This document shows, piece after piece, positions 1 to 32,375 of a stretch of DNA of 32,375 nt. The stretch comes from Acidimicrobiia bacterium. GTDB taxonomy: Bacteria > Actinomycetota > Acidimicrobiia > IMCC26256 > PALSA-555. The stretch lies in the NCBI GenBank assembly GCA_035948415.1, contig DASZJD010000004.1, positions 1 to 32,375 of the forward strand, written 5' to 3'. The position numbers were made by a program, and so were the translations under genes. Numbering within the stretch: position 1 is the stretch's first letter; each line of letters starts with the position of its first letter. The notes beneath the pieces were generated by a model. The model had not been told where the DNA came from and did no database searches. It worked only from the letters and a program-made list of their open reading frames with translations.

Positions 1-677
1 AGGGTCTGCTCGGCGTGGCGGCGCGACGCGGGCCGGAACGAGCCGAGGAGCTCGGTGCCCATCTCGACGAGGACCACCCGGGCGTGGCTGACGTCGGCTC
101 GGCGGTAGCCGCTGGCCAGCACCTTCGTGAACAGCTCGGCCATGGTGCCGGCGGTCTCGACGCCGGTGGGCCCGCCGCCGACGATCACGCACGTCAGCGA
201 GCCGTCTCGGGCCCGCGCCGGCTCGCGTTCGGTGGCCTCGAAGCAGCCGAGGATCTGGTGTCGGAGCCGGATGGCCTCGCCCAGCGTGTAGAGCGGGAAG
301 GCGTGCTCGGCCACGCCGGGGACGCCGAAGTCGTTCGTGGTCGCGCCCGCCGCCACGACCAGCGCGTCGTACGGAATCGACGCGCCGCCCTCGAGCTCCA
401 CCTGCCGAGCGTCGCGGTCCACCCCGACGACGGTGCCGAGCTGGACGTCGACGTTGCGGTCGTGGGCGAAGATGGCCCGGATCGTGTGGGCGACGTCGCC
501 CTCGTCGAGCCCGGCCGTCGCCACCTGGTACAGCAAGGGTTGGAAGGTGTTGTAGTTGCGCTGGTCGATGAGGGTCACGTCGACGGGCTCGTCGACGAGG
601 CGACGCACGACCTGGAGCCCGGCGAAGCCCCCGCCGATCACGACGACCCGCGCTCGCCCGAGCTCCGGCACGGCCAC
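1..677 (-). CDS. ndh: Type II NADH dehydrogenase (NDH-2), partial, 3' end outside window
   Basis: This is probably the single-subunit, non-proton-pumping NADH:quinone oxidoreductase that passes electrons from NADH through FAD to the membrane quinone pool. Translating the minus strand from GTG at 677 gives about 225 residues. They include an FAD-binding Rossmann motif GGGFAG at residues 15-20, the NDH-2 signature NTFQPLLYQVATAGL at 43-57, and a second dinucleotide motif GGGPTG at 167-172 for NADH. The rest of the protein, including the C-terminal membrane-associating part, lies beyond the left edge. The start is supported by a TACCCT hexamer six bases upstream, which suggests a leaderless mRNA. 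It diverges from the methyltransferase to the right. The family is clear; a related flavoprotein disulfide-reductase-fold enzyme is the only realistic alternative. Confidence 0.9.
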   Translation of the reverse strand, partial: MAVPELGRARVVVIGGGFAGLQVVRRLVDEPVDVTLIDQRNYNTFQPLLYQVATAGLDEGDVAHTIRAIFAHDRNVDVQLGTVVGVDRDARQVELEGGASIPYDALVVAAGATTNDFGVPGVAEHAFPLYTLGEAIRLRHQILGCFEATEREPARARDGSLTCVIVGGGPTGVETAGTMAELFTKVLASGYRRADVSHARVVLVEMGTELLGSFRPASRRHAEQT

Positions 678-683
678 GCACCG

Positions 684-689
684 AGGGTA
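684..689 (-). promoter_or_regulatory. -10 hexamer TACCCT for ndh, leaderless
   Basis: On the minus strand TACCCT is followed by six bases and then the GTG start at 677. No Shine-Dalgarno sequence is present. This fits a TANNNT -10 element with transcription beginning at the start codon. Inferred from spacing only. Confidence 0.5.
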
Positions 690-835
690 GGTGGGGCGGC
701 CGCGTGGACGAGCGGGGGGCTCCCGGCGGCCCGGTCGGCGAGCACCGACTTGACGGGACCGACCCCGGCTGGGTGACGTGGCGCGCCGCGACCGCAGCCG
801 AGCTGGTCGCCGACCGGGTGCCGATCGAGGCCAGC

Positions 836-1639
836 GTGGATCGTCGGGTCGAATCGAATCGCCGGTGGTGGGACCAGATGGTCCCGATCCACGCCGCGTC
901 GCCCTTCTACGACGTCGAGCGCTTCCGCGCCGGCGGCCTGTCGCTCGACGAGATCGAACGCGGCGAGGTCGGCGACGTCCGGGGCCAGTCGCTGCTGCAC
1001 TTGCAGTGCCACTTCGGGCTGGGGACGCTGTCGTGGGCTCGCCTCGGCGCCCGCGTGACCGGGGTCGACTACTCGGCGCCGGCGATCGAGCTCGCCCGTC
1101 GGCTCGCAGCGGAGCTGGGCCTCGAGGCCCGGTTCCTGTGCTCGGACCTCTACGAGCTCCCGGACCGGCTGCAGGAGCGGTTCGACGTCGTCTTCACGTC
1201 GTACGGCGTCCTGACCTGGCTGCCCGACCTGGCCCGCTGGGGCGAGACCGTCGCCGGCCTGCTGCGTCCGGGCGGCCGGCTCCACCTCGTCGAGCTCCAC
1301 CCCTTCGCCGGCATGTTCGACGACGAGACCACCGAGGTGCGGCTCCGCTACCCGTACTTCCGGGGCGCCGAGGCCATCCGCATCGAGCGGCCCGGCAGCT
1401 ACGCCGCCCCCGCGGCGCCGACCGACCTCCAGGTCACCTACTCCTGGCCCGCCCCCGTCAGCGCCGTGCTCGGGGCGCTCGTCGACGCCGGCCTGCGGAT
1501 CGAGTCGTTCCGAGAGTTCGGCTCCTGTGGGGAGCAGCTCCGGCCCTGGCTCGTGCTCGGCCCCGACGGACGGTGGACCGCCCCGCCCGGGTGGCCGGCG
1601 GTCCCGCTCCTCTACGCCCTGCGGGCCCGGGCCGGCTGA
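836..1639 (+). CDS. Class I SAM-dependent methyltransferase
   Basis: This is a small soluble methyltransferase with a Rossmann fold; its substrate cannot be told from sequence. From GTG 836 (267 residues) the protein shows a SAM-binding motif I variant HLQCHFGLGT at residues 55-64 and an acidic residue D78 at the end of strand 2 in GARVTGVDYSAP. A later segment FDVVFTSYGVLTWLPD matches motif II/post-II, and LLRPGGRLHLVE matches motif III. The N-terminal RRWWDQMVPIHAASPFYDV is typical of a widespread actinobacterial group. I chose GTG 836 because family similarity begins there and GAGG lies five bases upstream. The frame stays open to GTG 704, and 773 is another option, so the start is uncertain. 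It diverges from ndh. Confidence 0.8.
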   Translation: MDRRVESNRRWWDQMVPIHAASPFYDVERFRAGGLSLDEIERGEVGDVRGQSLLHLQCHFGLGTLSWARLGARVTGVDYSAPAIELARRLAAELGLEARFLCSDLYELPDRLQERFDVVFTSYGVLTWLPDLARWGETVAGLLRPGGRLHLVELHPFAGMFDDETTEVRLRYPYFRGAEAIRIERPGSYAAPAAPTDLQVTYSWPAPVSAVLGALVDAGLRIESFREFGSCGEQLRPWLVLGPDGRWTAPPGWPAVPLLYALRARAG

Positions 1640-1723
1640 CCGGACCCTGCCCGATTTCTCACGGTTCGAGCAATTCGGGCACTTGTGACATCGGTAGGGG
1701 TACCAGTGCGTTTCCCCCTTTGT

Positions 1724-1729
1724 TACTCT
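1724..1729 (+). promoter_or_regulatory. Candidate -10 element TACTCT upstream of the HD-GYP gene
   Basis: The 145 bases between the methyltransferase and the HD-GYP gene are visibly richer in A/T than their surroundings. TACTCT at 1724-1729 is the best TANNNT hexamer there and would give a leader of about 50 bases. A GGAG lies five bases before the ATG at 1785. I see no convincing -35 element. I looked for a c-di-GMP riboswitch in the leader and did not recognise one. Confidence 0.35.
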
Positions 1730-1784
1730 TCGCGTTTAGCCGAACACTCTGGGTGGGGGTAAGGGCAGGCGAATCGGAGCCGAG

Positions 1785-3158
1785 ATGCGACCGTCAGCAC
1801 CCGACCGATGGCGAGAGCGCCCGCTCGCTCGGGTCCTGGTCGGCGCGGCCGCCTACCTCCTTCCCCTCGCCGGCTCGGCCGCCGCCGGGTTCACGGTCAG
1901 CCGTCTCGTCCCGCTGCGCGGCGGGGTCACCGGTCGGGTGGCGTGGGCCCTGGCCGTGGTCGTGAGCGCGGGGATCGCGTACTTCGTCGTCGAGCGCGTG
2001 GCCCGCCGGCTCCTGCCCCTGGCGATGCTGCTCCGGCTCTCGCTGCTGTTCCCGGATCGAGCCCCGTCTCGCTTCGCCCTCGCGCTCCGAGCCGGCAACC
2101 GGCGGCGGCTCCAGGCCTGGGCCCAGCGCGAGGCCGCGTCCGGCCAGCGCCCGGACGCCGAGCGCCAGGCCGAGACCGCGCTCACCCTCATCGCGGCCCT
2201 CGGGGCCCACGACCGCCGGACCCGCGGCCACTCGGAGCGGGTCCAGGCGCTGACCGACCTCGTGGCCGAGGAGGTCCATCTCTCGCCCGGCGACACCGAC
2301 CGCCTCCGCTGGGCCGCGCTGCTCCACGACATCGGGAAGCTCACCGTGCCCGCCGACGTCCTCAACCGTCCTGGCCGGCCGAACCCGGCGGGGATGCGGG
2401 CCATCCGCCGCCACCCCGGCGAGGGCGCGCGACTCGCCGAGCCGCTCGCGTCGTGGCTCGGCGAGTGGCGCCACGCCATCGACCAGCACCACGAGCGCTT
2501 CGACGGCGACGGCTACCCGCGCGGCCTCCGCGAGGGCGAGATCTCACTGGGGGCGCGCGTCGTCGCCGTCACCGACGCGTACGAGACCATGACCGCGGTC
2601 CGCGCCTACAAGAAGGCCATGAGCATCCAGGACGCGCGCACCGAGCTCGTGCGGTGCGCCGGCAGCCACTTCGACCCGAAGGTCGTGCGCGCCTTCCTCG
2701 ACATCTCGATCGGCCGGCTGCGACGGACCGCTGGTGTCGTCGCGGCGCTGGCGGAGATCCCGCTCCTCGGCCTGCTGCCCCGACTCGCGATCGGCACGAG
2801 CACGCTCGCGCCCGCGGCGACGCCCGGGCTGACCGGCGCGGCGCTGTTCGGGCTCGGGGTCCTCACCTTCGGGGCCCACGCCCCCACGCCTTCGGCGTCT
2901 TCCGCGGGTCTCGCGGCTCGGCCGACGGCCACGGCCAGCGCTGCCCTCCTGACCGCGCCCGCCGACGGGGTCGCGGTCGGCTCGCCCGCGGCGGCGCCCC
3001 CGTCCGCCTCGGCGCCCGCGCTCCCACCGCCGGCGGGTGCCGTCGGCCGCGGGCTCGTCGGCGGCGTCGGCACCCTCGTCAACTCGCAGCTCCGGGGCCT
3101 CCCGAGCGGCGTGGCGGCGCTGCCGGCCACGCTGGGGGTGCACCTGCCGCTGCCTTGA
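1785..3158 (+). CDS. Membrane-anchored HD-GYP domain phosphohydrolase
   Basis: HD-GYP proteins hydrolyse cyclic di-GMP (or related dinucleotides) using metals held by His and Asp residues. The 457-residue protein begins with two hydrophobic segments (about residues 15-40 and 52-82) followed by a basic linker. The HD-GYP domain spans about 130-310. It has H149 in GHS, the HD pair at 181-182 in LLHDIGK, H210, HHERFDGDGYP at 235-245 containing the GYP motif, and D264 in VTDAYETMTAVRAY. All signature residues are present, so activity is plausible. The C-terminus is unusual: a hydrophobic stretch at about 318-370 leads into a roughly 90-residue Ala/Pro/Ser-rich tail that may lie outside the membrane. 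No GGDEF gene is in the window. It stands alone in its transcription unit and converges on the SufR-like gene. Confidence 0.9.
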   Translation: MRPSAPDRWRERPLARVLVGAAAYLLPLAGSAAAGFTVSRLVPLRGGVTGRVAWALAVVVSAGIAYFVVERVARRLLPLAMLLRLSLLFPDRAPSRFALALRAGNRRRLQAWAQREAASGQRPDAERQAETALTLIAALGAHDRRTRGHSERVQALTDLVAEEVHLSPGDTDRLRWAALLHDIGKLTVPADVLNRPGRPNPAGMRAIRRHPGEGARLAEPLASWLGEWRHAIDQHHERFDGDGYPRGLREGEISLGARVVAVTDAYETMTAVRAYKKAMSIQDARTELVRCAGSHFDPKVVRAFLDISIGRLRRTAGVVAALAEIPLLGLLPRLAIGTSTLAPAATPGLTGAALFGLGVLTFGAHAPTPSASSAGLAARPTATASAALLTAPADGVAVGSPAAAPPSASAPALPPPAGAVGRGLVGGVGTLVNSQLRGLPSGVAALPATLGVHLPLP

Positions 3159-3201
3159 GCCGGCCGCCGCCGGCGGGGTGGTGGGGCGAGGGCCCCGGCG
3201 C

Positions 3202-3873
3202 TCAGGAGGCGCCAGGGTCGGCGATCCGCCGGACCTCGTAGGCGCAACGGCGGGCGCCCGCGACCATGTGCTGCACCCGCTCCACGCGCGCATCCGGGAG
3301 CGCGGCACGGATGAAGTCGAGCTCGCTCGTGCAGGCCTGGCCGTAGCGCTGCGCCACCGCCCAGATGGCGCAGTTGTGCTCGACGATCCGGTACACGCCC
3401 GGCGAGACCCGCTCCGAGGTGGCGAGGTAGCCGTCCTCGTCGAGGATCCTCGTCAGCTCGGCCACGCGCGCGCCGAGGCCGCGCTTGGCGGCGAGGCGCC
3501 GGCGAGCGGCGTCGATGCGGTGCTCCCGCCGTCGGGCGAACAGGTCGTCGACGACGCCAGCGTCGCTCTCCCCGAGGTAGCCGAGGAGCTCGTTCGTGAG
3601 CTCGCCGTACGCCTTCGGGAACAGCGTGTCGGCCGCCGGCGTGACCGCGTAGACGAGCGCCCGCCGCCCGCGCCGCGGCGACGGGCTCGGTCGCTCGACC
3701 GCCTCGACGAGCCCGTCTCGGGCGAGCGCGCTCAGGTGCTGGCGCGCGCCGCTGACGGTCATCTCCAGCTGCCCCGCGAGCTGCTCGGCGGTGGCCTCGC
3801 CGCGCCGGCGCAAGGCGTAGAGCACGGCCCGACGGCCGGCGGGCAGCGTGGGGGTCGGGGCCGGGGCGCTCAT
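3202..3873 (-). CDS. SufR-like Fe-S transcriptional regulator
   Basis: This 223-residue protein looks like the SufR family of [4Fe-4S] sensing repressors. An N-terminal winged-helix domain spans about residues 10-80, with the recognition segment SGARQHLSALARDGLVE at 41-57. In the C-terminal half three cysteines, C168 (EHNC), C181 (ACTSEL) and C210 (RRCAYE), are spaced 13 and 29 apart. Synechocystis SufR uses Cys164, Cys177 and Cys205, almost the same spacing, to hold its cluster. The ATG overlaps the TGA of the QueA-like gene by ATGA, so the two are translationally coupled. No suf gene is nearby, which is odd for SufR, so its target may be its own operon. A related DeoR/ArsR-type regulator is possible, but the cysteine pattern favours the Fe-S reading. 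Confidence 0.75.
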   Translation of the reverse strand: MSAPAPTPTLPAGRRAVLYALRRRGEATAEQLAGQLEMTVSGARQHLSALARDGLVEAVERPSPSPRRGRRALVYAVTPAADTLFPKAYGELTNELLGYLGESDAGVVDDLFARRREHRIDAARRRLAAKRGLGARVAELTRILDEDGYLATSERVSPGVYRIVEHNCAIWAVAQRYGQACTSELDFIRAALPDARVERVQHMVAGARRCAYEVRRIADPGAS

Positions 3874-4928
3874 GGCCGCGCTCGGTCGCGCAGGATCAGG
3901 TGGCTGTCACCGAACTCGTGCCACCGGTAGCCGCGCTCGAGCGCGGCGTGGTACGCGCGCCCGAGCACGACGGGGTCCGCGAAGGCCTGGAGCATCAAGA
4001 GGTGTGACGATTCTGGCTCGTGCCAGCCGGTGAGGAGGCCGTCGACGGCGCGCACCGGGCGGTCCGGGGTCACGACCACGTCGGTCCAGCCCCGGCCCGG
4101 GTGGACGACGCCGCGGTCGTCGGTGACGGTGGCGAGCGCCCGGACGACGGTGGTGCCGGCGGCCACCACCCGCCCTCCGTCGTGGCGGGTGGCGTTGATC
4201 GCGGTCGCGGTGGGACCGCCGACCTGGTAGCGCTCCGGGTAGGGCCGCTCGCCACCCTCGAGGGACGAGACGCCGGTGTGGAGCACGAGCGGGACGATCA
4301 GCACGCCGCCGGCGACGAGCTCGGTGACGAGCTCGGGGGAGAAGGGACGGCTGGCGCTCGGCATCTCGGCGCTGCCCGGCTCGCGGGCGAACACGGTCTG
4401 GTAGCAGCCGAGCGGCCAGTCCCGCGGCACGTGCCGGTACCGGATCGGGCGGCCGTGCGCGGCGGCGTAGGCGAGGAGCGGTGCGTTGACGACGACGCTC
4501 GCCAGCCACAGCCGCTCCGAGTGCGAGAAGCGGGTCAGGAGCTCCACGCGCCCGCCGCCGAGCAGCTCGATCGGGACGGCGTGGTCGAGCCGGAGGGGGA
4601 CCGTGGATCCGGCGTCGGGCTGCCGGACCTCGACGAGACCGACCTCCCCGGGCAGGGTGCCGGAGAGGTGGACGACCACGGGTTCGCCGTCCGGGAGTCG
4701 CCCGTCGAGCGCGGCCGGGATCGTGGCGGAGCGGTTGACGACGATGACGTCGCCCGCGTGCAAGAACCGCCCGAGCTGCTGGAAGGTGCTGTCGATCGGC
4801 TCGCCGGCGCCGGGGCTGACGAGGAGGCGGACCTCGTCTCGGCGTCGACCCTGCGCCTCGGGGGGCTCGTGGGCCTCGTTCGCGACGGGGAGGGTGAAGT
4901 CCAGGGGCGGGTCGACGGTGGCGGTCAC
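3870..4928 (-). CDS. QueA-like S-adenosylmethionine:tRNA ribosyltransferase-isomerase
   Basis: QueA moves the ribosyl group of SAM onto preQ1 in tRNA during queuosine synthesis. This 352-residue protein has the family layout: N-terminal DFTLP and RRRDEVRLLV (about residues 10-37), DVIVVNRSATIPAAL (about 59-73), the central LHTGVSSLEGGERPYPERYQV region, RVVAAGTTVVRAL, and a C-terminus ending in FGDSHLIL, comparable to the YGDAMLI end of QueA. Several stretches differ from canonical QueA, for example GVSSLEG where QueA has GAGTFQP. No tgt, queG/queH or other queuosine gene is in the window. It may therefore be a divergent paralogue with another role. The GTG start overlaps the SDR stop by GTGA, placing it second in a three-gene operon. 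Confidence 0.75.
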   Translation of the reverse strand: MTATVDPPLDFTLPVANEAHEPPEAQGRRRDEVRLLVSPGAGEPIDSTFQQLGRFLHAGDVIVVNRSATIPAALDGRLPDGEPVVVHLSGTLPGEVGLVEVRQPDAGSTVPLRLDHAVPIELLGGGRVELLTRFSHSERLWLASVVVNAPLLAYAAAHGRPIRYRHVPRDWPLGCYQTVFAREPGSAEMPSASRPFSPELVTELVAGGVLIVPLVLHTGVSSLEGGERPYPERYQVGGPTATAINATRHDGGRVVAAGTTVVRALATVTDDRGVVHPGRGWTDVVVTPDRPVRAVDGLLTGWHEPESSHLLMLQAFADPVVLGRAYHAALERGYRWHEFGDSHLILRDRARP

Positions 4929-5647
4929 GGCCGGGGCTCCGACGCCGCGAGGGCCCGGGTCTGGTAGCGGCCGCTCGGCTGGTCGCCGTCGATGAGGGCC
5001 AGCAGGCCGGGGATGCTGGCGGCCGGCTCCGGTCGGTCGCTGATGTCCTCGCCGGGGAACGCGTCCTGATGCATCTCGGTTCGCATGTCGCCGGGGTCGA
5101 CGACGAGCACCCGCAGGTCCGGTCGCTCGGCGGCCAGGATTCGGCTGGCGTGCTCGAGGGCGGCCTTCGAGGCGCCGTACCCGCCCCAGCCCTCGTACGC
5201 CTCGACGGCGGCGTCCGACGTGACGTTCACGACGGTGGCGTCGTCGGTCAGCTGCCCGCCGAGCGCCTGGACGAGCGCGACCGGCGCGACGACGTTGACG
5301 TCGAGGACGCGGCGGAGCGTGTCGGCGTCGAGGTCGCGCAAGGTCGGGAGGGGGCTCGCCCCGAGGGTGCTGGCGTTGTTGACGAGCAGGCGCACCGGCC
5401 CCAGGCGGGCGGCGGCGTCGGCCAGCGCGCGGCGGTGCTCGGCGTCGGTGACGTCGCCCGGCACCCCGATGACCGGCGTGTGGGCGGCCAGCCGACGCAC
5501 GGCGGCGTCCAGGCGGGCCTCCCTGCGGGCGTCGAGGACGAGGGCCCAGCCTCGGGTGGCGAGGGCCTCGGCCAACGCGAGCCCGAGTCCCTGGGAGCCG
5601 CCGGTGATGAGGGCGACGGGCCTGGCGCCGGCCGGGGGATCAGCCAT
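4925..5647 (-). CDS. Short-chain dehydrogenase/reductase (SDR)
   Basis: This is a classical NAD(P)-dependent SDR of about 240 residues. The cofactor motif TGGSQGLG occupies residues 15-22, the NNAS motif follows strand 4, and the catalytic serine region VNVTSDAA precedes YGASK, the YxxxK catalytic pair. A downstream VDPGDMRTEM stretch is typical of the substrate loop. I chose ATG 5647 because GAGGAGG lies five bases upstream; an earlier ATG at 5689 lies inside the promoter and inverted repeat described separately. It is the first gene of the operon with the QueA-like and SufR-like genes. The substrate is unknown. Redox cofactor chemistry next to an Fe-S sensor suggests a redox or stress context, which is inference. 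Confidence 0.85.
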   Translation of the reverse strand: MADPPAGARPVALITGGSQGLGLALAEALATRGWALVLDARREARLDAAVRRLAAHTPVIGVPGDVTDAEHRRALADAAARLGPVRLLVNNASTLGASPLPTLRDLDADTLRRVLDVNVVAPVALVQALGGQLTDDATVVNVTSDAAVEAYEGWGGYGASKAALEHASRILAAERPDLRVLVVDPGDMRTEMHQDAFPGEDISDRPEPAASIPGLLALIDGDQPSGRYQTRALAASEPRP

Positions 5648-5684
5648 GGTGGCCTCCTCGTTCACGGATCGCTGAGGATCAATG

Positions 5685-5702
5685 AACAAGCTAGCACTTG
5701 TT
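5685..5702. promoter_or_regulatory. Inverted repeat AACAAG-N6-CTTGTT, candidate operator
   Basis: A perfect inverted repeat with six-base arms and a six-base spacer lies 37 bases upstream of the SDR start and covers the -10 element on the minus strand. Its geometry, CAAG-N6-CTTG, resembles the CAAC-N6-GTTG operator reported for cyanobacterial SufR. Binding by the SufR-like protein encoded as the last gene of the operon is inferred. Confidence 0.55.
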
Positions 5703-5716
5703 TTTATCTCGGTCCA
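5688..5716 (-). promoter_or_regulatory. Promoter of the SDR/QueA-like/SufR-like operon
   Basis: On the minus strand TGGACC (5711-5716, four of six matches to TTGACA) is followed after 17 bases by TAGCTT (5688-5693), extended upstream by TGC. Transcription would begin near 5681 and give a leader of roughly 35 bases carrying the GAGGAGG ribosome site. The region is A/T-rich for this genome, including a run of A residues on the minus strand. Confidence 0.5.
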
Positions 5717-5779
5717 CCCCCAGCGCGGTCGGGCCGCGCTCGCCCCCGCTCGCCGCGCACGCGACGCGCGGGGAGCTCC

Positions 5780-7234
5780 CTAGCCGCTCGGTGTCGGCGT
5801 CGCCCGGCAGCAGGACGGCCCCTGGGGCAGCCCCTGCAGCCGCCGCGCCAGCTCCCCGAGCTGGGCCTGCAGCACGCCGACACCCTCGGTGATCGACGCC
5901 GGCAGCGGGCCGGGCGCGTTCGTCGTCGACGGCCCCACCGACGCCGGCGCCGAGGCGTGGCCGCGTCGCGGCGCACCCGCCCAGGCCGCGTCGCGACGCA
6001 CCGTCGGGCCGACGCGTCGGGGCACGGCCGACAGGGCGAAGCGGCCGACGCGCGTCACGGCGTGCCCGCCCTCGCTCCACAGCAGCCGACGGCCCGAGGG
6101 ATCGAAGTAGAACTCGGGGACGACCCGGTTCAGGTTCGTGAGCCGCCGGATGGCGCCGGTCGCGCGGTCGAGCTCGTAGAGGTCGGTGTGGAACCCGGGG
6201 TCGCTGATCGCGAGCACGAACATGGGCCCGAAGGTCTCGTTCTGCAGCGGAGGTCGGAAGCCGAGCTGCTGCGCCGCGGTGACGAACGTCTGGTACCAGG
6301 TCGGGGAGCCCCGGCTCGACATCCAGATCACGTCCCGCATGTCCGGCGTGAACACCGCCTGCTCGTCCCACCCGGTGTTGCCGTCGGTCAGGTGCGTGAC
6401 CAGCGGACGCCCCGGGGCCGCGCCCGGGCCGGCGAGGCGGAGGAAGTACAGCTCGAGGTTCAGCCAGCCCGCCCCGTCCTGGCCCATCGCGGTGTAGAGG
6501 AAGCCGCTGCCGTCGGGTGCCCACACCTGGGTCTCGTAGCCGGTGTCGGTGGCGGGGCCGACCACCCGCAGGTTCGTGAGCTCCGGCGTTCGGCCTCGCC
6601 GCGGGGTGAAGTCGGCGATGAGCATCGTCCACTGGGTGCCGCCGGCGGCGAGATCAGTGAAGCCGACGTGCGTCCAGACCAGGTGCCGCCCGTCCGGCGA
6701 CCACGCCGGGTGGTAGTTGTCGAAGGGCACGCCGCTCGGCTCGAACGGCAGGCCCGGCGCAGTTAGGCGCGTCACGTCGGAGCCGTCCGGGCGCATGACG
6801 TAGAGGTCGGTCCCGACGCCGCCCAGGCACGGCGCGCCGAACGTCACCGAGCTGCCGCGCCACGAGCAGAAGAGGATCCAGTCACCCTGCGGACGCTCCT
6901 GCGGGAAGCCGTTCGGCCCCGGCTGCCCGCAGGTCAGGCACCGGATGGTCGACCCGTCGAGCTTCGACACGTAGACCTGCTCGGTGCCGGAGCCGTCGCG
7001 CTCGTTCGAGAGGACTCGCCCGTCGGGAGCAAAGGACGGGTCCTGCCCGAAGGTGTACCGACCGGTCTCGACCGTGAACGGCGCCGTGAAGTACGGGTTC
7101 GGCCCGCGGGCGGGCGCGCCGAGGCGAGCCGGTCCGGCCCCGCCGATGCTGGCCAGGGCGATCCCCAGGACGACGACCCCGCGGCCCGGTTGCCGCGAGC
7201 GGGTGCCCAGCACGAGCCTCACGTCCCCCCTCAC
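5780..7234 (-). CDS. Secreted TolB/PD40-type beta-propeller protein
   Basis: This 484-residue protein has an N-terminal hydrophobic segment after basic residues (about 12-42, ending ARLGAPA) that looks like a signal peptide. The body contains repeated propeller blades of the WD40-like PD40 type: DPSFAPDGRVLSNERDGSG, HPAWSPDGRHLVWTH, QVWAPDGSGFLYTAMG, AVFTPDMRDVIWMSSRG and FYFDPSGRRLLWSEGG. Four cysteines lie in the second and third blades (CLTCG and a pair about 20 and 30 residues later). The last 60 residues leave the propeller and form a short amphipathic, leucine-rich helix followed by a CC pair. The role is unknown; such propellers usually bind partners or oligosaccharides outside the membrane. 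The start could be GTG 7222 or 7213 instead of 7234. Confidence 0.75.
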   Translation of the reverse strand: MRGDVRLVLGTRSRQPGRGVVVLGIALASIGGAGPARLGAPARGPNPYFTAPFTVETGRYTFGQDPSFAPDGRVLSNERDGSGTEQVYVSKLDGSTIRCLTCGQPGPNGFPQERPQGDWILFCSWRGSSVTFGAPCLGGVGTDLYVMRPDGSDVTRLTAPGLPFEPSGVPFDNYHPAWSPDGRHLVWTHVGFTDLAAGGTQWTMLIADFTPRRGRTPELTNLRVVGPATDTGYETQVWAPDGSGFLYTAMGQDGAGWLNLELYFLRLAGPGAAPGRPLVTHLTDGNTGWDEQAVFTPDMRDVIWMSSRGSPTWYQTFVTAAQQLGFRPPLQNETFGPMFVLAISDPGFHTDLYELDRATGAIRRLTNLNRVVPEFYFDPSGRRLLWSEGGHAVTRVGRFALSAVPRRVGPTVRRDAAWAGAPRRGHASAPASVGPSTTNAPGPLPASITEGVGVLQAQLGELARRLQGLPQGPSCCRATPTPSG

Positions 7235-7373
7235 CGCGCGCGACCCGACCCGCGGGCTCGGCGTCGCCGCGGGTCAGGATCCCAGGCCGCGTGCGCCGAC
7301 GCCACCCCCGTCGTCGTGGCGGCGACAGTGTCGCCCGTGGTCGGCGGTCCGGCCAGGGACCGGCTACGTCGGC

Positions 7374-7859
7374 TCAGCGCGTGTCGCTCGACTCCGCCGA
7401 CGCCCGGACCTCGATCCGGAAGGCCGGGTAGTCGGGCGCGATTCGACGCAGCTCCTCGTCGGTGGCGGTGGCGTCGACCCCGCCGAAGAACACGCCCACC
7501 TCGGCGCGCCACCGCTTGAGGTAGGCGCGCAGGATCGGCGGCTTCTCCGCGTCTCGGAGCTCGGTGGCGTCGAACCGCTCCCAGCGCCGCCCCACCCGCA
7601 GCTCGCCCCGACCGGCCTGGCGCAGGTTGCGGACCCACTGGGTGTGGCCACGGGGCGCCACGAGATAGCGCTGATCGCCGATGGTCAGCAGGTTCACCGG
7701 GGTGGTCCGCCACTCACCGGTCGTGCGGCCCCGCACCCGAAGCTCGCGGGATCCCCACAGGCTGAGACCGGCGCGGGTGAGGACGGCGACGATCGGGTTG
7801 AAGACGTGCCTCGCGAACCAGCCCGGCTGGACGTATCGGTCGGAGCGGTTGTCGGCCAT
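7374..7859 (-). CDS. Deazaflavin (F420)-dependent nitroreductase family protein
   Basis: This 161-residue protein belongs to the DDN-like split beta-barrel family, members of which use coenzyme F420 to reduce quinones or nitro compounds. Visible family features are FNPIVAVLTRAG near residue 20, the LRVRGRTTGEWRTTPVNLL segment (about 43-61), YLVAPRGHTQWVRNLRQAG (about 67-85), and a C-terminal YPAFRIEVR. The ATG at 7859 is preceded by a GAGGTGGAGG ribosome site and matches the family's usual length. It lies between two genes for secreted proteins on the same strand but with separate leaders. Its physiological substrate is not evident. Confidence 0.85.
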   Translation of the reverse strand: MADNRSDRYVQPGWFARHVFNPIVAVLTRAGLSLWGSRELRVRGRTTGEWRTTPVNLLTIGDQRYLVAPRGHTQWVRNLRQAGRGELRVGRRWERFDATELRDAEKPPILRAYLKRWRAEVGVFFGGVDATATDEELRRIAPDYPAFRIEVRASAESSDTR

Positions 7860-7944
7860 CCTCCACCTCTCGGGTCGGCCACAGTGTGCACCGGCGCGCA
7901 CCGAGCGACCGAAGTGGACCGCCGACCCGGACGCGGTCCCGGTG

Positions 7945-9990
7945 TCAGCCGGTGACGGCGGCGTGCGGCTCGGTGCACGGCTGGCCGCCGCACACGTCGA
8001 CGACGCGTCCGCCACGTCGCAAGAACTCGGACTTCTGGGTCCGCGCCGCCGGCCACGCGCGCGGGTCCTCGTGCGGATCGGTGCCGGTGCGCGGCGGCGC
8101 GTTGGCGGGGGGCGGCGCCGGCGTGCCGCTGTCCCACTCCACGAGCGCCGAGCCGGAGAACGGCGACGGGCCGAGGGTGGGGATGCCCCAGAGCGGGCTG
8201 CGGTCGGGCGACCGTCCCGAGGCCAGCGCCGGGCGGTGGACGGGAGCGCCGATGGTCCGTGCCTCGACCTCGGTCGCGACGTTGGCGACCTGGTGGTCGC
8301 CGAACGCTTCGTGGAGCAGCACGGTGTGTCGGGGCGTGCCCGGGTAGGGCCTGGTCGTGAGATGCTCGGCGTAGCCGTCGGCCTCGCCTCGGTCCCAGAC
8401 CATCTGCTGCAGGCTGATGAGCAGCACGCGGTCGAGCGGGTTCGCGTACGACTGGGCCACGAGCCCGGCGAACGGGTCGTAGTCGCTGCTGCGAGTCTGC
8501 AGCGTGCTGAAGTTCATGCCCGGCACGCCGAGCACGGCCCGACTCCAGTCCTGGGCGACGGCGGTGGTCGCCGCGCCCATGATCCCGCCGAGGCTGTTCC
8601 CGTCGTAGAACAGGTCGCGCCGGTTGATGACGGGGGCACCGGCGGTGTCCCGGAACGCGGGTGCTGACCCCAGCCCGTCGCGCGCGATCAGCAGCCGACC
8701 GAGCATCAACGTGTCGAGGATTCCCTGCTGGAGCCGGTCCGGGACCGACGGGAACCGCGATTCGTCGCTCGCGGTCCCCACGAGGCTGGCGATGTCCTCC
8801 TCGGAGAGGCCGAGCCACCGGGTGGCGCAGAACACGAAGTCGTGCTCGTCGGCCATGGCGCGGACGTTGTCGGCCGTGACCTCGGCTTCGCTGCCGAGCA
8901 GGCCGTGGCCGTAGACCGCCGGGCGGGCCGGGTGGGCGCGGCCGTCGTCGCCCAACGCGGCGCGGGGGATGACGCACCGGAACGGGACGCTGCGGTCCCC
9001 GGCCCGCCGGGGCAGGCCGTCGGGCGCGAGCCGCAGCCGGCTGCCCGGGCCGCCGTCGCCGTCGAGATAGTTCGGGACGGTGAACGTGCCGGTGACGACG
9101 CGGGCGACCCGCGGGTCGGCGCTCGTCGCCGCGTTGGTGACCTGGAAGGCCGGAGCCCGCCCGCGCAGCGCGGCGAAGGCGTCGTCGCGCATGTGCAGCA
9201 TGGGGGCGGCGAGGCTGCGCTCGCTGGCGACGGTGAAGTCCCACGCCAGGTACAGGTCGGACCGGCCGATCCCGACGCGGGCGAGGGTCGCGAAGAGCCG
9301 CTCGAGGCTCGGGCGTCGGGCCTCGACGGCCGCGTCCGTGGTGCGGATCCGGTCGCGGTAGACGCGGAACGCGCTCCCGGCCGAGATCGTGGCCCCGCCG
9401 GCGTCGCGGAGTCGCCGCAGGGCCACCACGACGTGGTGGCCCTCGCCGAAGTTCACGGCCGGCCGCACGATGAGGGTCCGCTGGTCGTCCCCGGGCGCGG
9501 TCTCGTCGAGCTCGGCCCAGAACGGCACCCGGCGGCCGGTGGTGGCGTCCAGGAGCACGATCGGGCTGTCGGGCCGGAGCGAGCTCCCGATGTCGGTGGC
9601 CGGCGCGGCGCCGGTTTGGGCGAGGTCGAGGCCCGGGACGAAGGTCAGCGCCGCCGAGCCGGGGCTGAACCCGTCGTTTCGGTCCCACGCGGTGGGGTCG
9701 ACGGCGACGCCGGCCTGGTTCCGCGGCATCGCCGCGACCTGGAAGTCGATCCGCCGGCCCGTGGCCGTCGAAGGGTCGGCGACGGTGAAGTAGTCGTTCG
9801 GGAACGGAAACAGGCATCGGGCCGGGTCGAGGGGATCGCAGGTGCCGTGCGGCGCCGCCGCGGCCGCGACGGGCGCCGGGCGTGCGATGCCCGTGCCGGC
9901 CTCCGACGCCGCCGCCGGGCCGGCGGCCGTCGCCAGCGTGCCCACGGTCACGACGACGGCCGCGACGCGGGGCCCCCTTCCCCGGTGCAC
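7945..9990 (-). CDS. Large secreted alpha/beta-hydrolase-like protein
   Basis: This 681-residue protein starts with a likely signal peptide (residues 1 to about 30, ending AAAS). An N-terminal all-beta-looking region (about 50-300) containing LFPFPNDYFT precedes a hydrolase-like region. There GHGLLGS at 361-367 could form the oxyanion hole and GNSLGG at 464-469 places a candidate nucleophile at S466. The later FGDHQVANVATE segment may supply an acid/histidine pair. Two paired cysteines (C51/C59) and others fit an extracytoplasmic protein. The final 100 residues are proline-rich and unstructured-looking. I cannot name the family or substrate; an esterase or lipase-like role is inference. The GTG start lies six bases after TACCGT, indicating a leaderless mRNA. 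Confidence 0.7.
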   Translation of the reverse strand: MHRGRGPRVAAVVVTVGTLATAAGPAAASEAGTGIARPAPVAAAAAPHGTCDPLDPARCLFPFPNDYFTVADPSTATGRRIDFQVAAMPRNQAGVAVDPTAWDRNDGFSPGSAALTFVPGLDLAQTGAAPATDIGSSLRPDSPIVLLDATTGRRVPFWAELDETAPGDDQRTLIVRPAVNFGEGHHVVVALRRLRDAGGATISAGSAFRVYRDRIRTTDAAVEARRPSLERLFATLARVGIGRSDLYLAWDFTVASERSLAAPMLHMRDDAFAALRGRAPAFQVTNAATSADPRVARVVTGTFTVPNYLDGDGGPGSRLRLAPDGLPRRAGDRSVPFRCVIPRAALGDDGRAHPARPAVYGHGLLGSEAEVTADNVRAMADEHDFVFCATRWLGLSEEDIASLVGTASDESRFPSVPDRLQQGILDTLMLGRLLIARDGLGSAPAFRDTAGAPVINRRDLFYDGNSLGGIMGAATTAVAQDWSRAVLGVPGMNFSTLQTRSSDYDPFAGLVAQSYANPLDRVLLISLQQMVWDRGEADGYAEHLTTRPYPGTPRHTVLLHEAFGDHQVANVATEVEARTIGAPVHRPALASGRSPDRSPLWGIPTLGPSPFSGSALVEWDSGTPAPPPANAPPRTGTDPHEDPRAWPAARTQKSEFLRRGGRVVDVCGGQPCTEPHAAVTG

Positions 9991-9996
9991 GCGGGG

Positions 9997-10046
9997 ACGG
10001 TAGCCCGCGCGCGGGGCGAAGCGGCTCGGCGCTCCGGGTCTACGGT
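9997..10046. promoter_or_regulatory. Two divergent leaderless promoters (TACCGT minus, TACGGT plus)
   Basis: On the minus strand TACCGT (9997-10002) stands six bases before the GTG at 9990. On the plus strand TACGGT (10041-10046) stands six bases before the ATG at 10053. The two start codons are only 62 bases apart, so the -35 regions of the two genes overlap or interleave. Neither gene has a convincing ribosome site. Confidence 0.55.
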
Positions 10047-10052
10047 GAGGCC

Positions 10053-11384
10053 ATGGCCGCCCCGTCTCGTTCCGACACGCCGTTCTTCCTCGCCGGCAAC
10101 TTCGCGCCCGTCACCGAGGAGGTGACCGCCACCGACCTCGCCGTCACCGGCGCCGTGCCCGCCGAGCTGGCGGGGCGGTTCGTGCGCAACGGGCCGAACC
10201 CCCACGACGGCGTGTCCGCGCACTGGTTCCTCGGCGACGGGATGCTCCACGGCGTCGAGCTGCGCGACGGCCGGGCGCGCTGGTACCGGAACCGCTACGT
10301 GCGGACCAAGCAGCTGAGCGGGGACGGCGCCTTCGTCGGCGACGACGGCCGCGTCGATCACACCGTCGGCGCGGCCAACACCCACGTGATCGGCCACGGC
10401 GGTCGCATCCTCGCCCTCGTCGAGAGCGGGTACCCGTACGAGGTCACGCCCGAGCTCGAGACCCGGGGCTGGTACGACTTCGACGGCCGGCTCCGCACCG
10501 CCATGACCGCGCACCCGAAGCTGGACCCGGACAGCGGGGAGCTCCACTTCTTCGGCTACGGGTTCTTCCCGCCGTACCTCACGTACCACGTCGCCGACCG
10601 CGACGGCGCCCTGGTCCGCAGCGAGGAGATCTCGGTGCCGGGCCCGACGATGATGCACGACTTCAACCTGACCGAGCGCCACGTCGTGTTCATGGACCTG
10701 CCGGTCGTGTTCGACCTCGACCTCGCCATGCAGGGCACGATGCCGTACCGGTGGGACGACGGGTACGGCGCCCGGCTCGGGGTCATGCCGCGCGGGGGGC
10801 GGGACGCGGACGTGCGATGGATCGAGGTCGACCCCTGTTACGTCTTCCACCCGATGAACGCGTACGACGACAACGGCACGATCGTCCTCGACGTCGTCCG
10901 GTACCCACGGCTCTGGGACCGCTCGGGCGACGAGTTCAACCCCGCCCATCTCACGCGCTGGACCGTCGACGTCGCGGCCGGGACCGTGAAGGAGGAGCAG
11001 CTCGACGACCGTTCCACCGAGTTCCCCCGGATCGATCCTCGCCGCGTCGGCCGCCCGCACCGGTACGGGTACGCACTGAAGACGTACGACGGGCTGGGCC
11101 CCAACAGCACCGCGCTGGTGAAGTACGACCAGGTGGACGGGTCGAGCGAGGTCCACGACTTCGGGGCGGGCCGCGAGCCGGCGGAGCCGGTGTTCGTGCC
11201 CCGGACGCCGACCGCGGCCGAAGACGACGGGTGGGTGATGACCTACGTCTACGACGCCGCCCGCGACACCAGCGACTTCGTCGTGCTGGCGGCGACGGAC
11301 TTCACCGCGCCGCCGGTCGCGACCGTGGCGCTGCCCCAGCGGGTGCCGTTCGGCTTCCACGGGTCCTGGATCCCGGACCGCTGA
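10053..11384 (+). CDS. Carotenoid cleavage oxygenase (RPE65 family)
   Basis: Enzymes of this family cleave a double bond in carotenoids, apocarotenoids or stilbenes, using a non-heme iron held by four histidines. The 443-residue protein has the expected length and all four candidate ligands: H154 in TAHPK, H202 in MMHDF, H266 in VFHPMNAYDD and H436 in FHGSWIPD. The N-terminal GRFVRNGPNP and HWFLGDGMLHGVEL motifs (about 41-70) are also diagnostic. No signal peptide is present, so it is cytoplasmic or membrane-associated. No carotenoid biosynthesis gene is nearby, so the substrate is unknown. The ATG is supported by the -10 hexamer six bases upstream. The gene converges on the fusion-protein gene with only 12 bases between their ends. 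Confidence 0.92.
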   Translation: MAAPSRSDTPFFLAGNFAPVTEEVTATDLAVTGAVPAELAGRFVRNGPNPHDGVSAHWFLGDGMLHGVELRDGRARWYRNRYVRTKQLSGDGAFVGDDGRVDHTVGAANTHVIGHGGRILALVESGYPYEVTPELETRGWYDFDGRLRTAMTAHPKLDPDSGELHFFGYGFFPPYLTYHVADRDGALVRSEEISVPGPTMMHDFNLTERHVVFMDLPVVFDLDLAMQGTMPYRWDDGYGARLGVMPRGGRDADVRWIEVDPCYVFHPMNAYDDNGTIVLDVVRYPRLWDRSGDEFNPAHLTRWTVDVAAGTVKEEQLDDRSTEFPRIDPRRVGRPHRYGYALKTYDGLGPNSTALVKYDQVDGSSEVHDFGAGREPAEPVFVPRTPTAAEDDGWVMTYVYDAARDTSDFVVLAATDFTAPPVATVALPQRVPFGFHGSWIPDR

Positions 11385-11396
11385 CCCCGGGCCGGG

Positions 11397-13469
11397 TCAG
11401 TCGGTGCCGGTCAGCCCGCCCCCCGACTGCCCGAACTGGCGGACGACGGCGTCGTAGTTGGGCGTCGCGGGGTGGCGCAGGCCCGCCGGGCCGGCGCCGA
11501 ACGCCGCCAGCACGTTCTTCGTCACCTGCACCGCGACGGGGTCGTACGGCGACGAGGGACCGGGCGGGGTGAGCTTCGGGATCCAGTTGATCGTTCCGGT
11601 GGCGAGCACGGCGGCCCCGCTCGACGCCGTGTAGTACGTCATGTCGGCGAAGCTCGGCTTGCCGTGGCAGACGACCGGCGAGTGGGCGAGCAGCTGGACG
11701 TTGTGGGGGCCCTGCTGGTTCGGGTCGTAGCGGTCGTACTCCGATCCGACCGCGGGCGTCGGGGGCGATCCCGTGGCGGTGAGCTTCTGGCCGGGCCGGG
11801 CGTTCGTGCCCGCGAACACCCACGCGGTCGGGTCGACGATCACCATGTCGGCGCTGACCGGGTTGCACTCGTACTGCTGGCCGATCATCCCGCTCTCGGG
11901 CCGCGCCGCCGGTGCCTCTCGCCAGTTGACCGTGGTCAGGGGCGGGTTCGTGGCGTGGATCGGGTCCTCGTTCGCGGCCTTGTAGCACACCTGGTGTCGG
12001 TTCGGGCCGAGCGACGAGGGCTCGAACCGGATCTGGCGGAAGGACGCGTTGGCGCCGAGGAAGGCGAGGTTGACGCCCTTGTCGCGCGCCGCCTCGACGC
12101 CGTCGCGCATCTCCTTCGACCAGTACTCGTCGTGACCGAGCGAGAAGAAGGCCTTGTGGTTGAGGAGCAGCTGGGGGCGGGCGTGGGTGTCGACGTCGGT
12201 GATGTAGGTCACGTCGAGGCCGAGCTGCTCGATCAGCATGATGAGCGGGAACTCGAGGCCGAGGAAGTCGGCCTGCCCGACCCCGCGGGCGTAGGGACGG
12301 TCGAAGGACACGACCCGGGCGCGGTTCGCGTACGCGCCGTTCGCGCCCTGGTAGAGGTTGTAACCGGACCAGTCGTTGTATGCCTGCCAGCTCGTGACCG
12401 AGTTCTGCACCGCGTACGCGGCCGTGCTGGAGTCGTCGCGCACGGTGAGCGGTACGAGGCCCTGGATGCCGTTCGACCCGACGAGCTTGAAGAGGTAGCA
12501 GCCGGGCGGGTAGCGGGCGTCGATCGTCACGTGCAGGGACGGGTCCCAGCGCGCCTCGGTCATGTTGATCCCGGGCGTGAACGTGGCCGCCGCCTGGCGC
12601 TGGCCCGGCATCTCGGGGGAGCGCCACACCTGCCGGCCCCCGGCCCCCCCGTACCAGCCCAGGCGGTAGGCCTCGACGTGCACCGTCGGCGCGCCGGTGG
12701 ACACGTAGAGGGTGATCGTGTCGCCGCGCTGGGCGCTGACCGCGCTGGCGTAGCCCTCGACGAGGTTGCCGGGGCCCCCGCCGTTGGTGACGTTCCAGGC
12801 CGACGTGCCCGGCTTGGCGTTCTCGTCCTTCACCCACTGGGCCGTGGGCCCGTTCGGTGACGAGCCGGTCGACGACGAACCGCGCCGCGGCGGCTTTGTC
12901 GTCGCCGTCGAGCGCGTGCTCGAGGAGCGCCACGGACGCCAGACCGCCGCGACCACCGCGGCGACCGCGGCGGCGCCGGCGCCGACGAAGGCGCGCCGCG
13001 AGAGCCGCCGGCGCGGCGAGCCCGGCTCGGTCGAGGCCGAGTAGTCGCGGACCCGATGCACGGCCGCCGGCACCGCGAGCTCGGCCTGCAGCGCGGGATC
13101 GAGCTCCGCCCATGGTGTTCGCCGCACCCAGTGCGCGGGCCGCTGATGCCGACGGTTCTCCGGCGCCGCGGCGTCGAAGCGGTACGGCCCGGTTATACGG
13201 CCGAAGGCGACGTCGCGGTCGACCCGGGTGGCGACGAGGTCGTCCTCGCTGATGCCGTGCACGAAGGCCCAGAGGGCGGCGGCCCAGCCGTCGACGACGT
13301 CGGCCGGCGCCTCCGGGTAGGCGGCGCGCAGGGCCCGTCCGACGTCGTCGGGCGACGAGGCGCCGCTGAGGTCTCCGGTGTGCGACCACCCGACCACGGC
13401 GACGTCGTGGCGGAGGGCGTACTCGGCGCGGCGGCCGTCGCGGCCGCCGCCGAGGGACCAGAGGGCCAC
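11397..13469 (-). CDS. Fusion: restriction-associated N-domain, Tat-like segment, DMFase beta-like domain
   Basis: This 690-residue protein joins parts rarely seen together. Residues 1 to about 143 match the domain found at the N-terminus of some Mrr-type restriction proteins and ATPases: WSLGGG near 4, VAVVGWSHTGDLSG at 23-36, LWAFVHGISEDDLVA near 66, FGRITGPYRF at 89-98 and RHQRPAHWV near 107. A Tat-like motif SRRAFVG at 157-163 then leads into an Ala/Val membrane segment to about 177. Residues from about 220 resemble the C-terminal domain of the N,N-dimethylformamidase beta subunit: YRLGWYGGAGGRQVW at 268-282, NDWSGYNLY at 365-373 and GHDEYWS at 445-451. The GTG 13469 start has GAGGAGG nine bases upstream. 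The frame is unbroken across the junctions. If membrane-inserted, the N-domain faces the cytoplasm and the amidase-like part the outside. Function is unknown. Confidence 0.75.
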   Translation of the reverse strand: MALWSLGGGRDGRRAEYALRHDVAVVGWSHTGDLSGASSPDDVGRALRAAYPEAPADVVDGWAAALWAFVHGISEDDLVATRVDRDVAFGRITGPYRFDAAAPENRRHQRPAHWVRRTPWAELDPALQAELAVPAAVHRVRDYSASTEPGSPRRRLSRRAFVGAGAAAVAAVVAAVWRPWRSSSTRSTATTKPPRRGSSSTGSSPNGPTAQWVKDENAKPGTSAWNVTNGGGPGNLVEGYASAVSAQRGDTITLYVSTGAPTVHVEAYRLGWYGGAGGRQVWRSPEMPGQRQAAATFTPGINMTEARWDPSLHVTIDARYPPGCYLFKLVGSNGIQGLVPLTVRDDSSTAAYAVQNSVTSWQAYNDWSGYNLYQGANGAYANRARVVSFDRPYARGVGQADFLGLEFPLIMLIEQLGLDVTYITDVDTHARPQLLLNHKAFFSLGHDEYWSKEMRDGVEAARDKGVNLAFLGANASFRQIRFEPSSLGPNRHQVCYKAANEDPIHATNPPLTTVNWREAPAARPESGMIGQQYECNPVSADMVIVDPTAWVFAGTNARPGQKLTATGSPPTPAVGSEYDRYDPNQQGPHNVQLLAHSPVVCHGKPSFADMTYYTASSGAAVLATGTINWIPKLTPPGPSSPYDPVAVQVTKNVLAAFGAGPAGLRHPATPNYDAVVRQFGQSGGGLTGTD

Positions 13470-13587
13470 GCTCAGCTGCCTCCTCGGGGCGTGCGGCCGG
13501 TGCGGGCCGATCGACGGTCGGCCGGAGGGCGGCGGTCGTCCGGGGCGCCCCGGCCGTCTCCCGCTCTGGACCCTCGCGGCCCTCGGC

Positions 13588-13593
13588 ATTGTA
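13588..13593 (-). promoter_or_regulatory. Candidate -10 element TACAAT for the fusion-protein gene
   Basis: TACAAT on the minus strand is close to the TATAAT consensus and stands out in a very G/C-rich 240-base divergent gap. Transcription would begin near 13581 and leave an untranslated leader of about 110 bases before GTG 13469. I see no good -35 element. Confidence 0.4.
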
Positions 13594-13697
13594 CGGGCGG
13601 GCCCTCTCAGGGGAGCCTCATCTCGGCGGCGACGTCGTCCGGCCCGGCCCCGTCGACCGGGTCGGGCCGGCGCCCGCCGGGGCGGGCCGGTCGCGGG

Positions 13698-13703
13698 TAA
13701 GAA
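13698..13703 (+). promoter_or_regulatory. Candidate -10 element TAAGAA, leaderless
   Basis: TAAGAA lies six bases before GTG 13710. It lacks the final T of the TANNNT pattern, so it is one of the weaker members of the leaderless set in this window. Confidence 0.35.
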
Positions 13704-13709
13704 CGCGGC

Positions 13710-14579
13710 GTGGTGTCGGCCCAGCCATCGGCGCTCGAGCGGGCCCTCGGCGAGCTCTACGCGGCGTCGCCCGAGGAGTTCGTGCTGGTGCGCACCCGGC
13801 TGGCCGGGGAGCTGCGCGACGCCGGTGACACCGTGGCCGCGACCGAGGTGCGCGGCCGGCGGCGGCCGAACCTGGCCGCGTGGGCGTGCAACCAGCTGGC
13901 CCGACAGCACGCCGACGAGGTCGGCGAGCTCATGGAGGCGACGCGGCGGGTGGCCGCGGCCCAGGGGTCAGCCGCGCGCGGCGGCGAAGGCGACGCGCTC
14001 CGTCGCGAGGGCCGCGCTCGGCAGGAGCTGGTGGCGCGCCTCGCCGACCAGGGGGTCGCGCTCCTCCGGGGGCGGGCACCGAAGCCCGAGGCCTACCGCG
14101 ACTCGATCGCCGCCACGCTCGACGCCGCCAGCCTCGACGCGGCGTCGGCCGAGGAGCTGCGCGCCGGCCGGCTCACGCGGGCGTTGAGCTCCCCGGCCGG
14201 CTTCGAGGCCTCGCTCGACCTCGGCGACGCCGGCCGGTCTCGACCCGGGATCGCGGCGGACGCGGCGCAGGCGGCCCGACGAGCGCTCGCGGACGCCCGC
14301 CAGGCCGCGCACGGCGCCGAGGCCGTGGCACGCACGGCGGACTCGGAGGCGGCGAGCGCCGACCTGCGGTTCGACGCGGCCCAGGCGCACCTCCAGGAGG
14401 TGGAGCGCGCCCTGGAGCGAGCGCGCGCGAGCGTCGACGAGGCGGGGAAGCAGGCGCGCCTGGCGCGGGCCCGGGCTGACGCCGGTCGTGCCGAAGCGGA
14501 AGCGGCCGAGCGTCGGCTGCAGGACTTGGAGCGCCGGACGTCGGGCCCGGGGCGGAGCGGGCGCCGGCGTCGCTCCTGA
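13710..14579 (+). CDS. Actinobacterial coiled-coil protein, unknown function
   Basis: This 289-residue protein is not a family I can name. The N-terminal 80 residues contain LYAASPEEFVLVRTRLAGEL and RRPNLAAWACNQLARQHADEV, a pattern I associate with uncharacterised actinobacterial proteins. From about residue 175 to 278 the sequence is an Ala/Arg/Glu-rich helix with heptad-like spacing (EAVARTADSEAASADLRF, LQEVERALERARASVDEAG), likely a long coiled coil. The tail is basic (SGRRRRS). There is no signal peptide or membrane segment, so it is probably cytoplasmic and perhaps nucleic-acid or cell-pole associated; that is a guess. The start could be GTG 13710 or 13713. It is transcribed in the same direction as the thioesterase gene 33 bases downstream, which appears to have its own promoter. 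Confidence 0.7.
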   Translation: MVSAQPSALERALGELYAASPEEFVLVRTRLAGELRDAGDTVAATEVRGRRRPNLAAWACNQLARQHADEVGELMEATRRVAAAQGSAARGGEGDALRREGRARQELVARLADQGVALLRGRAPKPEAYRDSIAATLDAASLDAASAEELRAGRLTRALSSPAGFEASLDLGDAGRSRPGIAADAAQAARRALADARQAAHGAEAVARTADSEAASADLRFDAAQAHLQEVERALERARASVDEAGKQARLARARADAGRAEAEAAERRLQDLERRTSGPGRSGRRRRS

Positions 14580-14600
14580 CCGCGGGGCCGGGGCGCCGGT

Positions 14601-14606
14601 CAGACT
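14601..14606 (+). promoter_or_regulatory. -10 hexamer CAGACT for the thioesterase gene, leaderless
   Basis: CAGACT followed by six bases precedes GTG 14613. The same hexamer at the same spacing precedes the DUF255 gene at 22233, which supports it as a working variant. Confidence 0.4.
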
Positions 14607-14612
14607 GGGTCG

Positions 14613-15008
14613 GTGCCGCCGCCCTACGACGTGCGCAACTTCCTGGACCTGCTCGGCATCGACGTCGTCGAGGACGGCCCCGAGCCCCAGGGACGGTTCA
14701 CGGTCACCCACGCCCTGATCGCGGGCACCGGCTACCTCTGGGCCCCCGTCGTCGTCGCGCTCGCCGACGCGCTCTGCGCGTTCGGCGTGGGGCGCCACTG
14801 GCCCGACGGCGCCACGAGCTTCACGACCGTCGAGGCGAAGTCCAACTTCCTGTCGAGCGCCCGCGAGGGGGAGGTCGTGACCGGGGCGAGCAGCCCGCTC
14901 CACCTGGGGCGGACGACCCAGGTGTGGGACGCCCGGATCGTCAACGAGACGACCGGCCGGCCGATGGCCGCGTACCGCTGTACCCAGCTGCTCCTCTACG
15001 AGGGCTGA
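14613..15008 (+). CDS. PaaI-type hotdog thioesterase
   Basis: This 131-residue protein looks like a hotdog-fold acyl-CoA thioesterase of the PaaI/YbgC group, which hydrolyses CoA thioesters. Family features are a central helix segment VVALADALCAFGVGRHWPDG (about 49-68), the following strand FTTVEAKSNFLSSAREG, where the catalytic region usually lies, and the C-terminal GRTTQVWDARIVNETTGRPMA with a final CTQLLLY strand. Length is normal for the family. The GTG start is set by the upstream hexamer. The last 13 bases overlap the end of the convergent methyltransferase gene. The acyl group is unknown; a link to the FadD-type ligase further right is possible but not shown. Confidence 0.8.
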   Translation: MPPPYDVRNFLDLLGIDVVEDGPEPQGRFTVTHALIAGTGYLWAPVVVALADALCAFGVGRHWPDGATSFTTVEAKSNFLSSAREGEVVTGASSPLHLGRTTQVWDARIVNETTGRPMAAYRCTQLLLYEG

Positions 15009-15640
15009 CCGCCCGGGCCGCGGGGCCCCGGCCTGGATCGGTCGGTCCCCGTCGGCGCGTCCGCCCGCAGGACCGCGAGGTCCTTCCACCGCCACGGCAC
15101 CGACACCGTGAAGCCGGTCGCCTCGAGCCACCGACGCTGGTCGTCGAGGCGGTCCGGGCGGTCGTAGCCGGGCGAGAGGGGGGCGACCGCGTCGGCCGGG
15201 TCGTCGGGGACGACGACGTCGCCGAGCACGAACCGGCCCCCCGGCCGGAGCGTCGACCGGACCCGGTCGAACAGCGTCCGCTTGTCGGGCGGGGCGAGGT
15301 GGTGGACGGCCAGCGCCGAGACGACGAGGTCGAACCGGTCGGTTGGCAGCGCGCCGAGCAGGTCGCCGACGATCACCTGCTCGACGCGGTCGTCGGGGAG
15401 CCGCGCGGTGGCGCGGGCCAGCATCGCCGGGCTCTCGTCGAGGAGGACGACCGCCGCGCTCGGGTGCCGGCTGAGGACGGCTCGGGTGGTCTCGCCGGTC
15501 CCGGCCCCGAGGTCGAGGATGCGGTCGACCGCGACGCCGTCGGCGGCGTCGGCGACCGCGGCCTGCAGCTCGTCGTAGGCCGGGACCTCCTCGCGGATCG
15601 TGTTCAGGTAGGTGTCGGGGGAGAAGTGGAATTGCGCCAC
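14996..15640 (-). CDS. Class I SAM-dependent methyltransferase
   Basis: From GTG 15640 the protein has 214 residues. Motif I LDLGAGTGE is at 42-50, the acidic strand-2 end is in VVLLDESPAMLARA, motif II is FDLVVSALAVHHL, and motif III is LRPGGRFVLGDVV. The N-terminal VAQFHFSPDTYLNTIREEVP resembles methyltransferases of the UbiE/CmoA type, but the substrate is not deducible. The start is favoured because TACGTT lies six bases upstream, with no ribosome site, and because an earlier ATG at 15691 would run back into the P450 promoter region. The C-terminal 20 residues are Pro/Gly/Arg-rich. It diverges from the first P450 gene and converges on the thioesterase gene. Confidence 0.85.
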   Translation of the reverse strand: MAQFHFSPDTYLNTIREEVPAYDELQAAVADAADGVAVDRILDLGAGTGETTRAVLSRHPSAAVVLLDESPAMLARATARLPDDRVEQVIVGDLLGALPTDRFDLVVSALAVHHLAPPDKRTLFDRVRSTLRPGGRFVLGDVVVPDDPADAVAPLSPGYDRPDRLDDQRRWLEATGFTVSVPWRWKDLAVLRADAPTGTDRSRPGPRGPGGQPS

Positions 15641-15646
15641 GCGCGC

Positions 15647-15719
15647 AACGTAGACCGGCGTCGCCCGCCGCCAGCGCAGGTCTGGCGGCACGGCGCGGCC
15701 GAACGGACCCCAATAGAGT
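15647..15719. promoter_or_regulatory. Divergent leaderless promoters (TACGTT minus, TAGAGT plus)
   Basis: On the minus strand TACGTT (15647-15652) is six bases before GTG 15640. On the plus strand TAGAGT (15714-15719) is seven bases before GTG 15727. Both genes lack Shine-Dalgarno sequences, so the 86 bases between the start codons hold both promoters. Confidence 0.55.
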
Positions 15720-15726
15720 GGAAGCC

Positions 15727-16995
15727 GTGGTGGCCACCCCGACCACGGACGTGCCCGTCGACGCCATCGACTTCGGGGACATCGCGCTGTGGGAGCGCGA
15801 CGACTGGCCCGGGATGTTCGCCGTCCTGCGCGAGCACCGACCGGTCTCCTGGCACACCGAGCCCGAGATCCCAGGCCTGACCTTCGGCGAGGGCCCGGGG
15901 TTCTGGTCGCTGGTCCGCTACGACGACATCGTCCACGCCAGCCGCAACCCCGAGGTGTTCATCTCCGGGCGGGGGACGAACATCCCGGACTTCCCGCCCG
16001 AGGTCTACGAGTTCCTCGGCTCCATGATCAACATGGACCCGCCCCGGCACACGCGCTTCCGGCTCCTCGTGAACCGCGGCTTCACGCCCCGGCAGGTCGG
16101 CGCCATCGAGGAGAGCGTCCACGAGCGGGCCCGGGCGATCGTGGACGGGATCGCGAGCAAGGGCACCTGCGACTTCGTGAGCGAGATCGCGGCGGCGCTG
16201 CCCCTGCAGATCATCTGCGACATGATGGGGATCCCCGAGCCCGACTACCAGTGGGTCTTCGACAAGACCAACGTCGTGCTCGGTGCCAGCGACCCCGAGT
16301 ACGGCGGGGAGATCACCGCCGCGTTCCTGGCCGCGCAGGAGCTGTGGCGGTACGCGCAGGAGCTCCGGGACGAGCGGCTCCGGGCCCCCCGCGACGACAT
16401 CACGACGACGATCTCCCAGGCCGAGGTGGACGGCCACAGCCTGACCCCCGAGGAGTTCGGCTCCTTCTTCGTGCTGCTCGTCGTGGCCGGCAACGAGACC
16501 ACCCGCAACGCCATCAGCCACGGGATGCTGGCGCTCACCGACAACCCAGACCAGCGGCGCCACTGGCTCGCCGACTTCGAGGGGGTCGCGCCGACCGCGG
16601 TGGAGGAGATCATCCGCTGGGCGACGCCCGTCATCCACTTCCGCCGCACCTGCGTGGCGCGGGACGTGGAGATCGACGGCACCCCGATCGGGGAGGGGCA
16701 GAAGGTCGTCCTCTGGTACAACTCCGCGAACCGCGACGACCGCTACTTCGAGGACCCGTACCGCTTCGACGTGCGCCGCACCCCGAACGAGCATCTCGGC
16801 TTCGGTGGCGGTGGACCGCACTTCTGCTTGGGTGCGCACCTCGCCCGGCGTGAGATCAAGGTCATGTTCGAGGAGCTGTTCCGCCGCCTGCCCGACATCG
16901 AGGTGTCGGGCGAGCCCGAGCTGCTGCGCTCGAACTTCATCCACGGCATCAAGCGGATGCCGGTCTCGTTCTCGGCTCCACGCTCGAACGGTTGA
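15727..16995 (+). CDS. Cytochrome P450 (CYP125/CYP124-like class)
   Basis: This 422-residue soluble P450 inserts one oxygen atom into an unactivated C-H bond using electrons from a ferredoxin. It has the I-helix motif AGNETT (E257, T258), the K-helix ExxR pair E294-R297 in EIIRW, and the heme loop FGGGGPHFCLG with the cysteine ligand C367. The INMDPPRHTRFR stretch and the RGFTPRQ motif are typical of the actinobacterial group that includes the steroid/fatty-acid hydroxylases CYP124, CYP125 and CYP142. Which subgroup it belongs to needs a tree. No ferredoxin gene is adjacent. The GTG at 15727 is chosen because TAGAGT ends seven bases upstream; GTG 15730 is equally possible. Confidence 0.93.
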   Translation: MVATPTTDVPVDAIDFGDIALWERDDWPGMFAVLREHRPVSWHTEPEIPGLTFGEGPGFWSLVRYDDIVHASRNPEVFISGRGTNIPDFPPEVYEFLGSMINMDPPRHTRFRLLVNRGFTPRQVGAIEESVHERARAIVDGIASKGTCDFVSEIAAALPLQIICDMMGIPEPDYQWVFDKTNVVLGASDPEYGGEITAAFLAAQELWRYAQELRDERLRAPRDDITTTISQAEVDGHSLTPEEFGSFFVLLVVAGNETTRNAISHGMLALTDNPDQRRHWLADFEGVAPTAVEEIIRWATPVIHFRRTCVARDVEIDGTPIGEGQKVVLWYNSANRDDRYFEDPYRFDVRRTPNEHLGFGGGGPHFCLGAHLARREIKVMFEELFRRLPDIEVSGEPELLRSNFIHGIKRMPVSFSAPRSNG

Positions 16996-17328
16996 CGCGG
17001 GAGCGTCGACGAGTCACGTCGAGCCTCTCCGACGCCTGATCCCGAAGCGCATCCGCACCGATCTTCGGCGCCTCGGGTCGTGACGCGGCGAAATCGATGA
17101 CCGATGGGGGAGTGCTTCGGCAACGGGCGGTGAACGTGGGGCGACGGACTGCTGGCGAGCGCCGGAACGGATCGCGCCGTTTGAGGTGGTTGGGATGGCG
17201 CGGCCGTTGACTCGGCGAGGCGTGGTGCCACCCGCTCAGGGATGGCTCGATGGGGATCCGCAGTGCGAAGCGACCGGAGCGGGCTTGGCGTCGAGGCCCG
17301 TCCGGTCTCGCCGACGCCGATCGAGCGG
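16996..17328. other. 333-base convergent intergenic region
   Basis: This gap lies between the 3' ends of two P450 genes. Apart from the hairpin at 17006-17022 I see no convincing coding potential, RNA gene, repeat or promoter. The codon-position bias seen in neighbouring genes is absent. Confidence 0.6.
17006..17022 (+). terminator. Hairpin TCGACG-AGTCA-CGTCGA after the P450 gene
   Basis: A six-base-pair stem with a five-base loop begins eleven bases after the P450 stop codon. There is no T-run after it, so it is a terminator-like or mRNA-stabilising hairpin and not a classical intrinsic terminator. Confidence 0.35.
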
Positions 17329-18534
17329 TCAGGAGCGGCCGAACTCCACCGGGATCTCACGGTAGGCGCAGGCGAAGGCGCTCGGCACCTTCGTCGGCTC
17401 GGCGCCGGGCGCCAGCCGCAGGGGCGGAAGCCGGCGCAGGAGCTCCTCGAACATCACCCGGATCTCGAGGCGGGCCAGCGACGCCCCGAGGCAGAAGTGG
17501 GTGCCGAACCCGAACGCCACGTGGTGGTTGTGGGCCCGGGTCACGTCGAGGGTGTCCGGTTCGTCGAAGGCCCGCTCATCGCGGTTCGCGGACCCGTACA
17601 TGAGGAGCAGCTCGTCACCGGCGCCGATGGTCTCGCCGTGGAGCTCGTGGTCGTGGGTGGCGGTGCGCCGCATGTTCAGGATGGGCGTGACCCAGCGGAT
17701 GAACTCCTCGACCCCGGTGTCGGCGAGGATGCCGGGGTCGGCGGCGAGCGCGGCCCGCTGGTCCGGGTGCCGGATCAGCTCGAGGCACATGGTGCCGATG
17801 ACGGTGCGCGTGGTCTCGGCGCCGCCGTCGAGGAGCAGGAGCGCCTCGTGGACGATCTCGTCCTCGTTGAGCGGACGGCTGCTGCCGTCGGGGAACTCGA
17901 CGTCGGCGTGGGCCCAGACCGAGAGCAGGTCGTCGCGGGGCTCGCGGCGTCGGGCCTCGAGCGTCTCGAGGGCGACCGCGGCGAACTCGAGGACGGCCTC
18001 CATCGTGGCCTCGCCCGCCTGCGGCTCGCCCCCGTCCGTCGGGTAGGTGCCGCCCGAGAGCATGGTCACCTCGGACCACTCCTGGCAGCGCGGGGCGAGC
18101 TCGGCCGGGAAGCCGAGCATCTCGCAGATCACCCGGGCGGGGAGCGGGGCCGCGAGGTCGTGGACCACCTCGCAGCTCCCCGCGGCTGCGACCCGTCCGA
18201 TGAGGTCGGCGGCCACGGCCCGAACCTGGTCCTCGTGCTGCTTGACCGATCGGGGGGTGAAGCGGCGCGCCACCAGCCGGCGCTTGTTCTGGTGGAGCGG
18301 GTCGTCGTTGTTGATCGAGGACACGTCGCCGACGATGCGGGGGCGCGACCCGAGCGCCGACGTGTACCGGGCGGGATCCTTCTCGACCTCGACGACGTCG
18401 TGGTAGCGGCTGATCCCCCAGATCCCGTTCCGCTCGTCGCGGTACAGGGGGGCCTCGTCGCGCAGCTGTCGGTAGAGGGGCCCCGGGTCGGCGGCGTAGA
18501 GGCTCCCGTCGAGCAGGTTGGCCTCGATGCCCAC
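17329..18534 (-). CDS. Cytochrome P450
   Basis: This second P450 has 401 residues. The I-helix contains DGGAETTR, the K-helix has EFIRW (ExxR), and the heme loop is FGFGTHFCLG with the cysteine ligand C348. The segment INNDDPLHQNKRRLVARRFTPRS is comparable to the oxygenase group containing CYP142 and CYP125, but the subfamily is uncertain. All catalytic landmarks are present. GTG 18534 is chosen because GAGGAG ends six bases upstream. The gene converges on the first P450 gene and diverges from the EEP-family gene. The two P450s are not close copies of each other, so they are probably not a recent duplication. The natural substrate and redox partner are not indicated by the neighbourhood. Confidence 0.93.
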   Translation of the reverse strand: MGIEANLLDGSLYAADPGPLYRQLRDEAPLYRDERNGIWGISRYHDVVEVEKDPARYTSALGSRPRIVGDVSSINNDDPLHQNKRRLVARRFTPRSVKQHEDQVRAVAADLIGRVAAAGSCEVVHDLAAPLPARVICEMLGFPAELAPRCQEWSEVTMLSGGTYPTDGGEPQAGEATMEAVLEFAAVALETLEARRREPRDDLLSVWAHADVEFPDGSSRPLNEDEIVHEALLLLDGGAETTRTVIGTMCLELIRHPDQRAALAADPGILADTGVEEFIRWVTPILNMRRTATHDHELHGETIGAGDELLLMYGSANRDERAFDEPDTLDVTRAHNHHVAFGFGTHFCLGASLARLEIRVMFEELLRRLPPLRLAPGAEPTKVPSAFACAYREIPVEFGRS

Positions 18535-18590
18535 GTGCACCTCCTCGGCGCGCCGCCGCGGGGCCGGTCCGGTCGGCGTCGCGGGACGGC

Positions 18591-18600
18591 AGGTTAGTGT
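18591..18600. promoter_or_regulatory. Overlapping divergent -10 elements (TAACCT minus, TAGTGT plus)
   Basis: TAACCT on the minus strand (18591-18596) would start the P450 mRNA near 18584, with a leader of about 50 bases carrying its ribosome site. TAGTGT on the plus strand (18595-18600) is eight bases before GTG 18609. The two hexamers share two bases, so the promoters probably exclude each other. Confidence 0.4.
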
Positions 18601-18608
18601 CGGCCCGC

Positions 18609-19448
18609 GTGAGCGCCGCGTGGGAGGCCCCGCCACGCGTCGACACCCGGCTCTCGATCCTCAGCTGGAACCTGTGGTGGCGGTTCGGTCCGTGGGAGTC
18701 ACGCCAGCCGGCGATCGCCGCCACCCTCCAGCGGCTCGCTCCCGACGTCGTCTGCCTCCAGGAGGTGTGGGCGAGCCGTGACGGCGAGGACCAGGCCGAG
18801 CAGCTCGCCGCCGCCCTCGGCGGCTACCACGTCGCGCACGCCGCCGGCGTCGGCTTCGACCTCACCCCCCACAGCCTCGGCAACGCGGTGCTGTCCCGCT
18901 GGCCCATCCGGGCCCACGAGGCGCGGCCGCTCCCGGCCCCGCCGGGCCTCGACGAGCTCCGGGTGGTGCTCCGGGCCCAGATCGACGGGCCGCGGGGCCC
19001 GGTCGAGGTCTTCGTCACGCACCTGAACTGGCGGCTGGACCAGAGCGACGTCCGCCAGGACCAGGTGCGGGCGATCTGCGCCTTCGTGGCCGAGACCGGC
19101 GCCGACCGGACCTTCCCGCCCGTGCTCTGCGGCGACTTCAACGCCGAGCCCGGCTCCGACGAGGTCCGGATGCTGACCGGCCTCGCCGCGGTGCCGGTGC
19201 CGAAGCTCGTGTTCCTCGACGCCTGGCGCGCCGCCGGCGACGGCGGCCCCGGCCACACCTGGTCCAACGCCAACCCGTTCGCGGCCCTGGACTGCGAGCC
19301 GGACCGGCGCATCGACTACGTGCTCGTCGGCTACCCCCGGGACCACGGGGCCGGGCAGGTGGTGGCCGCCCGGGTCGAGGCCGTCGCGCCCGTCGACGGG
19401 GTGCAGCCCTCGGACCACTACGCCGTGTTCGCCGAGCTCCGCTACTGA
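18609..19448 (+). CDS. Endonuclease/exonuclease/phosphatase (EEP) family protein
   Basis: The fold is that of DNase I, exonuclease III, sphingomyelinase and inositol-phosphate phosphatases, which cleave phosphoesters with divalent metal. The 279-residue protein has LSWNLWW near the N-terminus (substrate and metal Asn), VCLQEVW (metal Glu), FVTHLNWR (catalytic His region), CGDFNAEPGSDEV (Asp and Asn), RRIDYVLV (Asp) and a terminal SDHYAVFAEL (catalytic His). All landmark residues are present, so it is likely active. There is no signal peptide. The exact substrate, DNA, phospholipid or nucleotide, cannot be told. GTG 18609 fits the upstream -10 hexamer better than GTG 18597. Confidence 0.88.
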   Translation: MSAAWEAPPRVDTRLSILSWNLWWRFGPWESRQPAIAATLQRLAPDVVCLQEVWASRDGEDQAEQLAAALGGYHVAHAAGVGFDLTPHSLGNAVLSRWPIRAHEARPLPAPPGLDELRVVLRAQIDGPRGPVEVFVTHLNWRLDQSDVRQDQVRAICAFVAETGADRTFPPVLCGDFNAEPGSDEVRMLTGLAAVPVPKLVFLDAWRAAGDGGPGHTWSNANPFAALDCEPDRRIDYVLVGYPRDHGAGQVVAARVEAVAPVDGVQPSDHYAVFAELRY

Positions 19449-19515
19449 CGACGGCCCCGAGGGCCCGCGAGTCGACTGGCCGGTCCGGGAGCCGGTCGGC
19501 AAGAATGGGTCCTCC

Positions 19516-20181
19516 ATGAGCGTCGAGTCCCGTGATTCCGTGTCCCTGAAGCCGGCCGAGCTCGATGAGCTCGGCCAGTTTGTCGACGGGGTCGGCCTCC
19601 CGATCGGCGACCAGGCCCTCGACAGCCACGTCGAGCAGTTCCCCCTCGTGGCCCTCTGCGTCGAGGACGACGACCTGCACGGGTTCCTGTTCGGGTCGCT
19701 CGAGCGCATCGGGGGCACCCCCTGCATCCTCTGGGGGCTCGGCGCCACGAAGCGGGGCCGGACCGCCCGAGCCACCCTGGAGGCGCTGGTCGGGGAGCTC
19801 TACCGTCGGGCCGCGATCTCGTTCCCGGACGAGGACGTGCTCGTGGCCGGGCGGGTCGCCCACCCGGCCTCGTACTCGGTGCTGCTGGAGCTCGCCGACG
19901 TCTGCCCCCGCCCGAAGTACAGCCCGAACGGCGAGGAGCGGGCGTGGGGGCGCCGGCTGGCCCGTCGCTTCGGCTGCGACAGCCGCTACGACGACCGCCG
20001 CTTCAAGGTCAAGGCCAACGGCAGCTCCGAGCCGGTGCTCGACGCCCGCCACGTGAAGCTCGGCGGCAAGGCCGCCGCCGACCTGGTCGGGACGGTCCGC
20101 CCCGAGAAGGGCGAGGCCCTCATCGCCTACGGCTGGGCGATGGCCGAGGCGCTCGCCAGCGACCTCGGCCGGCGCCGCTGA
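19516..20181 (+). CDS. Uncharacterised soluble protein, possibly acyltransferase-like
   Basis: I do not recognise this 221-residue protein with certainty. The central part, VALCVEDDDLHGFLFGSLER followed by strand-helix elements TPCILWGLGATKR and TLEALVGELYRRA, is reminiscent of the GNAT fold, but the canonical acetyl-CoA loop is not clear. The second half contains CPRPKYSPNGEERAWGRRLARRFG, a basic surface, and a final helix GEALIAYGWAMAEALAS. It has no signal peptide, membrane segment or long low-complexity region, and its codon use is like its neighbours. It follows the EEP gene by 67 bases and ends three bases from the convergent DUF255 gene. Confidence 0.7.
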   Translation: MSVESRDSVSLKPAELDELGQFVDGVGLPIGDQALDSHVEQFPLVALCVEDDDLHGFLFGSLERIGGTPCILWGLGATKRGRTARATLEALVGELYRRAAISFPDEDVLVAGRVAHPASYSVLLELADVCPRPKYSPNGEERAWGRRLARRFGCDSRYDDRRFKVKANGSSEPVLDARHVKLGGKAAADLVGTVRPEKGEALIAYGWAMAEALASDLGRRR

Positions 20182-20184
20182 CCC

Positions 20185-22233
20185 CTAGCGAGCCGCGGCC
20201 AGCGCGTCGTCGAGCGCGGCCCGCAGCGCCGCCGGGCTCGTGACCGGCGCCCGGCAGGCGTAGCGCTCGCACACGTACGCGGTCGCCTGCCCGTCGACGA
20301 GCGGGCGGTCGGCGAGCAGCGGGGACCGGTCCGCCCCCCGGCCCGCGGGCGCGGCGAGGGTCACCGCGTTCGGGACCAGCCGGCCCAGCACCTCGCGCCG
20401 CAGCGCCGCCAGCGCCGGTCCGTCACCGACGAGCGCCACCTCCAGCGGGGCGGCCAGCGCCCGCTCGAGCGCCGCCAGCAGGTAGCCGAACGCGCTCGGG
20501 TGCTCGGCCAGCACCGGCGCGAGGGTCCGGAGCCAGCGCCGCGCCGGGGCCTCGTACCGGGCTTCGCCGGTCACGGCGGCCAGGCGCAGGAGCCCGTGGC
20601 AGGCCAGCGAGCTCGCGGCCGGCGTGGCGCCGTCCTGGACGTCCTTCGGGCGCACGATCAGGGCCTCGGCGTCGCTGGCGGTCGTGAAGAACCCGCCGCC
20701 GTCCTCGTCGGCGAAGCGGGCCTGGAGGTCGTCGGCGGTGCGGCGGGCGTCGTCGAGCCAGGCGACGTCGTCCACCTCGGCCAGGCTGACGAGGGCCTCG
20801 AGCAGCGCGGCGTAGTCCTCGGCGTACGCCGGCGTCGGGGTCTCGCCGCCGGGCCAGGCGTGGAGGAGCCGCCCGTCGTCGCGGCGCAGGGTGCCCAGCA
20901 GGAACCGGGCGTTGGCGCGGGCGGCGTCGAGCCAGTCGGGCCGGTCGAACGCCCCCGCCGCGTCCGTGAGCGCCCGGAGGAACAGCGCGTTCCAGCCCAG
21001 CAGCACCTGGTCGTCGAGACCGGGTCGGACCCGCCGGGCGCGCGCCTCGAGCAGGCGGGGCAGGGCGCGGACGACCGCCGCCGGCCGCTCCTCGTCTCGG
21101 TCGACGGCGTGGAGGATGTTGCCGCGGAACCCGGTGTGCGGGTCCTCGAAGTTGCCGCGCTCGGTCACGCCGAAGTACCGGACCACCTCGGCGGCGTCGT
21201 CGCCGCACACCGCCGTCAGCTCGTCGAGCGACCACACGTAGAACTTGCCCTCCACCCCCTCGCTGTCCGCGTCCTCGGCGGCGAAGAACCCGCCGTCGCT
21301 GGCGGCGAGGTCGCGCCGGACGTAGTCGACGACGGCCGCCGCGACCTCGCGGTAGCGGTCGCGCCCCGTCGCCAGCCAGCCGCGCGTGTAGGCGCCCAGG
21401 AGGAGGGCCTGGTCGTAGAGCATCTTCTCGAAGTGGGGCACGAGCCAGTACTCGTCGGTCGAGTACCGGTGGAAGCCCCCTCCCACCTGGTCGCAGAGCC
21501 CGCCGGCGGCCATGGCGTCGAGCGTCACCGTCGCCATCTCGAGCGTCGCCGGGTCGTGGTCGCGGAGGTGGGCGCGCAGCAGGAACTCGACCGTGCTCGA
21601 CGGCGGGAACTTCGGCGCCGGCCCGAACCCGCCGAAGCGGGCGTCGAACTCCGCCGCGAACCGCGCCGCGGCCCGGTCCAGGATCTCGGCGGTGGGCTCG
21701 TCCCCGTCCGGGGCGGCGAAGGCGGCGCTGCGGGCGATGGCCCCCCGCAGCCGGCGGCCCTGCTCGGCCAGGTCGTCGCGGCGCGTCCGCCAGAGCTCCT
21801 CGATCCGCTCGAGGAGGTGCACGAACCCGATCAGGCCGTGCCGGTTCTGCGGCGGGAAGTACGTGCCGCCGAAGAACGGGGTGCCGTCGGGGGCCAGGAA
21901 CACGGTCATCGGCCAGCCGCCGCTGCCGCTCATCGCCTGCACCGCCTGCATGTACACGGCGTCGACGTCGGGCCGCTCCTCGCGGTCCACCTTCACGCTC
22001 ACGAACCAGCGGTTCATGACCGCGGCCACCTCGGGGTCCTCGAACGACTCGTGGGCCATCACGTGGCACCAGTGGCACGACGAGTAGCCGACCGACAGGA
22101 GGATCGGGCAGTCCCGCTCGCGGGCGGCGTCGAAGGCGTCGTCGCCCCACGGGTACCAGTCGACCGGGTTGTCGGCGTGCTGGCGCAGGTAGGGGGACAG
22201 CCGCGCCCGGTCGGCGTCGCGGAGCAGCGGCAT
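20185..22233 (-). CDS. DUF255/YyaL-type thioredoxin-domain protein
   Basis: This 682-residue protein belongs to the family of B. subtilis YyaL and mammalian SPATA20. It has an N-terminal thioredoxin-like domain with the conserved [15 protein letters not shown] segment, giving a CxxC motif at C53-C56, followed by an alpha/alpha-barrel region resembling N-acylglucosamine 2-epimerase or glycosidase folds. Other family marks are [18 protein letters not shown] (13-30), [46 protein letters not shown] and [10 protein letters not shown]. Length and arrangement are normal. The biochemical role of the family is not settled. The ATG lies six bases after CAGACT, indicating a leaderless mRNA. Confidence 0.92.
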
Positions 22234-22239
22234 CGCCCC

Positions 22240-22245
22240 AGTCTG
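22240..22245 (-). promoter_or_regulatory. -10 hexamer CAGACT for the DUF255 gene, leaderless
   Basis: CAGACT on the minus strand with a six-base spacer precedes the ATG at 22233, in the 72-base gap after the acyl-CoA synthetase gene. No ribosome site is visible. Confidence 0.4.
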
Positions 22246-22305
22246 CCGGCTGCGCGGGCGAGCCGCCCGTGGCGCTGGGCGCCCGGCGACACGCCGGTGC
22301 CCGGG

Positions 22306-23904
22306 CTACGACGACGCCGCTTGCGCCACCCGCTTCGCCCACCGGTAGTCGGGCTTGCCCGAGGGGGAGCGCTCGACGTGGTCGACGAGCACCAGCTGGC
22401 GGGGCAGCTTGTACCCGGCGAGGTGCCGACGGGCCTGCGCGGCGACGTCGTCGAGGGTGGGGCGCTGCCCGTCGCGGGGCTCGACGACCGCCACCACCCG
22501 CTCGCCCCACCGGTCGTCGGGGAGGCCGACGACGACGGCGTCGAAGACCGCCGGGTGGGCCTTCAGCGCGCCTTCCACCTCCTCGGGGTACACCTTCTCG
22601 CCGCCGGTGTTGATCGACACCGACCCGCGGCCGAGGATCGTGATCGTGCCGTCCTCCTCGACCCGGGCGTCGTCACCTGGGACGGACCAGCGCACCCCGT
22701 CGACGACGGGGAACGTGGCTCGGCTCTTCACCGGGTCGTGCCAGTAGCCGAGCGGCACCCGGCCCCGACGGGCGAGGCGGCCGACGACGCCCACGGGCGC
22801 GGGCCGGAAGTCGTCGGTGAGCACCGTCGTCTCGTCGTCGAGCCGGAAGCGCGGCTGAGCCGAGAACGACCCGTCGTCGCCGACCGCCAGCTGGCCCTGG
22901 CCGCCGGACTCGGACGACCCGAACCCGTCGAGCAGGAGGGTGTGCGGCAGCCGCTCGGCCAGCGCCCGCTTCACCGGCGGGGAGAGGATCGCACCCCCGG
23001 ACAGCAGGATCGAGAGGCCCGACAGGTCCACGTCGTCCGAAAGCGAGTCGAGCGCCTCGACGAGGGGTCGCGCCATGGCGTCGCCGACGATGACCAGGAA
23101 GTTCACGTGCTCGGCGGCCACGAGCCCCCAGATCCGGGCGGCGTCGAGCGACCGGTCGGGTGAGAGCACCACGGTGCCGCCCGTGTAGAGCGTCATGAAC
23201 GCCATCCAGTGCGCGGTGCCGTGCATGAGCGGGGAGGCGGGGAGGCAGCGCAGACCCTCGGCGCGGGCCCGCTCCGCGATGTCCTCGGGCGCGCGGATCG
23301 GCTCGCTGAGCCCGCCGCCGCCGAAGGCGCCGAAGAAGATGTCCTCGTGGCGCCACATCACGCCCTTCGGCATCCCGGTGGTGCCGCCGGTGTAGAGGAT
23401 GTAGAGGTCGTCGGCGCTGCGCGGCGCGAAGTCCCGGGTCGACGACGCGTCGGCCAGGGCCCGCTCGTAGTCGTCCGCGTCGAGGCCGGCGAGGTCGGCG
23501 TCGGAGCCGTCGTCGACGGCGAGGAAGGTCCGCAGCATCGGGACGTCGGACCGGACCGCGGCGAGCTTGGGGGCGAAGCTGCGGTGGAACACGACCGCGC
23601 GCGCCTCGCTGTCGGCCAGGAGGTACCGGAGCTCCTCCTCGACGTAGCGGTAGTTCACGTTGATGGGCACGGCCCGCAGCTTGTAGGCGGCGAGCATCGC
23701 CTCGAGGTACTCGGTGCCGTTGTAGAGGTACAGGGCGACGTGGTCACCGGGACCGACACCCCGCGCCGCGAGCGCGTGCGCGAGCCGGTTCATCCGCTCG
23801 TCGGCCTCGCGGTAGGTGAGCCGCCGCGCCCCGCAGACGAGCGCCTCCCGGTCGGGGACGGTGTCGACCACCCGCTCCCAGAGGTCGGCCAGGTTGAACT
23901 CCAT
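22306..23904 (-). CDS. Acyl-CoA synthetase, FadD19-like
   Basis: This ATP-dependent ligase activates a carboxylic acid as an adenylate and transfers it to CoA. The 532-residue protein has the phosphate loop YTGGTTGMPKG at 171-181 followed by VMWRHEDI, the GSSESGG motif, the hinge GRGSVSINTGGEKVYPEEVE, and the C-terminal catalytic lysine K517 in SGKPDYRWAK. The combination of VMWRHEDI, GDAMARPLV and KPDYRWAK recalls FadD19 of mycobacteria and rhodococci, which activates the C26 steroid side chain. That substrate is inference; other branched or long acids are possible. ATG 23904 is chosen because family similarity begins there and TACGAT ends seven bases upstream. It shares strand with the peptidase and DUF255 genes, each seemingly with its own promoter. 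Confidence 0.9.
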   Translation of the reverse strand: MEFNLADLWERVVDTVPDREALVCGARRLTYREADERMNRLAHALAARGVGPGDHVALYLYNGTEYLEAMLAAYKLRAVPINVNYRYVEEELRYLLADSEARAVVFHRSFAPKLAAVRSDVPMLRTFLAVDDGSDADLAGLDADDYERALADASSTRDFAPRSADDLYILYTGGTTGMPKGVMWRHEDIFFGAFGGGGLSEPIRAPEDIAERARAEGLRCLPASPLMHGTAHWMAFMTLYTGGTVVLSPDRSLDAARIWGLVAAEHVNFLVIVGDAMARPLVEALDSLSDDVDLSGLSILLSGGAILSPPVKRALAERLPHTLLLDGFGSSESGGQGQLAVGDDGSFSAQPRFRLDDETTVLTDDFRPAPVGVVGRLARRGRVPLGYWHDPVKSRATFPVVDGVRWSVPGDDARVEEDGTITILGRGSVSINTGGEKVYPEEVEGALKAHPAVFDAVVVGLPDDRWGERVVAVVEPRDGQRPTLDDVAAQARRHLAGYKLPRQLVLVDHVERSPSGKPDYRWAKRVAQAASS

Positions 23905-23911
23905 CGAGCCG

Positions 23912-23917
23912 ATCGTA
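23912..23917 (-). promoter_or_regulatory. -10 hexamer TACGAT for the acyl-CoA synthetase gene, leaderless
   Basis: TACGAT on the minus strand is seven bases before the ATG at 23904, in the 47-base gap after the metallopeptidase gene. No ribosome site is visible. Confidence 0.5.
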
Positions 23918-23951
23918 CGGTCCCCGAGGACGGGGTCCGTCCGGCCGCCCG

Positions 23952-25532
23952 CTACGCGGCGAGGTGCGACGCCAGGTGGGCGGCGCTCAGGGGCTCGCCG
24001 GTCGCGGCCTCGATGAGCCGGTCCCAGCGGTGGGTCGCGCCCGGCGCGAAGACGGCGTCGGCGAGGAAGCGACCGGCCTCGCGCCGCGCCACGAACCCGC
24101 CGGCGCGGGCGGTGAGCGCGGTCTCGAGCTGGGACGCGAACAGCTCGCCGTACAGGTAGTTCTGGTAGTAGACGGGGACGACGGCGAGGTGGATCTTGGC
24201 CGCCCAGTCGGGCTGGCGCCGCCCCGCCGGTCGGCGCACGCCCTGGTACCGCTCCACGAGCTGCCACCAGGCCGCGTCGAGGTCGGCGTCGGGGTCGGCG
24301 TAGAGGCGGCGCTCGAAGTGGGTGACGACGAGCACCCACCGGGCGAACACGAGGAGCGAGGCGCGGCGGGCCGCCGCCAGGCGACGGCGCAGCCCGTCGA
24401 GCTCGCCGGGCGGCACCTGGGCCACGCCGCCGAGCCACTCGGGGTCGCGGACGAGCCGACCGAAGAGCATGGCGACGCCCTCGGTGGTGAGGGCGTGGGC
24501 GGCGTCGCGGAGCAGCCAGGGCAGGCTCCGGTCGACGCCCCGGTTGAAGACGGCGTGGCCGAACTCGTGGAGCATCGTGTCCATCCACCGCTCGCTCGGC
24601 TCGACGTTGCAGAGGACGCGCACGTCGCCTTCACGATCGATGTCGATGCAGAAGGCGTGCTGGTTCTTGCCGTCGCGGCCGTAGAGATCGCTCGCGCCGA
24701 GGACCGGCCGGACGTCGAGCCCGAGGCCGTCGTAGGTCCGCACGGTCAGGGCCTCGAGGTCGGCGGCGGCGAACAGCGGGTCGAGCTCGACCGCGCCCCG
24801 CGCCGGTGGATCCTGGAAGAAGGGATCGTCGAGGTGCCACGGCGCCAGCTCCTCGCGGTCGACGCCGAACCGAGCCGCGAGCGCGTCGTCGAGCTGCGCC
24901 TTCCAGGCCCGGAACGGCGCCTCGGTGTGCCGGTCCACCTCGTCGAGGGTGGCGAAGAGCCGGGCCTCGTCCATCTCGCCGACGCTGAGCGCCAGCGCGA
25001 AGTGGTCCCGCTGGCCGACCGACCGGGCCGCCTGGTTCCGGAGCCGAGCCAGCGAACGGACGCGATCGGCCACCGCCGCGCCGACCTGCTTCGACGCCTC
25101 CCACGCCCGCCGGCGGAGGCCCACGTCGTCGCTCGTGCGCAGGATGTCCAGGATGGCGTTGTCGGCGACGCGCTCGCCGTCGAGCTCGCCCCGAAACGAG
25201 GTGAACGTGGCCTCCACGTCGGTCTCGAGCTCCACGATCTGGCGCTGGAGGTCCCCCGACACCTGGTTCGGGAGCATGGCGTCATGGAGCAGGTCGAGCT
25301 GGCGTCGCACGTCCCCGCCGTCCTCGGCGGCGTCGGCGCGGGCCGCGCCCACGGCGGCGAAGGCGTCCGGATCGGCGAGGAGCTGCCGCCGGGCCAGCTC
25401 GAGCTCGGCCTTCCGGCGGTTGGCCTCGTCCGAGGCGCGGGTGCTGGCGTCCCACCACGCCCGGGCCAGGTCGACCTCGACCGGGCGGAGGCGCCCGACG
25501 AGGTCGTCGACCAGCCGCCCGGCGTCGTGCAC
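23952..25532 (-). CDS. M2-type (ACE-like) zinc metallopeptidase
   Basis: This 526-residue, largely helical protein has the zinc-binding motif HEFGH at 322-326 and a likely third ligand E351 in TTEGVAM, 25 residues further on. The spacing is close to the 24 residues seen in angiotensin-converting enzyme, the M2 prototype. YYQNYLYGELFASQLE near the C-terminus and QHAFCIDID before the zinc motif also fit. The M3 family (oligopeptidase-like) is the main alternative. There is no signal peptide if GTG 25532 is the start, so it would act in the cytoplasm. That start is preceded by TAGACT at eight bases and lacks a ribosome site. It diverges from the LLM oxidoreductase gene with 46 bases between start codons. 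Confidence 0.82.
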   Translation of the reverse strand: MHDAGRLVDDLVGRLRPVEVDLARAWWDASTRASDEANRRKAELELARRQLLADPDAFAAVGAARADAAEDGGDVRRQLDLLHDAMLPNQVSGDLQRQIVELETDVEATFTSFRGELDGERVADNAILDILRTSDDVGLRRRAWEASKQVGAAVADRVRSLARLRNQAARSVGQRDHFALALSVGEMDEARLFATLDEVDRHTEAPFRAWKAQLDDALAARFGVDREELAPWHLDDPFFQDPPARGAVELDPLFAAADLEALTVRTYDGLGLDVRPVLGASDLYGRDGKNQHAFCIDIDREGDVRVLCNVEPSERWMDTMLHEFGHAVFNRGVDRSLPWLLRDAAHALTTEGVAMLFGRLVRDPEWLGGVAQVPPGELDGLRRRLAAARRASLLVFARWVLVVTHFERRLYADPDADLDAAWWQLVERYQGVRRPAGRRQPDWAAKIHLAVVPVYYQNYLYGELFASQLETALTARAGGFVARREAGRFLADAVFAPGATHRWDRLIEAATGEPLSAAHLASHLAA

Positions 25533-25540
25533 GGCGGCGG

Positions 25541-25546
25541 AGTCTA
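25541..25546 (-). promoter_or_regulatory. -10 hexamer TAGACT for the metallopeptidase gene, leaderless
   Basis: TAGACT on the minus strand is eight bases before GTG 25532. It lies in a 46-base divergent gap that must also hold the promoter and ribosome site (AGGAGG, 25566-25571) of the LLM gene. Confidence 0.5.
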
Positions 25547-25578
25547 CGGGTAAGCAGAGGGCGACAGGAGGTTCCCAC

Positions 25579-26568
25579 GTGAGCGACATCCACTTCGGCG
25601 CGTTCGCGCCCCAGGGCTGGAAGACCGAGCTCGTCGACATCCCCGACCCGCGTGACAAGTGGCGCGCCTGCCGCGACACCGCCGTGCTCGCCGAGGAGCT
25701 CGGCTACGACTCGGTGTGGGTCTACGACCACTTCCACAACGTCCCTCGTCCCGCGCACGAGTCCGTCTTCGAGTGCTGGACGACGATCGCGGCGCTGGCC
25801 GAGGCGACGAGCCGGATCCGACTCGGCCAGATGGTCTCGTGCACGTCGTACCGGCCGCCGGCGCTGACGGCCAAGATCACCGCCAACCTCGACGTCATCT
25901 CCGGCGGCCGACTCGAGTGGGGCGTCGGCGCCGGCTGGTACGAGGGGGAGTACCGCGCCTATGGCTACGAGTTCCCGCCCGCGCGTGAGCGGATCGGGCG
26001 GCTGCGCGAGGCCGTCGAGATCGTGACGCTGATGTGGCGCGAGCCCGACGCGACGTACGAGGGCCGCTACTACCGCGTCCACGGCGCGCAGTGCGACCCC
26101 AAGCCGGTGCAGGTGCCGCACCCGCCCATCTGGATCGGCGGTGGAGGCGAGCAGCTCACGCTCCGCGTCGTGGCCCGGCTCGCCGACCGCGCCAACTTCG
26201 GTGGTCGTCCGGACCAGTGGGCGCACAAGCGCGACGTGCTCCGCCAGCACTGTGCCGACGTCGGCCGGGACCCGGACGCGGTGTCGCTCACGTGGAGCCC
26301 CGAGCTGCTCGTCCGCGAGACCGAGGCCGAGATCCGCGCCCTCGCCGACGAGGGACGCGTCGGGTCACGGTGGGGCGAGCCGTTTGACTCGTGGGTGGCG
26401 GGCAACCTCGTCGGGACACCGGAGCAGGTGGCCGAGCGGCTGCGCACCTACGTCGACCTCGGCTGCGCCGGGTTCGTGCCGTGGTGTGCCGACTACCCCG
26501 ACCACACCTCGCTGCGGCTGTTCGCCGACGCCGTCATGCCCGAGTTCGGCCGCGCCGCGGCCAGCTGA
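25579..26568 (+). CDS. LLM-class F420-dependent oxidoreductase
   Basis: This 329-residue TIM-barrel protein belongs to the luciferase-like monooxygenase superfamily, most actinobacterial members of which use F420 and not FMN. It has the N-terminal strand FGAFAPQGW, the AEELGYDSVWVYDHFHN segment, IRLGQMVSC, LDVISGGRLEWGVGAGWYEGEY, the IWIGGGGE strand and a C-terminal VGTPEQVAERLRTYVDLGCAGF that contacts cofactor phosphate in relatives. The GTG start has AGGAGG seven bases upstream. Substrate is unknown: relatives act on sugar phosphates, alcohols, aldehydes or tetrahydromethanopterin. Together with the DDN-like gene it implies that the cell makes F420. Confidence 0.9.
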   Translation: MSDIHFGAFAPQGWKTELVDIPDPRDKWRACRDTAVLAEELGYDSVWVYDHFHNVPRPAHESVFECWTTIAALAEATSRIRLGQMVSCTSYRPPALTAKITANLDVISGGRLEWGVGAGWYEGEYRAYGYEFPPARERIGRLREAVEIVTLMWREPDATYEGRYYRVHGAQCDPKPVQVPHPPIWIGGGGEQLTLRVVARLADRANFGGRPDQWAHKRDVLRQHCADVGRDPDAVSLTWSPELLVRETEAEIRALADEGRVGSRWGEPFDSWVAGNLVGTPEQVAERLRTYVDLGCAGFVPWCADYPDHTSLRLFADAVMPEFGRAAAS

Positions 26569-26641
26569 CGACGGGCCCGCACCGAGCGGCGCGGTTGCCT
26601 CGACGGGATCACCCGCACACGGGAACGACGATCGCTCGCGG

Positions 26642-26659
26642 GTGTGACCAGCGTCACAC
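26642..26659. promoter_or_regulatory. Perfect CRP/GlxR-type operator GTGTGAC-N4-GTCACAC
   Basis: This 18-base perfect inverted repeat contains TGTGA-N6-TCACA (26643-26658), the consensus of the actinobacterial cAMP receptor protein GlxR/CRP. It lies 82 bases before the MMPL start and three bases upstream of a TTGACG at 26662-26667 that could be the -35 element. The position suits activation, but the -10 element is unclear. A longer inverted repeat (CACCCGC 26610-26616 with GCGGGTG 26638-26644) overlaps its left edge. Confidence 0.65.
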
Positions 26660-26740
26660 GGTTGACGCGATACGTGGGCACCCCCTGCATCGTCAGTCAG
26701 GTAGAACAGTTCGTTGCTCCGTCCCGAGGAGGCGCGTCTG

Positions 26741-28990
26741 ATGCGGGCGACGATGCGACAGCCCGGCGAGCAGCAATCGTCGATGGTCTCGACGACCCGC
26801 CTCGAGCGGCTGGCGACGTGGTGCTACGACCACCGCCGGCGAGTGGTGCGGGTCTGGCTCGCCGTCCTCGTGGCGGTCATCGCCGTCGGCGCCTTCGTGG
26901 TCACGGGCCACTTCGAGGACAAGTTCGGACAGGGGCACGGCGACTCGCGGACGACCCAGACCCTGCTCGACCAGCGGTTCCCCACCCGAGCCGGCGACAC
27001 CGCCGACATCGTCTTCCACACCCCCGGACCGGTCGCGGCGCCGGCGACTCGCCAGAGCATGCAGGCCGTCATCGCCAGCGTCGTGCACCTGCCTCGCGTC
27101 GTCTCGGTGCGGGGCCCGTTCGATCCCACCGCGCACGGGCAGGTCGCCCTCGACGGGCACACGGCGTACGCGGTCATCCAGTTCGACGCCCGGACCGCGA
27201 GCCTCGCCAAGCCCGACCTCGTGAAGGTGGTCGACACCGCACGGGCGGCGAACCGCCCGGGCCTCCAGGTCGAGCTCGGCGGGCCGCCGATCAACAAGGC
27301 CGAGGGGATCAAGCTCGGGTCGAGCGAGTTCGTCGGCGTCCTCGCCGCCATCGTCATCCTGTTGGTGGCGTTCGGTTCGGTGATCGCGATGGGTCTGCCG
27401 ATCCTCACCGCGCTGTTCGGCATCGGCGCCGGCATCGGCATCATCGACCTGATCAGCCGCGGCGTCGTGGTGCCCACCTTCGGCACCCAGCTGGCGGCGA
27501 TGATCGGGCTCGGCGTCGGCATCGACTACGCGCTCTTCATCGTGACGCGGTACCGAGCCGGCCTCCACGCCGGGCAGGAGCCGCGGGACGCGGTCGCGAT
27601 CGCGCTGTCGACCTCGGGCCGGGCGGTGGTGTTCGCGGGGTGCACGGTCGTGATCTCGCTGCTCGGGATGCTGCTGCTCGGCCAGGCCTTCGTCTACGGC
27701 CTCGCCTTCAGCGCCATCGCCGCGGTCGTGCTGGTCATGGCGGCCGCGCTCACGCTGCTGCCCGCCCTGCTCGGCTACGCGGGGCGCGCCATCGACAAGT
27801 GGCACGTGCCGAGGCTCTTCCACCGCGGCGAGGAGGGCGGTCGCGCCACCCTCTGGTACCGCTGGAGTCGCGTCATCCAGCACCGCCCCTGGATCGCGGG
27901 CGGCGCCTCGCTGGCGGTGCTCGTGGTCCTGGCCCTGCCCCTGCTCTCGATCCACCTCGCCTTCACCGACGACGGCAACAACCCGACGAGCACGACCACC
28001 CGGCGGGCCTACGACCTGCTCGCGAACGGGTTCGGGCCCGGCGTCAACGGACCCCTCGTCATCGCCGTCGACCGGCGCGGCGCCGACCCCCAGGTGGCTC
28101 GCCAGCTCGCGGCCCGGGTGGCCGCCACCCCGGGCGTCCAGTCCGTCTCGCCGCCGGCGTTCAACGCCGCCGGCGACACCGCGGTCGTCGTCGCGACCCC
28201 GAGGACCTCCCCCCAGGACACCCGGACCCAGGACCTCGTGAACCACCTTCGAGACCGCGTCGTGCCGCCGGCCCTGCGAGGCACGCCGGCGCGCGCGTAC
28301 GTCGGTGGTGTCACCGCCGCCGCGATCGACGTCTCGGCCCAGTTCGCGCGCCGCCTGCTCTGGGTGATCGGCGGCGTCGTGGCGCTGTCGTTCGTGCTGC
28401 TCATGGCCGTGTTCCGATCGCTGGCGGTGCCCGTCAAGGCCGCGGTCATGAACCTGCTGTCCATCGGCGCCGCCTACGGCGTCATCGTCGCCGTCTTCCA
28501 GTGGGGCTGGCTCGGGTCCGTGATCGGGATCGGGAAGACCGCACCCATCGACCCGTGGATCCCGCTCATGCTGTTCACGATCCTCTTCGGCCTCTCGATG
28601 GACTACGAGGTCTTCCTGCTGTCCAGGATCCGAGAGGAGTGGCGCCGCACCGGCGACAACGCCACCGCGGTCGCCGACGGCCTGGCCGTGACCGGCCGGG
28701 TCATCACCGCGGCGGCGGCGATCATGGTGTGCGTGTTCGGCGCCTTCGTCCTCGGCGAGGTCCGAACCCTCAAGGTCTTCGGCCTCGGCCTCGCCGCCGC
28801 GGTTTTCGTCGACGCCACGATCGTGCGATCGGTGCTCGTGCCCGCCACGATGGAGCTGCTCGGTCGGGCCAACTGGTGGTTCCCGCGCTGGCTCGACCGT
28901 CTCGTCCCCACCGTCAGCATGGAGCCCGACGTCACCGCGTCGGAGGTCCTGGAGCCCGACCGGGTCCCCGAACCGTCGACCGTGCGCTGA
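26741..28990 (+). CDS. MMPL-family RND transporter
   Basis: MMPL proteins export lipids or other hydrophobic compounds across the inner membrane, driven by protons. The 749-residue protein has one N-terminal helix (about 34-57), an outer domain, five or more clustered helices, a second outer domain and a second helix cluster, the duplicated 12-helix RND layout. The proton-relay Asp-Tyr pairs known from MmpL3 are present in both halves: D262-Y263 in GIDYALF and D621-Y622 in SMDYEVF. Following segments FIVTRYRAGL and LLSRIREEWRR match as well. ATG 26741 is chosen for its GAGGAGG site eight bases upstream; ATG 26753 is possible. The CRP-type operator upstream suggests carbon- or cAMP-linked control. 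The substrate is unknown. Confidence 0.9.
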   Translation: MRATMRQPGEQQSSMVSTTRLERLATWCYDHRRRVVRVWLAVLVAVIAVGAFVVTGHFEDKFGQGHGDSRTTQTLLDQRFPTRAGDTADIVFHTPGPVAAPATRQSMQAVIASVVHLPRVVSVRGPFDPTAHGQVALDGHTAYAVIQFDARTASLAKPDLVKVVDTARAANRPGLQVELGGPPINKAEGIKLGSSEFVGVLAAIVILLVAFGSVIAMGLPILTALFGIGAGIGIIDLISRGVVVPTFGTQLAAMIGLGVGIDYALFIVTRYRAGLHAGQEPRDAVAIALSTSGRAVVFAGCTVVISLLGMLLLGQAFVYGLAFSAIAAVVLVMAAALTLLPALLGYAGRAIDKWHVPRLFHRGEEGGRATLWYRWSRVIQHRPWIAGGASLAVLVVLALPLLSIHLAFTDDGNNPTSTTTRRAYDLLANGFGPGVNGPLVIAVDRRGADPQVARQLAARVAATPGVQSVSPPAFNAAGDTAVVVATPRTSPQDTRTQDLVNHLRDRVVPPALRGTPARAYVGGVTAAAIDVSAQFARRLLWVIGGVVALSFVLLMAVFRSLAVPVKAAVMNLLSIGAAYGVIVAVFQWGWLGSVIGIGKTAPIDPWIPLMLFTILFGLSMDYEVFLLSRIREEWRRTGDNATAVADGLAVTGRVITAAAAIMVCVFGAFVLGEVRTLKVFGLGLAAAVFVDATIVRSVLVPATMELLGRANWWFPRWLDRLVPTVSMEPDVTASEVLEPDRVPEPSTVR

Positions 28991-29023
28991 CGCTCGGCGG
29001 CGGAGCCGTCGCCCACCCCGAGT

Positions 29024-29039
29024 GACGCCGGCCGGCGTC
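29024..29039. repeat. Perfect 16-base palindrome GACGCCGGCCGGCGTC
   Basis: This palindrome lies 34 bases after the MMPL stop and 17 bases before the TAGGGT of the flavin oxidase gene. It could be a repressor site over the -35 region of that gene, or, as a six-pair stem with a GGCC loop, a terminator for the transporter mRNA. Confidence 0.4.
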
Positions 29040-29056
29040 GGGCTCCGGCAGCGGGA

Positions 29057-29062
29057 TAGGGT
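29057..29062 (+). promoter_or_regulatory. Candidate -10 element TAGGGT for the flavin oxidase gene
   Basis: TAGGGT would begin transcription near 29069, giving a leader of about 50 bases with the ribosome site GGAGGGG at 29106-29112. Unlike most genes here this one would have a leader. Confidence 0.4.
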
Positions 29063-29118
29063 GCGCGCCGACCACCGCCGGCGGCGCGCCGGGCACCGGT
29101 CGCAGGGAGGGGATGGGC

Positions 29119-30501
29119 ATGGTTGATGTCGCGTCGGTCGCCGCTCGGCTGCCCGACTTCCGAGGCGAGCTGCTCCAGGCCGGCGACGCCGGCTACGACG
29201 AGGCCCGGCGGGTCTTCAACGCCATGATCGACCGGTCGCCGGCGTTGATCGTCCGCTGCACCGACGCCGACGACGTCGCCGCCGCCGTCAGGGTGGCGAG
29301 GGAGCAGGGCCTGCCGCTCAGCGTCTACGGCGGCGGCCACGGCGTCACCGGCGCCGCGGTCTGCGACGGCGGGATCTGCGTCGACCTGCGCGGGATGAAG
29401 GAGATCGAGGTCGACCCGGTTCGGCGCACGGCCCGGGTCGGCGGCGGCGTGACCTGGGGCGAGCTCGACGCCGCGACCCAGGAGCACGGGCTCGCGGTCA
29501 CCGGCGGACGGGTGTCGACGACGGGCGTGGCCGGCCTGGCGCTGGGCAGCGGGAGCGGCTGGCTCGAGCGCAAGTTCGGGTTCACGTGCGACAACCTCAT
29601 CGAAGCCGAGGTCGTGACCGCCGAGAGCCGGCGCGTGCGCGCCTCCGAGCGCGAGAACCCCGAGCTCTTCTGGGGCCTGCGCGGCGGGGGCGGCAACTTC
29701 GGCGTCGTGACCACGTTCCACTTCCAGCTGCACCCGGTGGGGCCGATCGTGCTCGGCGGGCTGCTGATGCACCCGGCGGCGGCCGGGGGCGAGCTGGTCC
29801 GGTTCTGGCGCGACTTCATGCTCCGCGCCCCCGACGAGGTCGGGAGCGGCCTCGCGTTCATCACCGCCCCGCCCGAGGAGTTCGTGCCCGAGCCGGTCCG
29901 CGGGCAGCCGGTCATCGGGGTCGTGGTGCTGTACGCGGGTGACCCGGCCGAGGGCGAGCGCGTCCTCCAGCCGCTGCGCGAGTTCGGCCCGCCGGGCATG
30001 GACATGGTCCAGCCCATGCCGTACGTCGCCGTCCAGCAGCTGCTCGATCCGGCCAACCCGCACGGGATGTACAACTACTGGTCCGGCGACTTCCTCGGTG
30101 CGCTGCCGGACGAGGCGGTGGACGCCCTCGTCGCCCGGGCGACGAAGCCCGTGTCTCCCCTGACGCAGATCATCGTCATCGCCGGCGGCGGCGCCGTCGC
30201 CGCGGTCGACGAGGACGCCACCGCCTTCGGGCAGCGCACGGCCCCGTTCAACATGCACTACCTGTCGATGTGGTCGGACCCGGACGACGCCCCCCGCAAC
30301 GTGGCGTACACCCGCGACCTCGCCGGCGCCATGAAGCCGTGGACCACCGGCCGCGTGTACCTCAACTTCATCGGCGACGAGGGCCCCGGCCGGGTCGAGG
30401 CCGCCTTCGGGCCCGAGAAGTACGTCCGGCTCCAGGCCCTGAAGCGCGAGTGGGACCCGACGAATCTGTTCCGCCACAACCAGAACATCCCTCCGGCCTA
30501 G
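29119..30501 (+). CDS. FAD-linked oxidase, BBE/VAO type
   Basis: This 460-residue enzyme belongs to the vanillyl-alcohol-oxidase/PCMH flavin fold with a C-terminal berberine-bridge (BBE) segment. It has RCTDADDVAAAVRVAREQ and YGGGHGVTG (about 70-78), whose histidine normally bonds covalently to FAD, then GGGVTWGELDAATQEHGLAVTGG in two stretches, GSGSGWLERKFG, and a terminal YVRLQALKREWDPTNLFRHNQNIPP typical of BBE. The second cysteine link used by berberine bridge enzyme is absent, as its position reads AVTGGR, so FAD is probably held by one bond. The substrate may be a sugar, alcohol or aromatic. ATG 29119 is preferred over 29113 because the ribosome site is then six bases away. Confidence 0.9.
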   Translation: MVDVASVAARLPDFRGELLQAGDAGYDEARRVFNAMIDRSPALIVRCTDADDVAAAVRVAREQGLPLSVYGGGHGVTGAAVCDGGICVDLRGMKEIEVDPVRRTARVGGGVTWGELDAATQEHGLAVTGGRVSTTGVAGLALGSGSGWLERKFGFTCDNLIEAEVVTAESRRVRASERENPELFWGLRGGGGNFGVVTTFHFQLHPVGPIVLGGLLMHPAAAGGELVRFWRDFMLRAPDEVGSGLAFITAPPEEFVPEPVRGQPVIGVVVLYAGDPAEGERVLQPLREFGPPGMDMVQPMPYVAVQQLLDPANPHGMYNYWSGDFLGALPDEAVDALVARATKPVSPLTQIIVIAGGGAVAAVDEDATAFGQRTAPFNMHYLSMWSDPDDAPRNVAYTRDLAGAMKPWTTGRVYLNFIGDEGPGRVEAAFGPEKYVRLQALKREWDPTNLFRHNQNIPPA

Positions 30502-30506
30502 GCCGA

Positions 30507-30522
30507 CGGCGGCACTTCGCCG
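30507..30522 (+). terminator. Hairpin CGGCG-GCACTT-CGCCG after the flavin oxidase gene
   Basis: A five-base-pair stem and six-base loop start five bases after the stop codon. No T-run follows. An alternative pairing, GCGGC-ACTTC-GCCGC, is shifted by two bases. Weak evidence for termination. Confidence 0.25.
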
Positions 30523-30641
30523 CGACCTGGGCTTCGACCTCGAGCCGCTCCCCCGGGGCGATCCGTGCGCCCGTCGAGCCAGCGGCTGGGGACGCCGCGG
30601 ATCGGCTGCAGGGGGTTGTTGCTCGCGGCGGCGAGCGCACC

Positions 30642-30647
30642 TACGGT
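30642..30647 (+). promoter_or_regulatory. Candidate -10 element TACGGT for the glycine-rich protein gene
   Basis: The same hexamer as in front of the carotenoid oxygenase gene occurs 44 bases before the ATG at 30692, which would give a leader of about 38 bases. The ribosome site is a weak G-run. Confidence 0.35.
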
Positions 30648-30691
30648 CCCCGCCGACCAGGATCAGCGGGTCGTCGGACGGGGGGCGTGGG

Positions 30692-31714
30692 ATGGCACGG
30701 CGTTGGCTCGTAGCACTGTCGGTCGTCGGGGGGCTCGGGCTGGCGGCGGGATCCGCGACCATGCCGCTCGCCGGCGCTGACAACACCAACTTCTCGGCGG
30801 CTGGGTCCGGCTCCTTCAGCGTCCCGACCGGCGTGTGCTCGGTCAGCGTCGTCGCCCAGGGCGCGGCCGGTGGGAGCACGGACCTCCGCGCCATCGGGGG
30901 AAGCCTCCAGCCCGGCGGCGGCGGCGGCCTCGAGAGCGGCAACCTCGCGGTGACGCCCGGCGAGCGGCTCGGCGTCACGGTCGGCGGCCTGGGCACGAGC
31001 ATCACCGACAGCTCGCCCGTCTCGGCCGCCGCCGGGGGCACGAACGGCGGCGGCAGCGGCGGGATCAGCAGCGTCGCCACCCCGTTCAACGGCGGGGGCG
31101 CCGGCGGCGGCGGGGCGTCCGACGTCCGGCAGGCGTCGGGCGGGACCGGGTGCGTCCCGGTCTGTCGCATCGCGCCGCCGCCGCGACCGGGCAGCACCGC
31201 CCAGGATCGGGTCATCGTGGCCGGCGGTGGTGGCGGCGCCGGCGCCGCGGGCCCGCTCGTCGCAGCCGGCGGAGGCGCGGGGGGTGGCGTCGCCGGCCAC
31301 AACCCTGACGGCACCGGCGGCACCGGCGACAACGGGCCGAACCCGGGTCACGGCGGCCAGGCCGGCGCGTCGGGCGGCGCCGCAGGGACGGGTGCCGTGG
31401 CGGGCCAGGCGGGGACGACCACCGGCACGGGCGGCAGCGGCGGGTCTCCCGTCGCCAACTCTGGCGGGGGCGGCGGCGGCGGCGGGGGCGCGGTCGGCGG
31501 CGGCGGGGGCGGTGCCGGCGGAATCGGCGACGGCGGCGGTGGCGGCGGGGGGTCGAACTTCGCCGCGCCGTCGGTGAGCGGCGCCACGTCCATCGCGGGC
31601 GTCAACCCCCCCGTCCCGGGGCTCGGCCCCGGGACCGGGTCGGTCAGCCTCACCTTCACGCCGCAGGCCCCCGTTGCCTGCGCGGTCGTCGCCGCGGCCC
31701 GTCTCACCGGCTGA
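30692..31714 (+). CDS. Secreted glycine-rich protein
   Basis: This 340-residue protein has a clear signal peptide (MARRWLVALSVVGGLGLAAG, cleavage near residue 29 after AGA). Residues 32-60 (NFSAAGSGSFSVPTGVCSVS) resemble the start of glycine-rich secreted domains in which an FxVP segment leads into a beta region. From about 70 to 300 the protein is low-complexity Gly with Ala, Ser and Thr, including runs of seven or more Gly, interrupted by a CVPVCRIAPPPRP loop with two cysteines and by QDRVIVAGGGGGAG. The C-terminal TGSVSLTFTP closes the domain. Function is unknown; a surface or extracellular structural role is inference. The Gly-coding GGC/GGG repeats may vary between strains. Confidence 0.8.
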   Translation: MARRWLVALSVVGGLGLAAGSATMPLAGADNTNFSAAGSGSFSVPTGVCSVSVVAQGAAGGSTDLRAIGGSLQPGGGGGLESGNLAVTPGERLGVTVGGLGTSITDSSPVSAAAGGTNGGGSGGISSVATPFNGGGAGGGGASDVRQASGGTGCVPVCRIAPPPRPGSTAQDRVIVAGGGGGAGAAGPLVAAGGGAGGGVAGHNPDGTGGTGDNGPNPGHGGQAGASGGAAGTGAVAGQAGTTTGTGGSGGSPVANSGGGGGGGGGAVGGGGGGAGGIGDGGGGGGGSNFAAPSVSGATSIAGVNPPVPGLGPGTGSVSLTFTPQAPVACAVVAAARLTG

Positions 31715-31720
31715 CGCCGG

Positions 31721-31738
31721 GCGACCCGCTTCGGTCGC
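31721..31738 (+). terminator. Hairpin GCGACC-CGCTTC-GGTCGC after the glycine-rich protein gene
   Basis: A six-base-pair stem with a six-base loop starts six bases after the stop codon. No T-run follows it. Similar hairpins follow two other genes in this window. Confidence 0.35.
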
Positions 31739-31881
31739 GCGCGATCGGCGCCGCAACCGCCCGGGCCGGCCGGCGACGGGGTGGTCGTGCGGGTGGCGAG
31801 TTGGTCCGCGCCCGGCCTCGCGACGGCGGCCTGTGACCCGCCGACCGGAGAGGCCTCGCCGCGCTCGCGGGAGACGAAGAC

Positions 31882-32375
31882 CTAGGGCACCGCGGGCAGC
31901 GAGTTGGGGAGCGGCGCGACGAAGTGGGGCCCGTAGGTCTGGATGCTGAGCGAGAACGGCGCCCGGCTGAAGGGCGACCGGTTCGTGCTGTACACGACGA
32001 TGGGGTCCGTCGCGGGTGACATGGTGAAGGCGCCGTACGAGGAGAGGCCCGGGGCCGCGGTGCCGGCCACCGGCCCGTAGTACGTCCAGGGCCCCGCGGG
32101 CGTGGGCGCCGTGAACACCGACACCTCATCGCTGAACGCGTCGGCGAGCTTGCACGTCGCCAGGTACCCAGACCCGTACGGCGTGACCCACGGCTGTGCC
32201 GAGGGTCCGTGCCCATCGCCGAGGCCTGGGAGCAGCGCCGGCACGTTGAACCACTCGAGCGGGACGGCTTGGGCGGGGTCTGCCGACCAGGTCGGCGCCA
32301 GCGGGTCGCCGCTCGCGAAGGTCCACGCGCCCGGGTTCAGGAGCTGCCCGGCTGGGACGCGCGCGAGATAGACGT
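31882..32375 (-). CDS. Secreted propeller-like protein (DUF4185/DUF5005-like), 5' end outside window
   Basis: About 163 C-terminal residues are present in an open minus-strand frame reaching the right edge, with the stop at 31882-31884. The sequence begins VYLARVPAGQLLNPGAW, then WSADPAQAVPLEWFN, SAQPWVTPYGSGYLATCK, VFTAPTPAGPWTYYGP, DPIVVYSTNRSP and a final YGPHFVAPLP. Such blades, with a strand giving the cost or date of action and a PAGPW motif, are typical of five-bladed glycoside-hydrolase-like secreted proteins of actinobacteria. The catalytic part, if any, is off the window. No ribosome site or signal peptide can be seen. It converges on the glycine-rich protein gene. Confidence 0.65.
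   Translation of the reverse strand, partial: VYLARVPAGQLLNPGAWTFASGDPLAPTWSADPAQAVPLEWFNVPALLPGLGDGHGPSAQPWVTPYGSGYLATCKLADAFSDEVSVFTAPTPAGPWTYYGPVAGTAAPGLSSYGAFTMSPATDPIVVYSTNRSPFSRAPFSLSIQTYGPHFVAPLPNSLPAVP

Follow-up and report, generated by a model that had tools for sequence, protein, structure and literature searches.

A single gene in the 32,375-nucleotide stretch of DNA analysed here (the window) encodes a protein made of an N-domain related to restriction proteins, a Tat-like membrane segment and a C-domain of the N,N-dimethylformamidase (DMFase) beta type. The parts listed in the original prediction were correctly named, and the layout is real, as demonstrated by the family matches of the individual parts and by a reading frame of the same construction in a second species of the genus, henceforth referred to as G001. 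The gene is a narrow, genus-level fusion seen in two species and is not a widespread system; each of its parts is known, and it is their combination that is rare. The reading to which we give somewhat better than an even chance is a genus-specific fusion in which a membrane-anchored, exported, iron-amidohydrolase-like protein carries a co-opted cytoplasmic reader-type domain. The coordinates of the gene and its parts are provided in Table 1.

Table 1 Position of the fusion gene and of its predicted parts in the window.
Feature	Residues	Window positions	Strand	Remarks
Fusion gene		11397..13469	minus	690 aa + stop (stop included in coordinates); GTG start at 13469
Ribosome-binding site GAGGAGG		13479..13485	minus	Nine bases upstream of GTG; read from upstream sequence
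N-domain, PDC-S02 / restriction reader type	1-143	13041..13469	minus	Predicted alpha/beta fold, weak YTH/EVE resemblance
Tat-like twin-arginine and hydrophobic segment	156-182	12924..13004	minus	TIGR01409; conserved GRRKF in G001
Linker, low-complexity Ser/Thr/Pro/Arg, predicted disordered	183-206	12852..12923	minus	pLDDT
Ig-like part, equivalent of DMFase domain I without pentraxin insertion	~207-350	12420..12851	minus	
DMFase domain III-like part	~351-676	11442..12419	minus	PF20254, HMM alignment to 6lvb, Foldseek

In this genome, 98% complete, the fusion gene occurs once. One unbroken 690-residue frame with a good ribosome site had been predicted, with no strand given, and both were evident on the minus strand, where the GTG start is preceded by GAGGAGG. 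Third-position GC lies between 0.86 and 1.00 along all 690 residues, and upstream of the GTG the coding pattern breaks down. An assembly chimera or a chance frame was excluded by the second genome of the genus, which holds the same three-part frame.

Among 149 relatives, and then 58 genomes of the order, only the G001 protein aligned over residues 1-676 in one frame, with 59% identity and few indels. The G001 copy has its own ribosome site and encodes the same three parts in the same order. By part, identity was 43% in the N-domain, 59% in the Tat segment, 58% in the Ig-like part and 70% in the catalytic part. The N-domain is the fastest-evolving folded part, its codon positions 1 and 2 having changed nearly as much as position 3, and given this faster evolution the constraint on it may be loose.

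In the same searches, some match was observed in 30 other genomes of the order. Outside G001, no C-domain match in the order reached across the N-domain, and where the N-domain was matched, in a few cases, it belonged to a separate protein without DMFA2. The N-domain was likewise absent from all 55 DMFA2-like loci of the named genome collection, a tblastn search with it over all loci fetched for the C-domain gave matches in the window and G001 only, and none of the unfused DMFA2-like homologues was found to have a free-standing N-domain gene next to it. Conservation of the three-part order in other genomes, which the original prediction had left to be established, was observed in one congener and in no other DMFA2-like homologue found. 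Homologues that always start at the Tat motif had been named in advance as evidence against the layout. The other DMFA2-like homologues do lack the N-domain and mostly begin shortly before the Tat or hydrophobic segment, but the G001 copy is fused. Nearly all unfused homologues with a complete 5' end have a single hydrophobic segment at the N-terminus together with a basic n-region, and several have a twin-arginine motif. In tree analyses, the two fused C-domains were sister rows (support 99/96) and the two fused N-domains paired with weak support (83/77), a pattern consistent with one fusion event. Most simply, the parts were joined once, in an ancestor common to the genus.

The tie between the N-domain and restriction proteins, proposed earlier, held in the profile search that had been suggested as a check: residues 2-129 match PDC-S02 (E 1e-21), a candidate defence family of Mrr-type restriction in PADLOC. 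Family or profile matches to the N-domain were found in about 30 genomes each among 296 genomes of the class and 396 genomes of the phylum. In about 45 other proteins, the N-domain is coupled to an Mrr nuclease, a McrB-type AAA+ domain, a PDDEXK-like domain or a zinc ribbon, or is stand-alone; these partner names were read from the sequences by the author, and only PDC-S02 rests on a model match. A membrane segment after the N-domain was seen in none of these ~45 proteins and is confined to the two fused ones, while one other high hydropathy value among N-domain proteins came from a frame running through a frameshifted gene. At one locus (L089, G047:C1:1456358-1457378), a PDC-S02 Mrr gene shows an apparent frameshift split between N-domain and nuclease domain. 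The N-domain was not found in phages, and plasmids yielded the C-domain only.

No Pfam family covers the N-domain, with no Pfam EVE or YTH match, and PDB sequence searches using the single sequence or a profile returned nothing meaningful. An AlphaFold model of the N-domain built from 15 homologues reached a pLDDT of 93.7. The same region is poor in the full-length model because only two alignment rows cover it. The top PDB matches of the N-domain model by Foldseek were YTH domains, the best being YTHDF2 (prob 0.99, E 2.7e-3, TM 0.38-0.45), and EVE (2eve) ranked below them. The N-domain may fairly be described as of the restriction reader type and probably PUA-like, and it might bind modified bases. 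Both fused copies retain residues F69, D77, Y96 and W114, which are invariant in the N-domain alignment. Neither has the P-x-K/R motif of the Mrr and McrB versions; with its basic residue lacking, an intact nucleic-acid sensor becomes less likely.

The predicted C-terminal domain of N,N-dimethylformamidase beta type was recovered by a match of residues 265-634 to Pfam PF20254 DMFA2_C (E 5.6e-113, 378.6 bits against a cut-off of 27), within homology that spans about 207-676. A profile of 36 homologues finds 6lvb (DMFase, E 2e-28) and 8i5a (N-acetyl-(R)-beta-phenylalanine acylase, E 3e-29), and Foldseek analysis of the full-length model returned 8huy (E 3e-19) and 6lvb (E 4e-18). The pentraxin-like domain II is absent, nothing being aligned to DMFase residues ~42-337. 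In DMFase, iron is liganded by Y399, Y440 and E521, and H519 is required (PMC7686228). Upon HMM alignment to 6lvb with exact numbering, Y364, H446 and E448 sit at DMFase Y399, H519 and E521, respectively. DMFase Y440 has no settled equivalent; the conserved Y373 aligns with Y435, five residues away. H446, E448 and Y373 are conserved in at least 90% of the 36 homologues. The protein is a DMFA2_C family member with a plausible metal site, for which the name DMFase is not warranted. An exported DMFA2-like protein with a described activity or substrate was not found for this clade.

Several features of the wider DMFA2-like set were also recorded. In cyanobacteria (L042-L071), a long repeat-like sequence precedes the DMFA2-like domain, and a homologue on a Paenarthrobacter plasmid is annotated DUF4082; other recurrent DMFA2-like fusions thus exist. 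Four homologues contain an in-frame stop or split matches (L017 in G011, L019 in G053, L028 in G065 and L030 in G076), and these are possibly decayed genes or assembly errors.

The Tat-like membrane segment with SRRAFVG was also confirmed, in that the SRRAF motif (S-R-R-x-F) is plainly readable and TIGR01409 matches at 156-182, though its 15.0 bits are just under the curated cut-off of 16.7. GRRKF occupies the same place in G001. Residues ~159-178 are the most hydrophobic stretch of the fusion protein. The RR-x-F motif, the modest hydropathy and the arginine directly after the segment fit Tat and the Sec-avoidance charges described in PMC5449189. TatC is present in the genome as the start of a gene at a contig end, which cuts it, with a score over the cut-off. 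The signal is not located at a free N-terminus, since ~155 residues precede it and there is no good internal start. For Tat, it is unusual that a folded region of about 150 residues comes ahead of the signal. Polytopic Tat proteins are known to have twin-arginine segments in internal positions, where they follow Sec-inserted helices (PMC5449189). In the full-length predicted model, pLDDT is below 50 for residues 141-204. Where the hydrophobic segment ends, V-x-A-type sites were read by eye, and the two halves of the fusion protein may be separated by signal peptidase.

The neighbours of the fusion gene in the window are metabolic, comprising a carotenoid-oxygenase-like gene, a thioesterase, a methyltransferase and P450s, and no defence genes lie beside it. 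No Mrr catalytic domain (Mrr_cat) was detected in the genome, and the fusion protein itself gave no match to Mrr_cat or to the McrB AAA+ domain. A defence island or restriction operon was ruled out by these metabolic neighbours and by the lack of Mrr in the genome, and no sign of a defence system was seen. A conserved neighbourhood was also rejected. Within 19 kb around the G001 copy, the fusion gene is the only gene in common with the window, and the 131 neighbours of unfused homologues belong to general metabolic families with no common theme. A homologue on a Streptomyces plasmid adjoins an LCP-family gene, which is the only pointer to the cell wall. The carotenoid-oxygenase-like gene (9882-11384, plus strand; PF03055 RPE65, E 1.5e-130) is convergent with the fusion gene. 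Two cytochrome P450 genes lie near each other on opposite strands (15718-16995, plus; 17329-18636, minus). A 681-residue frame at 7945-9990 (minus) has coding-like composition and no Pfam match, and the adjoining frame at 5780-7234 has one PD40 repeat match.

The most probable function is that of an amidohydrolase that is exported and carries a co-opted cytoplasmic domain. The fusion product would sit in the membrane, N-terminus inside and C-terminus outside, and would have arisen when a gene fusion within the genus put a folded cytoplasmic domain before a Tat or signal-anchor segment. In unfused relatives, the DMFA2-type domain is anchored by a short N-terminal segment of either kind. The exported, iron-dependent amidohydrolase-like domain would probably hydrolyse an amide, whether in the cell envelope or in the medium. 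The captured N-domain would most likely serve as a co-opted module that contacts nucleic acid or a protein partner and thereby places or regulates the enzyme, and would be no part of a restriction system.

The faster evolution of the N-domain, its absence from all other relatives and the V-x-A-type sites are also what would be expected if it were a mere extended, folded n-region that either stays in place or is removed by signal peptidase, with the amidohydrolase working as in unfused relatives. The length and the fold-defining residues of the N-domain are, however, kept in both species beyond the needs of a spacer, and we regard this explanation as unlikely, albeit one that carries real weight. 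A further way to an enzyme of the usual kind would be translation that begins within the gene, shortly upstream of the Tat segment, the upstream part not being co-translated. GTG codons do occur inside the frame at residues 133 and 137 in the window and at residues 143 and 160 in G001, but no Shine-Dalgarno-like sequence accompanies these candidate starts in either genome, whereas both full-length starts have one. The N-domain is moreover coding in frame and conserved in both species, and the production of two separate products is considered very improbable.

Alternatively, the N-domain could form the inner half of a protein that signals across the membrane or acts as a guard: as a cytoplasmic reader, it would sense modified nucleic acid, for example that of a phage, and alter the outer enzyme such that infection changes the envelope. 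Such a transmembrane sensor is possible, the one argument for it being the ancestry of the N-domain: the family is tied to restriction proteins, EVE/YTH-McrB fusions have been described (PMC7641849), and the four invariant residues persist in both fused copies. A lone segment of weak hydrophobicity with a flexible linker behind it would nevertheless transmit a signal poorly, both copies lack the P-x-K/R motif of the restriction versions, and the neighbours differ between the two species and do not form a defence neighbourhood. The guard protein was accordingly judged rather improbable. We similarly consider it quite unlikely that the fusion represents a novel type of transmembrane protein whose inside reader of modified nucleic acid controls or positions an iron amidohydrolase that is Tat-exported behind a folded cytoplasmic domain.

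Restriction-enzyme reader domains are usually seen as components of defence inside the cell. If conserved, a fusion of this kind to an exported enzyme would be a case of their reuse at the membrane, as PcdA is for cell division, and a test of whether Tat handles a signal located behind a folded cytoplasmic domain. The homologues also suggest that exported DMFA2-like proteins form a large, uncharacterised group in which the metal site is likely intact.

Compared with known systems, the fusion protein shares its Ig-like and domain III-like parts with the DMFase large subunit (6lvb; PMC7686228) and with N-acetyl-(R)-beta-phenylalanine acylase (8huy), but lacks the pentraxin domain and has an export segment and an extra N-domain. 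Its N-domain is shared with the PDC-S02 and Mrr-type restriction proteins of PADLOC, from which it differs in having a membrane segment in place of the nuclease domain and no defence context. EVE/YTH-fused McrB-type GTPases (PMC7641849, PMC11090510) offer another comparison, since in other actinobacteria the N-domain family of the fusion protein precedes McrB-like AAA+ domains; the fusion protein carries an exported enzyme-like domain in place of the AAA+. PcdA of Staphylococcus (PMC10602043) exemplifies a restriction-type EVE protein that has taken on a function outside defence; unlike the fusion protein, it has two EVE domains, a degenerate McrB NTPase and a role in cell division, with no exported domain. 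Actinobacterial Rieske proteins, one example of Tat-dependent membrane proteins (PMC5449189), likewise bear a twin-arginine motif away from the free N-terminus and an exported cofactor domain, but their motif is preceded by Sec-inserted membrane helices, and that of the fusion protein by a folded cytoplasmic domain.
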